Below, one piece after another: positions 1 through 64,000 of a stretch of DNA of 64,000 nt. Under the pieces are notes generated by a model. The model did no database searches. It was not told the DNA's origin and was given only the letters and a program-made list of their open reading frames with translations. Location: the NCBI RefSeq assembly GCF_002532045.1, contig NZ_NWTG01000004.1, forward strand, positions 248,001 to 312,000. Direction: 5' to 3'. The translations under genes and the position numbers were made by a program. The number at the start of each line of letters is the position of its first letter. Position 1 is the stretch's first letter. The stretch is from Bradyrhizobium sp. C9. Lineage in GTDB: Bacteria; Pseudomonadota; Alphaproteobacteria; Rhizobiales; Xanthobacteraceae.

Positions 1-38
1 CCAGCTTGTCGCGCCGCTGAGGCGGTGCGGCTCAACCC

Positions 39-56
39 GCGCAATCGTGCGCAACT
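39..56 (+). promoter_or_regulatory. Leader hairpin, copy 1
   Basis: GCGCAATCGTGCGCAACT. The arms GCGCA and TGCGC pair around the loop ATCG, then AACTGAAAAGG leads to the start codon at 72. It is the first of eight copies in the left arm, each 14 to 22 bases upstream of a start codon. The role is unknown; an RNA hairpin in the 5' leader is the favoured reading. Confidence 0.7.
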
Positions 57-71
57 GAAAAGGCAAACTCG

Positions 72-143
72 ATGAAAGACTTTCTTCTCTTCCTCGCCGT
101 GGCGTTCGTTGGAACGCTTGTAATCGTCGCCTGCTGTATCTGA
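72..143 (+). CDS. Small single-pass membrane peptide, 23 aa
   Basis: ATG at 72 follows the repeated leader hairpin and a purine-rich stretch in the same arrangement as the larger genes downstream. This argues that it is translated despite its size. The product begins MKDF and continues as one hydrophobic stretch (LLFLAVAFVGTLVIVACCI) to the stop, so it would be a short transmembrane peptide. No family is recognised. A small membrane-active regulator or phage early peptide is possible, but that is inference. Confidence 0.4.
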   Translation: MKDFLLFLAVAFVGTLVIVACCI

Positions 144-190
144 CGATTTGCAGCCTATGCCGTGCACGTCGCGGCATAAACGGCAAATCG
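144..190. terminator. Nested inverted repeat between genes
   Basis: The outer arms CGATTTGC (144-151) and GCAAATCG (183-190) enclose the inner arms TATGCCG (156-162) and CGGCATA (172-178). The nested hairpin starts directly at the upstream stop codon and ends 9 bases before the next leader hairpin. There is no U-tract, so a processing or mRNA-stability structure is as likely as a terminator. Confidence 0.5.
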
Positions 191-199
191 CCGAACCCC

Positions 200-217
200 G
201 CGCAATTGTGCGCAACT
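200..217 (+). promoter_or_regulatory. Leader hairpin, copy 2
   Basis: GCGCAATTGTGCGCAACT, loop ATTG. It lies 18 bases before the start codon of the DUF932 gene at 236. It carries the same AACT tail and A-rich spacer as the other copies. Confidence 0.7.
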
Positions 218-235
218 CCAAAGGAAGTAACTGCA

Positions 236-1114
236 ATGACTGTCTACACCTCAACCGCCCGTTTCGATGGTACCGCCCGCGCTCTCACCGAGAACGAATT
301 GCGCAAGCTGGCGCCGTCGGTTTTCGCGGTCGACGCTCACCATTCACGTTCCGAACGCTTCCAGCCTATCCCGACGTTTGACGTGCTGCGCGCGCTGATG
401 GCGGAAGGCTTCCAGCCCGTCGGCGCGAAACAGAGCGTTGCCCGGCTCGATGATCGCCGCGACTTCACCAAGCATCTGATCCGCCTGCGCCGTCTCGACA
501 ACGCCGCAACCTACACCGTCGGTGACACCGTCTGCGAAATTCTCCTCAAGAATGCCAATGACGGGACATCGGCCTATGACTTGATCGCCGGGCTTTTCCG
601 TGTCCGTTGCCTCAACAGCCTTGTGGCGCAGGTCGGCACCGTCGAATCCGTCAAGGTCCGCCACACCGGCACCGCGCAGGATGTTTCGCACAAGGTGATT
701 GAGGGCACCTATCGCGTGCTGGGCGAGGCCCAGAAGGCTCTATCGGCGCCGCAGGACTGGGCGCGCCTGGCACTCGACCGCGACGAAAAGCAGGTGCTGG
801 CAGAAGCCGCGCACGTTCTGCGGTTCGGTGATGCGGAAGGCGAAACGAATACGCCGATTCAGCCCGCGCAGTTGCTGCAGCCGCGTCGCCGCGACGACGT
901 CGCCGCCGATCTCTGGACTACGTTCAATGTGGTTCAGGAAAACGTCATCCGTGGCGGGCTGTCAGCTCGCGGGCTCGATGCCAACGGCCGCCGCCGTCGC
1001 GTCACGACTCGCGCCGTTAACGGGATTGATCAAGACGTGAAACTGAACCGCGCCCTTTTCACGCTCGCGGCCAAAATGGCGGAGCTCAAAGGCGCGGCTC
1101 GCATCGCGGCCTAA
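236..1114 (+). CDS. DUF932 family protein
   Basis: A 292-residue protein of the DUF932 (phage/plasmid-like, TIGR03299-related) family. This is seen in the central FTKHLIRLRR segment, which follows a GFQPVGAKQS stretch, and in the GLFRVRCLNSL core. These proteins are common early genes of large phages and conjugative plasmids, and their biochemical role is not established. The start at 236 is preferred over an in-frame ATG at 206 because 206 lies inside the leader hairpin, while 236 sits behind AAAGGAAG. The gene is the first large member of the left-arm cluster. Confidence 0.85.
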   Translation: MTVYTSTARFDGTARALTENELRKLAPSVFAVDAHHSRSERFQPIPTFDVLRALMAEGFQPVGAKQSVARLDDRRDFTKHLIRLRRLDNAATYTVGDTVCEILLKNANDGTSAYDLIAGLFRVRCLNSLVAQVGTVESVKVRHTGTAQDVSHKVIEGTYRVLGEAQKALSAPQDWARLALDRDEKQVLAEAAHVLRFGDAEGETNTPIQPAQLLQPRRRDDVAADLWTTFNVVQENVIRGGLSARGLDANGRRRRVTTRAVNGIDQDVKLNRALFTLAAKMAELKGAARIAA

Positions 1115-1126
1115 GCGATTGCAGCC

Positions 1127-1151
1127 CATGCCCGGGCTTGTCCCGGGCATG
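1127..1151. repeat. Palindromic intergenic repeat
   Basis: Perfect 10-bp arms CATGCCCGGG and CCCGGGCATG around CTTGT, 12 bases after the DUF932 stop. From general knowledge, GCCCGGGCTTGTCCCGGGC palindromes are common chromosomal intergenic repeats in Bradyrhizobium-type genomes. Here it stands in the place of the nested hairpin at 144-190. Confidence 0.7.
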
Positions 1152-1171
1152 ATCGGCAACCGCCGGAAACC

Positions 1172-1189
1172 GCGCAATTGTGCGCAACT
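1172..1189 (+). promoter_or_regulatory. Leader hairpin, copy 3
   Basis: GCGCAATTGTGCGCAACT, identical to copy 2. It lies 19 bases before the start codon at 1209, with GAAAAAGGGAAAA between. Confidence 0.7.
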
Positions 1190-1208
1190 CGAAAAAGGGA
1201 AAATTGCC

Positions 1209-1313
1209 ATGAAGTATCGCCGCCACGATTCCGACCGCAAGCCAACCGACAAGCGGACTCGCCGCGCCGTGCTGAGCCAAGGCAAGCGCGCCTTTCTGAA
1301 TTCCTGCCTCTGA
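1209..1313 (+). CDS. Small basic protein, 34 aa
   Basis: Starts MKYRRHDSDRKPTDKRTRR and has about a third basic residues, so it could bind nucleic acid. It is preceded by the leader hairpin plus AAAAAGGGAAAA, which supports translation from 1209. The next gene begins 12 bases after its stop. No family is recognised. Confidence 0.5.
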   Translation: MKYRRHDSDRKPTDKRTRRAVLSQGKRAFLNSCL

Positions 1314-1325
1314 GGAGCTAGGCCT

Positions 1326-1622
1326 ATGCCTGTTATCGAACTGGACGGCGCAGTCTATTTCAATTGCTGTACCGGCACCGCTGCGCCGGATTGGTCTCAA
1401 TTCGTCGCGCTCGAAACCGGCGGCTGCACTACGGAAACAGACGCGCGAACGGGCCAAGAATGGACCAACGGCGGAGAGCCGGACGACGTTGCCGAATTCT
1501 GGACTGTTTACGGCCGCCTGAAGGAAGGCGGTTGCGAGGCCATTACGGATTGCAAGACGCGGGCTGAGGTTGACGCGGTCGCGCTCCGCCTCTCCGAGCT
1601 ATCCGGGCTTCCCGTTCATTGA
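1326..1622 (+). CDS. Hypothetical early protein, 98 aa
   Basis: Begins 12 bases after the preceding small gene with a GAGGAG ribosome-binding site, so it is probably co-transcribed from the leader at 1172. It has no leader hairpin of its own. The protein is acidic, with EWTNGGEPDDVAEFWTVYGR in the middle and a C-terminal helix around TRAEVDAVALRLSELSG. No known domain is seen. The repeated spacing of aromatic and acidic residues resembles small phage early proteins of unknown function. Confidence 0.65.
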   Translation: MPVIELDGAVYFNCCTGTAAPDWSQFVALETGGCTTETDARTGQEWTNGGEPDDVAEFWTVYGRLKEGGCEAITDCKTRAEVDAVALRLSELSGLPVH

Positions 1623-1632
1623 CGTTGCGACA

Positions 1633-1656
1633 CTGCGCAGGCCTGGCCCTGCGCAG
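1633..1656. terminator. Intergenic hairpin
   Basis: Arms CTGCGCAGG (1633-1641) and CCTGCGCAG (1648-1656) around CCTGGC, 10 bases after the stop at 1622 and before leader copy 4. It has no U-run. Confidence 0.5.
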
Positions 1657-1680
1657 CACGGAACGCCAAAGCGGACTAAC

Positions 1681-1698
1681 GCGCGATTGTGCGCAACT
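1681..1698 (+). promoter_or_regulatory. Leader hairpin, copy 4
   Basis: GCGCGATTGTGCGCAACT. The fifth stem pair is G-T here instead of A-T, a pair that is stable as G-U in RNA but a mismatch in DNA. It lies 16 bases before the start codon at 1715. Confidence 0.7.
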
Positions 1699-1714
1699 CA
1701 AAAGGACTCTGGAT

Positions 1715-1918
1715 ATGCGAGGGATTTGGACTCTCTACGTCGACCAATACGGCAACCGCTGGGGCGCCAGCACGGTTGCGGAGCTGCGCGGCAAGATCGG
1801 CGGCGGGCGCATCGCCAAGATGTATCGCGACAAGGCGAACGGCCGCGCCGTCCACTGCGGCTACATCATCGGTTCGCATTGGTGCACCGCTTATAGGCCT
1901 GTCGAGGTGCCCGCATGA
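1715..1918 (+). CDS. Hypothetical early protein, 67 aa
   Basis: The ATG at 1715 follows the leader hairpin and AAAAGGACT. The product begins MRGIWTLYVDQYGNRWGAST and contains GKIGGGRIAKMYRDK, so it is a small, compact and probably soluble basic protein. The stop codon overlaps the next start as ATGA, showing translational coupling. No family is recognised. Confidence 0.6.
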   Translation: MRGIWTLYVDQYGNRWGASTVAELRGKIGGGRIAKMYRDKANGRAVHCGYIIGSHWCTAYRPVEVPA

Positions 1919-2055
1919 TGGCGGAGACATTCATTCCCGACAACATCCACGGGATTCCCGTTGGCTTCTACACGGACCGCGGAATCGCCGCGCTGCTGCG
2001 CAGTTTCTGCCGTTATCCCGCCGCGGTGCGGTTCATTGCGGACATGCTGGAATAG
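1915..2055 (+). CDS. Hypothetical protein, 46 aa
   Basis: Starts within the previous stop codon (ATGA at 1915-1918) and runs to a TAG at 2053. The product begins MMAETFIPDNIHGIPVGFY and ends with a short amphipathic helix, FCRYPAAVRFIADMLE. The overlap and the intact frame support it. Its function is unknown. Confidence 0.45.
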   Translation: MMAETFIPDNIHGIPVGFYTDRGIAALLRSFCRYPAAVRFIADMLE

Positions 2056-2056
2056 C

Positions 2057-2071
2057 GCGGGCCTGGCCCGC
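2057..2071. terminator. Short GC-rich intergenic hairpin
   Basis: GCGGGC and GCCCGC around CTG, two bases after the stop at 2055 and 16 bases before leader copy 5. It fits the stop-hairpin-leader-start layout of this cluster. Confidence 0.4.
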
Positions 2072-2086
2072 CGACGTTTCGAACCC

Positions 2087-2104
2087 GCGCGATTGTGCGC
2101 AACT
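2087..2104 (+). promoter_or_regulatory. Leader hairpin, copy 5
   Basis: GCGCGATTGTGCGCAACT, with the G-T/G-U pair of copy 4. It lies 19 bases before the start codon at 2124, with GAAAGAGGAG between. Confidence 0.7.
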
Positions 2105-2123
2105 GAAAGAGGAGCAATTCAAC

Positions 2124-2687
2124 ATGGCTTGGCAGTTCTATGACTTTTTCGTCCATCCGACTATCCACGGGCCGATGCCGGAAAAGCGCTGGATTCCGGC
2201 CGCAAACGACAAGCCGCACAAGGTGCGGCGTAGCTCGAAAGTCACCCGCACCGCTGGCGGCGTGTCCGCTGACGATTTGAACGAACGCCACGCAATCGAG
2301 TACGCGCGTTGGCTGGCGCGGCGAGACAACGCCGATATCCCGTCCGGTACCTCGCCGCTAATCATCTGGGACGGCGTGACAGACGCCGCCGGAAAATGGC
2401 GCAAGCGCGCCCGTGCAGTCGAGTTTGGCACGCGGCGGACAACTCACACCGGCTACGGCCGAAACGCCTGCACAACGCACCACTGGGACGTCGCCGCCCG
2501 GATCGAAATTCCGCATTGGGATTGGCAGCCCGCCGAACCGGTTGAGGAGATCACTCCGGAAGCGGTACCGGTCCCGGTTGCGCCTTCCTTCAAGATCCCG
2601 GGCAGGATCCTGCGGACATCATGCCTTGTGCCAGTTTTGGCGCGTGTCCCGGTTGCGCCTTCCTGCGCAATTCGGCTTGCGGCTTGA
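2124..2687 (+). CDS. Hypothetical protein with proline linkers, 187 aa
   Basis: Start chosen at 2124, behind the leader and GAGGAG; the frame stays open upstream but that part overlaps earlier genes. The N-terminal half (MAWQFYDFFVHPTIHGP, then HAIEYARWLARRDNADIP) looks globular. The C-terminal third holds two copies of a VPVAPS linker encoded by near-identical DNA (2572-2588 and 2647-2663), which recurs in neighbouring genes. No known domain is seen. The linker copies suggest tail growth by repeat duplication. Confidence 0.6.
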   Translation: MAWQFYDFFVHPTIHGPMPEKRWIPAANDKPHKVRRSSKVTRTAGGVSADDLNERHAIEYARWLARRDNADIPSGTSPLIIWDGVTDAAGKWRKRARAVEFGTRRTTHTGYGRNACTTHHWDVAARIEIPHWDWQPAEPVEEITPEAVPVPVAPSFKIPGRILRTSCLVPVLARVPVAPSCAIRLAA

Positions 2688-2697
2688 GACGGCGCCG

Positions 2698-3057
2698 ATG
2701 AAACGCCAGCAAGCTCCGACGTTCAATCAACTTTGCGATGCATTGCAGTCGCGTCCTTCGCCGCGCTCGCAAGCCGAATGGCGCGAGGCCTCAACAGCCA
2801 TGCGCCTGGCCCGGCGCCATCCCGGCCGCGTCGGCCGAACGATCTATATCGAATGCGGGACATTTGCGCGCCGCATTTACCTTGAGGCCACTTGGGGCGG
2901 GGTGAATTGCTACAACGGCCCGCACCCATTCGGCTACGTCAACATGATCGCTCACCACCGGTTCGTGCTCCGGCAGGGACTGCGGGAAGGCCGCGTTGCG
3001 GAAGCCCGACACTTTGCTGAGGCCTCGCGCCTCCGCGGGCCGGTGCCGCTGCCATGA
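2698..3057 (+). CDS. Hypothetical protein, 119 aa
   Basis: ATG at 2698, ten bases after the preceding stop. The product is basic and Arg/His-rich, with REASTAMRLARRHPGRVGR in the first half and NCYNGPHPFGYVNMIAHHR in the second. Its stop overlaps the next start as ATGA. No family is recognised, and the ribosome-binding site is weak, so translation probably depends on coupling to the upstream gene. Confidence 0.5.
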   Translation: MKRQQAPTFNQLCDALQSRPSPRSQAEWREASTAMRLARRHPGRVGRTIYIECGTFARRIYLEATWGGVNCYNGPHPFGYVNMIAHHRFVLRQGLREGRVAEARHFAEASRLRGPVPLP

Positions 3058-3161
3058 CGCGAAAGCCTCAACCCCGCAAACAGCGCTGCCCCTACTGCAG
3101 GCAGTTGCGGCCGTTCTACATGATCGCCGCACACATCACCCAATGCGAGGCGCTTAGGTAG
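3054..3161 (+). CDS. C2HC zinc-finger peptide, 35 aa
   Basis: Overlaps the previous gene by ATGA (3054-3057). The peptide is basic at the start (MTRKPQPRKQR) and has CPYC at residues 12-15, then H27 and C31. This spacing fits a single zinc-binding finger. Small fingers of this sort are common among phage early proteins; the target is unknown. It ends at TAG just before the first post-stop repeat. Confidence 0.5.
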   Translation: MTRKPQPRKQRCPYCRQLRPFYMIAAHITQCEALR

Positions 3162-3164
3162 CGT

Positions 3165-3222
3165 CCCGGCTACGACCGATTTCCACGGTGGATGACGTTC
3201 CCCCCCGGCGTCGGCCGATTCC
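3165..3222 (+). repeat. Post-stop repeats, pair 1
   Basis: CCCGGCTACGACCGATTTCC starts 3 bases after the stop at 3161. A diverged second copy, CCCGGCGTCGGCCGATTCC, lies at about 3204-3222. They are the first members of the CCCCGGCTACGATCGATTT family, which is found after stop codons up to 9379. Confidence 0.65.
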
Positions 3223-3228
3223 AAATCC

Positions 3229-3246
3229 GCGCAATAGTGCGCAACT
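3229..3246 (+). promoter_or_regulatory. Leader hairpin, copy 6
   Basis: GCGCAATAGTGCGCAACT. The stem is unchanged and the loop is ATAG. It lies 18 bases before the start codon at 3265, with AATAGGAGG between. Confidence 0.7.
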
Positions 3247-3264
3247 GAATAGGAGGTTTCCGAG

Positions 3265-4683
3265 ATGACTGACAGCAACACCAAGCGCGCATTTTCGCCT
3301 ACCGGTAGCGAAATCGTCGCCACCGCCGACATGATCCCCGGCAACGCGATGTGCTTTTTCTATGGCCGCAACGCCGATGGCACGCTCGAAATGGACCATT
3401 CGAGCGAGGGCACTCGCATGTGCTGGGATGGCGCCATCACCAAGACCGACGAGCGCGGCCAAACCCTATTCATCGCCCAGGACGGCACCGAGTGGCCCGA
3501 AGATTCGATCCACCTGGAAGGCGAGGAGCCGCGCCAGATGCCGGCCGCGCCGGATTCCCCGGTTGCGCCTCTTCTCTCCGCTCGCGAGCATGCAACCGTT
3601 TTGGCCGCTCTACGCCACTGGCAGCGCCATCAAGCTGATAGCGTCGGCGTGAGCCGCAACGTGATCCCGGAGGACGATATCGCCACTATCGGCGGCACCG
3701 TGGCGCCTATGCGCGCCGCTGAGGTCGATGCCCTTTGCATGCGGCTCAACTCCCCGGTTGCGCCTTCGCCCGATTGGCGCGAGATCGCGCGCGACCTGGC
3801 TGGCGCGCTCGACGCCTGCAGCCATCAGATTGGCCAGATGTCCGGCATGTTCGATGACGAGGACGGAACGATCGCGGCCGCCGTCTCGGACGCTGATGAC
3901 GCGACGGAGTCCTATCGCAAGGCCATCGCTGGCGCACGGCCTTCGCGCTCGCCTGCGCTCGGAACGGTTTGGACCTGCACCACCGACGGCGACGAGTGCG
4001 CGCTCACCACAACCATTCACGCCACGGAAGCGGAGGCGCTGGAGCGTGTTCGCGACGACTTGCGGATGGATTGCAAGCCAAACCAATTGAAGCACCTTGG
4101 GGCGCTGCCCGCGGTTGATTTGCCGGAAGCGTGGACCGAAGCCAACGACGGCGCGTGCATCATCGAAAGCCACAAATTGCCGTGCCTCCCCGCTGCGCCC
4201 TCGCCCCTTGCCGTCGTGGTTGAACAGGGCCTTGTCGCGCGCGTCATGTCCGACAATCCCGAGCTGATCGGTGCGCCGGTGCTGCTGATCGATCATGACA
4301 CCGAAGGCGCCGACGCCGACGATGTTTTCCAGATCGCCGCGAATGACGGCAGGGCCGTGTCAATCGTCGGCCACATCTTCAACGTCGAGGCATCGGACGT
4401 GCACTTGCCAGCTGTCATGGCAACCATGCTGGAGCGCGGCCGCGACTTGCGGCAGCCACCTGGCGGATTTCCGGGTCAGGATGATCGGGCGCGCGCCGAA
4501 GGCTGGTGTCTGATTGAGGACGCTGGCGGGCTGCTGCGCATCGAGGCTGACAGCGACTCCGACATTTTCAGCCCGGGCGGCGTCAGCCACGACGACGAGG
4601 CCGAGGCCTTCGTCAAGGCGAAAGCGGCCGAAGGCAGCGAGTATCACATCGCGGCGCTTGCCCGGGTCGGCACCGCGCAATAG
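3265..4683 (+). CDS. Large acidic hypothetical protein, 472 aa
   Basis: Start at 3265 behind leader copy 6 and AGGAGG. The protein is acidic and looks multi-domain, with segments joined by SPVAP/PAAPSP linkers at about residues 97-101, 163-167 and 312-317. Two of these are encoded by the same TCCCCGGTTGCGCC DNA repeat. The last 60 residues (GWCLIEDAGGLLRIEAD, then SHDDEAEAFVKAKAAEG) look like a separate small alpha/beta domain. No catalytic motif is recognised. Acidic multi-linker proteins are often DNA mimics or scaffolds, which is only a suggestion here. The TAG stop is followed directly by a post-stop repeat. Confidence 0.7.
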   Translation: MTDSNTKRAFSPTGSEIVATADMIPGNAMCFFYGRNADGTLEMDHSSEGTRMCWDGAITKTDERGQTLFIAQDGTEWPEDSIHLEGEEPRQMPAAPDSPVAPLLSAREHATVLAALRHWQRHQADSVGVSRNVIPEDDIATIGGTVAPMRAAEVDALCMRLNSPVAPSPDWREIARDLAGALDACSHQIGQMSGMFDDEDGTIAAAVSDADDATESYRKAIAGARPSRSPALGTVWTCTTDGDECALTTTIHATEAEALERVRDDLRMDCKPNQLKHLGALPAVDLPEAWTEANDGACIIESHKLPCLPAAPSPLAVVVEQGLVARVMSDNPELIGAPVLLIDHDTEGADADDVFQIAANDGRAVSIVGHIFNVEASDVHLPAVMATMLERGRDLRQPPGGFPGQDDRARAEGWCLIEDAGGLLRIEADSDSDIFSPGGVSHDDEAEAFVKAKAAEGSEYHIAALARVGTAQ

Positions 4684-4731
4684 CCCCGGCTACGATCGAT
4701 TTCCCTCACCCCCGAGCTACGACCGATTTCG
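4684..4731 (+). repeat. Post-stop repeats, pair 2
   Basis: CCCCGGCTACGATCGATTTC begins at the base after the stop TAG (4681-4683). A second copy, CCCGAGCTACGACCGATTTC, follows at 4711. The leader hairpin starts 5 bases later. Confidence 0.75.
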
Positions 4732-4735
4732 CAAG

Positions 4736-4753
4736 GCGCAATCGTGCGCAACT
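4736..4753 (+). promoter_or_regulatory. Leader hairpin, copy 7
   Basis: GCGCAATCGTGCGCAACT, loop ATCG as in copy 1. It lies 18 bases before the start codon at 4772, with GAAAAGGAG between. Confidence 0.7.
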
Positions 4754-4771
4754 GAAAAGGAGCAAGATCAC

Positions 4772-6928
4772 ATGAACCATACCGCCACCTATTCGCCCGA
4801 TGACAACAAATTGCGCCTCTATCCCGCGCACCGCCTCGACGCCGAGGAGTACGCGCGCGTAAAGGCCGCCGGCTTCAAGTGGGCGCCGCGTCAAGAACTG
4901 TTCGTCAAGCCGACCTGGTCGCCGGAAGCCGAGGACCTGCTGATTGATCTCGCTGGCGAGATCGGCGACGAGGATACGAGCCTGGTGGATCGCGCCGAGC
5001 AGCGCGCCGACCGTTTCGAGGACTACAGCGACAAGCGCCTCGCCGACGCCGAGCGCGCGCGGAAGACGGTCGATGAGATCGCAGAGCGCTTCTACATGGG
5101 TCAGCCGATCCTTGTGGGCCACCATTCGGAGAGGAGCGCGCGCAAAGACAAAGAGCGCATGGACAACGGCATGCGCAAAGCTCTCAAGCTCTGGGATACC
5201 TCGAACTATTGGACCGCGCGCGCGGCCGGCGCGATCGCTCACGCGAAATACAAAGAACTGCCGGCCGTCCGGCATCGCCGCATCAAGACCATCGAATCCG
5301 ACAAGCGAAAGCTGGAAAAGTCGACGGCCGAGAATGAGCGTCAGCTCAAAGCTTGGCGGATTGTCGCCAGCATCACCGACGCCGAGAAGCAGCGCTCAAC
5401 CGGTCTCACCGTGGCGAACGTCGGCGGCTATTGGTCAATGTCTTTCCCCCTGGCCGACTATCCGCGCGATCCGCCGGCCTCGCAGTACGAGGGCCCCATG
5501 GGCCTTTGGTCGGCTATCGATGGGAACGTCATCACGGCCGCCACGGCAGCCGAGCTTGCGATTGCTGGCCTGGAACGCTCAGCCCCGCGCAAAGCCCGCT
5601 GGATTGCTCATTACGACAACCGCCTGGCCTATGAACGCGCGATGCTGGCCGAGCAGATCGGAACGGAGGCGAGCGCCAACCCGCTGGCCGACCGCTTCGC
5701 TTTCGCTGTCGGCGGCCAAGTGCATGCTGGCCGATACGACGAATGGCTGACCGTGACGAAGGTCAACCGCGGCGCCAACGGTTCGGTTTCAAGCATCACC
5801 ACCACCACGCCGGCCGGCTCGCGCAACAAGCTGGCGCGTTGGCGAGTCGAGAGCGTCCGCGACTATCAGGCGCCGAGCGAGGAGACCGTCGCCGCGGCGA
5901 AGGCGGCAAGCAAGCTCCCGCCGCTCTGCAACTATCCCGGCGATGACTTCGCCCGCCTGACTCAGGATGAATACGACAAGGTTCCGAAGGACTATCGAGG
6001 TTATCGACCGCGTGCCGCTACCGAGACGGTCGGCGCGCACCGTACCCGCGTAGCCATCGGGGCCTATGCGTTCCGCGGCACCTGCGACCCCAACAAGCGA
6101 CATTCCTACGCCGGGGTTTTCATCACGGATGCAAAGCGCGTCGACCCGCCCAAGGTCGTGCCAGCCCCCGAGCCGCAGGAGCCGGCCGAATTCGTCGCCG
6201 AGTATGTCGCGCCACCCGCTGTTGACCTTGACGCGACGCTGGGAACAATCGCCGAGATCATGGCGGAGCCGTCGCCGGTTGAGTCCGTGCCGGAAGTCGT
6301 CCCGGTTGCGCCCGCGGAATCGCTGCGCCATCTCCCGGATACGGCCGATTTGCCGGCGCCGACAGCCGCGGACACGTTCGAGGCAATGCGGGCGATGCTC
6401 AGGGGTGGCGGCGTGCAGGTCGTCGTAGCCCCGCAACTCTTCGCGACCCCGCCCACCTTGGCGACCGATGTGATCGAGGCGGCAGACATTCAGCCCGGCC
6501 ACCTGGTGCTGGAGCCGAACGCCGGCACGGGGGCCCTCGTCTATCCTGCACTGGAGCGCGGCGCGAGCGTTACCGCTGTTGAGATAAACGACGTCCTGGC
6601 GCGGACGCTCGGGCTCGATCGTCGGATATACCTGACGGTGCGACTCGATTTCCTCACTCTCGAACCGTCCGACGAGTGGATGTTTGACCGCGTCGTGATG
6701 AATCCCCCGTTCGAGCGCGGAGCAGACATCAAGCATATCGAGCACGCGCGGCGGTTTCTGAGACCTGGCGGCCGGCTGGTCGCGATCTGCGCCGACGGCC
6801 CGCGCCAACGGGCGAAGCTCGAACCGATCGCAGCGGAGTACCGCGCCTTGCCCGCCGGGTCCTTCAAGGCCGCCGGCACGATGGTCAACACGGCGTTGGT
6901 CGTCATCGACGGGCCGCCGCCTGGATAG
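4772..6928 (+). CDS. DUF3560 protein fused to a C-terminal methyltransferase
   Basis: 718 residues. The N-terminal third matches the DUF3560 pattern: LDAEEYARVKAAGFKWAPRQ, then a coiled, charged helix with QPILVGHHSERSARKD. A middle region follows, and a proline linker (VPVAPAESLR) at about residue 515. The last 160 residues form a class I methyltransferase: VLEPNAGTGALVYPAL is the AdoMet-binding motif and VVMNPPFERG is the NPPF catalytic motif of N6-adenine-type enzymes. The order suggests a phage DNA-modification or methyl-marking protein with an accessory DUF3560 module. Substrate specificity cannot be read. Leader copy 7 and GAAAAGGAG fix the start. Confidence 0.85.
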   Translation: MNHTATYSPDDNKLRLYPAHRLDAEEYARVKAAGFKWAPRQELFVKPTWSPEAEDLLIDLAGEIGDEDTSLVDRAEQRADRFEDYSDKRLADAERARKTVDEIAERFYMGQPILVGHHSERSARKDKERMDNGMRKALKLWDTSNYWTARAAGAIAHAKYKELPAVRHRRIKTIESDKRKLEKSTAENERQLKAWRIVASITDAEKQRSTGLTVANVGGYWSMSFPLADYPRDPPASQYEGPMGLWSAIDGNVITAATAAELAIAGLERSAPRKARWIAHYDNRLAYERAMLAEQIGTEASANPLADRFAFAVGGQVHAGRYDEWLTVTKVNRGANGSVSSITTTTPAGSRNKLARWRVESVRDYQAPSEETVAAAKAASKLPPLCNYPGDDFARLTQDEYDKVPKDYRGYRPRAATETVGAHRTRVAIGAYAFRGTCDPNKRHSYAGVFITDAKRVDPPKVVPAPEPQEPAEFVAEYVAPPAVDLDATLGTIAEIMAEPSPVESVPEVVPVAPAESLRHLPDTADLPAPTAADTFEAMRAMLRGGGVQVVVAPQLFATPPTLATDVIEAADIQPGHLVLEPNAGTGALVYPALERGASVTAVEINDVLARTLGLDRRIYLTVRLDFLTLEPSDEWMFDRVVMNPPFERGADIKHIEHARRFLRPGGRLVAICADGPRQRAKLEPIAAEYRALPAGSFKAAGTMVNTALVVIDGPPPG

Positions 6929-6929
6929 C

Positions 6930-6987
6930 CCCCCGGCTGCGCCCTCTCGCTTACGACCGATTTCCCACCCCCCGGCTGCGACCGATT
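6930..6987 (+). repeat. Post-stop repeats, pair 3 (long form)
   Basis: The first copy is extended, CCCCGGCTGCGCCCTCTCGC followed by TTACGACCGATTTCC. The second is the short form, CCCCGGCTGCGACCGATTT (6969-6987). The inserted TGCGCCCTCTCGC resembles the PVAP/PAAP linker DNA found inside the neighbouring genes. Confidence 0.7.
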
Positions 6988-7002
6988 TGAGAGGAGACCC
7001 CC

Positions 7003-7242
7003 ATGACCGACTTCATCATCTGCAGAAACTGCGGCACCGAGGAGCACGCGCACCTGATCGACGCTAAGCCGGAGATCGGCGCCGATGAAAACAGCGACTT
7101 CACCCGCATGGAATGCATTGCCTGTTATGGGCCCGGCTGGCGACCGGCTGCATCAACGTCCGATTTCAAACTCTCGGTGGCGCCGCACTTAGCGCCGTAC
7201 TACGCGGCCTATGCTGGGCGGATGGGCTGGACACCGCAGTAG
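7003..7242 (+). CDS. Zinc-ribbon protein, 79 aa
   Basis: Two CxxC knuckles, CRNC at residues 7-10 and CIAC at about 45-48, make a zinc ribbon. The C-terminal half (FKLSVAPHLAPYYAAYAGRMG) is probably helical. The start at 7003 has GAGAGGAG seven bases upstream. No leader hairpin precedes it; only the post-stop repeat fills the spacer. The function is unknown. Confidence 0.65.
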   Translation: MTDFIICRNCGTEEHAHLIDAKPEIGADENSDFTRMECIACYGPGWRPAASTSDFKLSVAPHLAPYYAAYAGRMGWTPQ

Positions 7243-7301
7243 CCCGGCTGCGCCCCTGCGTACGACCGTTTTCCCGTCATCCCCTCGGCTACGGCCGATT
7301 C
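7243..7301 (+). repeat. Post-stop repeats, pair 4
   Basis: An extended copy CCCGGCTGCGCCCCTGCGTA followed by CGACCGTTTTCCC, then a short copy CCCCTCGGCTACGGCCGATTC (7281-7301). The stop TAG is at 7240-7242. Confidence 0.7.
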
Positions 7302-7317
7302 TGAAAGGAGAATTACC

Positions 7318-7689
7318 ATGCTCATCACCGTCAAGGCCGGCGCAAAAGTCGATGGTCACACGTTCAGCAAGGACTCGAACCAAAACTTCGGGCGAGAGAA
7401 AGCCGAAGGGCTTATCAAAGATGGCCGCGCGCAGCCCGTGGCGTTCGATGCTGAGGGTAACTGCCGGATCAATACCAGGTTTGATGCTTGGCTCAACGAG
7501 CACGGCGCCCTGGCTATCGGTTCCGGTGGCGACGCCTTTCTGCATCTCTCATCAGAATTCCCGCTCGCGTACTTGCCCGAGGCCTTGCAAGCCTATCAAG
7601 CGGGGCATCACCACGGCATGGGTGACGGCCGCATCAAGCTGCAGTCAGAGATGCGGGACCTGCTCTGCGTGGAGCCCGCTCGCACATGA
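7318..7689 (+). CDS. Hypothetical protein, 123 aa
   Basis: The start has GAAAGGAG nine bases upstream. The product begins MLITVKAGAKVDGHTFSKDS and ends with a helical part, LPEALQAYQAGHHHGMGDG. It looks like a small soluble protein. No family is recognised. It is coupled to the next gene through an ATGA overlap at 7686, so the two are probably made together. Confidence 0.65.
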   Translation: MLITVKAGAKVDGHTFSKDSNQNFGREKAEGLIKDGRAQPVAFDAEGNCRINTRFDAWLNEHGALAIGSGGDAFLHLSSEFPLAYLPEALQAYQAGHHHGMGDGRIKLQSEMRDLLCVEPART

Positions 7690-7961
7690 ACGCCGAGCAG
7701 ATCATAGCTGCTGCCGGCCTCAAGATCGCGACACGCGCCGAGTTCGACGCCGAGTCCGACGTCCCCGCCGGGGTTCGCCTGTTGGCCGCGCGCATCTTCA
7801 AGCGTTGGGGCGGCGACTTCGTGGTGTACGACCCGGCCGGCGGCGATGACGGCTGGCTGCTGATCGATGATGATCGCGACCAGATCATAGGCGAGACGGT
7901 CGAGCACCTCGGACGGCTCGAGCCTGAGCCGCCGGCGCCAGCGCAAGGCTCACTGTTCTGA
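7686..7961 (+). CDS. Hypothetical protein, 91 aa
   Basis: ATGA overlap with the gene before it. Strongly acidic (FDAESDVPAGVRLLAARIFK, then YDPAGGDDGWLLIDDDRDQ), ending in a proline-rich tail PEPPAPAQGSLF. The last four to five residues resemble a beta-clamp binding peptide (Qx2LF-like), which is worth noting because the element encodes its own clamp. That is inference only. Confidence 0.55.
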   Translation: MNAEQIIAAAGLKIATRAEFDAESDVPAGVRLLAARIFKRWGGDFVVYDPAGGDDGWLLIDDDRDQIIGETVEHLGRLEPEPPAPAQGSLF

Positions 7962-7962
7962 T

Positions 7963-7984
7963 CCCCCGGATACGATCGATTTTG
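7963..7984 (+). repeat. Post-stop repeat, single copy
   Basis: CCCCCGGATACGATCGATTT, starting two bases after the stop at 7961. It is followed by an A-rich spacer and AGGAG before the next gene. Confidence 0.65.
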
Positions 7985-8001
7985 AACAATAGGAGAACGA
8001 T

Positions 8002-8568
8002 ATGACGCAATCCGACTACAAGCACGGCACCTGCGCATGGTGTGGCAACCAAGAAGAGGTTTTCCGCGACAACATGCTGTGCGACACCTGCGACAGCGAT
8101 ACGGTCTATTGCACTGTCTGCCGATCGCGCCAGCACCATGAATCGAAATGCCGCCACGTTTTCCAAAGCCACGGATGCGGCGAATGGCGCGGCGCCGGCT
8201 TCGATCCAATCGACAACGAGATGAAGGCACCTTTCCACCGCCTGTTGTCGGCCATGGGCGAAGACTTCGCGGTCGATCTGAAAACTGCGATCCGGTCAGG
8301 ACGGTTCTTCACCTGGACAATAGCGCCGATGATCGGCGGTGGCGGAATGCTGGAGCTCAACGGCATGCCGCAGCGCGACGGTCGTTCGATGCTATTCGAG
8401 TGGGGCGATGCCTTGATCAAGCTCGGCGAAGGACGGCGCGCGGAGGAACTGCACGACGGCTATCGATGGATCGTGAGCCTATACAAGCGCAACACCACGA
8501 AGGCCAACCGGACCACCCTCGCCTGGATCGATCAATGGTTGTGGCCTTTTGCCGGGGCCGCGTCATGA
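8002..8568 (+). CDS. Cys-rich N-terminal protein, 188 aa
   Basis: The N-terminus carries a set of CxxC pairs (CAWC, CDTC, CTVC) and a later C/H group (HHESKCRHVF), so it should bind one or two zinc ions. The C-terminal half is globular and ends with RWIVSLYKRNTTKANRTT followed by LAWIDQWLWP. A closely related C-terminal fragment survives as a broken copy on the other strand near 11370-11515, so the family has been duplicated inside this element. The function is unknown. The start is backed by TAGGAG nine bases upstream. Confidence 0.65.
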   Translation: MTQSDYKHGTCAWCGNQEEVFRDNMLCDTCDSDTVYCTVCRSRQHHESKCRHVFQSHGCGEWRGAGFDPIDNEMKAPFHRLLSAMGEDFAVDLKTAIRSGRFFTWTIAPMIGGGGMLELNGMPQRDGRSMLFEWGDALIKLGEGRRAEELHDGYRWIVSLYKRNTTKANRTTLAWIDQWLWPFAGAAS

Positions 8569-8939
8569 GCCGAAGAGTCCGACGCGTTCCCGCAGACTGG
8601 CAGCACCCCCGCAACTCCGGCGGCCGCTATGTGCCGCTGGCTGAAGCCATTCCGGATGCGCCTGCGCCATACCCTGCGGCCAGCTATATGCCGGCTTGGC
8701 CAGCAGCGGAACGGACGCACTGGCAGTTGTACGAGACCACCAGCGCCGGGACGCCGCTATCACCGCCCTGCCCGTCGCCCGAGGCCTTGGCCAAATGGCT
8801 GGCCGGCCACCATGTGGAGGCCGCACCGGGCTTCACGGGAACGGAGGCGCAATGGCTGGCCGCGATCAAGCGCGGCGGCGTCATCCCGCCGGTGATGACC
8901 GTCGGCAAGCGCCAGGTCAATCCGCTCGACTACACCTGA
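8565..8939 (+). CDS. Hypothetical protein, 124 aa
   Basis: Overlaps the upstream stop (ATGA, 8565-8568). A basic start (MSRRVRRVPADWQHPRNSGG) is followed by a proline-rich stretch and a helical C-terminal domain with EALAKWLAGHH and EAQWLAAIKRGGVIPP. No family is recognised. Coupled translation with the Cys-rich protein suggests a joint role. Confidence 0.6.
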   Translation: MSRRVRRVPADWQHPRNSGGRYVPLAEAIPDAPAPYPAASYMPAWPAAERTHWQLYETTSAGTPLSPPCPSPEALAKWLAGHHVEAAPGFTGTEAQWLAAIKRGGVIPPVMTVGKRQVNPLDYT

Positions 8940-8951
8940 TCGGCCGGGACT

Positions 8952-9000
8952 CCCGGCTACGATCGATTTTGTGCTACCCCCTCGGCTACGGCCGATTCCG
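8952..9000 (+). repeat. Post-stop repeats, pair 5
   Basis: CCCGGCTACGATCGATTTTG (8952-8971), then CCCCCTCGGCTACGGCCGAT and TCCG to 9000, abutting leader copy 8. This is the only place where the two repeat families touch. Confidence 0.7.
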
Positions 9001-9017
9001 GGCGATTGTGCCCAACC
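9000..9017 (+). promoter_or_regulatory. Leader hairpin, copy 8 (compensated stem)
   Basis: GGGCGATTGTGCCCAACC. Compared with the other copies, the second base of the stem changed C to G and its partner G to C, so GGGC still pairs with GCCC. It lies 16 bases before the start codon at 9034. Confidence 0.65.
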
Positions 9018-9033
9018 GGAAAGGAACTCTCAG

Positions 9034-9357
9034 ATGTCCCCACCCCGATTTGTTCACCGCAAGATCTCGGCCGAGGACTTCAAGTCCGAACTGGCCAAAC
9101 AAGGCATGTCAGTGCCGGCGTTCGCAAGGGTCTGGTGCCAGAACCTGTCGACGGTCACGAAATGGGCGAATGGCGGGAATGACATTCCGACCTGGGTGCC
9201 GATCGCGCTGACCATGATGACGCTACCGAACGCCCACGGGACCGCGCGCATGGCGGCCGCAGCGATGATCCAGCAGGACCGGCTGCATCCCGAACTCGGT
9301 GAATTCCCCTACCAGAAGCTGCGGCAGATGCCTGCGGACGACGAGATCGAGGAATAG
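9034..9357 (+). CDS. Small HTH-type DNA-binding protein, 107 aa
   Basis: Residues 10-45 fit a Cro/YdaS-like helix-turn-helix: ISAEDFKSELAKQGMSVPAF, then VWCQNLSTVTKWANG. This is followed by a helix with TARMAAAAMIQQD and an acidic tail. It is the last plus-strand gene of the left arm and the last behind a leader hairpin, so it may regulate the cluster. It converges with the minus-strand genes at 9365; the shared spacer is one post-stop repeat. Confidence 0.65.
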   Translation: MSPPRFVHRKISAEDFKSELAKQGMSVPAFARVWCQNLSTVTKWANGGNDIPTWVPIALTMMTLPNAHGTARMAAAAMIQQDRLHPELGEFPYQKLRQMPADDEIEE

Positions 9358-9379
9358 CCCCCGGCTACGATCGATTTTG
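9358..9379 (+). repeat. Post-stop repeat at the convergent gene end
   Basis: CCCCCGGCTACGATCGATTT starts directly after the TAG at 9355. Read on the minus strand, the same bases give the last codons and the stop of the convergent gene at 9365-9571. Confidence 0.7.
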
Positions 9380-9571
9380 CGGACCCCGCTTGCGCCTTGC
9401 TGCCTTGGCTGTCCGCTTTTTTGCCGGCGATCGCTTCACCGCTGGAGCCGCTGCCGGGGTCTTCGCTGCGTCCTCGGCATCGAGCTTGCGTTTCAGCGCT
9501 TGCATCTCCTCGTACCGGGCTTCCCGCTGCTGACGCAGCCGGTCGGCGCGCGGTGATTGTTCGCGCCCCAT
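9365..9571 (-). CDS. Small highly basic protein, 68 aa
   Basis: Arg/Lys/Ala-rich, with a coiled N-terminal half (RADRLRQQREARYEEMQALK) and a histone-like tail (KRSPAKKRTAKAARRKRG). Such tails bind nucleic acid non-specifically. Its ATG overlaps the TAA of the upstream gene by one base. The final codons lie inside a copy of the intergenic repeat family. Confidence 0.5.
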   Translation of the reverse strand: MGREQSPRADRLRQQREARYEEMQALKRKLDAEDAAKTPAAAPAVKRSPAKKRTAKAARRKRGPQNRS

Positions 9572-9846
9572 TAGCCGGCCTCCGCCTCATCAACCGGCAC
9601 CTCGCCGACCTCGAGCATGACCGGCGGATGGGTCCGCGAGATGACCCTAAGATGCACAGGGGCGCCGGCGTTCAGCCGAGCCAACTCCTCTGCCGTCGGC
9701 TTCCATGCTGACGTTAGGGACGGCATAGAATTGTTGATGACCTCGGCGCGGATCGGCAGCGCAAAGCACGTCCCGTCTCGCTCCTCGTCCCAATTCGGCG
9801 GGGCGCCCAATGTCATGTTGGCGCCGTCGATCTTCGCAATGTCCAT
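9571..9846 (-). CDS. Conserved-looking phage protein, 91 aa
   Basis: Begins MDIAKIDGANMTLGAPPNWD and carries CFALPIRAEVINNSMPSLTS and ARLNAGAPVHLRVISRTHPP. The pattern is typical of a small beta-rich protein. TAATG overlap with the next gene indicates coupling. From memory, similar short proteins occur in alphaproteobacterial prophages, but no function can be named. Confidence 0.6.
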   Translation of the reverse strand: MDIAKIDGANMTLGAPPNWDEERDGTCFALPIRAEVINNSMPSLTSAWKPTAEELARLNAGAPVHLRVISRTHPPVMLEVGEVPVDEAEAG

Positions 9847-9855
9847 TGTACCCTC

Positions 9856-10200
9856 CTACGATCTCATGCGGTTTGCTCGAGCCTGGATGCCGGCCCGGGT
9901 GTTGTGCGAGTTGCAGGCGCAGCGGCCATTACTGAGATCCAGCGCCAATTCTGGCCGATCGCGCACATCCTGAATGTGATCGGCGTACATCTGGTCTCCC
10001 TTCTCACGGCTGCGCTCGCAACGGTGGCCGTTCTCGACGTATTCGCAGCGCCAACCTGCTCGCTTCTTGACCTGCAACGCCCACTGCTGATGCTCAGCAG
10101 TCTGATAGTGAGGATCCGCGCGCTTCGGCGGAGGCTTGACCTTCCTGGTGTCCAACGTCGGGACGCGTGGGCTGAGAGATGGGATGCGCGACCGCCTCAT
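9856..10200 (-). CDS. HNH endonuclease
   Basis: 114 residues. The core reads AGWRCEYVENGHRCE, then YADHIQDVRDRPELALDLSN and GRCACNSHNTRAG. This gives the zinc-binding Cys pairs with DH and the final H-N of an HNH nuclease. HNH proteins in phages act as homing nucleases or help terminase cleave DNA; here there is no terminase nearby, so the role is open. Its start overlaps the upstream gene by ATGA. Confidence 0.8.
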   Translation of the reverse strand: MRRSRIPSLSPRVPTLDTRKVKPPPKRADPHYQTAEHQQWALQVKKRAGWRCEYVENGHRCERSREKGDQMYADHIQDVRDRPELALDLSNGRCACNSHNTRAGIQARANRMRS

Positions 10201-10382
10201 TTTTTATCTCCTCGTCGCGGACCGAACATTTTCCGGCCCATCGCACGCACCATCTCCCGCTGGTCCCAGGTCATGGTGTCGTTGTCGACGTCGAGCAGCA
10301 GGAGACCGTATTCCCGCCAAACCCGCTGCTTGGTCTCCAGCGGTGTTTCCCGCGTGTTGGGAGCGAACCGTCCGAGCGACAT
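10197..10382 (-). CDS. Small hypothetical protein, 61 aa
   Basis: Charged and probably helical (TKQRVWREYGLLLLDVDND). It is coupled to the HNH gene by ATGA and starts 11 bases after the stop of the DUF6456-like gene. Unknown function; possibly an accessory of the HNH protein, by neighbourhood only. Confidence 0.5.
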   Translation of the reverse strand: MSLGRFAPNTRETPLETKQRVWREYGLLLLDVDNDTMTWDQREMVRAMGRKMFGPRRGDKK

Positions 10383-10393
10383 CGATCAGCCCC

Positions 10394-11293
10394 TTACTTT
10401 CGCAAGCCCATGCCGGCAGCGGTCCTGAGCCGCCGCACGGCGTCCCATGTCCGGTCGATGATCTCGACGCCCTCGTAATGCTTCACGAGCGCGTTCAGCG
10501 CGATCCGGAAGTCGGAATTGTTGGTGCGGTGCTCCTCGCCGCCATGCAGCCGGACGTCCTCGCTGCTGCACTCGAGTCCAATCCTGACGAGCAGGATATC
10601 GAACTGCCGCCCGCCGAGACGACGCTCGACCTCCCTGAGACGCCCGCTGGCCTCGAGTGCGATGGTGTGCGAGGGCGACCCGCCGCCTCCGCCGTCGACC
10701 TTGTCTTGCAGCGCGAAACCGCGCGCTCCGTGGAATGTCGCGAGATCGAAGTCGCGCCGGAACCGATCCGCGGCGCTCTGGCGCAGCTTGTCCTCTGGAT
10801 CCGCGGCGCCCCGCTTCTTCGACTCGGTCAGATTGAGATGCGAGGCGCGAACGGTGTCGACCATCACGTTGAGCCGCGGGTTTTCCGGGTCCGGAATGAT
10901 GTGCTTGCGCCGGCCGCTAGCGAGCCGCTCGGCCTCTGCGGCCGCCTTCTGCTCCTTCTTCGTCAGCGGCTTGCCGAGAATGTTCAATAGATCGGCGGCC
11001 CGCGCGGCCGCATGCTGATACCCCTGCTGGAACAGCTTGTTTGTCCGGAGATACTCCGTCACCAGGCGGGTTGTCGGCGTATCGTAGCCCATGGCCCACT
11101 CGATACCCGCTTCGCCAATACGACGGGCGCTTGCGCGCTCTTCCTCAAGCATGACCTGGGCTTCATACGAGAGACCGGCGTAGGAGCGCATCGGCTTGGC
11201 CCGCCGGATATCACGCTGGAATGCACGGGCGCGACGATCGCGCTCCTTGTCGACGTGTACCGCCGCGACATCCGTGATCTGTGCTTGAGACAT
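10394..11293 (-). CDS. DUF6456-like phage protein, 299 aa
   Basis: The C-terminal half resembles the DUF6456 domain of rhizobial phages: SAADRFRRDFDLATFHG, a loop region, then RLREVERRLGGRQFDILLVR and FRIALNALVKHYEG. The N-terminal half is helical and charged, with AERLASGRRKHII at about residue 125-140. A role in transcription or replication control is often assumed for this family but not shown. The start at 11293 is preferred over 11305 because the ATG at 11305 is part of the GGAGGATGG ribosome-binding site. Confidence 0.65.
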   Translation of the reverse strand: MSQAQITDVAAVHVDKERDRRARAFQRDIRRAKPMRSYAGLSYEAQVMLEEERASARRIGEAGIEWAMGYDTPTTRLVTEYLRTNKLFQQGYQHAAARAADLLNILGKPLTKKEQKAAAEAERLASGRRKHIIPDPENPRLNVMVDTVRASHLNLTESKKRGAADPEDKLRQSAADRFRRDFDLATFHGARGFALQDKVDGGGGGSPSHTIALEASGRLREVERRLGGRQFDILLVRIGLECSSEDVRLHGGEEHRTNNSDFRIALNALVKHYEGVEIIDRTWDAVRRLRTAAGMGLRK

Positions 11294-11369
11294 TCCATCC
11301 TCCACGCAGAATCACGAATAGATTTCGCGGAGGTGATTTGTCTACAAAAGCAAGCAGAAAGTTGGAGCG

Positions 11370-11515
11370 TCATCCACCAGTCCGTTGAAGGTGCAGCGTC
11401 AACGGCCAGAGCCACTGATCAATCCACTCGATCGTCGTTCGATTCGCCTTCGCGGGATCCGTTTGTAGAGGCTGAGCAGCCATGACCTACCGCCGGTGAT
11501 GTGGTCCAGCAGGTA
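11370..11515 (-). pseudogene. Broken C-terminal copy of the 8002-8568 gene family
   Basis: On the minus strand one frame reads SWLLSLYKR and the next frame reads AKANRTTIEWIDQWLWPL. Together they mirror RWIVSLYKRNTTKANRTT and LAWIDQWLWP at the end of the 188-aa protein encoded at 8002-8568. A frame change between the two halves and the lack of a start mark it as a remnant. It lies between the DUF6456-like gene and the DUF4411 gene; this 290-base stretch has no intact gene. Confidence 0.55.
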
Positions 11516-11585
11516 GGAGCTTCTCCTTGATGCCGACCTCGGCGTACATCACGGCAAATGGGCCGCCGATCGATGAACGCGGCCT

Positions 11586-12080
11586 TCACATCGTGATGAA
11601 CTTTGCGCCGAGCTGCCGCAGCATTTCGTAGGGCCCGATGTACTCGACGCCGAACTGCTTGCAGACATTCGGGATCTTCGGCTTCTTCGATGTGGCGTCG
11701 ACGAGCTGCTCGCCTGTCACGACGATCATTCCGTCCACCTGGGCTCGGGCGATAAGCCAGGCGTCGGCACCCTTGAGGAATTCGCTGGCGTTGTGCTGCG
11801 GGTACGTCTTGACGACATATTCCGCGATTGGCTGATAGGCGGCCTGAACCGGCGCGGCCGGCGGCTGGAAGAACGGCGTGCCGTCGCGGTCCTTCACCCA
11901 AACAGCCAGTTCATCGCCGAAGCCGACCATCTCCTCGTAGACGGTGCGGCATGACACGATCCGGCCAGACGCTGACTCCTTGTCGAGCCAGGTCCAGAAT
12001 CCGGGCACGATATCCATGGCGTAGGGGCCGTTCTGCGCTTGGATGAAAATGTTGCTGTCCAAACAGTACGGCTTCGGCAT
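11586..12080 (-). CDS. DUF4411 PIN-domain protein (toxin-like)
   Basis: 164 residues. The PIN-like fold shows in CLDSNIFIQAQNGPYAMD (first acidic residue), TVYEEMVGFGDELAVWVKDR, EFLKGADAWLIARA and the late MIVVTGEQLVD. PIN proteins are metal-dependent RNases. This subfamily (DUF4411) is typically encoded right after an XRE-ImmA/IrrE metallopeptidase gene, as here with a 3-base gap. Known pairs of this type are treated as toxin-antitoxin-like or regulatory modules. Activity on this element is inferred. Confidence 0.85.
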   Translation of the reverse strand: MPKPYCLDSNIFIQAQNGPYAMDIVPGFWTWLDKESASGRIVSCRTVYEEMVGFGDELAVWVKDRDGTPFFQPPAAPVQAAYQPIAEYVVKTYPQHNASEFLKGADAWLIARAQVDGMIVVTGEQLVDATSKKPKIPNVCKQFGVEYIGPYEMLRQLGAKFITM

Positions 12081-12083
12081 CGA

Positions 12084-13247
12084 TCACCGCAGCTCCAACT
12101 TGTCGGCCACTGCACGCAGCAGCGGGACCTTGACACCGAGCAGGCGCGCCGCATCCCGGTACAGGGTGCGGCCCTCGAACGTGGCGTTGATTACAGCCCT
12201 GGTGAACAGCGAACCGTTACGCGAGCGAAGGGTGACGTAGAAGTCGCCGCCGCCTTCATCGCCACCGCTGTCCCGCTGCCGGAAGCGGGCAAACTCGCGC
12301 CGATACATCTCGTCGATTTCGCGTTGGTCGACGTCGAGCAGATCGGATGCCCGCCGCAGCAGCACCAGCGAACTCACGCGATAGCGCCGCACCAGATGGC
12401 CGATGTTGGCCTCGATGCTTACCTTGTAATTCCAGTGACGCCGCAGGCTTTCCGCCGGCACCAGCACCTCGGCCGCGACGGCGTTGCAGAACTGCTCGGT
12501 CCTCGCCTCTTGCCGCTGGCTCTGCGCCAGTTCGACGTTCGATATCCCGGTGGCGCCAATCCACAGGTGTGCTATCTCGTGCGCCAGCGTGAATATCTGT
12601 GCGGCTTTGGCGTCTCGGCCGTTGATGAATACGAGCGGCGCCACCTTGTCGGCGATGGCGAAGCCGCGGAATTCGTCGACGGACAGCGCGCGGTGAGTGT
12701 TGTTGCCCACTATCCCGCTGCGCATTACCATGACGCCCGCCGCCTCGGCCTGGCGGATGAATAGGCGTAGGAAATCCTCCCAGCTGCTCGCCTCCGCCCG
12801 CATGGCCTCATCGATCTTGAGTACCTCGGCGATACTGCGCGCGACCTCGTTCGGGTCGCTCCTAATCGTGTAGGCGCCCACGAAGCCCAGCGGCTCGGCG
12901 CCCTCCTGCTGCCGGTAGTCCCGATACCACTCGTGCTTCCGGATGATATCGTTGACCAGGTCGTTAAAGTCGACACTAGGCCGCCGCAGTTCGGCGTTGC
13001 CCACGGTCCGCAGATCCGGCAACGCGAACTGCTCCGCCGGCGGGCTCTGCAGGAACAGGTAGCCGAATGGGATTCGCAGGACGTTCGCGAGGGTCTGCGC
13101 CTGCTTGAATGTTGGCTTGGCCTCGCCGTTCTCCCATGCATCGAGGCGGTCCGGCTTCACGCCGAGCCTTCCCGCCACGTCCTCCGGCGCGAGCTTGGAC
13201 CGCTCGCGCGCCCAGCGCAGAACCTCCGGTGTGATGAGCGCTTCCAT
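12084..13247 (-). CDS. XRE-family regulator with ImmA/IrrE metallopeptidase domain
   Basis: 387 residues. The N-terminal helix-turn-helix (residues 8-60, LRWARERSKLAPEDVAGRLG, then PDRLDAWENGEAKPT) is followed by a metallopeptidase with the zinc motif HEIAHLW at about 225-231. ImmA cleaves the phage-like repressor of ICEBs1, and IrrE/DdrO acts in the same way. Pairing with the DUF4411 gene downstream suggests that this protein represses or neutralises it, or that it senses DNA damage to switch the module. It stands between two operons and has its own upstream spacer of about 210 bases. Confidence 0.88.
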   Translation of the reverse strand: MEALITPEVLRWARERSKLAPEDVAGRLGVKPDRLDAWENGEAKPTFKQAQTLANVLRIPFGYLFLQSPPAEQFALPDLRTVGNAELRRPSVDFNDLVNDIIRKHEWYRDYRQQEGAEPLGFVGAYTIRSDPNEVARSIAEVLKIDEAMRAEASSWEDFLRLFIRQAEAAGVMVMRSGIVGNNTHRALSVDEFRGFAIADKVAPLVFINGRDAKAAQIFTLAHEIAHLWIGATGISNVELAQSQRQEARTEQFCNAVAAEVLVPAESLRRHWNYKVSIEANIGHLVRRYRVSSLVLLRRASDLLDVDQREIDEMYRREFARFRQRDSGGDEGGGDFYVTLRSRNGSLFTRAVINATFEGRTLYRDAARLLGVKVPLLRAVADKLELR

Positions 13248-13341
13248 TGCAGTCGGTTAGCTGTTCCCGGGCCGGCCTGCCACCCTGCGGCCGCGCCAAC
13301 CGTCGCACGAATTCGTTAACGGCTCAACGTCCTGCCGGACA

Positions 13342-13368
13342 CGAAAAAGCCCAAGCTAGGCCCGGGCT
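13342..13368 (-). terminator. Rho-independent terminator after the helicase operon
   Basis: On the minus strand AGCCC and GGGCT close a GC-rich hairpin followed by TTTTTC, about 90 bases after the helicase stop at 13460. It separates the long replication operon from the XRE-ImmA module. Confidence 0.6.
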
Positions 13369-13459
13369 GCATTGCGTACCCTTGCGGGATCGGGCCGTTG
13401 GCCTGCTCCCACACGATGCGGACCACGGTCCGCCATGGTCGGACGGAGGTGACTATTAG

Positions 13460-14908
13460 TCAAAATGGTATCTCCTCTCGGCTAGCGTTTCCTCCAAACA
13501 GCATCCTCGGTCCGTTGAAGTCAATTTCCTTCCACTTGCTGCCGGTGCCGCTGCGGTTCTTGAAGACGGCAAAGGCCGCCTTCTCCTTCCAAATCTCCCA
13601 TTCGCGAAGCCAGCGATCGCGCTGCTCCCGCCCTTTCGGGTTCTCTTCGCTGGCAGGCTCCGGCTCGTTGTCGCGGAGCCAAATCTTTGGAATGCTCAGG
13701 CCAATGATGATGTCGCTGTTTTCGACAATCAGGCCGCCGCCGTAGATGTCGCCGCTACCGAACTTCCAACTCGGCGCGCGCTGTCCCTCACGGGTCAACT
13801 GCGCGAGTTGCCAGACGACGCCGTCGAGCTCCTTGGCGAGATCTTTCGTATAGGCCGACGCGTATTCGACCGTCCGCACGACGTTCCAATGCTCCTGCTC
13901 CGGCTCGACCAGCTTCAGATGGTCGATGCAGAACTGCTTCACGCCATACCGCCGCTTCGCCTTCCGGAACTCGTTGCCGATCTGCTTGATCGTCATCCGG
14001 CTGCGGTCTTGGACCCAGACCTTGATCGACTCGAGCTGTTCCTTCGCTCGCCGGATGTCGAGGAATTCCTTCTGGTTGAAGTCGCCGCTGATCTGCTTCT
14101 TGACCGAGACGCCGGACAGCGACGCGATGTCGCGATATGCGATCTGCTCCGCGGACATTTCGAGGCTCAGCGAAAAGCCCGGGAAAATGCTCGTCTCGTC
14201 CAACGATGGTCCCGCATTGTCGCGTAGGATCTGCGCCATCAAGGCCGATTTGCCGTGGCCCGATGGTGCCGCCAGAGTGACGGTCGTGCCGCCAACCATA
14301 GGCCCGAGAACCTGGTCCAACTCCGGGATCTTGGTGAGCACGCCGACGGCCCGCTTACCCTGATGCTCGTAGGCCTCACCCGCCTTGGCCATCGCACTGC
14401 CGGCAGCCTCACCGAGCGCAACGGCATGCCGCACCCGGTCGTGGTCGTCGACGATGCGGAGCATGTCGTCGAGTTCCTGGCGCGTTTGATCGAACGTCTT
14501 GTCGGGCGCCGTGGCGATCTTCCCGAGTTGTATGCGGGCGCGTTCCCGCCATGCCAAAATGACGTCGTCGACGAAGTCGAGCGCGCTGCTGACGTCCGCC
14601 GCCTTCTCGATCAGGATCTGAAGGACGGCCTCTGTATCGCCGACTCCCTCGAACTCGGTCGGGAGCTTGGCCTCGAGCAGCGACAGGGTCGGGCCGGCTC
14701 CATTGAGGCAGCAGTCCTCGACCGCGGCGAAGATCAGACGGTGATGCGGCACCGTGAACTGGTCCGCCGACACGCGATCCGAGACAGCCCAGAAGGTCTC
14801 GGCCGACCCCAAAAGTTTTCCGATGATGGCTTCCTCAGCGCGAACATTTTGGGTCGGCCTATTGGGCGCGGCTCCTCGCGATGGACCAAGTGTTCCGACT
14901 TTAGCCAT
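13460..14908 (-). CDS. DnaB-like replicative helicase
   Basis: 482 residues with the DnaB layout. The N-terminal helical domain includes AEEAIIGKLLGS and DQFTVPHHRLIFAAVEDC. A linker follows, then the RecA-like ATPase with Walker A APSGHGKS (residues 214-221), FSLEMS-like FSLSLEMSAEQIAYRD, and Walker B-like QFCIDHLKLVEP. The ending SGTGSKWKEIDFNGPRMLFG matches DnaB C-termini. It would unwind the element's DNA at its own fork. The ATG overlaps the methylase stop (TGATG). Last gene of a minus-strand operon that also encodes primase, clamp and resolvase. Confidence 0.9.
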   Translation of the reverse strand: MAKVGTLGPSRGAAPNRPTQNVRAEEAIIGKLLGSAETFWAVSDRVSADQFTVPHHRLIFAAVEDCCLNGAGPTLSLLEAKLPTEFEGVGDTEAVLQILIEKAADVSSALDFVDDVILAWRERARIQLGKIATAPDKTFDQTRQELDDMLRIVDDHDRVRHAVALGEAAGSAMAKAGEAYEHQGKRAVGVLTKIPELDQVLGPMVGGTTVTLAAPSGHGKSALMAQILRDNAGPSLDETSIFPGFSLSLEMSAEQIAYRDIASLSGVSVKKQISGDFNQKEFLDIRRAKEQLESIKVWVQDRSRMTIKQIGNEFRKAKRRYGVKQFCIDHLKLVEPEQEHWNVVRTVEYASAYTKDLAKELDGVVWQLAQLTREGQRAPSWKFGSGDIYGGGLIVENSDIIIGLSIPKIWLRDNEPEPASEENPKGREQRDRWLREWEIWKEKAAFAVFKNRSGTGSKWKEIDFNGPRMLFGGNASREEIPF

Positions 14909-15654
14909 CAGGCCGGCACCTCAAACTGAAATTGATCCTGTGAAAGGCGTCGCTGCATCACCAAGACCATGTCCTGGTCTGCCTCAATCAGGATGCTGGA
15001 ACAGCCGTACCGCGCAGCGGCAATGCCCGTTGTTCCGCTGCCAGCAAAGCAGTCCAACACAACGCCGGCCGGTGGACATGAGTAAAGAAGCAGCGGATCG
15101 ACGATCCCGAGGGGCTTCTGGGTAGCGTGCACCGCGCGCCGATGCTCGGATCGCACGTAAATCACGCTACGCATGAGACGTGGGCCTCCGTCAACCGTTC
15201 GATACTCCATCTCTTCGATGTCGCCCAAGTGTATCGTACGGCCACGGCGCCTCACCGTCCGTGCGATTGCGTCGTTGGTCACCTGAGGAAGCTTGTAGAC
15301 CTGATCCCATGCGGCATCGTCACGGTAGAACTGGACCGCGGACTCGTGGACACGACGAAACCGATCGGCATGGAAACCGCTTCCGTTCTGCTTTTCCCAG
15401 ACGACGTCCTGAGCTGGGCGCCAACCTGCAAATTCGGGCGCGCGATCGAGGAACATCTTGAGCGTTCCGAACACCCACATGCTACCGGTTTTTTTGAGCA
15501 CTCGCCGTACACTGGCGGGCCAGCCAACCGGCCAGCGGTCCCATATTAGCTTCGTTGATCCATAGGGCGGATCGGTCAAGATCAGGTCAACCGACTCATC
15601 CTCGAGGCGGTTCACAACGTCACGGCAATCGCCGCAGATCACCTGCACGCTCAT
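14908..15654 (-). CDS. DNA amino-methyltransferase (DPPY type)
   Basis: 248 residues, near the normal length for a small beta-class N6-adenine/N4-cytosine methylase. Catalytic motif IV is LILTDPPYG at about residues 24-32. The AdoMet motif I is near the C-terminus, VLDCFAGSGTTGIAA. A QKPLGIVDPLLLY block (motif X) stands before it. No partner endonuclease is adjacent, so it is an orphan methylase, likely anti-restriction or regulatory. ATGA overlap with the next methylase gene upstream. Confidence 0.9.
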   Translation of the reverse strand: MSVQVICGDCRDVVNRLEDESVDLILTDPPYGSTKLIWDRWPVGWPASVRRVLKKTGSMWVFGTLKMFLDRAPEFAGWRPAQDVVWEKQNGSGFHADRFRRVHESAVQFYRDDAAWDQVYKLPQVTNDAIARTVRRRGRTIHLGDIEEMEYRTVDGGPRLMRSVIYVRSEHRRAVHATQKPLGIVDPLLLYSCPPAGVVLDCFAGSGTTGIAAARYGCSSILIEADQDMVLVMQRRLSQDQFQFEVPA

Positions 15655-16973
15655 GCCGGCACCGCCTCGAGCTCGACCGAGGTTAGCATCGGATGGCTCG
15701 CGCTGATCCGTTTGGCGGCCATCTCGGCGTAATCAGCGTTCAACTCGATCAGGATGGCGTCACGCTGCAGCCTGTCCGCAACCAGTCCGGTGGTGCCGGC
15801 GCCGGCAAACGGATCGAGCACGGTACCGCCGGGCGGCACGCCGGCCAGGATGCAAACCGCGGCGACCTCGGGCGGCATCACCGCGAAATGGTTCAACCAG
15901 TCCTCGTGCGAGCCACATTCGCAATATCGGAGCGTTACCTTGCGCCCGTCGCGTTCGATCTTTTCCGCGCGGAGTCGCCCAACTTCGGCACTCGGGTAGA
16001 ACCGACGGCACCCCGTACAGAACTCGTCATTGAAGCCGCCCGGCGCGACCCACCAGACCGACCGAAGAGCCGCGCCGTTGGCGCGCTGTTCAGCCACCGA
16101 CATGCCGTCCCAGCGATCGTTGAAGCCCGCATGGCGCCGCCCGTGCCCTCGTTGGCGATCGCGCTTGCGCGCGCCGGCGTGCGGTGGCTGCCCGTCAGGC
16201 GCGTAGCCGCCACCGCTGACAACAAGGCCACCATCCTCGGCGCCGAGGCGGTCGCGCATGGCACGCGCTAGCCTGGTCACCGACTCCGGCGCTGCCGGCA
16301 GCCTGACGTCCTCATAGCCGTGGTAATAGGTCTCCGACTTCGTGAGGTGGAAGACGTATTCATGAGCCGAGGTCGACCGGTCTCGCGTGCTCTCCGGCAT
16401 CCCGTTGGGCTTGGCCCAGATGTTGTCCTTGCGCAGCCACCAACCGTCCGCACGCAGCGCGAAGGCCAGCATCCACGGGATGCCGATCAGGTCCTTCTGC
16501 TTCAAGCCGCCGGGCGCCGGCTCCCATGCTCGACCGATCGCGCCGTCACCCTGGGCTTTCGCTTGGAGGCCGGCCGGCACACGGCTGCCGCGCTCGGTCT
16601 GCGCGGCTGTCCTCGAGCTCGCACCGATCTCCCAGTTCTGCCGGACCACCATCGACGCTTCCTGCGACTGCAGCGTGCCGAGCAACGTCGATGATGCGGC
16701 GGCCGGATTGCCGCCCCGACCGGATCCTGCATAGCAATCGCCGATGTTGATCCAGAGCGAGCCGTCATCCCGCAGAACGCGCCGTATCTCCCGGAACAGG
16801 TCGACGAGCTCCGCGATATAGGCCTCGGGCGAGTTCTCGAGCCCGATCTGGCCGGCCATCTTGTAATCGCGCAGGCGGAAGTACGGCGGCGAGCAGACGC
16901 AGGCATGCACCGAGTTGGAAGGCAGAAGCCGGACAACCGCCCGGCAATCACCATTGAGAATTCGAACCGTCAA
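15651..16973 (-). CDS. DNA amino-methyltransferase (SPPY type)
   Basis: 440 residues. Motif IV is CVCSPPYFRLRDY at about 26-38, the SPPY form typical of N4-cytosine or some N6-adenine enzymes. Motif I is VLDPFAGAGTTGLVA near the C-terminus. In between is a long recognition region with a zinc-ribbon-like part (CTGC, then CEC) at about 325-360. The start is a TTG at 16973 whose last bases form the upstream stop (TTGA), the same coupling as the clamp gene. It forms a tandem pair with the DPPY methylase and shares its operon. Confidence 0.88.
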   Translation of the reverse strand: MTVRILNGDCRAVVRLLPSNSVHACVCSPPYFRLRDYKMAGQIGLENSPEAYIAELVDLFREIRRVLRDDGSLWINIGDCYAGSGRGGNPAAASSTLLGTLQSQEASMVVRQNWEIGASSRTAAQTERGSRVPAGLQAKAQGDGAIGRAWEPAPGGLKQKDLIGIPWMLAFALRADGWWLRKDNIWAKPNGMPESTRDRSTSAHEYVFHLTKSETYYHGYEDVRLPAAPESVTRLARAMRDRLGAEDGGLVVSGGGYAPDGQPPHAGARKRDRQRGHGRRHAGFNDRWDGMSVAEQRANGAALRSVWWVAPGGFNDEFCTGCRRFYPSAEVGRLRAEKIERDGRKVTLRYCECGSHEDWLNHFAVMPPEVAAVCILAGVPPGGTVLDPFAGAGTTGLVADRLQRDAILIELNADYAEMAAKRISASHPMLTSVELEAVPA

Positions 16974-18061
16974 GCTGAGGCCTCCACGCGCCGCCGCGCA
17001 TTCCAGATGTCGAGATAGTCGGTACGCATACGCGGTTCCGGCTGGCTGTCGTGCAGCTTGCCGATCGCCACCATGCGTTCATGAAGCTTGCGCACCGCAG
17101 CGCGGCCGGCGGGCTCAGCGAGGACCAGGTCGCCGTCCTGGCGGCGCCACGGCTTGTCGCCGTCCGGGAAAGACGTGATCCTCTCCACCTCGATCGGCGG
17201 CTCGAGCCCGGCAACGCCGCTGGTGCTGAGGCCGGCCCAGACCGGGCGCCGATACTTGATCAGCGCGCGCGCAGCGAGACTGGTCTCCAGGCCCTCGCCC
17301 AGGCCGATGTGCGCCGCGACCCCGCCGATCCGAACAGCACCGCCGGCTGCCGCGCCGGCGCCTATCTTCGCCACCTCTACCGGCGCCTTCGCGGGCTTCG
17401 ACGGATCGAGATGGACTTTCCAGATAGCGGTTAGATCGCCGAAGACATCATCGACGCGGGCGACCAGCGTCATGAAAGCCAGCCGGTCGTCCAGGTCATA
17501 GACAACGCGGCCGTGGAAGCGGAGGCAGTCGTCCCAGCCGCCGGGAGGCACCGGTATGCCGCGCGCCAGCAGATAGGCCTCGGCGTGCGTCCCGGCGATC
17601 GGAACAGATTCCATCCAGATCTCGCCCGCGGTCCGCTGCCGCGCCTGCACATGCTCAGCGGCACGCCGCTCGTCTGCGGCACGCTTCTCCGCGGCCTCGG
17701 CTGCCCTGTCCTCGCGCCGCCTCCGCTCCTCTGGCGTTTCCTCACGCGCGCGATCGAGCCCGACAAATTCGCGGGCGCGGTCGAACACCTCACCGTCGGC
17801 CCTGTGATTGCCCGTCAGCCCATAGGCGAACAGGTTGATCTCGTCGCCGCCGATGCTGGCCGAGCTACGCACCCACGAACCGCGCGTGTACTTGCCGACC
17901 GTGCCGAGATAGACCTGAAAAGAACCGAGATCTCCCTTCACGCCGGGAGCGCAATACGCGATCTTGCCGCGCGTCTTGTATCCCTTCCAGAAATGGTCGA
18001 GGACACGCTCAAGCTGCTCGTTCAAGCGCTTCTTGATTTCGGCTGTATCTTCTCGCGTCAT
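16970..18061 (-). CDS. Toprim-domain primase-like protein
   Basis: 363 residues. The start at 18061 overlaps the upstream stop as ATGA; an in-frame extension to 18109 would overlap more of the upstream gene. The N-terminal part has a helical lead and a beta region GKIAYCAPGVKGDLGSFQV. A charged coiled stretch EERRRREDRAAEAAEKRAADE follows at about 115-140. The C-terminal Toprim-like domain starts at HIGLGEGLETSLAARAL (about 250-270) and contains ITSFPDGDKPWRRQDGD, supplying the glutamate and the DxD of the fold. Such phage proteins act as primases or primase-helicase partners next to DnaB. Confidence 0.8.
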   Translation of the reverse strand: MTREDTAEIKKRLNEQLERVLDHFWKGYKTRGKIAYCAPGVKGDLGSFQVYLGTVGKYTRGSWVRSSASIGGDEINLFAYGLTGNHRADGEVFDRAREFVGLDRAREETPEERRRREDRAAEAAEKRAADERRAAEHVQARQRTAGEIWMESVPIAGTHAEAYLLARGIPVPPGGWDDCLRFHGRVVYDLDDRLAFMTLVARVDDVFGDLTAIWKVHLDPSKPAKAPVEVAKIGAGAAAGGAVRIGGVAAHIGLGEGLETSLAARALIKYRRPVWAGLSTSGVAGLEPPIEVERITSFPDGDKPWRRQDGDLVLAEPAGRAAVRKLHERMVAIGKLHDSQPEPRMRTDYLDIWNARRRVEASA

Positions 18062-18300
18062 GCCAAGCCTGCAGCCGCCTCGATAGCTTGTCGCTTCAAG
18101 TTCGCCCAAAGCCGGTTACAAGCCGTTCCGTCGTTCTCATGGTGATACCGGCGCCATGCGCGCTTGCGCCGCCCATAGACGCGGCGCCGATCGACGGGCA
18201 GCGCGCGCCAATGGTCCCCGCAAATCCATTCCGTCGGAGGAGCGAACCGACCTGTGGTGCGCCGGCAGAACGGCACGCAGCATCGCACCCGATCTGTCAC
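18058..18300 (-). CDS. Small Cys/His-rich protein, 80 aa
   Basis: GTG start coupled to the upstream stop (GTGA at 18297-18300). CCVPFCRR, WICGDHWRALP and a basic GRRKRAWRRYHHEND stretch suggest a zinc-binding, nucleic-acid-contacting protein. It lies immediately before the primase gene and overlaps it by ATGA, so it may be a priming accessory. That link is positional only. Confidence 0.6.
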   Translation of the reverse strand: MTDRVRCCVPFCRRTTGRFAPPTEWICGDHWRALPVDRRRVYGRRKRAWRRYHHENDGTACNRLWANLKRQAIEAAAGLA

Positions 18301-19106
18301 AGCATGCTCTCCTGCTTCGGCTCAGGCGCAGACGTAAGTGGCGGCGCCAGCGGATCGGCCGGCTTCCACGCCTCATAGTCGGCAGCTATCTCATCCCAGA
18401 CACGCGGATGCTGCGCCTTGAAGTTCGGGAAATCCACGGCGGCGCGATAGACGCCCCGATCGAGGATGAGCCAGCCAGCGCCCGACGGCAGCCACCGGCG
18501 ATGATCGATGTTGACGTGCTTAAAATCAGCCCGGACGAGGAAGCCGCGCTTCTGCAGAATGATCGCGATCTTGATGGCGGCGATCTTCCAACTCGTCAGT
18601 TGGACCGGTGACGGCGCGCCAGCGTCGACATCGGGCACGTAGTCGGGAAGGATATGCCGCTTCGCCGGTGCCCACTCGTGCCATTCGTCGTCATTGGTGC
18701 CGTGCCTATCCCCCGGCAATCCCGGTTCGAAGGCCTTGGGCCTCCATCCATAATAGGACTTCTGAGACTCGACTTGTTCCTCAGACCGCACGTAGATGAT
18801 GGTGAGGCCGATGTACTTGCAGATGCGGCCAAAGCCTCCTTGTGAATCTGCCGGCACTAGCACGGCGCGGCAATCCGGCCCGGGATGATCGGCGTAGAAC
18901 GATCCGTATTCCTCAAGCGCCTGGCTGATGACTTCGGTGTTCAGTCGAAGCTTCGCCTCTACGCCAATCTGGAATCCGTCCGCCTTGCGCACCAGCAGGA
19001 TGTCCCAGCCGCAGGTCTCCGGGTAAGCGGTCCATCCCTCGGGTAGCGAGGAGATGAACCGCTTGCACAGCTCTACTTCCGAAGTGAACGGCTTCGGCTT
19101 CGGCAT
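18297..19106 (-). CDS. Possible PD-(D/E)xK-fold protein next to the C5 methylase
   Basis: 269 residues; the start at 19106 overlaps the methylase stop as TGATG. Residues 10-75 read LCKRFISSLPEGWTAYPET, then WDILLVRKADGFQIGVEAKL. This gives D followed 12 residues later by the E-x-K of a PD-(D/E)xK nuclease core, and then LRLNTEVISQALEEYGSFYA as the supporting helix. The remainder has a winged-helix-like part (SWKIAAIKIAIILQKRGFLV). It could be a restriction-type nuclease, a resolvase relative, or an inactive homolog. The call rests on a short motif, so confidence is limited. Confidence 0.6.
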   Translation of the reverse strand: MPKPKPFTSEVELCKRFISSLPEGWTAYPETCGWDILLVRKADGFQIGVEAKLRLNTEVISQALEEYGSFYADHPGPDCRAVLVPADSQGGFGRICKYIGLTIIYVRSEEQVESQKSYYGWRPKAFEPGLPGDRHGTNDDEWHEWAPAKRHILPDYVPDVDAGAPSPVQLTSWKIAAIKIAIILQKRGFLVRADFKHVNIDHRRWLPSGAGWLILDRGVYRAAVDFPNFKAQHPRVWDEIAADYEAWKPADPLAPPLTSAPEPKQESML

Positions 19107-21520
19107 CAGGCCTCCCGCGACGCCATGAGCGCGACAGCAACCGGTCTGACCCAAATAGGGGTGCTCCCCATCATGAATGTTTGGCCTGACCAAGCGGCGA
19201 GCAGCGTGGTGCCGCAGACGTCAGCGATTGCCTGCGCCGCGGGTGGTGGGACCATGTTGCCGATGCGCTCGCGCCACGCGGAGTCTGAGGCACCATCGAG
19301 CACCAGCAGATTGTTCATGCGCTCGACGCGCGCGGCCCATTCCGGGTCGAGCGGATCGAGCGACAGCACAGACCGCTCCTCTTCATTATCGAGGTCGACG
19401 AGGCCCTGCAGCGCAGCGAGCTCGAGCGTCGTGAACGGCCGGTGCCATGTCCCGTCCAAAGCACGGATGACACAGACCAATTTGTCACTGGCAGCCGGAA
19501 GCTTGTCCCAAGGTGCGGGGTCGGACGCAGGCCCCTCGCCGGTCTCCCGTGGGTCTGCAACAGACCACGGGCCGTTGTTGTTCTTTGCGTGCGCCGGCAC
19601 CGCGCCGCTGTGCTCATCCCACGGCACAACGCCGTAGTGGCCGCCCGTAAGGTACGCATCGCGGCTGGTATCCGACAGCGCCTCGGGTCGCGGATCTGCC
19701 ACCGCAAAGGCACCGTTGGTCGGGTGCGTCTCGCCGGCAACGACGCCAGCGTTCTCGTCCCATCCTTTCACGCCGAGCGCGGAATTGCGCGCGCCTTCGA
19801 TCAGCCTCGGGTCTGCAACCGAAAGCGCGCCGCCTGCCGGATGCGTCGAGGACGTCACGGTGCCCCCATGCTGCTCCCAGCCTGTGACCTTCAGCACATG
19901 GTGGTGAGTGCTGGCGCCAAAGCCCGGCCGCGGATCCGCAACGGCGCCGGCGCCCGAGGCTACCTGTTGGGAGCCGGTCACGGGCCGAGCATGCTCGTTC
20001 CAGCCCGTCACGCGCTCCTTCGAACTCGACGCGCCCGGATGCCAGTTGAGGTGACGCGGGTCGGCAACGGCGAAGGCGCCGTTCCCCGTGGTCGAGGCGC
20101 CGATGACAGCGCCCGTCGCCTCATCGAACCCGGTGACGCGGTACTTGGTCTGCTTGTAGTCATCGCGCTGCGCCGGACGCGGATCGGCGACGGCCAAGCC
20201 ACCTCCAGCACCACCAGGTCCGGCGACCGCCGGCGACGTCTCCGGCCATGACACAATACGGAACGCGGAGTTGAAGACCTTTCGCTCCAGCCGAGGGTCT
20301 GCGACGGCATAGCGGCCGGTCCCGACTGAGACGTCCCCCTTCACGACCGACGACGGTTGGTCCCAGTGCCCGACGCCCAGTTGCACGCTCTTCTCGTGAC
20401 CGTCGACGCGCGGATCAGCCACCGATTGAGCGCTTGATCCCGGGCTCCGTTGGGTGGTGACAGCCGCCGCGGTGCCCTTCCAGTCGTTCACCCTCAGACC
20501 GTGGAAATCCTGGGCACGGATCTCGCGCGGGTCGGCGACGCTGAATGCGCCTGTCGTCGGGTTCGCCCGCCCCGTCACGGTGCCAGAGGTCTCGTCCCAG
20601 CGCCGAACACCGAGGACTCCCCGGTGCCACTCCTCATCCGGAACAATGCCGAAGTCGCGAAGATGGCCGTCCTGCACCGCAAGGTCATTCAGCGAACGCC
20701 AGTCCGCGCCGGCGCGAACGAACGCAAGCCGCACCCACGTCTTCCATTGCAGCGACGGCATCCGGTGCATTGGACCGCCTAGACCCGCGATGATGCCCGG
20801 GATCGGCAGTTTCTCGAGGATCTCGCCGACCCCGCGCAGCGGATGCTTGACCGGCTCGTAAAGGAACGTCGGGATCTTGGCGACATGGCGCGCGACTAAC
20901 AGAAAGCGCTTACGGCTCTGCCCGAGGTGCCCGATCTCGCCGCAGTCATGGGTCGTTTCCGCGACGGCGTAGCCGTATGATCGAAACAGCGCGATGATCT
21001 GGTCGAGGAGATGCCTGCCGCGCGTTGCGATGCGCGGCACGTTCTCAAAGACGTACAGTTCGACGGGATCGTCCTTGTGCGCCTCGAGAGTCAGCCAGAC
21101 GCCGCGAAGCGTCAGCCCATTCAGCGCCTGGTACTTCCGCGTGCCCGACATTTTCTCGGACAAGAGGCCTGAGAAGCCTTTGCAGGGGGCGGACAGGAAG
21201 ACGATGTGCGGATGCTGATTGCCGGCGGCTCGACGAATATCGTCTGGACCGCGCTCAACCCAGCCCGGGGGCGGCTCGTGCCCGTGGAAATCGCGATACT
21301 GCTCGCGCGAAAACAGATCCATGCACGATGCTTGAGCACCAGTCAGGTTCTCGAAGTCACGGCACGCCGCGGGGTCGCTGTCGATGCCGCCGATGCAGCG
21401 GAAGCGCGCGAAGAGGTTGCCGACTTTCGCACGCCCCTTGTTGAAGCCCTTGGCACCGCCGCCAAGCCCGCAGAAAAGATGAAGGTGATTGATATCGACC
21501 TGGAGTGGCTGAATCTGCAT
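19106..21520 (-). CDS. C5-cytosine DNA methyltransferase with nine VADPR repeats
   Basis: 804 residues, about twice the usual length. Motifs in order: I, HLFCGLGGGAKGF (13-25); IV, SAPCKGFSG (110-118) with the catalytic cysteine; VI, FENV (158-161); VIII, QSRKR (201-205). In place of a normal target-recognition region there are nine repeats of 38-47 residues (about 300-658), each ending VADPR and most with W-(D/E)-x5-8-V-x-G. Motif IX-X follows, PFTTLELAALQGLVD (695-709) and RIGNMVPPPAAQAIA (752-766). The repeat unit resembles the segment just before motif IX of ordinary phage C5 methylases, expanded in tandem. Probably active; specificity may be multiple or altered. It forms a coupled string with genes on both sides. 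Confidence 0.93.
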   Translation of the reverse strand: MQIQPLQVDINHLHLFCGLGGGAKGFNKGRAKVGNLFARFRCIGGIDSDPAACRDFENLTGAQASCMDLFSREQYRDFHGHEPPPGWVERGPDDIRRAAGNQHPHIVFLSAPCKGFSGLLSEKMSGTRKYQALNGLTLRGVWLTLEAHKDDPVELYVFENVPRIATRGRHLLDQIIALFRSYGYAVAETTHDCGEIGHLGQSRKRFLLVARHVAKIPTFLYEPVKHPLRGVGEILEKLPIPGIIAGLGGPMHRMPSLQWKTWVRLAFVRAGADWRSLNDLAVQDGHLRDFGIVPDEEWHRGVLGVRRWDETSGTVTGRANPTTGAFSVADPREIRAQDFHGLRVNDWKGTAAAVTTQRSPGSSAQSVADPRVDGHEKSVQLGVGHWDQPSSVVKGDVSVGTGRYAVADPRLERKVFNSAFRIVSWPETSPAVAGPGGAGGGLAVADPRPAQRDDYKQTKYRVTGFDEATGAVIGASTTGNGAFAVADPRHLNWHPGASSSKERVTGWNEHARPVTGSQQVASGAGAVADPRPGFGASTHHHVLKVTGWEQHGGTVTSSTHPAGGALSVADPRLIEGARNSALGVKGWDENAGVVAGETHPTNGAFAVADPRPEALSDTSRDAYLTGGHYGVVPWDEHSGAVPAHAKNNNGPWSVADPRETGEGPASDPAPWDKLPAASDKLVCVIRALDGTWHRPFTTLELAALQGLVDLDNEEERSVLSLDPLDPEWAARVERMNNLLVLDGASDSAWRERIGNMVPPPAAQAIADVCGTTLLAAWSGQTFMMGSTPIWVRPVAVALMASREA
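19547..20623 (-). repeat. Coding repeat array in the C5 methylase
   Basis: Nine diverged copies of a 114-141-base unit, each ending in codons for VADPR. The DNA copies differ strongly while the protein pattern is kept, so the array is old and under selection rather than a recent slippage product. Confidence 0.85.
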
Positions 21521-21729
21521 CAGGCCAGCGCCTCCGCGATATCCTGGGCGAGTTCGGCGAGCGAAACGACCTTGGACTGCGGCATGCTGGGCACCTTCAC
21601 GCCTGTCTCCAGCGCGATGGTCTCTGACATGCCAACGTACTGGACGCCGTGATAATCCGAGGTCCGGACCCCGTGCCTCCGCAGAATGCCGGGAAGCACG
21701 GTCTCGATCTTCTTTGCATCGATCCGCAT
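21520..21729 (-). CDS. Small hypothetical protein, 69 aa
   Basis: Begins MRIDAKKIETVLPGILRRHG and ends with a helix, VSLAELAQDIAEALA. It lies 3 bases after the clamp gene and overlaps the methylase gene as TGATG. Size and place suggest an accessory of the clamp or methylase. No family is recognised. Confidence 0.55.
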   Translation of the reverse strand: MRIDAKKIETVLPGILRRHGVRTSDYHGVQYVGMSETIALETGVKVPSMPQSKVVSLAELAQDIAEALA

Positions 21730-21732
21730 GTC

Positions 21733-22863
21733 CTACACCCTCATCGGCATGAGGACGTAGAGCGAGTCCGCGTCGCTGCCCTTGAACAGCGTCGGCGAGC
21801 CCGGATCGGCGAGGTTGATTTCGAGCGTGTCACCCTGCACCTGGGCAACAACTTCGTGCAGGTACCGGCTATTGAAACCGATCTCCATGCTGTCCGAAGC
21901 ATACTCGGCATCGAGTTCGTCGACCGCGTTGCCGGCGTCCGGATTGCTGACCGTTAGTGTCACCTTCCCGCCAGCGAGAGACACCTTCACGGCGCGCCCG
22001 CGCTCGCTGGAGATCGTCGCGACCCGGTCTGCCGCGGCCGAGAACTCGCTGCGCGGCACCTTCAGAACGCGATCGTTGTTCTGTGGAATGACGCGATCGT
22101 AGTCCGGAAAGGTCCCGTCGATCAGCTTCGAAGTCAGAGTGAGATCACCTGCGGTGAAGCGAATCTTGCCCTGGCTGAGCTCGATCTGGACTTCCTGGTC
22201 GGCGCCGCCGAATAGTTTGCCCACCTCGGCGACCGTCTTCCGGGGGACGATAATGCCCGGCATTCCCGTGGCTCCCTCGGGCAAATCGAGATCGAAGCGC
22301 GCCAAGCGGTGACCATCGGTTGCTACCCCCCGCAGCGTGTTCCGGTTGCCCTCGCGCCGAGTGTGCAAGTAGATGCCGTTGAGGTAGTACCGGGTCTCTT
22401 CCGTGGAGATTGCAAACTCGACCCGCTGGATCAATCGGTGGAGATCGGTCCCCTTCACCGAAAATGAATGCGTCAGGTCACCGGCCTTGACGTCGGGGAA
22501 GTCGGAAGGCGGTAGCGTCTGCAGCGTCGAACGAAACCGTCCCGCCCTCACAGTCACGATGTTCTTCGCATCATCCTGTTCCAACGTGATCTGAGATCCC
22601 GCCGGCACCTTGCGCACGATCTCATTGAGCAGACCGGCGGGCACAGTGGTCGCTCCCTTCGCTGCGACCTGGGCCGGCACCCTATCGATCACCTCAAGGT
22701 CCAGATCGGTCGCCTTCAGCAGGACGGCATCCTGCTCGACTTCAATCAGCACGTTGCTCAGGATCGGAATGGTGTTGCGCCTCTCCACAACACGCGTGAC
22801 CTTGGCCAATACTTTGACGAGCGCGGCTTGCTCGACGACGGCCTTGAAGGATGTCTGGGTCAA
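21733..22863 (-). CDS. dnaN: DNA polymerase III sliding clamp (beta subunit)
   Basis: 376 residues, the normal length for a bacterial beta clamp. The three-domain pattern is visible: LVKVLAKVTRVVERRNTIPI, then LSNVLIEVEQDAVLLKATDL in domain I; GSQITLEQDDAKNIVTVRAG at the end of domain I; ATDGHRLARFDLDLP in domain II; and SRYLHEVVAQVQGDTLEINL and DADSLYVLMPMRV at the end. The start is a TTG (22863-22861) behind AAAGGAG, and its last bases form the resolvase stop (TTGA). The frame is open further upstream but would overlap the resolvase gene. A second clamp beside the host one suggests a self-sufficient fork. Confidence 0.95.
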   Translation of the reverse strand: MTQTSFKAVVEQAALVKVLAKVTRVVERRNTIPILSNVLIEVEQDAVLLKATDLDLEVIDRVPAQVAAKGATTVPAGLLNEIVRKVPAGSQITLEQDDAKNIVTVRAGRFRSTLQTLPPSDFPDVKAGDLTHSFSVKGTDLHRLIQRVEFAISTEETRYYLNGIYLHTRREGNRNTLRGVATDGHRLARFDLDLPEGATGMPGIIVPRKTVAEVGKLFGGADQEVQIELSQGKIRFTAGDLTLTSKLIDGTFPDYDRVIPQNNDRVLKVPRSEFSAAADRVATISSERGRAVKVSLAGGKVTLTVSNPDAGNAVDELDAEYASDSMEIGFNSRYLHEVVAQVQGDTLEINLADPGSPTLFKGSDADSLYVLMPMRV

Positions 22864-23432
22864 AATGGAGTCTCCTTTCGGATTGGGGTGAGTGTCGGTT
22901 CGAAGAGATCGCCACGCGGAGCTGCGAAGCGCGGGTCGAGGTGGCCGCGTAGCCACCAGGCCACGCCGAGACTCTCGGCGGCGTCGAGTGAGGTGATCGA
23001 CCTGTCGATCAATTGGGCGAAGCCGAGCGACGTGTCCTTGCTCGCGCGGCCGCTCCCGGTGAATGCCTTTCGCCAGGTGCCCTGGTTGACGTAGATGAAC
23101 GGGACGTCGTGCGCGGCGCAGACTTCCTCGGCAATGGCGCACAGCCCATAGATGCGCTGGAATGTCTTCATCGGCGGGCGGGTTGGCTCCGGCTCCGGGT
23201 TTTCCTCTGTCGGCTTACCCTTGAGCTCGATGTCGGTCCGCAGCGGCTCTTCCGCGGCGACGTGCCGGACCTGGTTGTCCTTGATGATCTGGTAGAGCGT
23301 CTTCCGGAAATGCCGGAAGACGTAGCCGGACGTCTTGCCCTCCCAATGAAAGGCCCGGGCCCAGACATAGCGATCACCGTCGAGCAGCGTGATGCCCGTT
23401 GTCGTCGCGATATCTAAGCCCAGGATCTTCAT
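22860..23432 (-). CDS. RuvC-like Holliday-junction resolvase
   Basis: 190 residues. RNase H-fold signature: MKILGLDIATTTGITLLDG at the start gives the first catalytic aspartate. VRHVAAEEPLRTDIEL near residue 60 gives the glutamate, and DRSITSLDAAESLGVAWW near 150 gives the late acidic residues. Phage members of this family resolve branched DNA after replication or before packaging. The ATG at 23432 is chosen; a GTG one codon earlier (23435) is also possible. It overlaps the clamp start. Confidence 0.88.
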   Translation of the reverse strand: MKILGLDIATTTGITLLDGDRYVWARAFHWEGKTSGYVFRHFRKTLYQIIKDNQVRHVAAEEPLRTDIELKGKPTEENPEPEPTRPPMKTFQRIYGLCAIAEEVCAAHDVPFIYVNQGTWRKAFTGSGRASKDTSLGFAQLIDRSITSLDAAESLGVAWWLRGHLDPRFAAPRGDLFEPTLTPIRKETPF

Positions 23433-23437
23433 CACGA

Positions 23438-23626
23438 TCAGGCGGCCTCGATCGCCGGCTCGTCGAACCAGGCTTCAACCTGTCGGCCGTCGCCGGCGCG
23501 GTACCGGACCTGATAACTATTGCAGTGGCTCTCGAATTCGGCCCGGCCGATGACGGTGCCCTGCTCGTTGCTCTCGACCATCTTCACGGTCGACTTCATT
23601 TCGTACAGAAACGGCTTGTTCTTCAC
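23438..23626 (-). CDS. Small hypothetical protein, 62 aa
   Basis: GTG start behind a GAGG site. The product has NEQGTVIGRAEFESHCNSYQ and VRYRAGDGRQVEAWFDEPAI, which looks like a small beta-barrel or SH3-like fold. It sits in the replication operon between the Ala-rich protein and the resolvase. No family is assigned. Confidence 0.6.
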   Translation of the reverse strand: MKNKPFLYEMKSTVKMVESNEQGTVIGRAEFESHCNSYQVRYRAGDGRQVEAWFDEPAIEAA

Positions 23627-23671
23627 GTTCAGTCCTCTTTGTTGCCTGCAGCGGAATTGCCGCGGGTCGTG

Positions 23672-24232
23672 TTAGGCCTTGCCCTCTTCGTCATTGCCGC
23701 CGTCGGACTTCTCGCCTTCCGTCGCCGGCGTCGGCATTGACAGGACGTGGTCCCGCTCCGATCGCGCATCGCGGAAGGCGGAAAGCCATGCCTGCCCCTT
23801 GAGCGAGCCGATTTCGTACGGGTTGTCGGTTTCCTTCGAGCCCGGCTCGCTATCGAGACGGAAGCCAGCGGCGCGGCCCTCGAGCTTCGCCCTCTCGTCC
23901 TCGGGCGTCGGACCCACGCCGGCCATGCCGAACAGTTCGAACTGCCGCGGGCTCAACACCTTGCCGAGATACCCGACATAGACGCCCGCCTTACTGACCT
24001 TCTCGCAGAAGGCGTCGATGGCCTCGTCACCGCCAGCAACGAGCTCAAGCGCGAGCTTGGCCGCTTCGTTGTGCAGACCCTGCGCCTGGGTCTGGGCATA
24101 GGTCCCGCGCAGCTTGTTCTTCGCGGTGTTGTTGACCTCGTTCTGCGCGGCAGCTTCGGCCTGCGCGTTCCGAATGCGTGAGAGGTTCGCGGAATCGAGG
24201 GCCGCTTGTGCAGGTTCGTTGGGCTTCGACAT
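23672..24232 (-). CDS. Hypothetical Ala/Glu-rich phage protein, 186 aa
   Basis: Start MSKPNEPAQAALDSANLSRI, with AAGGA nine bases upstream; the open frame before it is not used. A long helical N-terminal part (NAQAEAAAQNEVNNTAKNKL) is followed by a globular part (GYLGKVLSPRQFELFGMAGV) and an acidic C-terminal tail (EGEKSDGGNDEEGKA). It may be a helical scaffold or DNA-binding protein. No family is recognised. Confidence 0.6.
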   Translation of the reverse strand: MSKPNEPAQAALDSANLSRIRNAQAEAAAQNEVNNTAKNKLRGTYAQTQAQGLHNEAAKLALELVAGGDEAIDAFCEKVSKAGVYVGYLGKVLSPRQFELFGMAGVGPTPEDERAKLEGRAAGFRLDSEPGSKETDNPYEIGSLKGQAWLSAFRDARSERDHVLSMPTPATEGEKSDGGNDEEGKA

Positions 24233-24249
24233 TGGGATTCCTTCTGCTG

Positions 24250-25131
24250 TCAGTGAGTGATGAACGCGATGGGACGTTTCGATTGCCAGCAGAGGCCGCA
24301 CGTCGCGCAGGCCTCGGTCCGGCCGAGTTGCTGTGGGCAAACGATCGCTTCCGCTGGCGCCTGCAGCGGCGTCTCGACCGACACCGTCGAGCACTCGTCA
24401 ATCGGCGCGTCAGAGAAGCGGATGGCGAAGCGGTCCCAGTTCGCCAGCACCAGACGCACCAGCGCCGCGGCGATAGGGTCGCGCTTGGCGTCCCAGCGCG
24501 CCGAGAACTCGAAGACATGCAACTGCGGCACGTCGGCGAGCAGCTGCTGCCACAGCGTGACATACGGGACCGAGTAGAAATCGCCCAGGACATGCAGCCG
24601 CACGACGAAGCCGCGACGATGCCTCCGGCCGAGCGCGCGCACCTCCTGCGCCAGCCGAGCTTCGAGCGCGGCGCCGCGGGCCAGCCGGTGCGCGTGCTGC
24701 ATCGAGTTGCCGTAGCAGGAACGCCAATGCCGGCAGGACTGCGGGCACGTCGCGCGCTCCTCGAGCGTCAGGGTGTAGATCGGGAAGCACCTCCACCGCC
24801 CCTTGGTGACGGCTTTGCCGATTTTCGAACTGTTGAACCCGCTCTTGAGAACGTCGTGTCTGTATGACTGCGGGTCGACCACGGTCGAGCGATAGACCGT
24901 ACGACCCTCAACAATCGCCGGGGTGTCGAATGCCGGGATCTTCGCCGGCCGGCCGGCGAGGGACAGCGCGGACTGCCGCGAATGGTTGGTGGGTTTGACC
25001 CCGACCTTCCCCTTGATGATGAGGCGGAGATACGCGAGCGAGCCGCCGACGTGCGCCTTGATTTGCGGAACTGTCAGGCTCTGCGCGTGCAGCGCTCTCA
25101 CCTGTTCATGGTTGATCGTGCGCGCCCTCAT
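24250..25131 (-). CDS. Cys-motif phage protein (GP88-like), 293 aa
   Basis: Two cysteine groups stand out. RATCPQSCRHWRSCYGNSM is at about 127-145, a spacing reminiscent of phage GP88-type and radical-SAM-like proteins. A second group near the C-terminus, CPQQLGRTEACATCGLCWQ, could hold zinc or an iron-sulfur cluster. Between them is GFVVRLHVLGDFYSVPYVTL, the core of an alpha/beta domain. The N-terminus looks like a helix-turn-helix (VRALHAQSLTVPQIKAHVG). The enzymatic role is unknown. ATGA overlap with the MT-A70-like gene. Confidence 0.6.
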   Translation of the reverse strand: MRARTINHEQVRALHAQSLTVPQIKAHVGGSLAYLRLIIKGKVGVKPTNHSRQSALSLAGRPAKIPAFDTPAIVEGRTVYRSTVVDPQSYRHDVLKSGFNSSKIGKAVTKGRWRCFPIYTLTLEERATCPQSCRHWRSCYGNSMQHAHRLARGAALEARLAQEVRALGRRHRRGFVVRLHVLGDFYSVPYVTLWQQLLADVPQLHVFEFSARWDAKRDPIAAALVRLVLANWDRFAIRFSDAPIDECSTVSVETPLQAPAEAIVCPQQLGRTEACATCGLCWQSKRPIAFITH

Positions 25132-25751
25132 GCCGCGACCTCGAGGAGGTCGAACAGCGGCGTCGGGGCAATTATCTTTTCCTTCTGCCGGCGCTCGGGC
25201 CGGCGCCCGTCGTCGTATTTGCCGACCTCATTTCCCCAAGGGACAAACCCTTCATGCGTCTCGCGCGAGAAAAGGTCACAGCGTGCCAGTCCAGGCGTAC
25301 GCTCGCGGATCATTTCGTAGAATTCGCGCGGCTTCTGGCTATGACCGCGGGCCTTGCCCTTGATCACACCCCAGAATGGATCGTGGATTTGCTCACCGTT
25401 GCCGAAGACGCCGACCAACACGGACTCGTGCATGCCGCGGGCACGGTATCCGGTACCGACCCGCCCCTTCGGCCAAACCAATTCGGTCTTGTAGAGCGCG
25501 CCCCAGCGCTTCAGCAGCCACATCGATTTGTCGAGGGTCGGCGGACAAGCCCAAAGGCCGACGACGCCATTGCTGCGGACCAGGTGGCCAACCGGCAATT
25601 GTCCGAGCTCGTCCCACGACAAGATGTCGTACTGCGCGGACGCCGATTTCTTGTTGCCCCTCGACGAATACAGTTCGAATTCCGTCGGCGGATCCACGAT
25701 GCAGATATCGAAGCCGAACATCGGCAGCGGGTCGAAGAAGAAGTCCTTCAT
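25128..25751 (-). CDS. MT-A70-family N6-adenine methyltransferase-like protein
   Basis: 207 residues. The MT-A70 pattern is seen in ICIVDPPTEFELYSSRGN with a downstream LSWDELGQLPVGHL, GLWACPPTLDKSMWLLKRWG, and RGMHESVLVGVFGNG. The catalytic tetrad reads DPPT where active family members usually have DPPW. That may shift the substrate or reduce activity. MT-A70 enzymes in phages methylate adenine in DNA. It is coupled by ATGA on both sides, so it is made with the LexA-like regulator and the Cys-motif protein. Confidence 0.82.
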   Translation of the reverse strand: MKDFFFDPLPMFGFDICIVDPPTEFELYSSRGNKKSASAQYDILSWDELGQLPVGHLVRSNGVVGLWACPPTLDKSMWLLKRWGALYKTELVWPKGRVGTGYRARGMHESVLVGVFGNGEQIHDPFWGVIKGKARGHSQKPREFYEMIRERTPGLARCDLFSRETHEGFVPWGNEVGKYDDGRRPERRQKEKIIAPTPLFDLLEVAA

Positions 25752-26104
25752 GGTGCAGTCGGCTCCATGAAGTATGCGCGCAGAGCTTCCTCGGCCGCGG
25801 TGCGTTCCGATATCCGGTGCTGGCGGGCATAGGCCTTCAGCGCGCGGCGAACCTCGGGCAACGGGTGCACGACAAGGCCGTCTCCGACGCCTGGCTCTGG
25901 GAGGCTGAGCGTCCGTGCCTTCCCCGGCTCGCGCATAAGCGCACCGCGTTCCACGATGCTGTCGATCAAGTGCGAGATTGTGCCGCGGCCTCGGATGCCG
26001 AGATGGTCCGCAATCTCACGGTAAGACGGCGAGGCTCCACAGGCATCGATCCGGTGCCTTACAAACTCGACGCACTGCGCCTGGACGTTGGTCAGCCCAA
26101 TCAT
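25748..26104 (-). CDS. LexA-type winged-HTH regulator without peptidase
   Basis: 118 residues. The first 70 match the LexA DNA-binding domain: LTNVQAQCVEFVRHRIDACG, then SPSYREIADHLGIRG, and ERGALMREPGKARTLSL. No S24 protease domain follows; instead there is a short helical tail with ISERTAAEEALRAYF. It could bind SOS-type or element operators, or compete with a full-length repressor. Overlaps both neighbours by ATGA. Confidence 0.78.
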   Translation of the reverse strand: MIGLTNVQAQCVEFVRHRIDACGASPSYREIADHLGIRGRGTISHLIDSIVERGALMREPGKARTLSLPEPGVGDGLVVHPLPEVRRALKAYARQHRISERTAAEEALRAYFMEPTAP

Positions 26105-26340
26105 TCTGGGCCTCCAGCCGGCAGGGTCGGCTTGATCACCTCATCGGCGTAACGGGCGAAGACGTTGTAGGCCTTCTGGCGGCCGATCGACCCAATGAGA
26201 TAGGCCGCGATGGCCTGAAGGTGTGCATCAACCACCATGGCGGCGACGTCCTTCCCGCCGGCATGCTCGACCGTCATCAAGGACACGACGCATTCCTTGC
26301 GGGCGTACTCTTTCATGATGGTCGAGGCAGCGGGCTTCAT
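26101..26340 (-). CDS. Hypothetical protein, 79 aa
   Basis: The start at 26340 overlaps the gcrA stop as ATGA. The product is helical (MKEYARKECVVSLMTVEHAG, then AIAAYLIGSIGRQKAYNVFA). Its place between gcrA and a LexA-like gene suggests a regulatory accessory, but nothing in the sequence names it. Confidence 0.6.
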   Translation of the reverse strand: MKPAASTIMKEYARKECVVSLMTVEHAGGKDVAAMVVDAHLQAIAAYLIGSIGRQKAYNVFARYADEVIKPTLPAGGPE

Positions 26341-26930
26341 GATGCGGCCGCCCTCTTCGCGCGGTTCATCGCGGCCATGCGCTGCCCCAGGGCGACCCGC
26401 CGGGCGCGCTCCTCGGGCGTGATGCGGATCTCGCGATGACCAGCGCTCTGATAGGCCGCGCGGCAATGGGGACCGCAGTACGGCAGATCGGATATCGCCG
26501 GATCACCGCAAAAGAAGAAGTTGGGCGTGGTTGGATCACCGATCGGCCATCGGCAATCCCCGCGCTCGAGGTCGAGCAACCCTTTCCGGCGCTCGGCGGG
26601 AACGTTGCCATCGAAGGCACTGGCGTGGCCGGCCGGCGCCTCTTCCGCCGTCGCCAACGGGGCCATGATGTGTGGCGCGGCAAGGACTGCACGCAACACC
26701 TTGGTCCGCTGCGGCGTGGTCGACCCCAATCGCGGAGCTCGCTTCGCCGCGACCGCCTTCGCTTTCCGGTCATCTGCCCTGCCAGACAGCCCAAGCCTGT
26801 GGACCTTTCCGATCACGGCGTTGCGGGTGACATCGCCGAGCTCAGCAGCAATCCGCGAGCATGATATGCCGGACGCCCAAAGCTTCTTGAGCCGTTCAAC
26901 GCGATCTTCGGACCAGGTGGCGACAGCCAT
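26337..26930 (-). CDS. gcrA: GcrA family cell-cycle regulator
   Basis: 197 residues, somewhat longer than typical GcrA. The diagnostic N-terminal DNA-binding domain is clear: WSEDRVERLKKLWASGISCS, then IAAELGDVTRNAVIGKVHRL and GLSGR. The C-terminal Cys-containing part (CRWPIGDPTTPNFFFCGDP, then LPYCGPHCRAAYQ) also matches the family. In Caulobacter and relatives GcrA binds sigma70 and activates promoters carrying CcrM-methylated GANTC sites. A phage copy could redirect host cell-cycle transcription or use methylation by the element's own methylases. TGATG overlap with the gene upstream. Confidence 0.92.
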   Translation of the reverse strand: MAVATWSEDRVERLKKLWASGISCSRIAAELGDVTRNAVIGKVHRLGLSGRADDRKAKAVAAKRAPRLGSTTPQRTKVLRAVLAAPHIMAPLATAEEAPAGHASAFDGNVPAERRKGLLDLERGDCRWPIGDPTTPNFFFCGDPAISDLPYCGPHCRAAYQSAGHREIRITPEERARRVALGQRMAAMNRAKRAAAS

Positions 26931-27169
26931 CAGCGCGCCACCTTCCGCCGTTCTTCGCGGATCTTTGCAAAGGGCTTCTCGCAGCGACCATCCAGCCACT
27001 TCGAGACGTCGAACCACCAGCGCGCCCAACCAATCAAACATTCGCCGCAGGATGCGCAGCGATTGCTAACGGCGACGGCCTGATCGGCCAAAAATGAAAA
27101 CACGCAGGAGCTCGCTTCAACTTTGCGCCGCGAATTCGCGCGGCTCGTACTCAGACTGACCGCAGGCAA
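26930..27169 (-). CDS. Small Cys-containing protein, up to 79 aa
   Basis: The C-terminal 45 residues, with NRCASCGECLIGWARWWFDV and WLDGRCEKPFAKIREERRK, hold three to four cysteines suited to a zinc knuckle and look coding. The start is unclear: the frame opens with a TTG at 27169, right after the upstream stop. The first 30 residues may not be translated. Overlaps gcrA by TGATG. Confidence 0.45.
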   Translation of the reverse strand: MPAVSLSTSRANSRRKVEASSCVFSFLADQAVAVSNRCASCGECLIGWARWWFDVSKWLDGRCEKPFAKIREERRKVAR

Positions 27170-27170
27170 C

Positions 27171-27602
27171 TCAGCGCCGGCTCAACTCCATGTGGATCTG
27201 CCGCTCGTCAGCTTCGCGCCGCACGCGCTTCACTTCCGCCTCCGCCTCGGCGAGACGGCGCTCGAGGATCTGACGTGTCAGCCAGCGTTCACGCGTTTCC
27301 TCCGGGATGTGTGCCCAGAGCGCGTCGATGCACTCGAGGCCCTCGGGCCCGGCGCAGACATTGAGAAAGTGCTCGATGTCGATCACGCGGTTGCTTGCGG
27401 TCCAGTTGTCGACGGTGCCCATCGAGCACTTCGCGCGCGCTGCCATTGTCTTTCGGAAGCTGCCGCCGGTCATCGCGTTGCGACAAACCCGAATGATTTC
27501 AGCGGTGATCTTGGCGGCTCTTACGTTCGTAGAAATCGGTTTGTACGAACGTGGGAGGTGTCCGTTTGCATTGATCGAAGCGGCAAGCGATGCTGTTCCC
27601 AT
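27171..27602 (-). CDS. HTH-containing hypothetical protein, 143 aa
   Basis: Start at 27602 with GGGAG eight bases upstream. The middle has a helix-turn-helix-like segment, FRKTMAARAKCSMGTVDNWT, followed by the charged C-terminal coil RERWLTRQILERRLAEAEAE. It could be an early regulator at the head of the long minus-strand operon that begins with it. Its start codon faces and overlaps the start of a plus-strand frame at 27601. Confidence 0.65.
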   Translation of the reverse strand: MGTASLAASINANGHLPRSYKPISTNVRAAKITAEIIRVCRNAMTGGSFRKTMAARAKCSMGTVDNWTASNRVIDIEHFLNVCAGPEGLECIDALWAHIPEETRERWLTRQILERRLAEAEAEVKRVRREADERQIHMELSRR

Positions 27603-27942
27603 GATGAATGCTCCCTATTTTCACAAACAAAATTCGAGCGTCGCCGTCGTGCAGACGCCTGACAAAGATGACGACTGGGCGCGCGCCGCCCTGGCCGGAA
27701 CACGAATGCTGATTGCGGAAGAATGCTTCGATGCGATGCTGCAGATGCTGATCGATGCCGGCCTCGTGCCGAGGAGCTGCGCCGCGGTCATGCTCGACCG
27801 CCTTTCTGAGCGGCTGCTACTCCACGCGTCAGGACGCACCGAAACGCACTGGGCGATCCGGATGCCCGAACTGATCGACCAGGCAACGAGGTTGTCGAGA
27901 AAGGCCGCGACGCTGAAGACGGTGATCGGCGGGGTGTCATGA
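27601..27942 (+). CDS. Hypothetical protein, 113 aa
   Basis: Plus-strand frame between two minus-strand genes, ending 8 bases before the Cro-like stop. The composition looks coding (MLQMLIDAGLVPRSCAAVML, then MPELIDQATRLSRKAATLKT), with a helical character. The start overlaps the divergent gene's ATG (27600-27602), and no clear ribosome-binding site is seen. A second ATG at 27604 is as likely. The function is unknown; it may be a small regulator within the switch region. Confidence 0.45.
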   Translation: MMNAPYFHKQNSSVAVVQTPDKDDDWARAALAGTRMLIAEECFDAMLQMLIDAGLVPRSCAAVMLDRLSERLLLHASGRTETHWAIRMPELIDQATRLSRKAATLKTVIGGVS

Positions 27943-27950
27943 CGGCGCCC

Positions 27951-28211
27951 TCACCGCGCCGCAGCGTCGGCGGGCGTCCGAGCCGCGACGTTCGCGGCAT
28001 AGAGCTCTTCAGCGGTGACGTCGCAGAGCCCGCGGATCACGCCCCAATGGCGGTCGGGGATGCCGATCTTCGGCCACTTGTAGACGGCCTCGATCGTGAC
28101 AGCCCCATCGGAGGCCTTCGCGATCTCCGCGGCGCCGCCGGCGTACTTGATGATTTCGGGAACCGTCTTGGGACGATCGGCGGCCGGGGTGTCTACGGAG
28201 GCATCTGTCAT
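27951..28211 (-). CDS. Cro-like carph-isopro domain regulator, 86 aa
   Basis: The middle matches the short helix-turn-helix of Cro-like carph-isopro proteins: VPEIIKYAGGAAEIAKASDG, VTIEAVYKWPKIGIPDRHWG. It is divergent from the S24-peptidase repressor at 28299 with an 87-base operator region between. This is the layout of a Cro/CI switch. It would read leftward into the long replication/modification operon. Confidence 0.82.
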   Translation of the reverse strand: MTDASVDTPAADRPKTVPEIIKYAGGAAEIAKASDGAVTIEAVYKWPKIGIPDRHWGVIRGLCDVTAEELYAANVAARTPADAAAR

Positions 28212-28216
28212 GGCCC

Positions 28217-28243
28217 CTGGAATTTACTGGAATTTAATTCCGG
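28217..28243. promoter_or_regulatory. Operator half-sites and site next to cro
   Basis: CTGGAATTTACTGGAATTTA with CTGGAATTTAATTCCGG at 28227-28243. The TGGAA-N5-TTCC core matches the stronger operators at 32758 and 32796. It lies a few bases upstream of the Cro-like start, so it probably overlaps the leftward promoter. Confidence 0.6.
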
Positions 28244-28264
28244 AGACAAGTCATCCGAATTCCA

Positions 28265-28281
28265 TTCCGAAAATAATTCCA
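28265..28281. promoter_or_regulatory. Second operator in the switch region
   Basis: TTCCGAAAATAATTCCAG on the plus strand; read on the other strand it is CTGGAATTATTTTCGGA, a half-conserved version of the CTGGAA-N5-TTCCAG site. It lies 18 bases upstream of the repressor start and could serve autoregulation. Confidence 0.5.
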
Positions 28282-28298
28282 GTTCCTACACTGGCACC

Positions 28299-29081
28299 AT
28301 GGAGAATCTGGAACCGGGCAAAGGACTTACCTTGGAAACGCCGCCTCTACTGTGGAACCACCGACTGCGTGCTGCTCGCAGATCGAAGGGTGTGTCGGTA
28401 CCTGATCTCGCCCGCCTCGTCGTCGGCAACGAAGACGCGGACGCGATCGCGGCAATGATCCAGAGGATCTACAGCTACGAGAAGGTCTCAGCGAAGCAGA
28501 AGCCGGTCGAACAACCACGCGGTAAAGCGATGGAGCAGCTCGCTGCAGCGCTCGGCGTGAGTGTCGAATGGTTGCGCGACGGTAAGACAACCTCGGGTAA
28601 CCATAACTCGGATGAGACGATTGTTGCCGTTGACGAAAATATGGTTACCCCAAACCTTACGGGCGAACAAATAGAAACAAAATCTTCGCGGAAGACCGTT
28701 CCGATTTACGGTCGAGCCGCGGGTGGTCGTGAGGGAAGATTTGTTTTGAACGGGGAAAAGGTCGGGGAAATCTTACGCCCTCCGAGCCTCGAGGCAGTCG
28801 CCGAGGGCTACAGCGTTGAGCAAAGCGGAGACTCGATGTCTCCGGCAATCAAGGATGGGTACAAACTCTACGTCAATCCGAAGCTACCGTACCGACGCGG
28901 TCAGTTGGTTGTCGTGCAGATCAAGACCGGCGTGGAGAACGAATTCGACGGCTACGCGAAAGAGTTCGTGTCGTTCTCGCGGAAGGAACTAGTGCTCGAG
29001 CAGTACAATCCGCCGAAGCAACTCCGGTTCGACGCCGACCTGGTCGAGAGCATCCACCGAATTGTGGGCATGGAGTTTTAG
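28299..29081 (+). CDS. CI-like repressor with S24 peptidase domain
   Basis: 260 residues. The N-terminal helix-turn-helix spans about residues 15-90 (LRAARRSKGVSVPDLARLVV, then RGKAMEQLAAALGVSVEWLR). A linker follows, and the C-terminal LexA/CI-type peptidase has QSGDSMSPAI with the catalytic serine and GQLVVVQIK with the lysine region. RecA-stimulated self-cleavage would induce the element after DNA damage. The start at 28299 is chosen because upstream codons in this frame run through the Cro-like gene and the operators. No Shine-Dalgarno is seen, as is usual for leaderless repressor mRNAs. Confidence 0.93.
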   Translation: MENLEPGKGLTLETPPLLWNHRLRAARRSKGVSVPDLARLVVGNEDADAIAAMIQRIYSYEKVSAKQKPVEQPRGKAMEQLAAALGVSVEWLRDGKTTSGNHNSDETIVAVDENMVTPNLTGEQIETKSSRKTVPIYGRAAGGREGRFVLNGEKVGEILRPPSLEAVAEGYSVEQSGDSMSPAIKDGYKLYVNPKLPYRRGQLVVVQIKTGVENEFDGYAKEFVSFSRKELVLEQYNPPKQLRFDADLVESIHRIVGMEF

Positions 29082-29160
29082 GAGCCCCACATCTGGTGGC
29101 GTCGACTCCTGCTCGGAAAGATTCAATGATGCCGGCATACATCGTCATGAGCGAAGAGCG

Positions 29161-29418
29161 ATGCGGCGTCAAAACACTGCAAAAACCGTTATTTCCGAGC
29201 CTTTCCTCCAAATCCTATGTTCCGACTGCGGTCATTCTGCCGTCTGGACAGCCGAAGATCTCCAAACCTTTCGGATTCCTCCGGAGACTACGATCGATGA
29301 GCTTGGCGAGCACCTTCACTGCTCGCGCTGCCGCCGCCAGGGCGGCCGCGGGTGGAACGTCGAGATCCACCCTCGCCGCGTTTATCCTGATCAGTCTTGG
29401 CGTCGCCGCGCGGGTTGA
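29161..29418 (+). CDS. Zinc-ribbon protein, 85 aa
   Basis: CSDCGHSAVW at 20-29 and HCSRCRRQGG at 54-63 give a four-cysteine zinc ribbon, with PPETTIDELGEHL between. Such ribbons are common, unassigned small proteins in Rhizobiales. The C-terminal 40 codons overlap the next frame by 122 bases, which is unusual. The real end of the folded domain is probably near codon 75. Confidence 0.6.
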   Translation: MRRQNTAKTVISEPFLQILCSDCGHSAVWTAEDLQTFRIPPETTIDELGEHLHCSRCRRQGGRGWNVEIHPRRVYPDQSWRRRAG

Positions 29419-29767
29419 AGCCGAGCAACCATCCGAAGAGACCATCAACGCCGCTCGCACCGAGATCGCTCGCATGCGCGAACCCGAGTTGCGATCGCTG
29501 CTGAACTATTTCGCTGAGTGCTCCGACCGGACATCGCGCAGCGCCACGGTGAAGCAAGCCTGCAAAGCGGCGCTGATCAAATACCAAACCGAATTCGGCG
29601 GAAAACGGACGATCGATACGGTGATCGCGGAGCAGGAAAAACTTGTCGAAATCCAAGGCGCATTTCGTGCCGTTGGCCAAGCCTCCGATATGACCTATGT
29701 AGACACCGTCGACACTCGCATCCGAGAGGCCATCGGCGAAGCGTTGAAGATGCAGTCCACTCGCTAG
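29297..29767 (+). CDS. Exported hypothetical protein, about 156 aa
   Basis: A signal-peptide-like segment, STLAAFILISLGVAARVEAE, is followed by a charged, helical mature part (INAARTEIARMREPELRSLL, then KTLVE-like IAEQEKLVEIQGAFRAVGQA). Two cysteines in the mature part fit a periplasmic protein. The start at 29297 gives a long Ala-rich n-region and overlaps the zinc-ribbon gene; no better start is visible. Likely cargo carried next to the repressor and so possibly expressed in the lysogen. Confidence 0.5.
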   Translation: MSLASTFTARAAAARAAAGGTSRSTLAAFILISLGVAARVEAEQPSEETINAARTEIARMREPELRSLLNYFAECSDRTSRSATVKQACKAALIKYQTEFGGKRTIDTVIAEQEKLVEIQGAFRAVGQASDMTYVDTVDTRIREAIGEALKMQSTR

Positions 29768-30146
29768 GGCGCGTGCTCATAAAGCGTGCGCATTTGGCGT
29801 CCGCTATACCCCTAATAGCAGCTCGAAAGCGGAAGTCCTGGGACGTCCGCGTTAGGCCAATGGGCGACGTTTGCTGCTCCCGGAAAAAAAGGATGAACTA
29901 CTTGGATCACCTCGTCGTCGATGCTGGAGTAGTGACGGCGCAACTACCGGCCCGACCTTCGATCGCATGGGAGTTCGTGGATAGTCGCCATGTAGGATTG
30001 GTAAAAGCTTCCCTCATTCCCTGCGCGGTGAAGCCGGCGGTGGCTCCAGCGGTGCGGACTGACAGCAATACATTCAACTTTTGCTCCCGCCCGCGCGGCT
30101 TTTGACGAGCACGGCAGCCGCGCGGCGGGCCAAACGATTCTCTACA
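29768..30146. other. Gene-poor stretch after the exported protein
   Basis: No confident gene. A 70-codon plus-strand frame beginning at 29893 (MNYLDHLVVDAGVV) has no spaced ribosome-binding site. Base composition is more AT-rich than the surroundings near 30100, where the minus-strand secreted-protein gene ends. Confidence 0.4.
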
Positions 30147-30608
30147 TTATAAAAAACGCATCGCCGTCTTCAGTTCCGTTTTCAGCTTATCCCGGGACGC
30201 CACATACTTGCCATAGCTCGGGGGATCCTCCCCGCTCGGACCCCCAGAACAATTATCATGCAAACCGTTGATTAATGCGTCGAGTGCACTCACACCAGAA
30301 TTGATCTGTTGCACGGCAACCGGTGTCTTGTCTGTCGCCAAAGCCGTTCTTGCAGCGCTGAATGCATTCACAGCCGTGTTCCCGTGGACCTGCAACGCTC
30401 CCCAGCTAACTGGCGGCACTCCGCTCCCCTTGCCTGAGCAACCACTGCTCATCTCCATCATCTGATTTTGGAGCGTAGCGATTTCCTCGCCCAGTATCGT
30501 GTCCACAACGGTCTTCGGATCGGCGGCAGAGGCAACGTTGGCAAGCGGGGCAAAAAAGAAAATCCCACAAATGATCGAGGCAGTCTTATACCGGAGCGAG
30601 TGAACCAT
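30147..30608 (-). CDS. Secreted hypothetical protein, 153 aa
   Basis: Clear signal peptide: MVHSLRYKTASIICGIFFFA followed by PLANVASA/ADP. The mature protein has four cysteines in two pairs (SSGCSGKGSGVPPV and HDNCSGGPSGEDPP) and helices such as VVDTILGEEIATLQNQMMEM. It has lower GC than its neighbours and stands alone between the repressor region and the replication genes. That is the position of lysogenic-conversion or cargo genes. The function is unknown. Confidence 0.7.
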   Translation of the reverse strand: MVHSLRYKTASIICGIFFFAPLANVASAADPKTVVDTILGEEIATLQNQMMEMSSGCSGKGSGVPPVSWGALQVHGNTAVNAFSAARTALATDKTPVAVQQINSGVSALDALINGLHDNCSGGPSGEDPPSYGKYVASRDKLKTELKTAMRFL

Positions 30609-30887
30609 CTGAAAATCCTCCTTGGCTATGATTTCTTCATAGGTCCGCCAGACGTGGCGAGAGCACGTGGGAGCGATCTATTGAAATTAATTAGAGAGCA
30701 GCTGGCGGCAATCGCCGAACGGGAACATTATCACGCCCACTCCTTTAAGTAAATCACTACTTTGAGTAAATACGCCGCTGCCTTTAAACCGGTCAGAAAT
30801 CCCGAACTTGCGCATGTCCGAAGTGGGTCAAAGGCGGTAATGCTCTCACCGTGCCGAGCACTTCCGCTTAGCTCCTGATAGCGAACG

Positions 30888-31421
30888 TCAACGCGCTAAT
30901 GTGTACACGCCCTGGCATGCCAACTTGGCCGCGATCGTGCTGCGGACTGCGGGAAGCCGATCAACGAATTCGGCGACCCCGGCGAGCTCGTCGCGGGCCG
31001 CCCTTACCTCGACCATCATCTCTGCGATCGCCGGCAAGAACTTGGACTTCTGCCGCCAGCGCCGGCAAGCCATCTCGACCGCTCCGAATGACGGATCCAG
31101 CGACATGACGTCGTCGCGGAGGAATTGGCCGAATACCACAGCATCCTGGCTACCGGCGTTTGGGAACGCCTTGAGAAGCAGGCCGAGGTAGGCAACGGCG
31201 GCGGCGGCAGGTATCGGCGCGATGGCATGGTCGAACGCCGCCCTGTTCTTCCCGTGCGCCTCGATCGCTCGGTCGACCAGCTCCAGGAGCTCGGCGCTCG
31301 GTTCGTCAGCCAAGGCGGCCGCCTCGCGAGCCGCGGCTAATTCCCGCAGCGCCGGCTCGAGCCCTGAAAATGACGGCGGAGCCGGCGGGTTTCCGCGCGG
31401 CCTTTCAACGAGTTCGCGCAT
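30888..31421 (-). CDS. Probable helicase-loader-type replication accessory, 177 aa
   Basis: The C-terminal half has a pattern seen in alphaproteobacterial phage replication accessories: VVFGQFLRDDVMSLDPSFGA, then EMACRRWRQKSKFLPAIAEM. The N-terminal half is an Ala-rich helix. The start at 31421 lies inside the end of the upstream initiator-like gene (17-base overlap), so the two are co-translated. It may load the DnaB-like helicase encoded at 13460-14908. The assignment rests on context plus a weak pattern. Confidence 0.6.
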   Translation of the reverse strand: MRELVERPRGNPPAPPSFSGLEPALRELAAAREAAALADEPSAELLELVDRAIEAHGKNRAAFDHAIAPIPAAAAVAYLGLLLKAFPNAGSQDAVVFGQFLRDDVMSLDPSFGAVEMACRRWRQKSKFLPAIAEMMVEVRAARDELAGVAEFVDRLPAVRSTIAAKLACQGVYTLAR

Positions 31422-32289
31422 GGAAATCCTCCTCGGTTAGACCGGTCATCATGCCCTCAATCGCGGTGTCGGCGCGGCTCGGCGCCGTCGGCGTGCCGCC
31501 TCGAGGCGATCGGCGGTCATAATCGTTGCCCACCCACGTCCGCCATGCGGCATCCCAGTCGGCCATCAGGTTACCTCTGCTGGTGTGGAAGTTCTTGAAC
31601 TTCTCCGCCTGGAATCGGATGTGGTCATCGTTCCATCCGCGCTCGCGGGCATACTTCCAACCCGCTTCAGGGAGTTGCCAGTCGGCAGGAAGCCTCGTCC
31701 TCCGCCCAACTGTCCGACGCCCCCCGCGCTTTGGCTGCTGCTCCTCGGCCGAAGGATCATCGCCAAAGAGGCCCTGGGCCGGGATCAGTTCGCGCCCGGG
31801 AACGGGCGCCCTATGATCTTCCCCTTCTTCATTTCTTGAATGTTTTATTTCTTCTGTATTGTCCCGGCGCTGTCCCGGTGCTGTCTCGACCGCGTCTCGG
31901 TGCTGTCCCGGCACTGTCTCAAAATCCGCTCTATCGGGCATCTCGACGTCATCATACTCGGGGTGATATTTCCCGTAGTTGCAAACGGTTATGACAGTAA
32001 TTCCGGACGACACCGCCACCGAAATCATTGTCTCGGTTTTCAGACGATTTAGAAATCGCTCGACCTTGCTTTTGCTCCACGACCACACAGAGCTCAAATG
32101 GCGCACGGATGCAGCCACCTGCCCGCGGTCAAGAGAAACCAGGTGGTCGCCGAGCCGGCGCTGACGCGGCTTCCATGCGGCCTCGTTCAACAACCAGACC
32201 CACGCCTCAAATTCGGAATACTCGTCCCGCCGAAAAAACGGGTGCTCTAGCGCTGAGCGAGCGAGCCTGATGTAACCGCCTTGTGCCAT
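31405..32289 (-). CDS. Phage replication initiator/organizer-like protein, 294 aa
   Basis: The N-terminal winged-helix shows in YIRLARSALEHPFFRRDEYS, WVWLLNEAAWKPRQRRLGDH and the basic SSVWSWSKSKVERFLNRLKT. A disordered, charged middle follows. The C-terminal domain carries LPADWQLPEAGWKYARERGW and FKNFHTSRGNLMADWDAAWR, the ending typical of phage replisome organizers (O-like proteins). It would bind the element's origin and recruit the loader downstream. TGATG overlap with the GIY-YIG gene. Confidence 0.8.
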   Translation of the reverse strand: MAQGGYIRLARSALEHPFFRRDEYSEFEAWVWLLNEAAWKPRQRRLGDHLVSLDRGQVAASVRHLSSVWSWSKSKVERFLNRLKTETMISVAVSSGITVITVCNYGKYHPEYDDVEMPDRADFETVPGQHRDAVETAPGQRRDNTEEIKHSRNEEGEDHRAPVPGRELIPAQGLFGDDPSAEEQQPKRGGRRTVGRRTRLPADWQLPEAGWKYARERGWNDDHIRFQAEKFKNFHTSRGNLMADWDAAWRTWVGNDYDRRSPRGGTPTAPSRADTAIEGMMTGLTEEDFHARTR

Positions 32290-32711
32290 CAGCGCGCTCC
32301 CGCAATCATTTCACGAAAACGGGGGCGCCCCAGGTTGCGCGATCGCTGCTCGGTCTTTCGGTGCCCGAGCTCTCCGCGCCGGGCTCTCACCCATCGCAGA
32401 GACGCATGGAACGTCTCGATTGCAAAGGCGACCTCGCACGCAAACCATTCTCCGCGCAGATGGTGGTGCACCAATTCGCGATGGATATGCTCCTCAACCT
32501 GCTCGCAAATCTCTCGCTCGAACTGGCGTGACTTGAAGACCAGAACGAGCTCGCTCGGGTTTGCGACCTGCAACTCTGCCAGCCGCTTTTCCGGGTCCGC
32601 CGCGATACCGACCTTCAGGGAACCGCACCCTGCGCGGACGATGTAGAGCGCGCAGGGAGCACTCGGATGCCTGCTGTTGATGTGCGTGCGGCCGGTCGGA
32701 TGTCCCCTCAT
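32289..32711 (-). CDS. GIY-YIG (T5orf172/Mug113-like) protein, 140 aa
   Basis: LYIVRAGCGSLKVGIAADPE with KRLAELQVANPSELVLVF gives the GIY-YIG-type core in the T5orf172/Mug113 form. QVEEHIHRELVHHHLRGEWF supplies the later glutamate and the GEWF signature. Its place at the head of the leftward initiator operon, facing the CI-type operators, suggests early expression. Nuclease activity is possible but not certain for this subfamily. Confidence 0.78.
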   Translation of the reverse strand: MRGHPTGRTHINSRHPSAPCALYIVRAGCGSLKVGIAADPEKRLAELQVANPSELVLVFKSRQFEREICEQVEEHIHRELVHHHLRGEWFACEVAFAIETFHASLRWVRARRGELGHRKTEQRSRNLGRPRFREMIAGAR

Positions 32712-32757
32712 GTCCTCTTTCGCTTTCGAGATGCCTTAAGGCCGGTCATAATCCTGT

Positions 32758-32774
32758 CTGGAATTTATTTCCAG
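32758..32774. promoter_or_regulatory. CI-type operator 1 (intergenic 32.7 kb)
   Basis: CTGGAATTTATTTCCAG: 6-bp arms CTGGAA and TTCCAG with a 5-base spacer. It lies 8 bases upstream of the -35 box of the rightward promoter and near the leftward start, so it could act on both. Confidence 0.75.
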
Positions 32775-32781
32775 GTTTTTA

Positions 32782-32810
32782 TTGACACGTCTCTGCATCT
32801 GGAATTATCT
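32782..32810 (+). promoter_or_regulatory. Rightward promoter, sigma70 type
   Basis: TTGACA at 32782-32787 and TTATCT at 32805-32810 with a 17-base spacer, followed by a start region at about 32817. It faces the 20-kb plus-strand operon. Operator 2 covers the -10 box. Confidence 0.75.
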
Positions 32811-32818
32811 TCCAGATG
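32796..32818. promoter_or_regulatory. CI-type operator 2, overlapping the -10 box
   Basis: CATCTGGAA, a 5-base spacer TTATC, then TTCCAGATG: perfect 9-bp arms, the strongest palindrome of the set. Binding here would block RNA polymerase at the rightward promoter. Confidence 0.85.
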
Positions 32819-32834
32819 CCAAGGGAGACTTGCC

Positions 32835-33026
32835 TTGAACACCACAGCCCCAATCGCCGATCCGGCCGCCCTCGAGGAAGGGCAGCGCTGCCCGATAGCG
32901 GGCTGCGACGGCACCGTCGTGCTGGTCCGCGACGGCGATTGCGCCTGTCACATCGCACCGCCCTGCTCGGCCTGCACGGAAGCTCGTCTGGCCTGCGACG
33001 TCTGCGGTGAGGAGCGCCGGCCATGA
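32835..33026 (+). CDS. Small Cys-rich protein, 63 aa, TTG start
   Basis: TTG start behind GGGAG at a 7-base distance; there is no ATG at the right place, and the ATG at 32816 is in another frame inside the operator. The product has CPIAGC, CAC, PPCSAC and LACDVC groups, so one or two zinc sites. It is the first gene of the rightward operon, 25 bases after the predicted start of transcription. This fits an early regulator. ATGA overlap with the next gene. Confidence 0.6.
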   Translation: MNTTAPIADPAALEEGQRCPIAGCDGTVVLVRDGDCACHIAPPCSACTEARLACDVCGEERRP

Positions 33027-33247
33027 CGGAGCTCAGCTACGTCGCCACCGCTATTGCCTTCACCGGCGTCGGCATCGTCGTCTGCGCGACTTTCTCCACT
33101 CGCGCCTACTGGGATGCGGTCCGCGACCGCGGCGACCTGCTGCTTGCCCTTTTCAACGCCGGATCCTCGCTGAAGGCGGCTGGCCGCGCCGAGGAAGCCG
33201 CGCAGGCGTTCGGGATCGCGAAGGCGGTCCAGGAGAGGTCCGCATGA
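33023..33247 (+). CDS. Small membrane protein, 74 aa
   Basis: One N-terminal membrane helix (YVATAIAFTGVGIVVCATFS), then a cytoplasmic helical part with AGSSLKAAGRAEEAAQAFGI. ATGA overlaps on both sides. Unknown role in the early operon. Confidence 0.65.
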   Translation: MTELSYVATAIAFTGVGIVVCATFSTRAYWDAVRDRGDLLLALFNAGSSLKAAGRAEEAAQAFGIAKAVQERSA

Positions 33248-33561
33248 CCGACCTTTCGCATGATCCGACCGCCATCATCGACGACCTTGCCTTCCGTGCC
33301 GGGTATCTCGAGCGGGCGCACATCGAGACCATTGAGCGGCTGAGAGCGCTTGCCGCTCGCGGTGGCGCTACGGCTGACGAATTGCGCCTGGCGATCGCCG
33401 GGCTCGCTATCGACACGCACAAGGGACTCGGCGCGCTCCAGGTCGGTGCGGCCGCGCGGATGGCCGCTCGTCACGCTGCGACCACGCCCAAGGTGTGCGC
33501 GAAGATCCTGCAATTCCCGGCGCCTGCCGCTGAAGCAAGGCCGGAGGCTCTGCCGTCATGA
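33244..33561 (+). CDS. Hypothetical helical protein, 105 aa
   Basis: Starts MTDLSHDPTAIIDDLAFRAG at 33244 inside the previous stop. Long amphipathic helices (LERAHIETIERLRALAARGG, then DELRLAIAGLAIDTHKGLGA) end in a proline/alanine tail. No family is recognised. It belongs to the coupled string of small early genes. Confidence 0.6.
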   Translation: MTDLSHDPTAIIDDLAFRAGYLERAHIETIERLRALAARGGATADELRLAIAGLAIDTHKGLGALQVGAAARMAARHAATTPKVCAKILQFPAPAAEARPEALPS

Positions 33562-33830
33562 CGGAGAACCCAGCATACATCGTGCGCATTACGCCGGCGG
33601 CGTTCGAAACGGCGGCCGTCAATCCTTGGCACGGTGTCGCCAAGATTGCCGAGCGTCTCGGCGTCAGGCCGATCGAGGCACGGGAGCAACCTGGCAGGCC
33701 GACCGTCATTGTGAGCGGCGCGGAGTCGCTTCCATTGCAAGGCGGAGCATGTGCTCCGTCCTACGACCTCTTTGAGCTCCTCGAAGCCCTGCTGGACCGC
33801 CTCGATCGCGTTGAACGGGGGCAGTCATGA
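33558..33830 (+). CDS. Hypothetical protein, 90 aa
   Basis: ATGA overlap with both neighbours. It begins with YIVRITPAAFETAAVNPWHG and ends with an acidic helix (DLFELLEALLDRLDRVERG). No known domain. Confidence 0.6.
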   Translation: MTENPAYIVRITPAAFETAAVNPWHGVAKIAERLGVRPIEAREQPGRPTVIVSGAESLPLQGGACAPSYDLFELLEALLDRLDRVERGQS

Positions 33831-34051
33831 TCGCGGCATCCCTCCCGTCGACTTGGACCCGCCTGATCTTCGCGCCGGCGGCGGAACGTGCCGCGGCGAC
33901 GCCGGAGGAGCGAGCCGCGTACGACAACTTCGTCAAGCGGCTGATGGCGAACCCCGAAGATTTTGGCTTCCGGCACGAGACCCCCGAGGACGTGGCGGCC
34001 GATGACCGCTTCGACACCGCGCTCGCCGCTGAAAATCAGGATTGGGGGTAG
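33827..34051 (+). CDS. Hypothetical protein, 74 aa
   Basis: Coupled by ATGA. Helical and acidic (AATPEERAAYDNFVKRLMAN, then HETPEDVAADDRFDTALAAE). Unknown function. Confidence 0.55.
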   Translation: MIAASLPSTWTRLIFAPAAERAAATPEERAAYDNFVKRLMANPEDFGFRHETPEDVAADDRFDTALAAENQDWG

Positions 34052-34053
34052 CC

Positions 34054-34308
34054 ATGGCGCATCCAGGAATGACCCGGTGCACGCCGGACACCTTCGACCT
34101 CGACCTCACCGGTGCTTACGCCGTGATCCTTCGTGCGTGCGGCATGACGTTCGAGGGGACAGAGGATGAGATCGAAGCCCGCGCCTTCCAGATTCTCTGG
34201 AAGCCAGCCGACGGCCGCCCCTATTCCCAGGTCAAGCCACGGCTGGCCACCGCGATCGAACTCGCGCGCCGCGACGGCACCATCATCCTCAGCACGGTGG
34301 CGGCATGA
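34054..34308 (+). CDS. Hypothetical protein, 84 aa
   Basis: The ATG at 34054 follows GGGGGTAG two bases after the preceding stop; an upstream start at 34042 is less likely. Product with CTPDTFDLDLTGAYAVILRA and PYSQVKPRLATAIELARRDG, probably a small alpha/beta protein. Coupled to the next gene by ATGA. Confidence 0.55.
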   Translation: MAHPGMTRCTPDTFDLDLTGAYAVILRACGMTFEGTEDEIEARAFQILWKPADGRPYSQVKPRLATAIELARRDGTIILSTVAA

Positions 34309-34481
34309 CGCTCGAACGCGCGGTCATTGTAATTTTGCTGGCTTTGATCATTGCCCTGCTTGTCGGCGGCAACACGGTTGAGGGCTTCGGCATCGGGCTG
34401 CTCGTCGGCCTGGTGCTTGGCGCTCCCGTGGGCGCCGCCTTTGTCACTGATCGTCCGAACAAGGAGCCGACCTCGAGATGA
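34305..34481 (+). CDS. Small two-helix membrane protein, 58 aa
   Basis: Two hydrophobic helices, AVIVILLALIIALLVGG and GFGIGLLVGLVLGAPVGAA, with a Gly-rich turn between and a short charged tail. It overlaps both neighbours by ATGA. Possibly a phage inner-membrane protein such as a superinfection-exclusion factor; this is a guess from the type only. Confidence 0.55.
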   Translation: MTLERAVIVILLALIIALLVGGNTVEGFGIGLLVGLVLGAPVGAAFVTDRPNKEPTSR

Positions 34482-34591
34482 ATGCTGTCCGAACCTTCGC
34501 GCGTGAAGTTGCGGCGTTCCTCGCGATCGCGGCGATGATCTTTGGCTGCATCGTCACGGCGGCCCCAGCGATGGGGATTGGCCATGGCTGA
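34478..34591 (+). CDS. Small membrane peptide, 37 aa
   Basis: ATG overlaps the previous stop (ATGA). One hydrophobic segment, VAAFLAIAAMIFGCIVTAA, after a basic start (MNAVRTFAR). The next gene starts 8 bases before its stop. It is probably translated because of the overlaps on both sides. Confidence 0.45.
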   Translation: MNAVRTFAREVAAFLAIAAMIFGCIVTAAPAMGIGHG

Positions 34592-35162
34592 GCACGAACG
34601 GCGGGTCGAGCTTGATCCATCGGTGCTGACCCGGCTCGGCACCAACATGGAGACCATCGGCCAGGCCTGGCAGGCCGACGTCGACGAACTGAACACGGCA
34701 CGCGACCAGATCCAGATGCTGAGGCGCGAGCTCGATCAAGCGGACGACCGCGTGTCAAACCTTCAGGCCGATCTCACTGCGAGCCGGTCCGAGGTTCAAC
34801 GGCTGCTCCAGCGGAACGCCTTCCTCGAGGCCCACACCCAGCGCCTGTTCGAGACTGCCCACAATGTCGGCGACAGCATGAAGTCGCTGGCCGAGTCTGC
34901 CGTCGATGTCGCGCGCCACGCGCCCGCGGGGGCGCCGACTGGCGCGACTCCGGTGCGCGCCGATGGCACCACGGCGCCGCGGCCAATCGTGGTCGCGGCG
35001 CCGAAGGTCTCGGCTCCGATCCAACCGGCTCCGACGCGCCCACGCACGCTGGAAGACGTCCGCCGCGAGAACCTGGCCGCGGACGCCGAAGACGACGGCA
35101 CCGGCCTGCCGCCGGGCAAACCGCAGTTCCTCAGAACACCGCTCCCAACCGTCACACCGTAG
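34584..35162 (+). CDS. Coiled-coil protein, 192 aa
   Basis: Residues 20-85 are a heptad-rich coil (WQADVDELNTARDQIQMLRR, then LDQADDRVSNLQADLTASRS). A proline-rich middle and a short C-terminal segment TRPRTLEDVRRENLAADAED follow. It sits directly before the SbcC/RecF-like ATPase gene and may be a partner of it. No catalytic motif. Confidence 0.65.
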   Translation: MAEHERRVELDPSVLTRLGTNMETIGQAWQADVDELNTARDQIQMLRRELDQADDRVSNLQADLTASRSEVQRLLQRNAFLEAHTQRLFETAHNVGDSMKSLAESAVDVARHAPAGAPTGATPVRADGTTAPRPIVVAAPKVSAPIQPAPTRPRTLEDVRRENLAADAEDDGTGLPPGKPQFLRTPLPTVTP

Positions 35163-35169
35163 GTTTCCC

Positions 35170-36546
35170 ATGAACGCGCCGCAGGCTTCACCGCTCAAGA
35201 TCCTTTCCCTCGACGTCGAGAACGTGTTGCGCGTCCGCGCGGTCAGGATCACGCCGAAAGGCAACGTGCTCGAGCTCACCGGTCGCAACCGGCAGGGAAA
35301 GAGCAGCGTCATCGACGCGCTCTGGGCCGCGCTCGGCGGCGAGAAGAAGATACCGGCCGATCCCGTCCACGACGGCGCGAAGATAGGCAACATCGTTGTC
35401 GATATCGGCGACGCCACAGGCCTGAAGTACCGTGTCACTCGCCGGATCAAGAAGAAGGATGATGGTGACTGGTCCACCAGCCTTACGATCGAGAACGAGG
35501 ATGGCTTTCGATCCGACAAGCCGCAGCAGATCCTGAACACCCTAATCGGGGCCCTCAGCTGCGACCCGCTCGACTTCATCAACAAGGGGCCGAAAGAACA
35601 GTTCGATCTTCTTAAGACGTTCGTGTCTGGGGTCGATTTCGACGCGATCGCGGACGCCAATGAAGCGGACTTCGACGCCAGGACCGTGGTCAATCGCGAT
35701 GCCAAGGCTCTGCGCACCCGTGCCAATGCGATCGTCGTCGACGAGACCGCGCCGACCGAGCAGGTCGACGAGGCTGCGTTGGTACAGGAACTCGCGGAAG
35801 CCGCTACCAAGAATGGCCTGGTGGGACGGTTTCGGGCTGAGCAGGCCGCTCGGAAAGCGAACGCAGACGGTCTCGACCGCGAGGCCGAAGCCAATCGCGC
35901 TCGTGTGAAGGAACTGGAAGCTGAGATCCAACAGCTTTCTCAGCGAATTGCAGTGCTCAATTCTCAAGCCGACGGCCATGAACAGTCGGCGTCGGATATC
36001 CGCCTTGAGATTAGCAGCGCCGGCGACGAGCCGCCGACCGTCGATACCCAGGAATTGCAGGCCAGGATCAACGCGGCTCGGGACACGAACGCGAAGGTGG
36101 CCGCCGCGGCTCGAGCTCGGACCGAGAAGGAGCGTCTAGCCGGCGAAGCCGCCGCCCTCGAGGAACGGTCTGACGCCCTCAGCAAGGCGATCGCCGCCCG
36201 CGAAACCGAGAAGCAGGAAGCGATCGCGCGCGCCGAGATGCCGGTGCCGGGCCTGTCCTTTGGAGACGGCACCATTCTGCTCGACGGCCATCCGCTCGCC
36301 CAGGCCAGCCAGGCGCAGAAGCTCAGCCTTGCCGTCGCAATCGCGATGAAGCTGCAGCCGCGGCTCCGCTTCCTGACGACCAAGCACGCCGCGCTGCTGG
36401 ACGACGAGTCCTGGGCGGCTCTCGTCCAGCTCGCCGATCAGCAGGATCTGCTCGTCATCGCGGAAACCGTCAATTCCAACCGGCCCACCGCGGTGGTCAT
36501 CGAAGACGGCCACGTCCGCGGTGCCGCCCAGCAAGCCGCGGAGTGA
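35170..36546 (+). CDS. RecF/SbcC-like AAA ATPase, 458 aa
   Basis: SMC-type head: Walker A GRNRQGKSS at residues 38-46, preceded by NVLRVRAVRI and followed by ALWAALGGEKKI. A long coiled middle runs from about 230 to 380 (GLDREAEANRARVKELEAEI). The C-terminal lobe has GLSFGDGTILLDGHPLAQAS, a signature-like AQASQAQKLSLAVAIAM, and the late Walker B-type ALLDDESWAALVQLADQQDL. Proteins of this type in phages assist recombination or end processing. It precedes the RecE-like nuclease by about 540 bases. The start at 35170 is chosen over upstream in-frame codons, which lie in the coiled-coil gene. Confidence 0.85.
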   Translation: MNAPQASPLKILSLDVENVLRVRAVRITPKGNVLELTGRNRQGKSSVIDALWAALGGEKKIPADPVHDGAKIGNIVVDIGDATGLKYRVTRRIKKKDDGDWSTSLTIENEDGFRSDKPQQILNTLIGALSCDPLDFINKGPKEQFDLLKTFVSGVDFDAIADANEADFDARTVVNRDAKALRTRANAIVVDETAPTEQVDEAALVQELAEAATKNGLVGRFRAEQAARKANADGLDREAEANRARVKELEAEIQQLSQRIAVLNSQADGHEQSASDIRLEISSAGDEPPTVDTQELQARINAARDTNAKVAAAARARTEKERLAGEAAALEERSDALSKAIAARETEKQEAIARAEMPVPGLSFGDGTILLDGHPLAQASQAQKLSLAVAIAMKLQPRLRFLTTKHAALLDDESWAALVQLADQQDLLVIAETVNSNRPTAVVIEDGHVRGAAQQAAE

Positions 36547-36551
36547 TCGCC

Positions 36552-37010
36552 ATGTTCGACAGCCTTCTCCGTTTCTTCCGCCCTCGCCGCTCTTCGCCCT
36601 GGGATTCTGCTCCGCCCTGGGCGCTGGAACTGAAGCACATACAGGAGCGAGTTCTGAACAAAGAGGACCAACAGATGTCTGCCCAAGACGATCTCAACGC
36701 CGCCGTAGGCGTGCTCGTGAAAGGCTACAGCGACCTGCATACCGCGCTCGTGCCGGCGCTGCAGATCATCGCCGACAACGCCAACGGCAATGCCGCGATC
36801 ATTCAGCAGATCGCGAACATCCAGGGCGTCTCCCAGAAGATGGCGCAGGATGCCGCCGCCCTCACTGCTGCGATCCCGGCAGCGACCACGGTGACGCCGC
36901 CGGCCAGCCCGCCGTCGGTCGATACCGGCGGCACCCAGGCCGATGTCGCGCCACCCTCGATCGACGTCCCGCCTGTCACCGACCCGAACGCGACCCCGCC
37001 GACTTCCTGA
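36552..37010 (+). CDS. Hypothetical protein with Pro/Ala tail, 152 aa
   Basis: ATG at 36552 with GGAG eight bases upstream; a GTG at 36543 that overlaps the ATPase stop (GTGA) is an alternative. Product: MFDSLLRFFRPRRSS, then helices LNAAVGVLVKGYSDLHTALV and ALQIIADNANGNAAIIQQIA, then a disordered PPASPPSVDTGG-type tail. No family is recognised. Confidence 0.6.
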   Translation: MFDSLLRFFRPRRSSPWDSAPPWALELKHIQERVLNKEDQQMSAQDDLNAAVGVLVKGYSDLHTALVPALQIIADNANGNAAIIQQIANIQGVSQKMAQDAAALTAAIPAATTVTPPASPPSVDTGGTQADVAPPSIDVPPVTDPNATPPTS

Positions 37011-37080
37011 CCGGAAGACGGCTCCTCCCCAACTTGCCGCGCGGGTTTCGGCTCGCGCGGCCTCTTCTCCGGAAATCACC

Positions 37081-38199
37081 ATGAACGCCGCTGTCCCCAC
37101 CGCTGACGTCGCTGCCGCCGAGCCCGTGAAATTCGCGCCCGGCATCTACTTCGGCGTGCCCGAGGACAAGTACCACCAGGACACCTCGCTCGGATCCACG
37201 AAGCTGAAGGAACTGGTGATCGACCCGATCGAGTACCAGCACGGCCGCTTGCACGGCGCCGAGCAGAAAGAGACGTTTCAGCTGAAATGGGGCCGCGCGA
37301 TCCACTGCCGCGCGCTCGAGGGAAAGCAGTTCCTGTGCGAGCGTTTCCCGATCGCGCCATCCCTGGCCGACTATCCCAAAGCGCTCGTGACAATGGATCA
37401 CCTGCGCGACCACGCCAAGAAACTTGGCCTCACCAAGATCGGCAATACCAAAGCATTGGTCGCCACCGCGATCCGCGAATTCGACCAGACTATCCCCATC
37501 TGGGACGAGATCATGGCTCGGTTCGAAAATGAGCACGCTGGCAAGACCATCATCCCGCGCGAGGCGATCGAGCACATCGAGCGCGCCGTGGAATGGATGC
37601 AGCGGGAGCCGAAGCTGGCACCCGTCATGGAGGGCGGCACCTTCACCGCCGGCGCGTCCGAAGTCTCTATCTTTTACGAGGAGAACGGCGTTCGGCTGAA
37701 GGCACGCATTGACCATCTGCTTTCGCACGCGGTCGTCGACCTGAAGTCCTTCCGGCCCTTCCTGCAGGAGCGACTGAGAGAAGGCGCGAAGAAGGCGATC
37801 TCGCGCATGCGGTACGACCTGCAGGCCGCAGCATACATCCGCGCGCTGAAGGTTGCCGCCAAGCTGTTTGCCGAGGGCAAGATTTTCGATTGTCCCTACT
37901 CGCCAGCCTTCCTCGAGTCCGTGTTTGCAGCGCTGAAGGTGGCGGAGCGCGATCCGCGATCCGAAGAGGCACTGAAATGGGTGTGGGTGCTGATCAAGGC
38001 CTCGGGCGCGCCGCAACCGGTCGTCGCTGAGTTCGATCTCGGCAGCATGATCTTCCGCCAGGCGGCCGTCGATATCGACGACGCCATCAAGAACTACCGC
38101 CTCTACGTCGAGAAGTTCGGCCTTGACCAGGACTGGGTGCCGGAGATCCCGGCCGAGGTCTGGGGCGATACCGACTTTCCGTCATGGGCTTTCACCTGA
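37081..38199 (+). CDS. RecE-like exonuclease (PD-(D/E)xK, DUF3799 type)
   Basis: 372 residues. The N-terminus APGIYFGVPEDKYHQDTSLG and STKLKELVIDPIEYQH match the DUF3799/exonuclease VIII lead. The PD-(D/E)xK core is RLKARIDHL (D211) and VVDLKSF (D220-L-K222), with SEVSIFYEENG just before it. DLQAAAYIRAL gives the QxxxY motif of RecB-type nucleases. It would degrade one strand of double-stranded ends to expose single strands for annealing. The gene after it is the likely annealing partner, 17 bases downstream. Confidence 0.9.
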   Translation: MNAAVPTADVAAAEPVKFAPGIYFGVPEDKYHQDTSLGSTKLKELVIDPIEYQHGRLHGAEQKETFQLKWGRAIHCRALEGKQFLCERFPIAPSLADYPKALVTMDHLRDHAKKLGLTKIGNTKALVATAIREFDQTIPIWDEIMARFENEHAGKTIIPREAIEHIERAVEWMQREPKLAPVMEGGTFTAGASEVSIFYEENGVRLKARIDHLLSHAVVDLKSFRPFLQERLREGAKKAISRMRYDLQAAAYIRALKVAAKLFAEGKIFDCPYSPAFLESVFAALKVAERDPRSEEALKWVWVLIKASGAPQPVVAEFDLGSMIFRQAAVDIDDAIKNYRLYVEKFGLDQDWVPEIPAEVWGDTDFPSWAFT

Positions 38200-38216
38200 A
38201 CCACTGAGGACTGACG

Positions 38217-39653
38217 ATGAATATGATTGTCGAAGGCGACCCGCGCGACCAGGAACGCCAAACACTGCCCGCCGTAGTGGTAGAAAGTGCCATGCCCGCG
38301 ATGCTGCGCGCGGAGATCGACGGTCAGATTGCGACCGCCAAGGCCTATCCGCGGAACGTCTCGCGTGCGATCGGCAACATCAAGAGCCTGGCGACCCTCG
38401 ACGAGGAGACCGCCGCGGAGTCGCTTTACGCGCTCGTCCGTAAGAAGAAGCAGCAGAGCCGCGGCGGCAACGACTCCGCGGACACTGCCAATGCGGCAAT
38501 CGAGGGTCCGAGCATTCGCCTTGCGGAGATTGCGGCCCAATGTTGGGGCAACTGCCGGATCGAAGCCCACGTCGTCACGGTCAATAAGAAGGACAAGTGG
38601 GTCGAGGCCGTTGGCACGTTCCACGATCTCGAGACCAACATGGCATCGACCGCGACTGTGCGGCGCCGGATCTCGACGTCAAGCGGCAATCTCTTCTCCG
38701 AAGACATGATCACCGTCACTGGCAACGCCGCCTGTTCGATTGCCAAGCGTAACGCGATCCTCGCTGGCATTCCGCGTGGCGTCTACCGCCCGGCTTATCA
38801 TGCTGCGCGCGAGGTTGTGGCCGGTACTGCGGCTACGCTTTCGCAGAACCGCGACAAGGCTATCAAGGCCTTCGCGGCTTACGGCGTCACACCCGATCAG
38901 ATCTTTGAAGCTCTGGACGTCCAGGGCGAAGCCGATATCCGTCTTGAGCACATCGCGACGCTGCGCGGCATGTTCATGTCGATCAAGAACGGCGAAGCCA
39001 CGGTCGAAGAGATGTTCGCCAAGGAGAAGCCGTCTCAGGCCGATCCCGACTACAACCCCCTGACGAGGAAGGATACCGCCGCCGGCGCGAATGCAGCGGC
39101 TAGCGACCAACACCAATCCGCCGGTGAGAAGCCGGCCACGGATTCCGCCGCGGCGGAGGCAGCGCATCCATCTGGCCACGCGGCGGGACATCAACCCGCG
39201 GCCGGATCGGACAACGCTGCCACCTCGGCGCAGTCATCGGCGAAGCCAGCCCCCGCCGATGAAGGGACGAGCCAGGAGCGCACCGCCAGTGGCTCGTCCC
39301 AACCTGATTTGCTGTCCGGCCCAACCTCCGCCCAGGACGGCAAAGCGCAGTCGAGCATTCCCCAAGGCTCGGCTGCAGACGGAGCGGACGCGACCCGTGG
39401 CAATGGCGCCGCGTCCGCTCCCGATCAACTTCGGTCGTACCACAAGGCGCTCTCGACGATCGAGAACGGCGGCCCGGCGAAGCTCGGGAAAATGTCGCTC
39501 GCCTGGTATGAGAAGAACGGCAAGGAAACCGCATTCGACGATGCCAGCCACGCGAAGGCGAAAGAAATCCTGCTGGCTCATACCAAGCGCGTTGCGGGTG
39601 AAATCGACTTGGCAGCTTGCACCAAGCAGGTCGACGGGATCATCGCGCGATGA
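38217..39653 (+). CDS. Probable single-strand annealing protein, partner of the RecE-like nuclease
   Basis: 478 residues. The conserved core lies in the first 200: AMLRAEIDGQIATAKAYPRN, IKSLATLDEETAAESLYALV, then GPSIRLAEIAAQCWGNCRIE, GTFHDLETNMASTATVRRRI and EDMITVTGNAACSIAKRNAI. This pattern (the I-GPS-R-AEI plus the later A-RNAI block) recalls phage proteins found next to RecE-type nucleases. After about residue 290 a long Ala/Ser/Pro-rich disordered stretch leads to a short C-terminal domain (YHKALSTIENGGPAKLGKMS). It is not plainly RecT, Bet, Erf or Sak by eye, so annealing activity is inferred from order and pattern. Confidence 0.65.
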   Translation: MNMIVEGDPRDQERQTLPAVVVESAMPAMLRAEIDGQIATAKAYPRNVSRAIGNIKSLATLDEETAAESLYALVRKKKQQSRGGNDSADTANAAIEGPSIRLAEIAAQCWGNCRIEAHVVTVNKKDKWVEAVGTFHDLETNMASTATVRRRISTSSGNLFSEDMITVTGNAACSIAKRNAILAGIPRGVYRPAYHAAREVVAGTAATLSQNRDKAIKAFAAYGVTPDQIFEALDVQGEADIRLEHIATLRGMFMSIKNGEATVEEMFAKEKPSQADPDYNPLTRKDTAAGANAAASDQHQSAGEKPATDSAAAEAAHPSGHAAGHQPAAGSDNAATSAQSSAKPAPADEGTSQERTASGSSQPDLLSGPTSAQDGKAQSSIPQGSAADGADATRGNGAASAPDQLRSYHKALSTIENGGPAKLGKMSLAWYEKNGKETAFDDASHAKAKEILLAHTKRVAGEIDLAACTKQVDGIIAR

Positions 39654-40123
39654 CCATCCTCGATCGCCCGCCACCGGAATGGAAGCGTCCGACGACACCC
39701 TGCAATGTCAAGCTGCAGGTGCTGATCAATCAGGAAGGGCGCAGCACAATCGGCGGCGAAAAGCTGGGCCGGATCGAAAACACGCATTTCGATCACCGGC
39801 CGGCGCTCGAAGCACGGAAGTTCGACACCGAGGCATGGGACACAATCCCGCCGGCGAACGATCCCACGCATATCGAGGCCATCACTGTCGAGCAGCACGA
39901 CCGCCGGACCAACGGGCCTGGCGGGACGAAGCGGATCACGACGCGTGGCTCCGACACCGGCGAACGTGCCCGGACGCGCCGGATCGCGCGCGGCCACGCC
40001 GAGCATAAGGCCACGATGACGGCGAAGGGCTCCGACGAGCCCCGGCCGAGCCCGGCAAAGCCCAAGCGCAAGATCGGTGGACGGTCATCGTTCCCAAAAC
40101 GAAAGGTCCGGAGGTTCGGATGA
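39650..40123 (+). CDS. Basic HNH-related hypothetical protein, 157 aa
   Basis: ATGA overlap with the previous gene. Motif-like parts are FDHRPALEARKFDTEAWDTI, PPANDPTHIEAITVEQHDRR and ARTRRIARGHAEH. The DP-x-HI-x-A and late His residues resemble the second half of HNH nucleases, but the first Cys/His part is missing. The C-terminus is very basic (KPKRKIGGRSSFPKRKVRRF). It may be a nucleic-acid binder or a divergent nuclease. Confidence 0.6.
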   Translation: MTILDRPPPEWKRPTTPCNVKLQVLINQEGRSTIGGEKLGRIENTHFDHRPALEARKFDTEAWDTIPPANDPTHIEAITVEQHDRRTNGPGGTKRITTRGSDTGERARTRRIARGHAEHKATMTAKGSDEPRPSPAKPKRKIGGRSSFPKRKVRRFG

Positions 40124-40728
40124 GTTCCGTGATGGCAGCTACCCCTGAATTCGGTTCGGCGGCCGATATGGCCGCCCACTATCGGGCGGTCCGCGCGCGG
40201 ATGCCGGTGGTGGTGCCGCAGTTGCGCCGCGACTATCTGGCGTTGCCGCGCCCCTGTGCTCGGCTTCTGCCCCCGCTATCCGGGTTTGCGACTGTCGAGG
40301 ATATCATCCCGTCGCAATTCCTTCGCGCCCCGGAGGAAGTCGTCCGGTTGAGCAGCGAGGCCGAGCGCCTCGCGGTACGCCGCGCGGTCGCCGGCTATCT
40401 CGCCCTGCTCCGTCAATTTGCGCGCACGCATCGGCGCATGCCCCTGATCCAGGCGGCGGTCGGCCGCGCCTTCAAAATAGACCCGAACGGCTTCGCTCAC
40501 CCTTCCCGCCGACACGGCGTCACCCGCGCTCGCCAGATCGCGATGTGTCTCTCGAAGCTGTTGACCTCGACCAGCCACAACGAGATCGGTCGCAGCTTCG
40601 GCGGCCGCGATCACACCACCGTGCTGCATGCGTACCGCAAGTTCCTGCCACTCGTCGTCGAAGTCTTGACCGAGATGTACGACGGCCAGTCCTGCCCGAT
40701 CGACATTCCGGAGCCAGCCGACCAATGA
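40120..40728 (+). CDS. DnaA domain-IV-type DNA-binding protein, 202 aa
   Basis: The C-terminal 75 residues carry the DnaA origin-binding domain: HPSRRHGVTRARQIAMCLSK, then SHNEIGRSFGGRDHTTVLHA (signature GGRDHTTVLHAYRK at 161-174). There is no AAA+ ATPase domain; the N-terminal half is a different helical part. It could bind DnaA boxes to start replication of the element or to disturb host initiation. Coupled by ATGA on both sides. Confidence 0.88.
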   Translation: MSSVMAATPEFGSAADMAAHYRAVRARMPVVVPQLRRDYLALPRPCARLLPPLSGFATVEDIIPSQFLRAPEEVVRLSSEAERLAVRRAVAGYLALLRQFARTHRRMPLIQAAVGRAFKIDPNGFAHPSRRHGVTRARQIAMCLSKLLTSTSHNEIGRSFGGRDHTTVLHAYRKFLPLVVEVLTEMYDGQSCPIDIPEPADQ

Positions 40729-41783
40729 CCGATATCGAATGGGCACGAAATGTCGACGGGTCGCGCGGCAAGACATGGAATCCGGTTGTCGGTTGCTCCA
40801 TCAAATCGCCGGGCTGCATCCATTGTTACGCCATGAGGCTCGCGTGGCGTCTGATCGCGATGGGCCAAGCGCGCTATCGCGGCACCGTCAAGAAGGTAAA
40901 GGGGCAGGTCGTTTGGACCGGCAAGATGGTTCAGGCTCCAGAGGAAACGATCTTTGAGCCGTTGCGCCGGAAGAAGCCGACGACCTATTTCGTCAATTCG
41001 ATGTCGGACTTGTTCCACGAGGACCTTCCCGACGATTGGATTGACCTTGTCTTCGCTGTCATGGCGCTTTCGCCGCAGCACACCTATCAGGTCCTGACGA
41101 AACGCTCCGCCAGGATGCGTGCGTACTTCCAGCGGCCGGATCTCTATCGCCGCGTCCTCTTCTTCGCGGACAATTCCCTGCGGGCCTGGCGCCCGGAGCT
41201 CAGGGGGATCGGCATCGACGATCCAGCGCGCTCACCATTGAAGAACGTCTGGCTAGGCGTTTCGACCGAGCGCCAGCAAGAAGCAAACGAGCGGATACCC
41301 GATCTCCTCGCTACACCGGCGGCCGTTCGCTTCATCTCGGCGGAGCCGCTGCTCGGCCGCATCGACCTTCGGCAGATCATCCGCGAGGGCATTAATGGCG
41401 CCTTCGTTGACAACGCCTTGGATGGATTCGTCTCCAACGGGTGTGGCGGATCCTACGGACCGAAGCTTGATTGGGTGATCGTCGGCGGCGAGTCCGGCAA
41501 GGACGCCCGTCCGATGCATCCGGATTGGGCGCGCGCGCTGCGCGATCAATGCACCGCTGCCGGCGTGGCCTTTTTCTTCAAGCAGTGGGGGGCTTGGGCA
41601 CCAGTCGGTTGGGTGCATGCCGCCAGCACTGGAGCTTTGCTGCGACCGGATGGACACGTTTGTCGCGATCGATCGCAACTGGCTCCCTCGGGCAACTACG
41701 AGATGGCTCGCCTCGGCAAGGCGCGCGCGGGACGACTGTTGGATGGCACCACATACGGCGAAATGCCGAGGAGAGCAGCATGA
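40725..41783 (+). CDS. Phage Gp37/Gp68 family protein (DUF5131)
   Basis: 352 residues. The opening IEWARNVDGSRGKTWNPVVG with GCSIKSPGCIHCYA carries the three-cysteine motif of the family. FVNSMSDLFHEDLPDDWIDL, YQVLTKRSARMRAYF, NVWLGVSTERQQEANERIPD and WVIVGGESGKDARPMHPDWA complete the Gp37/Gp68 pattern. The cysteine motif and TIM-barrel-like layout recall radical-SAM proteins; the reaction is unknown. ATGA overlap on both sides. Confidence 0.9.
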   Translation: MTDIEWARNVDGSRGKTWNPVVGCSIKSPGCIHCYAMRLAWRLIAMGQARYRGTVKKVKGQVVWTGKMVQAPEETIFEPLRRKKPTTYFVNSMSDLFHEDLPDDWIDLVFAVMALSPQHTYQVLTKRSARMRAYFQRPDLYRRVLFFADNSLRAWRPELRGIGIDDPARSPLKNVWLGVSTERQQEANERIPDLLATPAAVRFISAEPLLGRIDLRQIIREGINGAFVDNALDGFVSNGCGGSYGPKLDWVIVGGESGKDARPMHPDWARALRDQCTAAGVAFFFKQWGAWAPVGWVHAASTGALLRPDGHVCRDRSQLAPSGNYEMARLGKARAGRLLDGTTYGEMPRRAA

Positions 41784-42424
41784 AGCCCGAGTTCATCACC
41801 TTCACCGGCATCGACAACTGGACCGAGCTCCACGACATCCACGTCCTGTCGCTGAAGTATCCGGTCGAGTTCGGGATCTTGTTCAGCCCGAAGCGTCAGG
41901 GCACCGATCCGCGTTATCCCGATGGTGACGCGCTGTCCCGGTTCATGTGGAGCGGGCTTCGTATGTCGGCGCACCTCTGCGGCGACTACAGCCGCCGCAT
42001 CATGGCGGGCGAGTCAATCATCGACACCATTCCGGTCGATCTCGGGTATTTCGCCCGCATTCAGGTGAATCACGCCGAACCGGCCCCGACGAAGATCATT
42101 CAGTTCCGCAACGGCTGGGGCGACATGCGCGCGATCGCGCAGACCCGGGCCGACGCATTCCCGACCGACACCTCTGTGGACTGGCTGTTCGACCGCAGCG
42201 GCGGCGCCGGCGTCGCACCGACGGCCTGGCCGATGCATCCCGGCGGCGACCGGCTCGTCGGGTATGCCGGCGGCATCTCCCCGGACAACATCGGCGGCGT
42301 CATGTCCGAGCTCGAGCAAATGCCGGGCCGCTACTGGATCGACATGGAAAGCGGAGTCCGAACCGACGATCGGTTCGACATCGCGAAGTGCCGTGCCGCT
42401 TGCGAGGCGGTGTTCGGCAAATGA
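41780..42424 (+). CDS. TrpF-like TIM-barrel phage protein, 214 aa
   Basis: Reads like a phosphoribosylanthranilate isomerase relative: FITFTGIDNWTELHDIHVLS, FGILFSPKRQGTDPRYPDGD, TSVDWLFDRSGGAGVAPTAW, GYAGGISPDNIGGVMSELEQ and WIDMESGVRTDDRFDIAKCR. The D-SGG and GGI-x-P-D-N motifs match the barrel's later strands. A tryptophan enzyme makes little sense in this operon. A related sugar-phosphate or nucleotide-modifying role is more likely. Adjacent to Gp37/Gp68 with ATGA overlap. Confidence 0.7.
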   Translation: MKPEFITFTGIDNWTELHDIHVLSLKYPVEFGILFSPKRQGTDPRYPDGDALSRFMWSGLRMSAHLCGDYSRRIMAGESIIDTIPVDLGYFARIQVNHAEPAPTKIIQFRNGWGDMRAIAQTRADAFPTDTSVDWLFDRSGGAGVAPTAWPMHPGGDRLVGYAGGISPDNIGGVMSELEQMPGRYWIDMESGVRTDDRFDIAKCRAACEAVFGK

Positions 42425-43101
42425 AGGACGTTCCGATCATCTTCAGCGCTCCGATGGTGCAGGGCCTGCTCCGAGAGATCAAAGTTCCGGGGACCGGCAA
42501 GACCATGACCAGGCGGTTGGCCTGGGGTGCACCGTTCAGCGTCTATGATGACGAGGATGGTCACAAGGCGAAGCGACTCCGCGTCGAAGGCTACAAGGTC
42601 AGCGGCCCCGATGACACCGGCATGCGCCTCGCTTGGCCGCCCTCACCGTGGCAATCCGTCAAAGTCGGCGACCGCCTCTGGGTGCGAGAGACCACCAGCG
42701 CGGAGCATCGTTGGGCCGGGACGAAACCGAGCCTGATCACCGATACCGACGTCTGGTACTGGGCCGACGGCAATCCGGACGACGGAGATTGGACGAAGCC
42801 CATCGTCTCGATCCATATGCCGCGCCGGTTTTCGCGGATCACGATGATCGTCACGGCGACGAAAATCGAGCGGCTGACCGCGATCAGCGAGGCTGATGCC
42901 CTTGCTGAGGGCGTGGAGCGCCGCGGTGACCGCGACTACTGGGCTGGGCTGAACCGCGGGACAGACGCTGTCGCGTGCTTCTCGGCGCTCTGGTTGTCGC
43001 TGCACGGCATGGGCTCTTGGGACAAGAACCCCGAGGTGGTCGCGATCTCGGCGCGCGTCATCAAGGCCAACGTGGATGCTCCGGAGGCGCGCGCGGCATG
43101 A
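42421..43101 (+). CDS. ASCH-domain-like phage protein (morphogenetic-protein type)
   Basis: 226 residues with the pattern of phage ASCH-type proteins: IIFSAPMVQGLLREIKVPGT, GKTMTRRLAW, VGDRLWVRETTSAEHRW, HMPRRFSRITMIVTATKIER, LTAISEADALAEGVERRG and SALWLSLHGMGSWDKNPEVV. ASCH folds bind RNA or modified bases. The common 'morphogenetic protein' label of this family is not supported by function. Coupled upstream and downstream. Confidence 0.82.
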   Translation: MKDVPIIFSAPMVQGLLREIKVPGTGKTMTRRLAWGAPFSVYDDEDGHKAKRLRVEGYKVSGPDDTGMRLAWPPSPWQSVKVGDRLWVRETTSAEHRWAGTKPSLITDTDVWYWADGNPDDGDWTKPIVSIHMPRRFSRITMIVTATKIERLTAISEADALAEGVERRGDRDYWAGLNRGTDAVACFSALWLSLHGMGSWDKNPEVVAISARVIKANVDAPEARAA

Positions 43102-43349
43102 TGACCGGAACTCCAATGCGCGCTTGGTGCGCCGTCTATCAGTGGCCAAGCAAAAAGGAATTCCTGTTTGGCACCGTCCTCGTCCGGCCCGGCGCGCCAG
43201 ATCAGGAAGCCGAAGCGGCGCTTGCGCAGCGGTTCACCGAGAAGTGGGGCGAGATCCTTCCCGATGATGTGCCGCGCCCGAAGCTAATCCGGCTGGTGCC
43301 TGGCACCATCTGGTTTGTCCCCGAAGAAGAACAGCGCGAGGCCGCATGA
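43098..43349 (+). CDS. Hypothetical protein, 83 aa
   Basis: ATGA overlap with the ASCH-like gene; a second ATG directly follows. Product MRAWCAVYQWPSKKEFLFGT, then EAEAALAQRFTEKWGEILPD. Small alpha/beta protein. No family recognised. Confidence 0.6.
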   Translation: MMTGTPMRAWCAVYQWPSKKEFLFGTVLVRPGAPDQEAEAALAQRFTEKWGEILPDDVPRPKLIRLVPGTIWFVPEEEQREAA

Positions 43350-43828
43350 CAGACACCGTTCCCAATTGCTGCGGCAGGACCACCAGGCTCACGACCGGAC
43401 AAGAGATCTATCCGCACCGGCGCGACCTTCACTGGAAGCACTTCTATAAGTGCGACCGCTGCGGTGCTTACTGCGGCTGCCATCCCGGCACCACGAAAAG
43501 TCTCGGCACGCCGGCGAATGCCGCGACCGGAGCGGCGCGATCGAACCTGCACGACAACGTCTTCGATCCGATCTGGAAGGGCGCACTGTCATCCGGCCAA
43601 TACAATCCGGAGGATCATCAAGCCGAAAACAAGATCAAGAAAGCCGCGCGCACGCGTCTGTATCGCTACCTTGCGCACCACCTCGGGATCGATCGCGACG
43701 ACTGCCACTTTGGCATGTTCACGCTCGAGCAGTGCCAGCGCGCGACCGAGATCCTGGCCGGACTGACCTATCGGACTGTCCGGGACTGGCACTACGCCCA
43801 GGTCAAGCAGAAGGGCAAAACGGCATGA
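43346..43828 (+). CDS. Zinc-finger-containing protein (DUF3268 type), 160 aa
   Basis: The N-terminal zinc site is NCCGR with the HFYKCDRCGAYCGCHPGTTK core, followed by SLGTPANAATGAARSNLHDN. The C-terminal half is YRYLAHHLGIDRDDCHFGMF with EQCQRATEIL and LTYRTVRDWHYAQ, the usual DUF3268 ending. Widespread in phages and integrative elements; role unknown. Confidence 0.82.
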   Translation: MTDTVPNCCGRTTRLTTGQEIYPHRRDLHWKHFYKCDRCGAYCGCHPGTTKSLGTPANAATGAARSNLHDNVFDPIWKGALSSGQYNPEDHQAENKIKKAARTRLYRYLAHHLGIDRDDCHFGMFTLEQCQRATEILAGLTYRTVRDWHYAQVKQKGKTA

Positions 43829-44256
43829 GTAAGGTCACCATACTCGGGCCGTGTCCCCTTTGCCATTCGGCCAAGTTGAACCTGTTCAGCCAATGGACCG
43901 GTTGGCGTGGCCAGATGATCGAGACCCCAAAAGTCCAGTGCACAGACTGCCGCTGCGAGGCCACCGTCGAGGCATGGTCGGCGCGGAAGCCGGCGCCGCC
44001 AGCGGCATGGTTACTCGTCGAGGCCCTGCGCGCGGACGAAGGCTACAGCGTGACCCTGATTTGCGACAACCCCGACTTCAACATGGGGCCGAACAGCGCG
44101 GTCGAGGTTTGCGGCGATTTTACCGACTGGAGCGAACGTCGGTTCGAGGGCGACAACCTCACCGGCGCTCTCATGGCCGCGTACCTCGCCAAGACGGGCG
44201 GCGCGGTTTCCCCGGAGATCGCCGACGCTCTGAAACGGGAGGCGGCTCATGGCTGA
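43825..44256 (+). CDS. Lar-like restriction-alleviation family protein, 143 aa
   Basis: GPCPLCHSAKLNLFSQWTGW with VQCTDCRCEATVEAWSARK gives the CPxC...C-x2-C zinc module and the EAW ending of Lar-type proteins. A second, unrelated domain follows. Lar proteins relieve type I restriction, which would suit an element rich in methylases. Activity is inferred. Confidence 0.68.
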   Translation: MSKVTILGPCPLCHSAKLNLFSQWTGWRGQMIETPKVQCTDCRCEATVEAWSARKPAPPAAWLLVEALRADEGYSVTLICDNPDFNMGPNSAVEVCGDFTDWSERRFEGDNLTGALMAAYLAKTGGAVSPEIADALKREAAHG

Positions 44257-44620
44257 CGTCACCGGCCCGATCTCAAGCCTGCCAGGATCTCGCCACGACC
44301 TGCCCGACGGCACGATGTGCGACCAGCACCCGGATCGTCCGGCCGTCGCTCGCGTGCAAGGCGAGACCGACTCCTTCGGCTGCGAGATGAATGATCTCTG
44401 CGAGGAGTGTCTGAAGGCGGAGCGCGACTACGCGCAGTCGGCAGAGGCTCGAACCGGCACTTGCGACTGGTGCAAGGGACCGGCAACGGACCTGGCTCCC
44501 ACGCGCGACTACGAGGAAGGCATGTCCGGACCCGTCTACGAGGTCTGCGGCGCATGCAGAAAACGTCGCGAAGAACGCGACCGCGCAGAGCTCGACCGCT
44601 ACGGCGACTACGACGATTAA
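44249..44620 (+). CDS. Cys-rich zinc-binding protein, 123 aa
   Basis: Eight cysteines, including MCDQH, LCEECLK, CDWC and CGACRKRREERD groups, point to two zinc sites. The acidic C-terminus is DRAELDRYGDYDD. It overlaps the Lar-like gene by 8 bases. No family is named. Confidence 0.65.
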   Translation: MADVTGPISSLPGSRHDLPDGTMCDQHPDRPAVARVQGETDSFGCEMNDLCEECLKAERDYAQSAEARTGTCDWCKGPATDLAPTRDYEEGMSGPVYEVCGACRKRREERDRAELDRYGDYDD

Positions 44621-44651
44621 TTCGGAAATCCACAGGAGTGAGGATGGCGCC

Positions 44652-45020
44652 GTGAGCAGCAGTTGCCCGCAGGAAGTCGATTACGACCGCGACCGCTTCG
44701 TCAACGATCCATCGTATCGCGATGGCATGAACGACGGCGTGGCGTTCATGGTTGCGTCCGAAGAGCGAGAGAAGACGCGACGCGCAAAGCAGAACTGGTC
44801 TCGCTGGGAGCAAATGCGCCGCACCCGACAGTTCGGTTGGGAAGGTGAAACCTGGGTCTGCTACTTCTGGCGCTCCGGCTGGGACCACATTTCGTTTGGG
44901 CTTCACGTCTGTTTCGGCGGACCAAACATCGAGATCCATCTCCCATTCGGCTTTCTCAGGATCGGCCGGCGGACCGATCGACGCGAGCGGCGCGCAGTGA
45001 AGGAGGCGGCGGATGCATAG
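44652..45020 (+). CDS. Hypothetical protein, 122 aa, GTG start
   Basis: GTG at 44652 behind GGAGTGAGG; the nearby ATG at 44644 gives only a four-codon frame. Helical N-terminal part (DRDRFVNDPSYRDGMNDGVA), a Trp-rich centre (TWVCYFWRSGWDHISFGLHV) and a basic end. It overlaps the Dam-type gene by 8 bases. Confidence 0.6.
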   Translation: MSSSCPQEVDYDRDRFVNDPSYRDGMNDGVAFMVASEEREKTRRAKQNWSRWEQMRRTRQFGWEGETWVCYFWRSGWDHISFGLHVCFGGPNIEIHLPFGFLRIGRRTDRRERRAVKEAADA

Positions 45021-45756
45021 CGCCCCTCTCTTCGCCGGCATCGGCGGCCACCAAACTCCGCGGCGCGGCCGGACGGACAACTGGCTGACACCACCCTGGC
45101 TTCTGCGCATGCTCGGTGGCTGGGAAGCCTTCGATTTGGATCCGAGCGCGATGGTTGGCCAGCCATGGCGGACGGCCCGCCGTCACTACACGGTCGTCGA
45201 CAACGGGCTGATCCTGCCGTGGGAGGGTGACGTCTGGCTCAACCCGCCATATTTGCGCGGGCTGCTCGGCCGGTTCATGGCGAGGATGGCAGACCACGGG
45301 CGCGGTATCGCGCTGATCTTCGCGCGCACCGAGACCGCGACGTTCTTCCGGAATGTCTGGGACCGCGCCTCGGCGGTTCTCTTCCCGCGCGGCCGGATCG
45401 ACTTCTGCACGCCGGACGGTGGCACCGCCGGCGACTCCGGCGCGCCGTCGGTTCTCTGCGCCTATGGCGATCGACATGCCGAGGTGCTGGCTTCCGTCGA
45501 TCGAGACTTCGGCCAGTTCGTGCCTCTGCGCCTGCCGCGGAGCGTCATCGTCCTGGCGCTGGCGACAACCTGGCGCGACGCCATCGCCGACTGGCTGCGG
45601 GCACAACGCGGTCCCGTTGCCCTCGCCGATATCTACCGCGCCTTCGCGTCTCACCCGAAGACCGCGGCCAACCCGAACTACCAGGCCAAGATCCGGCAGG
45701 TGCTCCAGTTGGGCGCCGGCGTGCGGGTTGGTCGCGGACAATGGAGCGCAGCATGA
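45013..45756 (+). CDS. Phage N-6-adenine methyltransferase (Dam/DNMT type)
   Basis: 247 residues. RTDNWLTPPWLLRMLGGWEA, FDLDPSAMVGQPWRTARRHY, and DNGLILPWEGDVWLNPPYLR with the NPPY catalytic motif match the phage-type N6-adenine methylase family (PF05869). ALIFARTETATFFRNVWDRA follows. The last 60 residues (LADIYRAFASHPKTAANPNY) look like an added winged-helix for DNA binding. Sixth methylase of the element. Coupled to a DnaQ-like exonuclease gene. Confidence 0.9.
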   Translation: MHSAPLFAGIGGHQTPRRGRTDNWLTPPWLLRMLGGWEAFDLDPSAMVGQPWRTARRHYTVVDNGLILPWEGDVWLNPPYLRGLLGRFMARMADHGRGIALIFARTETATFFRNVWDRASAVLFPRGRIDFCTPDGGTAGDSGAPSVLCAYGDRHAEVLASVDRDFGQFVPLRLPRSVIVLALATTWRDAIADWLRAQRGPVALADIYRAFASHPKTAANPNYQAKIRQVLQLGAGVRVGRGQWSAA

Positions 45757-46670
45757 TCATCCGACCCTGCGATGTCGAAGCAACCAGCACAGAACCCGAC
45801 GCCGAGGTGATCGAAATCGGCGCCTACGATATCCGCGACGGACACCTCTACACCACCGGCTACCACACCTTCGTGAAGCCAGCGGCGCCGATCCCGCCGG
45901 CGTCGTCCGCCGTGCACCATCTCACCGATGCCGACGTCGCCGACGCCCCGGCATGGAACGTGGCTTGGCGGAAGCTTGTCGAACTTGATCCGGAGTATGA
46001 AGGCGAAGAACTCATCTTCGCGGCGCATTTTGCTCAGTACGAGCGCCAGTTCTTCGACCCACTGGTCAAGGCGCGCTGGATCGACACATGGAAATGCGCA
46101 CTCCGGCAATGGCCCGAACTCGACGGCCATAAGCTGCAGGAGCTGCGCTATTCGCTGCGGCTGCTCGACCATCCGAAGGCGATGCCGGCACTGGCGATGC
46201 CACCGCACCGCGCCCTCCCCGACGCCTATCTCTGCGGCTTCTTGGTGATCGAGCTCCTGAAGCACCAACCGATCGAGATACTGATCCAGTGGAGCGAGGA
46301 GCCAGCCGTCTTCTCCAAGTTCGATTTCGGCAAGTTCAGCGGCAAGCCTCTATCGGCCGCCGATGACGGCTTCCTCACCTGGATGCTGGACAAGGACTTC
46401 AGCGACGACTGGAAGTGGAACATCAGGCGCGAGATCGAGCGTCGCATCACCGCTAAGCGGAAGGAAGCGCTTGATCTGATGCTGCCCGCGATCGCCGGCG
46501 CTGCCAGCGTTACGGATCTCGAGAACTGGTACCACGGGTCGGGCCCCTATCTGGCGAAGCACGCCATCCTGATCGGCTCACCCGAATACGACACGCTGAT
46601 CCAAGCCTGCGCGGCACGGAAGAAGGCCCTGATCGAAGGCGGGCAGCCGCAGTTTGGTGCGACGTCATGA
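45753..46670 (+). CDS. DnaQ-like 3'-5' exonuclease, 305 aa
   Basis: The exonuclease I motif is RPCDVEATS (DxE) at about 5-13, then AEVIEIGAYDIRDGHLYTTG, FVKPAAPIPPASSAVHHLTD, IFAAHFAQYERQFFDPLVKA (exo II), and RALPDAYLCGFLVIELLKHQ (H and D of exo III). A C-terminal region of about 120 residues with a helical DLMLPAIAGAASVTDLENWY follows. Similar to exodeoxyribonuclease X/DnaQ proteins of phages; it would trim 3' ends or proofread. ATGA start. Confidence 0.88.
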   Translation: MIIRPCDVEATSTEPDAEVIEIGAYDIRDGHLYTTGYHTFVKPAAPIPPASSAVHHLTDADVADAPAWNVAWRKLVELDPEYEGEELIFAAHFAQYERQFFDPLVKARWIDTWKCALRQWPELDGHKLQELRYSLRLLDHPKAMPALAMPPHRALPDAYLCGFLVIELLKHQPIEILIQWSEEPAVFSKFDFGKFSGKPLSAADDGFLTWMLDKDFSDDWKWNIRREIERRITAKRKEALDLMLPAIAGAASVTDLENWYHGSGPYLAKHAILIGSPEYDTLIQACAARKKALIEGGQPQFGATS

Positions 46671-47245
46671 ACGCGGCGCTCCACAATCCGGGCGGCAAGG
46701 TCAAGCTGCGGCTCGCCGATGGCGTCGCCGGTGACGCCATGTTCTGGGGCGAGAACGATTGCTATCGGCCGATGCTGACACGGAAGTGGGTGAACCTGTT
46801 CACTGCCGGCACAAGGCTGCCTAACAATTTCGTCCTTTGGATCGGCATGAACCCGTCGGTCGCCGATGCCAACGTCGACGACCCCACTATGAACAAGGTG
46901 ATCGACTTCTCGATGGAGTGGGGTTTCGACGGCCTCGCCATGATGAACGTCTGCGACTTCCGCGCAACGGAGCCGGCCGCGCTCCTCAAGCCCGGCGTCG
47001 TGCCGCGGAGCAAGGGGAATCTGCCGCTGATCCGGGACACTGCGAAGCAAGCAGCCAAGATCGTCTGCGCCTGGGGCAACCTTCACCGCAACCTCGTTCA
47101 TTTCGCGGTGGATGCCGAGGACGCTTTGCGCCGGGACCAGCACAAATTGTGGTGTCTTGGCCTCAACAAGGGCGGCACGCCCAAGCACCCGCTCTACGTC
47201 CGGGGCGACACGCCGCTCGTTGAATTTCAGGGGATACCAGTTTGA
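46667..47245 (+). CDS. DUF1643 family protein, 192 aa
   Basis: The family core is visible: FVLWIGMNPSVADANVDDPT, MNKVIDFSMEWGFDGLAMMN, VCDFRATEPAALLKPGVVPR, then KIVCAWGNLHRN. The biochemical role is unknown. Some members occur with DNA-modification and phage genes. Its stop overlaps the TTG start of the HerA-like gene. Confidence 0.88.
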   Translation: MNAALHNPGGKVKLRLADGVAGDAMFWGENDCYRPMLTRKWVNLFTAGTRLPNNFVLWIGMNPSVADANVDDPTMNKVIDFSMEWGFDGLAMMNVCDFRATEPAALLKPGVVPRSKGNLPLIRDTAKQAAKIVCAWGNLHRNLVHFAVDAEDALRRDQHKLWCLGLNKGGTPKHPLYVRGDTPLVEFQGIPV

Positions 47246-49008
47246 CCGCTCATTTGACCAAGCCATTGCATGCCGTCATCGGCACCTATGCGGACGGCAC
47301 CGACGTCACGCTCGAGCTCGACAAGCTGATCGGGTCGCATCTCTGTATCCAGGGCAATAGCGGCGCCGGCAAATCAGGAGCAATCCGCAAACTGCTCGAG
47401 ACCACGCACGGCTTCGTCCAGCACATTGTCATCGACGTCGAGGACGAGTTCTACACGCTGCGCGAAAAGTTCGAGTACCTGATCGCCGGCGGTGACAATG
47501 GCGACTGCGAGGCAAGCGTCCACAACGCCGCGGCGCTGGCGCTAACGATCTTGAAGACCGGCTTTTCGGCGATCATCCAGATCAACGGCCTCCCGATCGA
47601 CGAGCGGCGCGAATTCATCGCGCTGTTTCTGGACGCTCTCATCGCGGCACCGAAGGACCTTTGGCATCCCGCGCTCGTCGTCTTGGACGAGGCGCAGATG
47701 TATGCACCCCAGGTCGGCCTGGTCGGGAGCTCGGCGGCCGTGACGTCGCTCATGACGCTCGGCCGCAAGCGCGGATTTACAGGAGTCCTGGCCACGCCTC
47801 GGATCTCCAGCATCAACAAGGACGCAACCGGCCCGGTGAACAACTGGCTGATGGGCCGGATCGGGCAGCCGACGGACCGCCGGTCGACCGCCGACGCCCT
47901 CGGCTTTCGGGCCAATTCCGAGGAAGCCCGCGGGCTGCTAAGACTTCGGACGCGGCAGTTCTGGGCCTTTGGGCCTGCACTTTGCATCGAGCCGACACAG
48001 ATGATGATCGGCGATGCCGCGACCACGGTCATCAAGGCGGGCCAGGCCGCCGTGCCGACTCCGCCTGCCCCCGCCGCCATGCAGCGGATGCTGGCGCAAC
48101 TGAATGCCGCTGCGAAGGCGGCAAAGACGGTGGACCCGGACACGGCTGACGTCGCGGCGCTCCGGGCCGAGATCACGCGCCTCAACGCCGAGTTGGCGAA
48201 GGGCGGTGCGCCGCCAGCGGCTGCCTCGCGGGAGGAAATTGACGCCGCATATCAGGAAGGGCTGTGGGACGGTCTGCATCCCTTCCTCGACTTGTTCGAA
48301 GACTTCAAGGTGATCGGGGCTGGCGTGCAAAATCTGCTTGCTCGTGTCGCAGAGGTCCAATCGAAGCATCAAAGCTCCGCCGATCACGCTCCGCCGCACG
48401 CACGAGAACTGCGCAATCATCGCTCCCTGCTGAAACCGGGCTCGCGATCCGTGAACGCCCCTGCTCGCGCACCGGTGCGGCCGGCAGCGCCTCCACCATC
48501 GCCGGCGGCGGGCGGCGATGGGCCAATCGGCGGCGTGCAGCAGAAGATACTGAACTCGGTTGCCGAAATGCAGCGGCTCTGCGGCTTGGCACCGCCGAGG
48601 CAGTTGGTCGCGATGGTGGCCGGCTACAAGAACGTGAGAAGCACTGGGTTCGCGAAGGCCTTGTCTGGGCTGTCTGCAGGGGGCCTGGTCTCCTATCCCG
48701 ACAGCGGAACGGTTGGGCTGACCGACGCGGGCCTAAAGCAGGCTCGCCCTCGCCCCGCGGCTCTGACGACTGAAGATGTCCAAGCGCAGGTCATCAGAAT
48801 TCTCGGCGAGACCGCAGGGAAGATCCTCGGCCATCTGATCACGGCCTATCCCGGGGTCATGGATCGCGCACTCTTGGCCGAGCGATCCGGCTATCAGAAC
48901 GTCAGGAGCACCGGCTTCGCGAAGGCGCTCTCTCGCCTGTCGACGCTCGGCTTTGTCTCCTACCCATCGAGCGGCACAGCCAAAGCCGGGGAGATCCTTT
49001 TCCCATGA
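47242..49008 (+). CDS. HerA-like ATPase with duplicated C-terminal wHTH, 588 aa
   Basis: TTG start overlapping the previous stop (TTGA). The HerA/FtsK-type P-loop is CIQGNSGAGKSGAIRK (Walker A about 38-45) and Walker B is ALVVLDEAQMYAP (144-156). TSLMTLGRKRGFTGVLATPR and GRIGQPTDRRSTADALGF are typical sensor parts. Mid-protein coil at 300-330. The C-terminus has two copies of a winged-helix-like unit, GYKNVRSTGFAKALSGLSAG and GYQNVRSTGFAKALSRLSTL, about 95 residues apart. HerA ATPases move DNA with NurA nuclease, but no NurA is adjacent. The partner may be one of the two downstream genes. Confidence 0.88.
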   Translation: MTAHLTKPLHAVIGTYADGTDVTLELDKLIGSHLCIQGNSGAGKSGAIRKLLETTHGFVQHIVIDVEDEFYTLREKFEYLIAGGDNGDCEASVHNAAALALTILKTGFSAIIQINGLPIDERREFIALFLDALIAAPKDLWHPALVVLDEAQMYAPQVGLVGSSAAVTSLMTLGRKRGFTGVLATPRISSINKDATGPVNNWLMGRIGQPTDRRSTADALGFRANSEEARGLLRLRTRQFWAFGPALCIEPTQMMIGDAATTVIKAGQAAVPTPPAPAAMQRMLAQLNAAAKAAKTVDPDTADVAALRAEITRLNAELAKGGAPPAAASREEIDAAYQEGLWDGLHPFLDLFEDFKVIGAGVQNLLARVAEVQSKHQSSADHAPPHARELRNHRSLLKPGSRSVNAPARAPVRPAAPPPSPAAGGDGPIGGVQQKILNSVAEMQRLCGLAPPRQLVAMVAGYKNVRSTGFAKALSGLSAGGLVSYPDSGTVGLTDAGLKQARPRPAALTTEDVQAQVIRILGETAGKILGHLITAYPGVMDRALLAERSGYQNVRSTGFAKALSRLSTLGFVSYPSSGTAKAGEILFP

Positions 49009-49376
49009 CTCGCGCACTGACAATCTTGAATGAAACCGGCGACGTCACCATCACCTGGGAGGCGGAGAACGACGAACGCATGGTCGAGATCATCGAGCGG
49101 AAGATGAAGGCCGGCGTGACGTTCTTCCTGATCGAGCCGCGCATGGGCGGCCTGGTGGCGCCAGACACCAGCAAGCAACTGAAGAAGGTCAAAGACGCTC
49201 TCAAGCATCGAGCCCTCTCGATGAAGGATCAGGACTTCGAAGCGATGGTGGCCGAAGGCAAGGCCGAGCTCGTTCAGACGCCCGCGGCGCCGGCCCGCAC
49301 CGTGCGCAAGGCCTGCACCGCGCGCGAGGTCGCCACGCGCGAGTCTGTCGGTGTCCAGCAGATGCGGGGCGGCTGA
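49005..49376 (+). CDS. Hypothetical protein downstream of the HerA-like gene, 123 aa
   Basis: ATGA overlap. ILNETGDVTITWEAENDERM then VEIIERKMKAGVTFFLIEPR is an alpha/beta start typical of small phage-element proteins found with P-loop ATPases. The C-terminal half is basic. No function assigned; a HerA-linked accessory by position. Confidence 0.65.
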   Translation: MTRALTILNETGDVTITWEAENDERMVEIIERKMKAGVTFFLIEPRMGGLVAPDTSKQLKKVKDALKHRALSMKDQDFEAMVAEGKAELVQTPAAPARTVRKACTAREVATRESVGVQQMRGG

Positions 49377-50630
49377 TGCAGTTCCAGCGGTCACCCTTCC
49401 CTGCCGAGATCGAGTATTTCCTCGACAGCGCTGTGGAGCACGACGAGCTCGGCGCCTTCGCGCACGCCGTCCTGACTCTCCTCGGCAGCAGGAAACTGGT
49501 GCCCGAGCTCATCGAGAAGCGGAAGATTGGCCACCTGCTGCACTGCCGGCAATCCCGATGCCACGAGCTCGACGCCTATGCCCACGAGATCATCGCCGAA
49601 CTGCCGGAGCATGAGCGCCGCTCCTTTGTGGCCGTCGGGCTTCGATGGGAGCCGAAGCACCTCCTGAACATCGCGGAATACCTCGCCCACTTCAATTTCG
49701 AGGACGAGACCCGCGGCGGCGCGGCGATACCGTACCGCCGGCACTGGCGCTGCGACGACAATTACGACCCGACACCGGGCGCCAGGCGCAAGCTCTACGC
49801 TCCGGGCGCGATCCGTCGCTATGCTCGCCTCGAGGATTGCTCGATGCCGCGAGCGCGGCTGCTGGCCAGCCGGCTACGTCAACTGCCGACCGCGGTGCCG
49901 GCAGATCTGGATCTGGTCTGCGACCTGCTGCTCGAACAGCGCGAAAGCTACCGGGTCGAATACCACCGAGCGCGGCAGAAATTCGAGGCCGAGCAGCGCC
50001 GCCGGTTCTTCTCCAACGGCAGCATCGAGCGCGATCGCCGCGCCGTCCGCCGGGCAGCATCGTTCTGCGCCGGACTCCTCGGCCCAGCCAAGGTCGGAGC
50101 CTTCGCCCGCGGCGAGGCCATCACCTTTGCCGGTCGCGACGTCTCGATCGAGGTGGCCCGGGCCCGTTCCATCGCTACCGTCGGGCATGGCGCCCTCGAG
50201 GTGAAGCTCTGCGCCCAGGACGGGACGCGGCTCGCCAACGTCTGCGTCTTCTTCGACAAGACACCGGCCCTCGACCAACTGGCCGCGATCGCGATGCATG
50301 TCGGGGCCGGCGACGAGTCCGCCATCATCCAGACCGGCAACCTGTTCAACGTCACCGCCGCCGGCGCCCAGCACCCTGTGGTCCGTGCCAGGCTGGCGCA
50401 GATGCCGAAGACGGAGCTCGATGTGCCGGCGCCGGGTCGCCGCCGCCGCTCGTTCAGCGAGTACGACAAGCAGAAGGCTGCTCTGCGCCGCTACACCGCC
50501 GACACCATCGACCTCTATGCCGAGGCTGTGCGCGCGGGTCTGGGGCCGCGACGTCAAGCGGTTGGATCCGTTCCTCGACCAGATCCAAGCCGCCGTCGGC
50601 AACCTGAAGGAAATGAGGCCGGCAGCATGA
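49376..50630 (+). pseudogene. Large hypothetical protein with a frame shift near 50540
   Basis: The frame from 49376 is clearly coding (FLDSAVEHDELGAFAHAVLT, HWRCDDNYDPTPGARRKLYA, CDLLLEQRESYRVEYHRARQ, TIDLYAEAVRAGLG). Then it turns into unlikely, basic sequence. From about 50540 the next frame is coding instead, with RDVKRLDPFLDQIQAAVGNL and KEMRPAA, ending at 50630 where ATGA couples it to the next gene. One extra base, most simply in the GGGG run near 50540, explains it. Without correction the first frame reads straight into the next gene as a false 565-aa fusion. Intact length would be about 417 aa. Function unknown. Confidence 0.75.
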
Positions 50631-51073
50631 ACGCACCGTACACCCAAGAGCAACTGCTCGCCCGCGCCGAGACCATGGATCGCATCGCGGAGCGGTGGAA
50701 GGGCAACCCCGGCTATGCCGAGACGCTGGGGATGGACGCATGGGCGCTTCGCACCGCGGCGGCGTTGTTCTCGCCGGAGGTCCAAGACTGGTTCGAGGGT
50801 ACCCGGCTCGAGGCCGGTCACCAGGTCATCCGCTACGCCGCCGAGCACGACGCCGGCAAGACCGCCTTCGATTGGTTCTGGCTGATCGGCTACCTGGCAC
50901 AGAAGGCCGCAGCGGCAGCGGCGGCCGGCGATTCCGAGAAGGCCAAACACCACACCATCTCGACCGCGGCCGCGCTGCTGAACTGGCACCGCCACCTCTC
51001 GGGCGAGAGGCACGACATGCGGCCCGGCATCGACCCGGTCGAGCGCGGCGTAGAGGTCGAGGTAGCACCATGA
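50627..51073 (+). CDS. Hypothetical protein, 148 aa
   Basis: Start at 50627 overlapping the restored upstream stop. Product MNAPYTQEQLLARAETMDRI, then ALRTAAALFSPEVQDWFEGT and STAAALLNWHRHLSGERHDM. Mostly helical. It precedes the excisionase candidate with an ATGA overlap. No known domain. Confidence 0.65.
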   Translation: MNAPYTQEQLLARAETMDRIAERWKGNPGYAETLGMDAWALRTAAALFSPEVQDWFEGTRLEAGHQVIRYAAEHDAGKTAFDWFWLIGYLAQKAAAAAAAGDSEKAKHHTISTAAALLNWHRHLSGERHDMRPGIDPVERGVEVEVAP

Positions 51074-51438
51074 CCCCTGATCGCCGAGAAGGAGCCGACG
51101 CGCTGCGCGGCGCCGACATCCGGTTCCGGGTCGACCCAGGCGACGTGCCCCCGGAAAAGGCGGCTCGCCGGCTGCACCTGACATTGGACCGGTTCAACGA
51201 ACTGCTGCCCAACCTGCTGAAACGCGGCTTCCCGCCAGCCGACCCTGACACCGGCATGTACGATCTCGACCAAATCGACGAATGGAGAAAGCTGCGATTT
51301 GGCCGGGAACAGCCATTGACGGCGGCCCCGGCGCCCGCGCAGCCTGAGCCGCAGGCTCAATCGGATATGGCCGAACGGTTCATCAATGCAAAAGAACGGC
51401 AGACCAAGGGTCGGAGGGGGAACGGTGGCACTCCCTGA
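51070..51438 (+). CDS. Excisionase/RDF candidate, 122 aa
   Basis: Residues 25-80 form a MerR/Xis-like wHTH: PPEKAARRLHLTLDRFNELL, PNLLKRGFPPADPDTGMYDL, DQIDEWRKLRFG. The pattern (conserved R-L, rGFP-x-PD, DxxxID-W) is common just before integrase genes of alphaproteobacterial elements. A disordered proline/glutamine tail follows. It overlaps the integrase start by 14 bases. Confidence 0.75.
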   Translation: MTPDRREGADALRGADIRFRVDPGDVPPEKAARRLHLTLDRFNELLPNLLKRGFPPADPDTGMYDLDQIDEWRKLRFGREQPLTAAPAPAQPEPQAQSDMAERFINAKERQTKGRRGNGGTP

Positions 51439-52657
51439 ACACGTTCGCCCAGTTCATAAGCCGAATGGCAGAACCTATTATTATTTCGAGAAATTTCGGC
51501 GTACTGCCCGACAGTGGCCGCGTGTCCGAATTCCAGGCGAACCGCTTTCGGCCGAGTTCGCGAAATGCGTGGCCTACATTCCCCGGCTGGACGCCACGAA
51601 GGACGCCGCAGGCGAGTGGTCCTGGTTCTTTTTGGACGTGACCGATCGACGCCACCCCCTGCCCGCCGCAACCCCGGCGGAGGCTTTTTGGGCTGCTGTC
51701 GACAAGGCCGACGACATCGGCCGGAAACTGCAAGCCGGCATCCGCAAGACCTTCAATTCTCTGATTGTCGAGTTCAAGGAGCACGCCGCCTACACCGACG
51801 ACATCTCGGAAGGCACACGCGACCAGTACGATCGCTACATGGTGATGATCAAGGACGCTTGGGGCGATGACCCGGTCGATAGCCTCGAGGCGACCACCAT
51901 CCAGAGCGTGCTGGACAAAGCCTTCAAGGACACGCCCGCGGCCGGCCGCGTGTTCCGCTCGACGCTAGGCAGGATCATCAGTTGGGGCATCCCTCGGGGC
52001 TACCGCAAGGACAATCCGGTCGAGCACACGGAGCGCCGCGACAGCGACGGCACCTATTCGCCCTGGACGCCGCAGGCCTTCGAGCTGTTCTTTGAGTACG
52101 GACGGGCCGACCTGCACATGGCGGTCTACTCCGGCCTCTTTACCGGTCAGCGCAAAGAAACCGTGCTGAACATGCTCCGGCCGAAGAGCGACGCGGCCGA
52201 AATTCAGGTCTATGCCCAGAAGATCAAGTCGTGGATTCCGACCCAGATCCATTCCGAGTACCGGACCATCATCGACGGCCACCCGGTCGACAAGGACAAT
52301 CCGCAAGTCCTCCTCCACCTCCGGGCCGACGGCCAACCGTGGACCTATGAGGGCTTCAAGACGGCGTGGGGCCGGGAGATGGAAAAGGAGGTCAACGGCT
52401 CGAAGCCGCTCGCCATCCTTCAGGAGAAGCGCTGGACGTTCCACGGGCTCCGGAAGAATGCGGTCTGCATGCTCCTCGAAGTCGGCTGCACCGAGGACCA
52501 AGTCGGTGCGATCGTCGGCATGTCGGCGGCGATGGTGCGGCACTACGCCAAGGAGGTTTCGAAATTCCGCCTTGCTCGGTCGGCAATGAAGCTGCTGGAG
52601 ACCGGCTGGGAAGCGCAGCGCGTGCACGTTTTGGGGGCTCGGAAAAGCGATGCGTAG
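51425..52657 (+). CDS. int: Tyrosine integrase
   Basis: 410 residues from a GTG at 51425 behind GGAGGGGGAAC. N-terminal arm-binding part with PNGRTYYYFEKFRRTARQWP; core-binding domain around 105-200; catalytic domain with R243 (LFTGQRKETVL), lysine at about 266, H340-x-x-R343 (TFHGLRKNAV) and Y374 (AMVRHYAKE). The usual GH(S) before the tyrosine reads GMS here. It would recombine the tRNA-Lys 3' end, whose copy begins 107 bases after the stop. The lone recognisable recombinase of the element. Confidence 0.93.
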   Translation: MALPEHVRPVHKPNGRTYYYFEKFRRTARQWPRVRIPGEPLSAEFAKCVAYIPRLDATKDAAGEWSWFFLDVTDRRHPLPAATPAEAFWAAVDKADDIGRKLQAGIRKTFNSLIVEFKEHAAYTDDISEGTRDQYDRYMVMIKDAWGDDPVDSLEATTIQSVLDKAFKDTPAAGRVFRSTLGRIISWGIPRGYRKDNPVEHTERRDSDGTYSPWTPQAFELFFEYGRADLHMAVYSGLFTGQRKETVLNMLRPKSDAAEIQVYAQKIKSWIPTQIHSEYRTIIDGHPVDKDNPQVLLHLRADGQPWTYEGFKTAWGREMEKEVNGSKPLAILQEKRWTFHGLRKNAVCMLLEVGCTEDQVGAIVGMSAAMVRHYAKEVSKFRLARSAMKLLETGWEAQRVHVLGARKSDA

Positions 52658-52658
52658 T

Positions 52659-52721
52659 GGTTGGCAAACCCCCGTTTTTTGCAGCACGTTCGAGCAGGAT
52701 TCGGCGCGTGCGTTGCCAACC
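52659..52721. repeat. Widely spaced inverted repeat beside the attachment site
   Basis: GGTTGGCAA (52659-52667) and TTGCCAACC (52713-52721), 45 bases apart, between int and the att core. These could be integrase or excisionase arm sites. A weak GGGGG/CCCCC hairpin with TTTTTT at 52675-52680 may also terminate the operon. Confidence 0.4.
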
Positions 52722-52763
52722 GCGATCGCTGAAATCATTCAAGAAAAGTGCCTGAAGATCTTT

Positions 52764-52808
52764 CTTTTAATCATGGGGTCGAGGGTTCGAGTCCCTCCGC
52801 GCTCACCA
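52764..52808 (+). other. Attachment junction: 3' part of tRNA-Lys(TTT)
   Basis: Starts in the anticodon loop (CTTTTAA, anticodon TTT) and runs through the variable region (TCATGGGGTC) and the T arm (GAGGG/TTCGAGT/CCCTC). It ends with the 3' acceptor strand CGCGCTC, discriminator A and CCA. The 5' half of a tRNA is absent: upstream bases do not pair. This is the copied 3' segment left at the distal junction of an element integrated in a tRNA gene. The complete tRNA-Lys is expected at the other end, outside the window. Confidence 0.88.
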
Positions 52809-53016
52809 AACTAAATTCAATAGCCAAGCGACTTTATCGACCTCCGGACAGACTTACAGATTTCGTCTTGCACTCACGCCGCTGCGCCGCCTATGTCGCG
52901 CCCGGGGTCGATCCTGTCATCTGCAACGCCATGCGGACCGCGGGATCCATCACGACTTGCAACTAGTTTGGCCGCTTCTCCGCTCGCCGCCTCGAGCATT
53001 TGAGCCGGTGGGTCGC

Positions 53017-53388
53017 CTAAAACTTGCGTCCGGAAGAGTCCATCTTTCTGCATTCCCCACTTATCGTAAGGGATTTCTGTTCCGACGACAGGGTCTTGGT
53101 AGCTTTGCCTGACTGTCGAGAAATAGTGATCGAAAGCGAAGCTGAGTGATCTTTTCCACCGATGGTGATGTTTGTCGGGCCGTCGAAGGAGAAGGAATCT
53201 TGCTCCACCTTCCAGCCTCCTGCGGGATCAACGTAATACTGCAGGGTCGCCGCGGCCATGTTCCAATCATCACTCGAAGCTGGCGGAAAATCGCACTCCA
53301 ATGCTGCGACCACAGTTTGCGCGTGACCTTCCAGGGTCAATGCTCCCAAGGCCAGAAGCGATAAAAATCCATCTCGTATGACTTGCAC
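53017..53388 (-). CDS. Secreted hypothetical protein, 123 aa
   Basis: GTG start at 53388 with GAGGAG seven bases upstream; longer in-frame starts would lack a signal peptide. Residues 1-24 (VQVIRDGFLSLLALGALTLE then GHAQ) are a signal peptide cleaved after HAQ. The mature part is beta-rich with KVEQDSFSFDGPTNITIGGK, and two cysteines. Lies between the two att-like sequences, so it may be cargo of a smaller or older insertion. Confidence 0.65.
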   Translation of the reverse strand: MQVIRDGFLSLLALGALTLEGHAQTVVAALECDFPPASSDDWNMAAATLQYYVDPAGGWKVEQDSFSFDGPTNITIGGKDHSASLSITISRQSGKATKTLSSEQKSLTISGECRKMDSSGRKF

Positions 53389-54354
53389 GTAAAAACTCCT
53401 CGAAGCGCTTATCGCACATCTGCATTTTACCCTATTCTCCCCGCCCGAGATTCCCGTGTTTCTACGGCCATCGTCTCGATATTCACAAAGGCTGCACGGA
53501 ACGCCTGTCTTTTGGCAATGCTCAAGCGACAGCCGCTCGAAATTGCCCGCAAATTCGCGACAAAGATGCAGCCGTTCTATGCGGAGAGTAGCCCAATCAG
53601 GCGCGATGAGATCGCCGCGGATACCCGGCATCTGCTTCTAGAGCACATGCCAACGTGCCCGCCGCATCCCGCGTCCGCGCTCACCAAGCAAATTCAATAC
53701 TTTACAGCCCATCTTCGACGACCAAGCTCATCGACGAATTCATTCACCGATGAGACCATTGAAATCGCGGGCAAGGAAGTCGGCTGCAGGTCCCATTTTG
53801 GCCAGGCGCCATCGCCGCTATTCAGCGGTGTGGCGTCAGCGCTTCAACAATGGATATCGCGCTTCGCCCGGCGGCTGACCAGATCAACGAACCGGCGGGT
53901 TGTAGCGATCCCAGATTACGGTTCTCGAGACACTCTGTGTCGATCGCGAGATCGCATCGTCGAACTTGTGATAGCGGTCGAACAGCTGTTGCTCATCGCG
54001 CAACTGCGGCGCTTCGCCAGACGAGTAAGGACTATTTGCACCGTTCCAATGATCAGATCCCGACACGACGCAACCCCATCCTGGTTCAGATGCAGGTTGA
54101 TTAGCATTGTTGCACGGGTATCTCTGTATCGCCGTGGCAACAGCACGAGCAATCCGGCAAACATGAGCACACGGATTGTTTCCGTGGTTCTCCGTGCGTG
54201 ATCAATGCGCAGACTGACTCGAAAAGTGTTGTCTCTGGCGGATTCCACGCCCGTCCGGCGTTCTCTAGCGCAAATCCCGCACTCCATGGGCGAACTTGCT
54301 AGCGGGTGGCCATCCTTCTTTCCGTGTGCAGAATGCGATGCCAGGAGCCGGCCC
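53389..54354. other. Gene-poor stretch right of the attachment site
   Basis: No confident gene in 966 bases. A minus-strand frame at 53884-54066 looks coding at its end (SSGEAPQLRDEQQLFDRYHK, then ISRSTQSVSRTVIWDRYNPP) but has no proper start; a hydrophobic segment in another frame upstream suggests a frameshifted remnant of a small exported protein. The long plus-strand open frame here is Arg/Ser-rich and antisense to it. Confidence 0.4.
53674..53700 (+). repeat. Second, degraded att-like repeat
   Basis: TCCGCGCTCACCAAGC followed by AAATTCAATAC. It matches the tRNA end plus flank at 52796-52823 (TCCGCGCTCACCAAACT then AAATTCAATAG) with one indel and one or two changes. The T arm upstream is lost. 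Suggests an earlier or tandem insertion at the same tRNA gene. Confidence 0.65.
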
Positions 54355-54810
54355 ATGAAACTTGCCAGGACAGTCGCGGTTTGGTTCGTGCCTTGCGTAC
54401 TTGCCGCAACTGCAAATGCACAAAGCTGCCTCATGAGCCCCATCAAAACCAAGGACGGCTCCTTGCAGACGTGGACTGTCGTCAATTACTGCGGCGCACC
54501 GGTCACACTGCGCTATTCGCTGACGGGTCCTCTCGGAAAAGAGGCAAGAAGCGCAACCGTCCCCGCATGCAGTAGACAGCGGATTGTTCAGACCTTCGAG
54601 ACAGATCAGATCGATTTTCTGAACACGGCCTATGGTCCAGGCTGGGAAAGGATTTGCCCATCATCGGATGATGAGATTCGCCCCAGGAAACGACCGGAAA
54701 AATCTACCAACGAAGCGGATCAGATTCCTTTTCCATCCATAAGCCCTCCGCCCCTGGCCGGTCCCAAGCCAATAGGCCCTGCGGGAGGGAAACCCATTCC
54801 CAAGGGATAG
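54355..54810 (+). CDS. Exported hypothetical protein, 151 aa
   Basis: ATG at 54355 with AGGAG eight bases upstream. Signal peptide MKLARTVAVWFVPCVLAATA ending in NAQ. The mature part has a domain with TWTVVNYCGAPVTLRYSLTG and VPACSRQRIVQTFETDQ, then a proline-rich C-terminal tail (SPPPLAGPKPIGPAGGKP). A beta-sandwich-like periplasmic protein with conserved cysteines; no enzyme motif. Confidence 0.7.
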   Translation: MKLARTVAVWFVPCVLAATANAQSCLMSPIKTKDGSLQTWTVVNYCGAPVTLRYSLTGPLGKEARSATVPACSRQRIVQTFETDQIDFLNTAYGPGWERICPSSDDEIRPRKRPEKSTNEADQIPFPSISPPPLAGPKPIGPAGGKPIPKG

Positions 54811-54924
54811 ATCGAGCTTTGGTCTCTCATCGCCTCCACGACCCGCTGTAAGCGATCTGGATGCGGCCGCCGCGGCGGTGTCCGCGCTCCGCCAGCCCCC
54901 GCAAATGCCGGCACCGCTGCACGC

Positions 54925-55173
54925 TCACGAGGGGTCCACCGTCAGCGGCAACTCGCCCTGACCGCCGGTCCAGTCGATGATATCGAGTTGCAGCCCACGC
55001 TTCAGCATCTCGGCCTCGAGGCTGCCGGCGTGGCGTTTCCATTCGGGCGTCGCGCGGACACGGAATTTCGGCTCTTCGCCGTTGGCCTCGAATTCATCGT
55101 CGGCCTTGAGCGCGCCGCGGATGGCTTCGTACATCATCTTCAGGCTGGCGTCGGTGAAGGCGCCGTAGTCCAT
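54925..55173 (-). CDS. Hypothetical protein, 82 aa
   Basis: GGGAG seven bases before the ATG. Product MDYGAFTDASLKMMYEAIRG, then RATPEWKRHAGSLEAEMLKR. Probably a small helical cytosolic protein. Followed by nothing recognisable on the minus strand; a hairpin terminator at 55203 precedes it. Confidence 0.65.
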   Translation of the reverse strand: MDYGAFTDASLKMMYEAIRGALKADDEFEANGEEPKFRVRATPEWKRHAGSLEAEMLKRGLQLDIIDWTGGQGELPLTVDPS

Positions 55174-55202
55174 CGGTCGTCTCCCTCAGCACTGTTAAAA
55201 CG

Positions 55203-55237
55203 CAAAAGGCCGCCACGGAGCTTGTCGTGGCGGCCTT
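55203..55237 (-). terminator. Strong hairpin with T-run (minus strand)
   Basis: GGCCGCCACG and CGTGGCGGCC around GAGCTTGT; on the minus strand the hairpin is followed by TTTTGCGTTTT. The 110 bases between this and the hairpin at 55351 hold no clear gene; a short minus-strand transcript is possible. Confidence 0.65.
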
Positions 55238-55350
55238 CTGCATAGCGGCCCATCCAGACGGCCCAACATGAGCCTGGGCGAGTCGGGTTAATGAAACGTT
55301 GCTCGTACGGCAGCGGCATCCATGCGTGGAGCTTGCCGACGCCACCAACA

Positions 55351-55385
55351 AAGAAGGGCCCCGCCGAAGCAAGGCCCTTCCTTTG
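55351..55385 (-). terminator. Terminator of the His/Tyr-rich exported protein
   Basis: GAAGGGCC and GGCCCTTC around a 12-base loop, with TTCTTTG on the minus strand, 26 bases after the stop at 55411. Confidence 0.65.
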
Positions 55386-55410
55386 ATTGTGCAGATGCGT
55401 TCGGCATCCG

Positions 55411-55656
55411 CTAGTCGTCGTCCCAGTCACGACCGCGGATCACGACGCCACGGTCGCGATAGTAATCGCGGTGATGATACCAGCCGTGGTGCCAGCCGCG
55501 ATCGTGCTCACGGTAGACGCGCGGACCGTCATATCGATCGCCGTAGTAGCCGGGGCTGCTGCCGAAATAGACGCCGACACCCTGCGCGCTGGCAATGGTC
55601 GGTGCCGTTATCGTGAGGGCCGCCGCTGCGGCAAGCGCGTAAGCAAGCTTCGTCAT
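55411..55656 (-). CDS. Exported His/Tyr/Arg-rich protein, 81 aa
   Basis: GGAGG before the ATG at 55656. Signal peptide MTKLAYALAAAAALTITAPT ending IASAQ. The mature part is YGDRYDGPRVYREHDRGWHH followed by GWYHHRDYYRDR. Short His/Tyr-rich exported proteins of this kind are frequent in Bradyrhizobium; metal binding is possible but unproven. Confidence 0.75.
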   Translation of the reverse strand: MTKLAYALAAAAALTITAPTIASAQGVGVYFGSSPGYYGDRYDGPRVYREHDRGWHHGWYHHRDYYRDRGVVIRGRDWDDD

Positions 55657-55906
55657 GACATCCTCCTTTGCAGTACCCGTTGCTAACGACTGGCTGCCAC
55701 GCATGTTGCAGGAACAAGTTCGGAACTTTCCTGAACGCCTGTTCAACATCGTGATGAGTTCGACGCGCTGCGCTCATTCTCGGACAGCGACCGACAGCGC
55801 CGCCCGCCGTCCCGTGTTTCTCCGGATTCCCCTTTAGTCGGGAACCGCGCTAGCAGCGGGGAACTTGGGCTATTGCATCAAGATCGAAATCTCCAAATTC
55901 GCCGGT

Positions 55907-55936
55907 AGGGGCCGTTAGCGTGACGCGGCCCCTTTT
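55907..55936 (+). terminator. Hairpin with T-run
   Basis: AGGGGCCG and CGGCCCCT around TTAGCGTGACG, followed by TTTC on the plus strand. It lies in the 339-base spacer (55657-55995) between the exported protein and the BLUF gene; no gene is seen there. Confidence 0.5.
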
Positions 55937-55995
55937 CATTCGGACCGCAGGTCCGTTGCCGGCTTCGTCCTTCGACGCACCGAGGCAATTTGAGG

Positions 55996-56445
55996 ATGTC
56001 GTTCACCGAGCATGCCCTGATCTATGTCAGTCGTAGCAACAGCAACGTCCAGGACAATTCCGCGAATGAGATCATTCGCAGCGTCCTCGCGCAGTCACGC
56101 TCGAAGAATGCGCGGCTCGGCGTGACCGGCGTCCTGCTGTTCAGTGAGGGTTACTTCTGCCAAGTCCTCGAAGGTGAGCGGGCCGCCGTCGAAGAGATAT
56201 TCAGCGCCATCGAGTCCGATCCGAGGCATCGCGACGTCACCCTCCTGACCTTCAGGCCAGCGACGCCGCGGCGCTTCTCCGATTGGTCGATGGCTTATGC
56301 CGGCGCCACTGCCGGCCCGGACTGGACGCGCAAGATGGAAGGCCTGCTTGCAAACCCGTCCGAGATCGACGGCGATCAGATGGACCGCGAACTGCTCGTC
56401 CTGATGACGGATCTGGTCAGACAGCAGGACCTCGACGGGCCTTAG
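55996..56445 (+). CDS. BLUF-domain blue-light sensor
   Basis: 149 residues, a short BLUF protein with a C-terminal helix and no output domain. Key residues are visible: Tyr in HALIYVSRS, Asn in SRSKNARLGVTGVLLF, Gln in GYFCQVLEG, and the WSMAY segment (Trp and Met). It binds FAD and senses blue light. Output is probably by protein-protein contact. The ATG at 55996 is used; a TTG two codons earlier has a better-placed GAGG site. Confidence 0.93.
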   Translation: MSFTEHALIYVSRSNSNVQDNSANEIIRSVLAQSRSKNARLGVTGVLLFSEGYFCQVLEGERAAVEEIFSAIESDPRHRDVTLLTFRPATPRRFSDWSMAYAGATAGPDWTRKMEGLLANPSEIDGDQMDRELLVLMTDLVRQQDLDGP

Positions 56446-56446
56446 G

Positions 56447-56641
56447 TCAGAGCCTCAGGCATCGAAGCAATCGGGCGAGCGCCGTGTTGGCGGATTGTGC
56501 GCGCCGTTCGAGGATTTCGGCCGCCGAGGCGTAGTTGCGTGCCAGGATCTGGAGCGCGCGACGAGCATCCGGCAGCGTGGACTGCCTGGCCATCTCCAGG
56601 CACTGATGCTCGAAGTAGCGAAGCTCCTCAAGTTCGGTCAT
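56447..56641 (-). CDS. Small helical protein, 64 aa
   Basis: MTELEELRYFEHQCLEMARQ, then ARRALQILARNYASAAEILE. Two amphipathic helices; tail to tail with the BLUF gene, one base apart. Small proteins like this are common in Bradyrhizobium; function unknown. Confidence 0.65.
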   Translation of the reverse strand: MTELEELRYFEHQCLEMARQSTLPDARRALQILARNYASAAEILERRAQSANTALARLLRCLRL

Positions 56642-56964
56642 TGCGATTCGTCCGATTTCATTTGCATCTTCGAACTCAGTGCGCCGACGGCCTAGTGAAA
56701 GTTTGGCAAGATTGTTGCGGACACGGGATGATCTGGTCGGAGTGTTGCTGGAGGCATGATTTGATAATCACCGCTCCGTGAGCTGCGCGGATCGACAAGC
56801 GCGCCCGATCGCATCACTATGCGTTGAGTCTTGCTTCGGACGCAGCAACGCCTTGACCGCAGTGTTGGGGCATCTTCGCGCGGATTGCGGTGGCGAGGCG
56901 TTTGGGGGAGTGGTTGGCGCGGGCCAGCGGCCGGCGCATCCTTGAGCTGGCGTTGTTGTATCAG
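56642..56964. other. Non-coding stretch
   Basis: No supported gene in about 320 bases between the small helical protein and the small membrane protein at 56965. No repeat or terminator stands out. Confidence 0.4.
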
Positions 56965-57210
56965 ATGAAGAAACGCGATTGGGCCTTCGTGGCCGCCTGT
57001 GCGGCCGGCGCGTTGCTGTTCGGTATCTGGAGTTTCCAGATGGGGATCGCGTTTCATCGCTCCTGGCAGCATGGCCCAACCGATCTCTCCAGCTCGCACC
57101 GCCGTAGCCAAGACGGCGCTCAAGTCGGCTCTCAGAGCAGCTCTTCTGCAGGTAGCCCTGCCCATCCCGCGGCCGCCGACAGCGACGAACAGGCTCGGCA
57201 GCCGCGATAG
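56965..57210 (+). CDS. Small membrane-anchored protein, 81 aa
   Basis: Starts MKKRDWAFVAACAAGALLFG, with one membrane helix up to FGIWSFQM, then a Ser/Gly-rich exposed tail. An upstream ATG at 56890 would add 25 residues without a better ribosome-binding site. Coding is likely but not certain. Confidence 0.45.
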   Translation: MKKRDWAFVAACAAGALLFGIWSFQMGIAFHRSWQHGPTDLSSSHRRSQDGAQVGSQSSSSAGSPAHPAAADSDEQARQPR

Positions 57211-57249
57211 CTGGCGCACTTGCGTTGCTCACCGCCGTATCGCCCCGAT

Positions 57250-57732
57250 CTATGCCCACGCCAGGCCCGCGACGACGGCGGGCTCATCATCGTCGGTCCT
57301 CGCACCGCTGAGGCGCCTGCGGCGCGCGCTGTCCCTGGCGCGACGATGACGCGTGTCAAACCGGCGTAGCGCCATCGGCACGCGCCGCGCGAGGCTTTGG
57401 GCGAACTCGATGACCTGCCGCACGACGGCCATGACGGTCGCCACGCGCGTGAACAGGCCGATCAGGAACACCATTGAGAAGACGTCGATATAGGCCAGCA
57501 CGTCGCCGACCAGCATCAATTCGGGAGGAAGCGGAATCCGGTGCAGATAGGCCCCGATCAGGATCACGACCGGGATCAGCGCAATCAGCTTCCGCAACGT
57601 CAGGCGGTCCAGCAGGGCTGCGAGCTCAACGACCAAGACCAGCCAGAGCCAGTCGCCGAGCGCGGCCGGCTTGTCGATCGTCCAAGTCTGCCAGAATGTC
57701 TGCCAAAACTGCCGCCAGTTCCGTTTCCACAT
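57250..57732 (-). CDS. Membrane protein, 160 aa
   Basis: Trp-rich start MWKRNWRQFWQTFWQTWTID, then two to three membrane helices (LGDWLWLVLVVELAALL, KLIALIPVVILIGAYL, LAYIDVFSMVFLIGLFTRVA) and a basic cytoplasmic tail. A TTG nine codons earlier is possible. No family recognised. Confidence 0.65.
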   Translation of the reverse strand: MWKRNWRQFWQTFWQTWTIDKPAALGDWLWLVLVVELAALLDRLTLRKLIALIPVVILIGAYLHRIPLPPELMLVGDVLAYIDVFSMVFLIGLFTRVATVMAVVRQVIEFAQSLARRVPMALRRFDTRHRRARDSARRRRLSGARTDDDEPAVVAGLAWA

Positions 57733-57768
57733 CGCAGCGTCCGCGTCCTCTTGGGCCAATACTGGTGG

Positions 57769-57933
57769 CTATGGCTTCGACGCCGCCTCGCCGCCGTCGC
57801 CCTCAATCGCGGCGCCTTCCACGTCAGCCGAATCGGCCGATGGAAAGATGCGCTCGTAATTGGCTCGGGCCTCGCGAATCAGACGCGCACGCTCGCGTTC
57901 CGACTTCGAGATGAACCTGATGATCTCGCCCAT
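57769..57933 (-). CDS. Small hypothetical protein, 54 aa
   Basis: Start at MGEIIRFISKSERERARLIR. A charged helix then an acidic Gly/Ala tail. This type of short protein is frequent in Bradyrhizobium. Function unknown. Confidence 0.6.
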   Translation of the reverse strand: MGEIIRFISKSERERARLIREARANYERIFPSADSADVEGAAIEGDGGEAASKP

Positions 57934-58020
57934 GTGCTCTCCAACGCAGGGGGAATTCTCCGTCCATCGGCAATGCAACCATCGTGCCTGACGGCCGCGC
58001 GGCCGATGGACTCGCGCCGC

Positions 58021-58281
58021 TTACCGGATCCGCCGCGGTGCTATCCGCTGCTGGCTGAACGCGACGCGCGGATTGATGCCGCAATAGGCATCACGGCCTG
58101 ACGCCGACGCCTGGCACTGCTCGTAGGTCTGGTAGCCGCAATAGCCGGGATATCCCTCGTCCCTGCCCTGGATGCACCAGGGATAGTCGTAGGGATCGGC
58201 CGCCGCCGGCTGTGCGGAGCCGACAATCCAGCTCGTGCCGAGCGCCGCGAACGCCAGAATCGCCAAATTTGACCTGCGCAT
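58021..58281 (-). CDS. DUF3551 family secreted protein
   Basis: 86 residues with a signal peptide (LAILAFAALGTSWIVGSAQP then AAA/DPYDYP). The DUF3551 pattern follows: YPWCIQGRDEGYPGYCGYQT, YEQCQASASGRDAYCGINP, with the conserved cysteines. These exported proteins are numerous in Bradyrhizobium and support the host assignment. Role unknown. Confidence 0.88.
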   Translation of the reverse strand: MRRSNLAILAFAALGTSWIVGSAQPAAADPYDYPWCIQGRDEGYPGYCGYQTYEQCQASASGRDAYCGINPRVAFSQQRIAPRRIR

Positions 58282-58431
58282 GAGCCTGCTTCCTTCTCGA
58301 TCGGCACCTAGCCGTTGATCTAGGTACGCCGGGAAGATCTGCGAGGTTTCCGCTCACCGCCTCAAGAAGGTGTGACCCGCGCGCGGAGCAGCGCATCGCA
58401 AGCCAGGGCGCCCTCGATGCGCGCGGGACAT

Positions 58432-58476
58432 ACAAAAAACACGAGGCCCGGTGTGCCTAGGAGCCCGGGCCTCGTG
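58432..58476 (-). terminator. Strong rho-independent terminator
   Basis: CACGAGGCCCG and CGGGCCTCGTG form 11-bp arms; the minus strand continues with TTTTTTG. It ends the 3-hydroxybutyryl-CoA dehydrogenase transcript, about 100 bases after its stop. Confidence 0.85.
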
Positions 58477-58577
58477 TCTGATGTCCCCCGCCTCAGTGGC
58501 GGATCAGGCATTTTGGTTACGCGAGCTTGTCCGCGCGATCCATCCCGGATGACTACGGGGTCGGGCGCACGCAGATT

Positions 58578-59429
58578 TCACTTGCTGTAGCTGTAGAACC
58601 CCTGCCCGGTCTTGCGGCCGAGATGGCCGGCATCGACCATCTCCTTCAAGAGCGGCGCCGGCCGGTACTTGGGATCGTTGAAGCCGGTGTAGAACACCTC
58701 CATCACCGACAGCATGGTGTCGAGCCCGATCAGGTCGGCCAGCGCGAGCGGGCCGATCGGATGGTTGCAGCCGAGCTTCATGCCGGCATCGATCTCTTCT
58801 GCGGTCGCAATACCTTCCTGCAGCGCGAAGATCGCCTCGTTGATCATCGGGCACAGGATGCGGTTTACTGCAAAGCCCGGGCTGTTCTTGGCGGTGATCG
58901 CGACCTTGCCGACACGCTTGGCAAACGCTTCGGCCTTGGCGACCGTGTCGTCCGAGGTCTGCAGGCCGCGGATCAGTTCGAGCAGCGCCATCACCGGGAC
59001 CGGATTGAAGAAGTGCATCCCGATGAAGCGGTCGGGACGATCGGTCGAGGCCGCAAGGCGGGTGATCGAGATCGACGAGGTGTTGGTCGCGACCAGCGCG
59101 CTCGGCTTCAGCCCGGCGCAGAGGTCCTTCAGGATCTTGACCTTCAGGTCCTCGTTCTCGGTGGCCGCTTCGATCACCAGATCGCAGGCGGCAAGCTTTG
59201 ACTTGTCCGTGGTCGCGTTGATCCGCGCGAGCGTCGCGTCGCGATCGGCCGCCGTCATCTTCTCCTTGGACACCAGGCGGTCGAGACTGGACCCGACCGT
59301 CTTCAGGCCGCGTTGCACCGCCGCGTCCGAGATGTCCACCATGGTCACGGCAAGCCCCGCCGCCGCGCAGATTTGCGCGATACCGTTGCCCATGGTTCCG
59401 GCGCCGATGATGCCAACCGTCTCGATCAT
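58578..59429 (-). CDS. 3-hydroxybutyryl-CoA dehydrogenase
   Basis: 283 residues, the full family length. NAD-binding GAGTMG at 9-14 with D at the end of the second strand (TMVDIS). The catalytic region is [19 protein letters not shown] with the histidine, and [20 protein letters not shown] holds the asparagine. The C-terminal domain has [20 protein letters not shown] and [13 protein letters not shown]. It oxidises 3-hydroxybutyryl-CoA to acetoacetyl-CoA in fatty-acid or polyhydroxybutyrate metabolism. Chromosomal, with its own terminator at 58432. Confidence 0.96.
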
Positions 59430-59569
59430 TGTGTCTGTCCCTTCTCGTCGCTTGCGCCGCCTCGCGGCCGCATCGTCAAAAACGGCGGACCCCCGGGGCC
59501 CGCGGATGGCGCATGCATAGCAGTCTGGCCGAACGGCCGATACAGGAGGCGGCGGTATTCCGGTGAGGT

Positions 59570-59761
59570 CTATTCCGGGCGCGGCGGGATGGATCGTCGT
59601 GGCGGCACGGCGGCGCGCGGCGGCAATTGGGTGCGCGGTGGCTCGGCCGGGCGCGACGGCTCAAGCACGCGGTTGAGCCGCACAATCCACCAGGCAAACC
59701 GCCCGTAGCTGCGGCGCAGCGCCGACCCAAATCCCTCGTCGATGTCCTGGTCCCGATCCAT
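59570..59761 (-). CDS. Small proline-rich protein, 63 aa
   Basis: Start at 59761 behind [28 protein letters not shown] then a Trp-containing helix and a Pro/Arg tail ([17 protein letters not shown]). A longer in-frame start at 59848 is possible. Unknown function. Confidence 0.5.
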
Positions 59762-60006
59762 GCCGCTCTCGTTAACGTCGATTCGTTGAAGGAACGGTGT
59801 GACGCAATCACGCGCTGCGCCAGCCGCCGTTAGGAATTTGGCAACCATCGGCGCGCAGCCTGAAGGTTCGGCGCCGGTAATCTCCCGGATTGCACAGGGT
59901 AGACCCCCGCCGCAGCATCGCCATGGCGGCGCGACTCGCTTTTAGTTGATCGAATTTTCCGCCGCGCGCGGCGACATAAGGACATTAGACGACGAGGGCT
60001 ACGCCC

Positions 60007-60156
60007 ATGCTTTCTGAAAAATTCTTTTTGGTTCTCGAGACATTGCTCAACGGCCAGACCCACTCCGACGGCAGCCCGCGTGTGGTGAGCACGTCACCCC
60101 ACGTCCCGGTCAAGCTTCCACAGGAGAGCCAGCCGGAACGCAAGCTCCCTCGCTAG
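60007..60156 (+). CDS. Small hypothetical protein, 49 aa
   Basis: MLSEKFFLVLETLLNGQTHS followed by VVSTSPHVPVKLPQ and a charged end. GAGGG lies upstream at about 10 bases. Composition and the clean frame support coding. No family named. Confidence 0.5.
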   Translation: MLSEKFFLVLETLLNGQTHSDGSPRVVSTSPHVPVKLPQESQPERKLPR

Positions 60157-60290
60157 GCGCCTTGCCGCGAGCAAGCCTCACCGATCGCCGCAGCGCGCGA
60201 CGCCGGTCGGCAGGCTCGCGCCCGTGATCCAGCTCATAGTCGCTGAACGCGAGCCGGGCTACACCACTCTCGCAACGACGTGGTGTCGCC

Positions 60291-60506
60291 ATGGACTGTG
60301 AGACCGACGGCAAGATCGATTTCGGGAGCATCGCCGTCGCGATCTGCGTCGCCGCCTACACCGCGATCATGCTCGCCTATCTCGCCCAACACGATCTCGG
60401 CCTGACCGCAGCGCAGACGCGCCATTTCTCGATGGTGGCTGCGCTGTTCCTCGCGCTGCCGATCGCGCTGGATTTCCTGCGCACCGGCCCCGGCAACGCG
60501 CGCTGA
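60291..60506 (+). CDS. Small two-helix membrane protein, 71 aa
   Basis: Helices FGSIAVAICVAAYTAIMLAY and FSMVAALFLALPIALDFL with a short polar loop between. Ribosome-binding site weak. Unknown function. Confidence 0.6.
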   Translation: MDCETDGKIDFGSIAVAICVAAYTAIMLAYLAQHDLGLTAAQTRHFSMVAALFLALPIALDFLRTGPGNAR

Positions 60507-60634
60507 GCCCGACAACGGCGGACCTGCCACATCGGATCTCCCCTGCCGTCCATGCGCCCGCGCAACATAGCGCTAGGTGAAGCGACGCGAATCAGCGTTA
60601 CTTTGCAACTGATCACTTCGTGGGATTTGGCTGC

Positions 60635-60907
60635 ATGACCCAGCCCAGCGTCCTTGATCAGAAGATTCTGGATCAGAAGATTTTGGATCAGAACATTCGC
60701 GAGCTGCAGGAATGGCTCCGCAACGCCTGGCAGCAGCTTGCGGACCCCTCGCTCACAGCCTTCTCCCGTCGCGAGCTGCGCAACCAGATGAGGCAATGTC
60801 ACGCCGATCTGCGCGTGCAGCTGCAAGCCGCTTCCAAGCAGATGCTGAGTCAGCCGGCTGGAACGGGCAAGACGTTTGCAAGGCCTGAGCTGCGGATACT
60901 CGCCTAG
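60635..60907 (+). CDS. Hypothetical protein with tandem repeat, 90 aa
   Basis: Starts MTQPSVLDQKILDQKILDQN; an ATG 5 codons earlier is also open. The N-terminus holds three LDQ(K/N)I units from a 15-base tandem DNA repeat (60655-60699). The rest is helical (LREWLRNAWQQL-like ELQEWLRNAWQQLADPSLTA, then QMRQCHADLRVQLQAASKQM). Unknown function. Confidence 0.55.
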   Translation: MTQPSVLDQKILDQKILDQNIRELQEWLRNAWQQLADPSLTAFSRRELRNQMRQCHADLRVQLQAASKQMLSQPAGTGKTFARPELRILA

Positions 60908-61119
60908 CAGCGTGGTCAGACCGCTCCGGCTTGGCGCGAAGGGAACGCGCCGCTGTCATAATCGGCGGCGCGCCAAAATGCCGCGATCTGCTGCTGCATG
61001 CGCGCCATACGCACCCTCTGCTTGTGCAGGAATGCCCGACAAGGCGCAGCAAAACCGCCCCGGTATGCCTATATAGGGCGTCGCAGAGCGGCCGATGCCG
61101 CCAAACCTCAGGGACTCCC

Positions 61120-62409
61120 GTGTTATATCTGGAACTTGCGATCGTGGCGGTCTTGATCGTCGTCAACGGTCTGTTGTCGATGTCGGAGCTCGCGATCGTC
61201 TCCTCCCGCCCGGCGCGCCTCGCCGCGCTGGTCGAGAAAGGCGTCAGCGGCTCGCGCCGCGCGCTCGCACTGGCCTCCGATCCCGGAAAATTCCTCTCCA
61301 CGGTGCAGATCGGCATCACGCTGATCGGCGTGCTGTCGGGCGCCTTCTCGGGCGCGACGCTGGGCCAGCGGCTTTCGCAATGGCTGTTCGAGGTTGGCGT
61401 GCCGGCCAACGTCGCCGACGCTGCCGGTGTCGGCATCGTGGTCGGCGTGATCACCTATGCCTCGCTGATCGTCGGCGAGCTGGTGCCGAAGCAGATCGCG
61501 CTGCGCGATCCGGAGGCGATCGCGGTGCGGGCCGCCCCGGCGATGACGGTGATGGCAAGACTGTCGCTGCCGGTGGTGTGGCTGCTCGACCGCTCCGGCA
61601 AATCATTGCTGTGGCTGCTGGGCCATCGCGAGGATGCGCAGGACCGCGTCAGCGAGGACGAGATCAAGACGCTGGTGGTGGAAGCCGAGAACGCCGGCGT
61701 GCTGGAGCCCGGCGAAAAGGAGATGATCGCTGGCGTGATGCGGCTCGGCGATCTGCCGGTCGGCGCCGTCATGACGCCGCGCCACGAGGTCAGCCTGATC
61801 GACCTCGCCGCCCCCGCGGCCGAGATCCTGGCAACGCTGCAAAAGAGCAGTCACTCGCGCTGCGTGGTGTTCGACGGCAACCGCGATCATGCGCTCGGCA
61901 TCGTGCAGGCCAAGGACGTGCTCGACGTCTACCTCGCCGGCCAGACGCCCGATATCCGCGCGCTGACGCGCGATGCGCCGATCATTCCGGAGACCGTCGA
62001 CGCCCGCGACGTGGTCGCAATCCTGCGCGACTCCGCGGTGCATATCGGCCTCGTGCACGATGAGTACGGCACCTTCCAGGGCGTCGTCACCAGCGCCGAC
62101 ATCCTCGAGGCTATCGTCGGCGCCTTCCATACCGAGGAGGGTCCGGCCGAGCCCGCCTATGTCAGGCGCAACGACGGCTCCTATCTGATCTCGGGCTGGA
62201 TGCCGGCGCTCGAGTTCAGCGAACTGCTCGGCATCGTGCTGCCCTCGCCGCGGCCCTACCAGACCGCCGCCGGCTTCCTGCTACATGCGTTCGGCGCGAT
62301 CCCCGACACCGGAGCGAAAACCACGGCGCAGGGCTGGGACTTCGAGATCGTCGATCTCGACGGCCGGCGCATCGACAAGGTGCTGGCGAGCAAGCAGCCG
62401 GCGGCCTGA
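61120..62409 (+). CDS. CNNM/CBS-domain (hemolysin-family) membrane protein
   Basis: 429 residues from a GTG at 61120 behind GGGA; the open frame upstream has no support. N-terminal DUF21/CNNM domain with helices (LAIVAVLIVVNGLLSMSELA, FLSTVQIGITLIGVLSGAFS, IVVGVITYASLIVGELVPKQ). CBS pair from about 205 (VGAVMTPRHEVSLIDLAAPA; VHIGLVHDEYGTFQGVVTSA). C-terminal CorC/HlyC domain (SYLISGWMPALEFSELLGIV). Likely magnesium/cobalt export or ion homeostasis, despite the hemolysin label. Confidence 0.93.
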   Translation: MLYLELAIVAVLIVVNGLLSMSELAIVSSRPARLAALVEKGVSGSRRALALASDPGKFLSTVQIGITLIGVLSGAFSGATLGQRLSQWLFEVGVPANVADAAGVGIVVGVITYASLIVGELVPKQIALRDPEAIAVRAAPAMTVMARLSLPVVWLLDRSGKSLLWLLGHREDAQDRVSEDEIKTLVVEAENAGVLEPGEKEMIAGVMRLGDLPVGAVMTPRHEVSLIDLAAPAAEILATLQKSSHSRCVVFDGNRDHALGIVQAKDVLDVYLAGQTPDIRALTRDAPIIPETVDARDVVAILRDSAVHIGLVHDEYGTFQGVVTSADILEAIVGAFHTEEGPAEPAYVRRNDGSYLISGWMPALEFSELLGIVLPSPRPYQTAAGFLLHAFGAIPDTGAKTTAQGWDFEIVDLDGRRIDKVLASKQPAA

Positions 62410-62528
62410 GGTTGCCAGCCGGCCGGCCTGTTGATAACGGGCAGGACAACGAAACAGGCCACCGCGGTGTGCTATCGGCATAGCGGCAGCCCAAGCAAAT
62501 CCCGCGTAACCCCCACGGAATTGATCCC

Positions 62529-63128
62529 ATGCGCCTTACCCTCGTCGGTTCCCGCCATTTCGGCGTGACGACCTTGAACATGCTGCGCGAGCACCACGTC
62601 ACGCTGGTCAGGGTGGTCGTCCATGACGGCGAGGACCGGCTGGCGGCGGCGGCCCGGGCGGCCGGCATCGAGGTCGTTGTCCAGGCCGATCCCAAGCTGG
62701 TGACGGCCGCCGAGATCGCGCCGGGCACCGACCTGATCGTGACCGCCCACAGCCATGCCCGGGTCAGCAAGGAAGCCCTTGCCGTGGCCAAGCTTGGCGG
62801 CATCGGATACCACCCGTCGCTGCTGCCGCGTCACCGCGGCATCGCAGCGGTGGAATGGACCATCAAGGAGGGCGATCCGATCGCCGGCGGCAGCATCTAT
62901 CACCTCGCCGACCGCATGGACGCCGGCGCTATCGCCGCGCAGGACTGGGTGTTCGTCAAGAAGGGCGAGACCGCACGCGAATTGTGGGAGCGCGCGCTGG
63001 CGCCGCTCGGGCTGCGTCTGCTCGGCGAGGTCATCGACTACGGCAAGGTCAACGGCTCGCTGCCGGCCAAGCCCCAGGATGAGCAGTTTGCGACCAAGGC
63101 GCCTAACCTCAGCCCCGGCAAGCACTAA
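62529..63128 (+). CDS. Formyltransferase-family protein
   Basis: 199 residues, the catalytic domain only. MRLTLVGSRHFGVTTLNMLR is the Rossmann start; GGIGYHPSLLPRHRGIAAVE holds the HPSLLP(R)-(H)RG motif; GGSIYHLADRMDAGAIAAQD the late D-AG-I motif. Methionyl-tRNA formyltransferase and related enzymes share this fold, but the C-terminal tRNA-binding domain is absent. It may therefore act on another 10-formyl-THF-dependent acceptor. Plus strand, alone. Confidence 0.85.
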   Translation: MRLTLVGSRHFGVTTLNMLREHHVTLVRVVVHDGEDRLAAAARAAGIEVVVQADPKLVTAAEIAPGTDLIVTAHSHARVSKEALAVAKLGGIGYHPSLLPRHRGIAAVEWTIKEGDPIAGGSIYHLADRMDAGAIAAQDWVFVKKGETARELWERALAPLGLRLLGEVIDYGKVNGSLPAKPQDEQFATKAPNLSPGKH

Positions 63129-63321
63129 TCCGCTACTACGGTATCAAAACACCAATGACTCGAAAGAGTGAGCCAGATTCTCCGTTCCTGATCCGGAACC
63201 GAATTCACCATGATGTGTTTGAGTTCACAGGAACATCCGGGGCTCTCGCGACGCAGCAAATTTTGAACACATTGTGACAGGATAAGCCGCGTCATCACAC
63301 GAAATGACAGGGATTTGATTC

Positions 63322-63681
63322 ATGCGTTCGATCCGCATCCGCGACCTGATTTTGGTCACTTCGGTCGCTTCGGCTGCCGCCCTCACCGCTGCTCCCGTGT
63401 CCGCCCAGCAGCCTTATGACGGCCTTTGGAGCGTCACCGTCGTCACCAAGACCGGCAGCTGCGAGCCGTCGTCCAGTTCGACGGTGAATGTCGTCGACGG
63501 AAAGATCTCGGCGCAGGGCGCGGCGATCTCCGGCACCGTCGGCAGCGGAGGCCTTGTGCGAGTCTCGATCAATGGTGCATATGCGAACGGACAACTCAGT
63601 GGCAACTCCGGATCGGGGAAGTGGAATGGGGCATCAGCTGGCGTACCGTGCAGCGGCCGATGGGAAGCGTCCCGTCAGTAA
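63322..63681 (+). CDS. Secreted hypothetical protein, 119 aa
   Basis: Signal peptide LILVTSVASAAALTAAPVSA before QQPYDGLW. The mature part is beta-rich: LWSVTVVTKTGSCEPSSSST, VVDGKISAQGAAISGTVGSG, GQLSGNSGSGKWNG, CSGRWEA. A lipocalin-like or beta-sandwich exported protein frequent in Bradyrhizobium; function unknown. Confidence 0.75.
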   Translation: MRSIRIRDLILVTSVASAAALTAAPVSAQQPYDGLWSVTVVTKTGSCEPSSSSTVNVVDGKISAQGAAISGTVGSGGLVRVSINGAYANGQLSGNSGSGKWNGASAGVPCSGRWEASRQ

Positions 63682-64000
63682 GATCAGCAGAGTATCAAGT
63701 TTGTTCGTCATAGCGCGGCGGCCAGCATTTGCAGCCGTCGCGTTTTTCGTGACCGCCTTGGCAAGCAGCGCGGGCCATGCCCAGTCCGGCCCGTTCGCCG
63801 GCATGGCGGGTACCTGGTCGGGTGGCGGCTCGGTCACCCTGGACGACGGCTCCAGCGAGCGGATCCGTTGCCGTGCGACCTATCATGTCGGCGGGCCCAG
63901 GATGACCATGAACCTCATCTGCGCCAGCGACGCCTACAAGTTCAACCTGGCGGCCGACGTGCAGGCCGAAGGCAACTCCGTCAGCGGGTCGTGGACGGAG
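63626..64000 (+). CDS. Secreted protein, 3' end outside the window
   Basis: An open frame to the last base. A signal peptide (PAFAAVAFFVTALASSAGHA then QSGPF) leads to GMAGTWSGGGSVTLDDGSSE and ERIRCRATYHVGGPRMTMNL, a domain related in type to the gene before it. The ATG at 63626 overlaps that gene by 56 bases; a TTG at about 63700, closer to the signal peptide, is an alternative start. Partial, so the total length is unknown. Confidence 0.65.
   Translation, partial: MGHQLAYRAAADGKRPVSKISRVSSLFVIARRPAFAAVAFFVTALASSAGHAQSGPFAGMAGTWSGGGSVTLDDGSSERIRCRATYHVGGPRMTMNLICASDAYKFNLAADVQAEGNSVSGSWTE

What the first reader, a model, noticed from the sequence alone, without database searches (positions are those of the whole stretch)
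19547..20623. Nine VADPR repeats in the recognition region of a C5 methyltransferase
The region between motif VIII and motif IX, where the target-recognition domain lies, is built of nine units of 38-47 residues ending VADPR, most with a W-(D/E)...V-x-G core. The unit resembles the single segment that ordinary phage C5 enzymes carry before motif IX. This may be a modular, multi-specific recognition array, like the multispecific phage methylases of Bacillus but with many more modules, or a structural scaffold.
Basis: partly seen in the sequence, partly recalled or inferred. Interest (0 to 1): 0.82.

Follow-up and report, generated by a model that had tools for sequence, protein, structure and literature searches.

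The report
Swappable multi-target DNA methylase array
A gene in a bacterial virus lodged in a Bradyrhizobium-like genome encodes a DNA-cytosine methylase with nine different plug-in segments where ordinary enzymes have one target-reading segment, and relatives in other viruses carry other mixtures of such segments, so one enzyme probably marks many different DNA sites and shields the virus from many host restriction enzymes.

Summary
The ORF at window 19106-21520 (-), 804 aa, is a C5-cytosine methyltransferase with nine units, 38-47 aa apart, each ending VADPR, between motifs VIII and IX. (1) The unit profile's best match in ordinary C5 enzymes is the pre-motif-IX 'TL' segment, which reads DNA in M.HhaI and M.HaeIII. 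(2) 154 non-redundant relatives have 2-10 units in 91 distinct orders; 932 units fall into 59 types. (3) Interior types almost never repeat within a protein (2 observed, 41 expected). (4) Near-identical enzyme bodies carry different units, changed as whole blocks. (5) Differences between types lie mainly in two blocks around the T/A-V core and are enriched at published DNA-contact spacings. It works like the multispecific methylases of Bacillus SPbeta-group phages, but is much larger, sits (where hosts are named) mostly in Proteobacteria, and shows no detectable module similarity to them. AlphaFold2 failed on the array, so the unit's fold is unproven. Verdict: a new, much expanded variant of a known kind.

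The parts
19106..21520 (-). Array-bearing C5-cytosine DNA methyltransferase, 804 aa
   Evidence: ORF; PF00145 1.8e-9 over residues 12-214; PHROG 116 'DNA methyltransferase' 7.7e-48 and PHROG 32684 1.2e-102; predicted fold matches DNMT1 Z 25.3, M.HaeIII Z 23.5, M.HhaI Z 23.0
21455..21475 (-). Motif I FCGLGGG (AdoMet site)
   Evidence: sequence
21167..21199 (-). Motif IV FLSAPCKGFSG with catalytic Cys113 (PCK where PCQ is usual; 'usual' is recalled)
   Evidence: P112 C113 K114 invariant in 51 of 51 aligned rows
21035..21046 (-). Motif VI ENVP
   Evidence: E159 N160 V161 P162 invariant in 51 of 51 rows
20906..20920 (-). Motif VIII QSRKR
   Evidence: Q201 S202 R203 R205 invariant in 51 of 51 rows
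20651..20878 (-). Conserved stretch of about 76 residues (215-290) between motif VIII and the array (contains QWKTWVRLAF...DWRSLN); its limits are my own choice
   Evidence: W259 T261 W262 R264 L265 A266 D273 W274 R275 invariant in 51 of 51 rows
20525..20641 (-). Unit 1, type I (loop TGRANPTTGAF)
   Evidence: unit HMM and typing
20408..20518 (-). Unit 2, type Y (loop TTQRSPGSSAQ)
20291..20404 (-). Unit 3, type N (loop KGDVSVGTGRY)
20177..20281 (-). Unit 4, type J (loop AGPGGAGGGL)
20054..20167 (-). Unit 5, type B (loop IGASTTGNGAF); type B is present in 114 of 154 proteins
19928..20044 (-). Unit 6, type G (loop TGSQQVASGAG)
19805..19918 (-). Unit 7, type U (loop TSSTHPAGGAL)
19688..19795 (-). 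Unit 8, type K (loop AGETHPTNGAF)
19547..19663 (-). Unit 9, type A (GGHYGV...NNNGPW); type A is the last unit in 147 of 154 proteins, so probably a constant, possibly structural, module
19406..19450 (-). Motif IX TWHRPFTTLELAALQ
   Evidence: H693 R694 P695 T697 T698 Q705 invariant in 51 of 51 rows
19247..19264 (-). Motif X IGNMVP
   Evidence: I753 G754 N755 V757 P758 invariant in 51 of 51 rows

Best explanation
It is a prophage-encoded C5-cytosine DNA methyltransferase whose target-recognition region has become an array of alternative, cassette-like TL modules. Shown: a C5 catalytic core; nine different modules, alike by profile to the single TL (recognition-loop) segment of ordinary C5 enzymes; a family in which module number, order and content vary by whole modules around a conserved core. 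Inferred: each module presents its own pair of DNA-contacting loops (N-terminal and C-terminal of the T/A-V core) to the one active site, so the enzyme methylates several different short sites, roughly one per variable module (eight in the window enzyme, plus an almost invariant terminal module that may be structural or a ninth reader). Inferred biology: the phage thereby protects its DNA against many host restriction systems with one gene, and gains or swaps modules by recombination to follow the restriction repertoire of its hosts.
For: Homology: hhalign of 181 unit rows against a profile of 23 ordinary C5 proteins, written on five of them in turn, gives the pre-motif-IX segment as the only real alignment each time (scores 22.9-23.8, P 6e-4 to 1.2e-3; the five are not independent), against a maximum of 16.2 in 100 column-shuffled controls (run on the L136 template). 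A single-profile search of 27 C5 proteins agrees: the three positive-scoring hits (L159 7.7, L157 4.0, L155 2.3 bits) all fall there, with the best reversed-sequence score at -2.3. Variation: 2-10 units and 91 distinct architectures in 154 non-redundant proteins. Non-redundancy: 2 interior duplicates in 91 architectures against 41 expected (minimum 26 of 2000 shuffles), and 26.5 expected (minimum 13) when each slot is shuffled separately; 0 of 724 within-protein interior unit pairs reach 60% identity against 3168 of 74354 between-protein pairs. Exchange: 11 of 63 pairs with bodies at least 97% identical differ in module content; in L188/L189 one unit is replaced (DNA at most 0.60 identical to any segment of the other) while the other segments stay 0.81-0.96. 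Each of the window's nine units is closer to a unit in a distant relative (0.68-0.92) than to any unit of its own protein (at most 0.53). Loop pattern: between-type information is high over most of unit columns 2-12 and 24-34 and low over most of 13-23 (column 14 is an exception), and is enriched at the columns that correspond to the published N-TL/C-TL DNA contacts (2.13 against 1.54 bits; 1.6% of random sets reach it; spacing from PMC2413257, sections 3 and 6 read). [quoted passage not shown]
Against: I found no methylation data for any member in what I read. AlphaFold2 gave pLDDT below 50 over the array in both jobs, so it is not shown that a unit folds as a TRD lobe or can reach the active site. 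The unit departs from the published TL consensus: Thr at the TL position in only 385 of 932 units, no R/K two residues after the aromatic (0 of 932), Gly mostly instead of Pro before T (Pro in 50 of 931), Asp-Pro instead of His-Pro (His 0 of 932); the consensus register score (4.03 of 8) does not exceed the best of 200 column shuffles (4.10; mean 2.57). There is no significant profile similarity to the four SPbeta-group enzymes used. Unit order is strongly conserved (1103 of 1160 ordered co-occurrences consistent, over 115 type pairs; no chance level computed), which free plug-ins would not need. hhalign probabilities are low (19-28%). Against the more distant L004, whose unit set differs in part, loop dN/dS is 0.22, no lower than in the catalytic part (0.21).
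Confidence: 0.74

Rival explanations
1. Structural scaffold or spacer: the units form a repetitive arm that stabilises the enzyme or holds it on DNA, and specificity comes from one segment only.
For: The last unit is type A in 147 of 154 proteins and type B is present in 114 of 154; order is conserved; no fold was obtained.
Against: Scaffold repeats usually expand by tandem duplication and look alike within a protein (general knowledge); here no within-protein interior pair reaches 60% identity (0 of 724) and each window unit's nearest relative is in another protein. Two blocks flanking the core are type-specific while most of the framework drifts.
Confidence: 0.08
2. Composite long-site reader: successive units read successive DNA steps, as in TAL effectors, giving one long recognition site.
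For: Tandem units of about 40 aa each with a short variable loop; conserved unit order.
Against: A per-step code needs few unit kinds used repeatedly; here 59 kinds occur and almost never twice in one protein (6 of 154 proteins have any repeated type). The closely related L026 and L008 differ by gain or loss of one whole unit.
Confidence: 0.06
3. Protein-binding or decoy array: each unit binds or mimics a host factor (for example a restriction subunit) and the enzyme is an anti-restriction platform rather than a multi-site methylase.
For: Type-specific loops and swapping would also suit protein partners; phage setting.
Against: Position between motifs VIII and IX, profile similarity to the DNA-reading TL segment and information enriched at DNA-contact spacings are not expected.
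Confidence: 0.05
4. Mostly relics: only one or two units (the constant A and the common B) are functional and the others are inactive passengers.
For: Silent TRDs are recalled to exist in Bacillus multispecific enzymes (from memory, no call). A and B are the most widespread units (147 and 114 of 154 proteins).
Against: Loop dN/dS is 0.05 and 0.04 against L003 and L006, not above the catalytic part (0.08 in both); loops are conserved within type.
Confidence: 0.07

Closest known systems
Multispecific C5-MTases of Bacillus SPbeta-group phages (M.SPRI, M.phi3TI/M.SPbetaI, M.H2I, M.rho11SI; enzyme names recalled)
   Same: Phage C5 enzyme; several target-recognition modules of similar size in tandem (tandem TRDs: PMC8936443 passage; sizes of 38-54 aa recalled from Trautner 1996, which is not held here) between motifs VIII and IX; module content differs between related phages (SPbeta, SPR and SPbetaL3 sequences).
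   Different: 2-10 units instead of the few in SPbeta-group enzymes; 59 unit types; a fixed VADPR unit end and an almost invariant last unit; named hosts mostly Proteobacteria; no significant sequence similarity of the modules.
M.HhaI / M.HaeIII, monospecific C5-MTases
   Different: One TL segment, one target.
M.BssHII / M.phiBssHII
   Same: Multispecific C5 enzyme (M.BssHII, reference title) and a relative (M.phiBssHII, reference title).
   Different: [quoted passage not shown] Not compared by sequence here.
HsdS subunits of Type I R-M systems
   Same: Domain exchange changes specificity (recalled).
   Different: Separate subunit, two large TRDs, adenine methylation (recalled); no homology tested.

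Membership tests
C5-cytosine DNA methyltransferase (PF00145) | Ordered motifs I, IV (PC), VI (ENV), VIII (QxRxR), IX, X | tested here: met
   All present; PC, ENV, QSRxR, and key motif IX and X residues invariant in 51 of 51 rows; PF00145 37.9 bits against cut-off 22. NCBIfam TIGR00675 only 28.5 bits, below its cut-off of 100.65
C5-cytosine DNA methyltransferase (PF00145) | C5-MTase fold | tested here: met
   Model m5a94fbf76883: DNMT1 Z 25.3, rmsd 2.8 over 263 residues; M.HaeIII Z 23.5 over 249; M.HhaI Z 23.0 over 269; the array itself is not modelled
C5-cytosine DNA methyltransferase (PF00145) | Transfers methyl to cytosine C5 in DNA | not testable with these tools
   No activity data
Multispecific phage C5-MTase (tandem TRDs) | Several TRD-like modules in tandem between motifs VIII and IX | tested here: met
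   Nine TL-like units in the window enzyme, 2-10 in relatives; similarity of the unit to the TL segment. That a module acts as a TRD is inferred
Multispecific phage C5-MTase (tandem TRDs) | Each module contains the TL motif (YFW)X(RK)X5P(STCA)PT(ILV)(TASV)X5-16H(PFYWL) | tested here: inconclusive
   Aromatic, small, ILV and final P positions fit in 609 of 929, 851 of 931, 931 of 932 and 881 of 881 units; RK and H are never met (0 of 932 each), T in 385 of 932; register score not above the best column shuffle
Multispecific phage C5-MTase (tandem TRDs) | Modules differ between related phages by gain, loss or exchange | tested here: met
   11 of 63 pairs with at least 97% identical bodies differ in content; whole-unit changes in all six pairs examined, which were picked because they differ
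Multispecific phage C5-MTase (tandem TRDs) | More than one DNA target methylated, one per module | not testable with these tools
   Needs a methylome
SPbeta-group enzymes as a sequence family | Sequence similarity of the modules to SPbeta-group modules | tested here: not met
   hhalign finds no significant alignment of the unit profile to SPbeta, SPR, SPbetaL3 or the Alicyclobacillus phage enzyme (best score 11.6, near motif IV; for Alicyclobacillus the best, score 10.9 and P 0.37, does fall on a TL-like stretch). The four-sequence profiles were thin
TAL-effector-like one-repeat-per-base reader | Few repeat kinds reused many times in one protein | tested here: not met
   59 types, almost never repeated within a protein
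Diversity-generating retroelement target | Reverse transcriptase and template repeat nearby | not tested
   No dedicated search; 10 neighbouring ORFs scanned in Pfam gave no reverse transcriptase

The most novel reading that the evidence does not exclude
The array is an open plug-in system: each of the 34 or more recurrent cassette types carries its own short-site specificity, independent of its neighbours, so that one 9-10 module enzyme methylates eight or more different sites. The phages draw on a shared cassette pool across mostly proteobacterial hosts to out-run host restriction, and the cassettes are a natural, transferable code for C5-methylation targets.
Probability: 0.5. Interest if true: 0.88.

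Novelty: new variant of a known kind. Interest (0 to 1): 0.75.

Why it matters
If true, one polypeptide would carry about twice as many DNA specificities as the best-known multispecific methylases (about five, recalled), and hundreds of phage relatives would form a ready-made combinatorial series: similar enzyme bodies with different, non-redundant modules. That makes the old question of how C5 enzymes read sequence directly testable, since module presence or absence can be correlated with methylated motifs across natural variants. It would also be a broad, evolvable anti-restriction device relevant to phage host range, and a source of interchangeable target-recognition parts for site-specific methylation.

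Tried and rejected
AlphaFold2 on the window protein (A2) and on a six-unit relative aligned with other six-unit proteins (L093, A5) both gave low confidence throughout the array (below 50 over residues 290-695 and 251-547), so no structural claim about the unit is made. An alignment that mixed N- and C-terminal fragments (A4) was discarded before use, because one search showed that fragment units had been misplaced.

Comparison of the unit with SPbeta-group enzymes by hhalign and by the unit HMM found nothing significant; the likeness to their modules is one of layout only. An hhalign against an eight-sequence group (L137-L139, L141-L145) also found nothing. phmmer of the window protein against PDB sequences gave no hit up to E 10. 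PADLOC gave Type II methyltransferase models and weak DruM-type cytosine methylase models for the methylase, and nothing for the downstream 270-aa ORF.

The published TL consensus was slid over the units. The expected register is best in the real data, but at least one of 200 column shuffles scored higher, so I do not count that test as support.

Reading targets from N-TL/C-TL trimers (PMC2413257) was considered and dropped without a systematic comparison: position 11 of the units is mostly hydrophobic, unlike the trimers that the paper gives, and the paper says the method fails for six-base sites. Tandem-duplication origin was rejected. TAL-like and scaffold readings are under rivals. The search of 385 class genomes found 4 with a match at E <= 0.001, of which only the own genome and one other have strong matches; in that sample the gene is rare.

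Literature: ten searches gave no description of this array in the listings that I saw. Several listings were capped (20 of 105, 20 of 43, 20 of 63 and 15 of 39 shown), and the library covers only openly licensed PMC papers. Four Trautner-group papers (PMC450048, PMC457134, PMC553513 and the EMBO J 1999 paper) are not held, so their content is recalled or known by title. The Marinobacter phage PS3 paper (PMC8424206, passages) calls the four-unit relative a C5 methylase and does not mention repeats in those passages.
Full report
WHAT IS THERE. The ORF at 19106-21520 (minus strand, 804 aa) carries the ordered motifs of a C5-cytosine methyltransferase: FCGLGGG (I), APCKGFSG (IV), FENVPR (VI), GQSRKRFLLVARH (VIII), TWHRPFTTLELAALQ (IX), GNMVPP (X) (motif numbering recalled). 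It matches PF00145 (37.9 bits, cut-off 22) and PHROG methyltransferase families. It falls below the cut-off of NCBIfam's dcm model (28.5 against 100.65). The predicted catalytic part superposes on DNMT1, M.HaeIII and M.HhaI (Z 25.3, 23.5, 23.0). Between motifs VIII and IX lie a conserved stretch of about 76 residues and then nine units, residues 294-658, window 19547-20641. Every unit ends in VADPR; spacing is 38-47 residues. Identity between units of the same protein is 27-53%. In DNA, the nine VADPR boxes use nine different codon strings, so this is not a recent tandem duplication.

CONTEXT. The window lies in an 8.4 Mb genome; the closest named relative of the gene is in Bradyrhizobium sp. 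Ai1a-2 (L022, 87%), so the genus is an inference. IMG/VR holds an identical protein on a viral contig (L002, 100%). Around the gene are a beta clamp, RuvC-like, primase and DnaB-like genes and two N4/N6 methyltransferase genes, and further off a terminase and an integrase: a prophage replication cluster.

VARIATION AMONG RELATIVES. From the window and the loci fetched up, leaving out the own-genome locus L001 and the comparison loci L134-L168, I extracted 176 proteins. Eleven loci failed my filter (L007, L030, L031, L032, L034, L039, L053, L081, L125, L219, L221) and were left out. After removal of duplicates 154 remained. Unit number: 2 (1 protein), 4 (13), 5 (30), 6 (73), 7 (16), 8 (13), 9 (6), 10 (2). 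The searches return the best matches to the window, to its family alignment or to a four-unit query, so these are not population frequencies. Clustering the 932 units at 50% identity gives 59 types, 34 with three or more members, and 91 distinct orders of types. The window is I-Y-N-J-B-G-U-K-A. The last unit is type A in 147 of 154, and type B is present in 114 of 154.

THE UNITS ARE CASSETTES. Three tests separate cassettes from ordinary repeats. First, non-redundancy: among 91 distinct architectures, interior units repeat a type 2 times against 41 expected by shuffling (minimum 26 of 2000), and against 26.5 expected (minimum 13) when shuffling keeps each slot and each array length. Counting every unit, 6 of 154 proteins hold any type twice. 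The result holds at all six clustering cut-offs tried, 0.4 to 0.65 (observed below the lowest of 500 shuffles each time), and without clustering: 0 of 724 within-protein interior pairs reach 60% identity, against 3168 of 74354 between proteins; at 50% the counts are 9 of 724 and 6005 of 74354. Second, kinship: each of the window's nine units is more like a unit in a protein with under 75% body identity (0.68-0.92) than like any unit of its own protein (at most 0.53). Third, exchange: of 63 pairs with catalytic bodies at least 97% identical, 11 differ in unit content. In L188/L189, type E is replaced by type Q while the other segments remain 0.81-0.96 identical in DNA; L026 has one additional unit (U) relative to L008. 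All six pairs that I examined, picked because they differ, show whole-unit changes; in three of them a unit of shared type has also drifted or been replaced (DNA identity 0.57-0.69). Against free mixing, the order of types is strongly conserved (1103 of 1160 co-occurrences over 115 type pairs; chance level not computed).

WHAT A UNIT IS. In all five cases the only real alignment is the segment just before motif IX, of the form W-D-x-P-x-x-T-(I/L)-T (scores 22.9-23.8, P 6e-4 to 1.2e-3), against at most 16.2 in 100 column shuffles on one template. The published account of this segment (PMC2413257, sections 3 and 6 read) calls it the TL motif of the target recognition domain, with DNA-contacting trimers spaced NNN-x10-TL-x3-CCC. 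M.HhaI's recognition loops are residues 233-240 and 252-258 (PMC4090504, passages), on either side of T250-L251; the HhaI letters 227-257 are visible. With the unit's T/A-V at columns 22-23, those trimers fall at columns 9-11 and 27-29. The information that distinguishes unit types (29 types with at least four distinct units) is high over most of columns 2-12 and 24-34 and lower over most of 13-23; column 27 is first and column 10 second, while column 14 is a high exception inside the framework and columns 25 and 32 are low inside the second block. The mean at the six published positions is 2.13 bits against 1.54 overall; 1.6% of random sets of six do as well. Because types were defined on columns 8-36, I repeated this with the second block alone: 1722 unit pairs alike there (over 90%) but with framework identity under 50% (mean 0.35) keep 61% identity in the first block, against a background of 16%. 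The two blocks travel together, as two recognition loops of one target-reading module would.

POINTS AGAINST. The unit is not a textbook TL motif: Thr is found in 385 of 932 units, the basic residue and the His of the consensus are never present, and the register test did not beat the best shuffle. The four SPbeta-group enzymes, which are the natural comparison, show no significant module similarity. Both AlphaFold2 jobs failed over the array. hhalign probabilities are low (19-28%), although P-values and the shuffle control are good. No enzyme activity is known to me for any member.

HOW IT MOST LIKELY WORKS. One catalytic core, one nearly constant terminal unit, and a set of alternative TL modules, each engaging a different short site. 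[quoted passage not shown]; also PMC8936443, passage). From memory, those enzymes have TRDs of 38-54 residues preceded by a conserved stretch of 71 residues; the present family has units spaced 38-47 residues in the window enzyme, preceded by a conserved stretch of about 76. I therefore say that it works like a multispecific phage methylase, at confidence 0.74, and file it as a new, much enlarged variant rather than as a member of the SPbeta sequence family, since sequence similarity of the modules was tested and not met. Purifying selection on the loops (dN/dS 0.05 and 0.04 against L003 and L006, which have the same unit order; catalytic part 0.08 in both) argues that the modules are in use. 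Against L005 and L004, whose unit sets differ in part so that some aligned units are not the same type, loop values are 0.08 and 0.22 (catalytic part 0.15 and 0.21).

NOVELTY AND INTEREST. Tandem target-recognition modules are known. Not seen in the searches I ran (some listings capped) are arrays of up to ten non-redundant modules, a shared pool of tens of module types, and this phage family as a natural combinatorial series. The relative in Marinobacter phage PS3 appears in the passages I saw only as a C5 methylase with homology to phage LKA5. The decisive experiment is simple: the methylome of the full and unit-deleted enzyme in laboratory E. coli.

Noticed in passing
18297-19109 (-): A 270-aa ORF directly downstream of the methylase, without Pfam match up to E 0.01 and in PHROG 15779, unknown function; by eye it could be a PD-(D/E)XK-like nuclease, not tested.
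   Followed up: partly
14908-15654 and 15651-16973 (-): Two adjacent N4/N6-type methyltransferase genes (PF01555) in the same cluster, so this prophage carries at least three DNA methyltransferases.
   Followed up: partly
21733-22818 (-): A DNA polymerase III beta-clamp gene with all three Pfam domains next to the methylase.
   Followed up: no
L038: Two-unit relative on a contig titled Kroppenstedtia, the smallest array found; its C-terminal end looks altered where motif X should be.
   Followed up: partly
L053 (Pseudomonas phage PA8): The relative's N-terminal part is not in the reading frame of its units; the record annotates hypothetical proteins there.
   Followed up: no
L029: A relative with seven units by the first HMM scan on a contig binned as Candidatus Gottesmanbacteria; possibly a mis-binned phage contig, not tested.
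   Followed up: no
All relatives, array end and order: Type A is last in 147 of 154 and unit order is conserved, which suggests position-dependent constraints inside the array that the plug-in model does not explain.
   Followed up: partly
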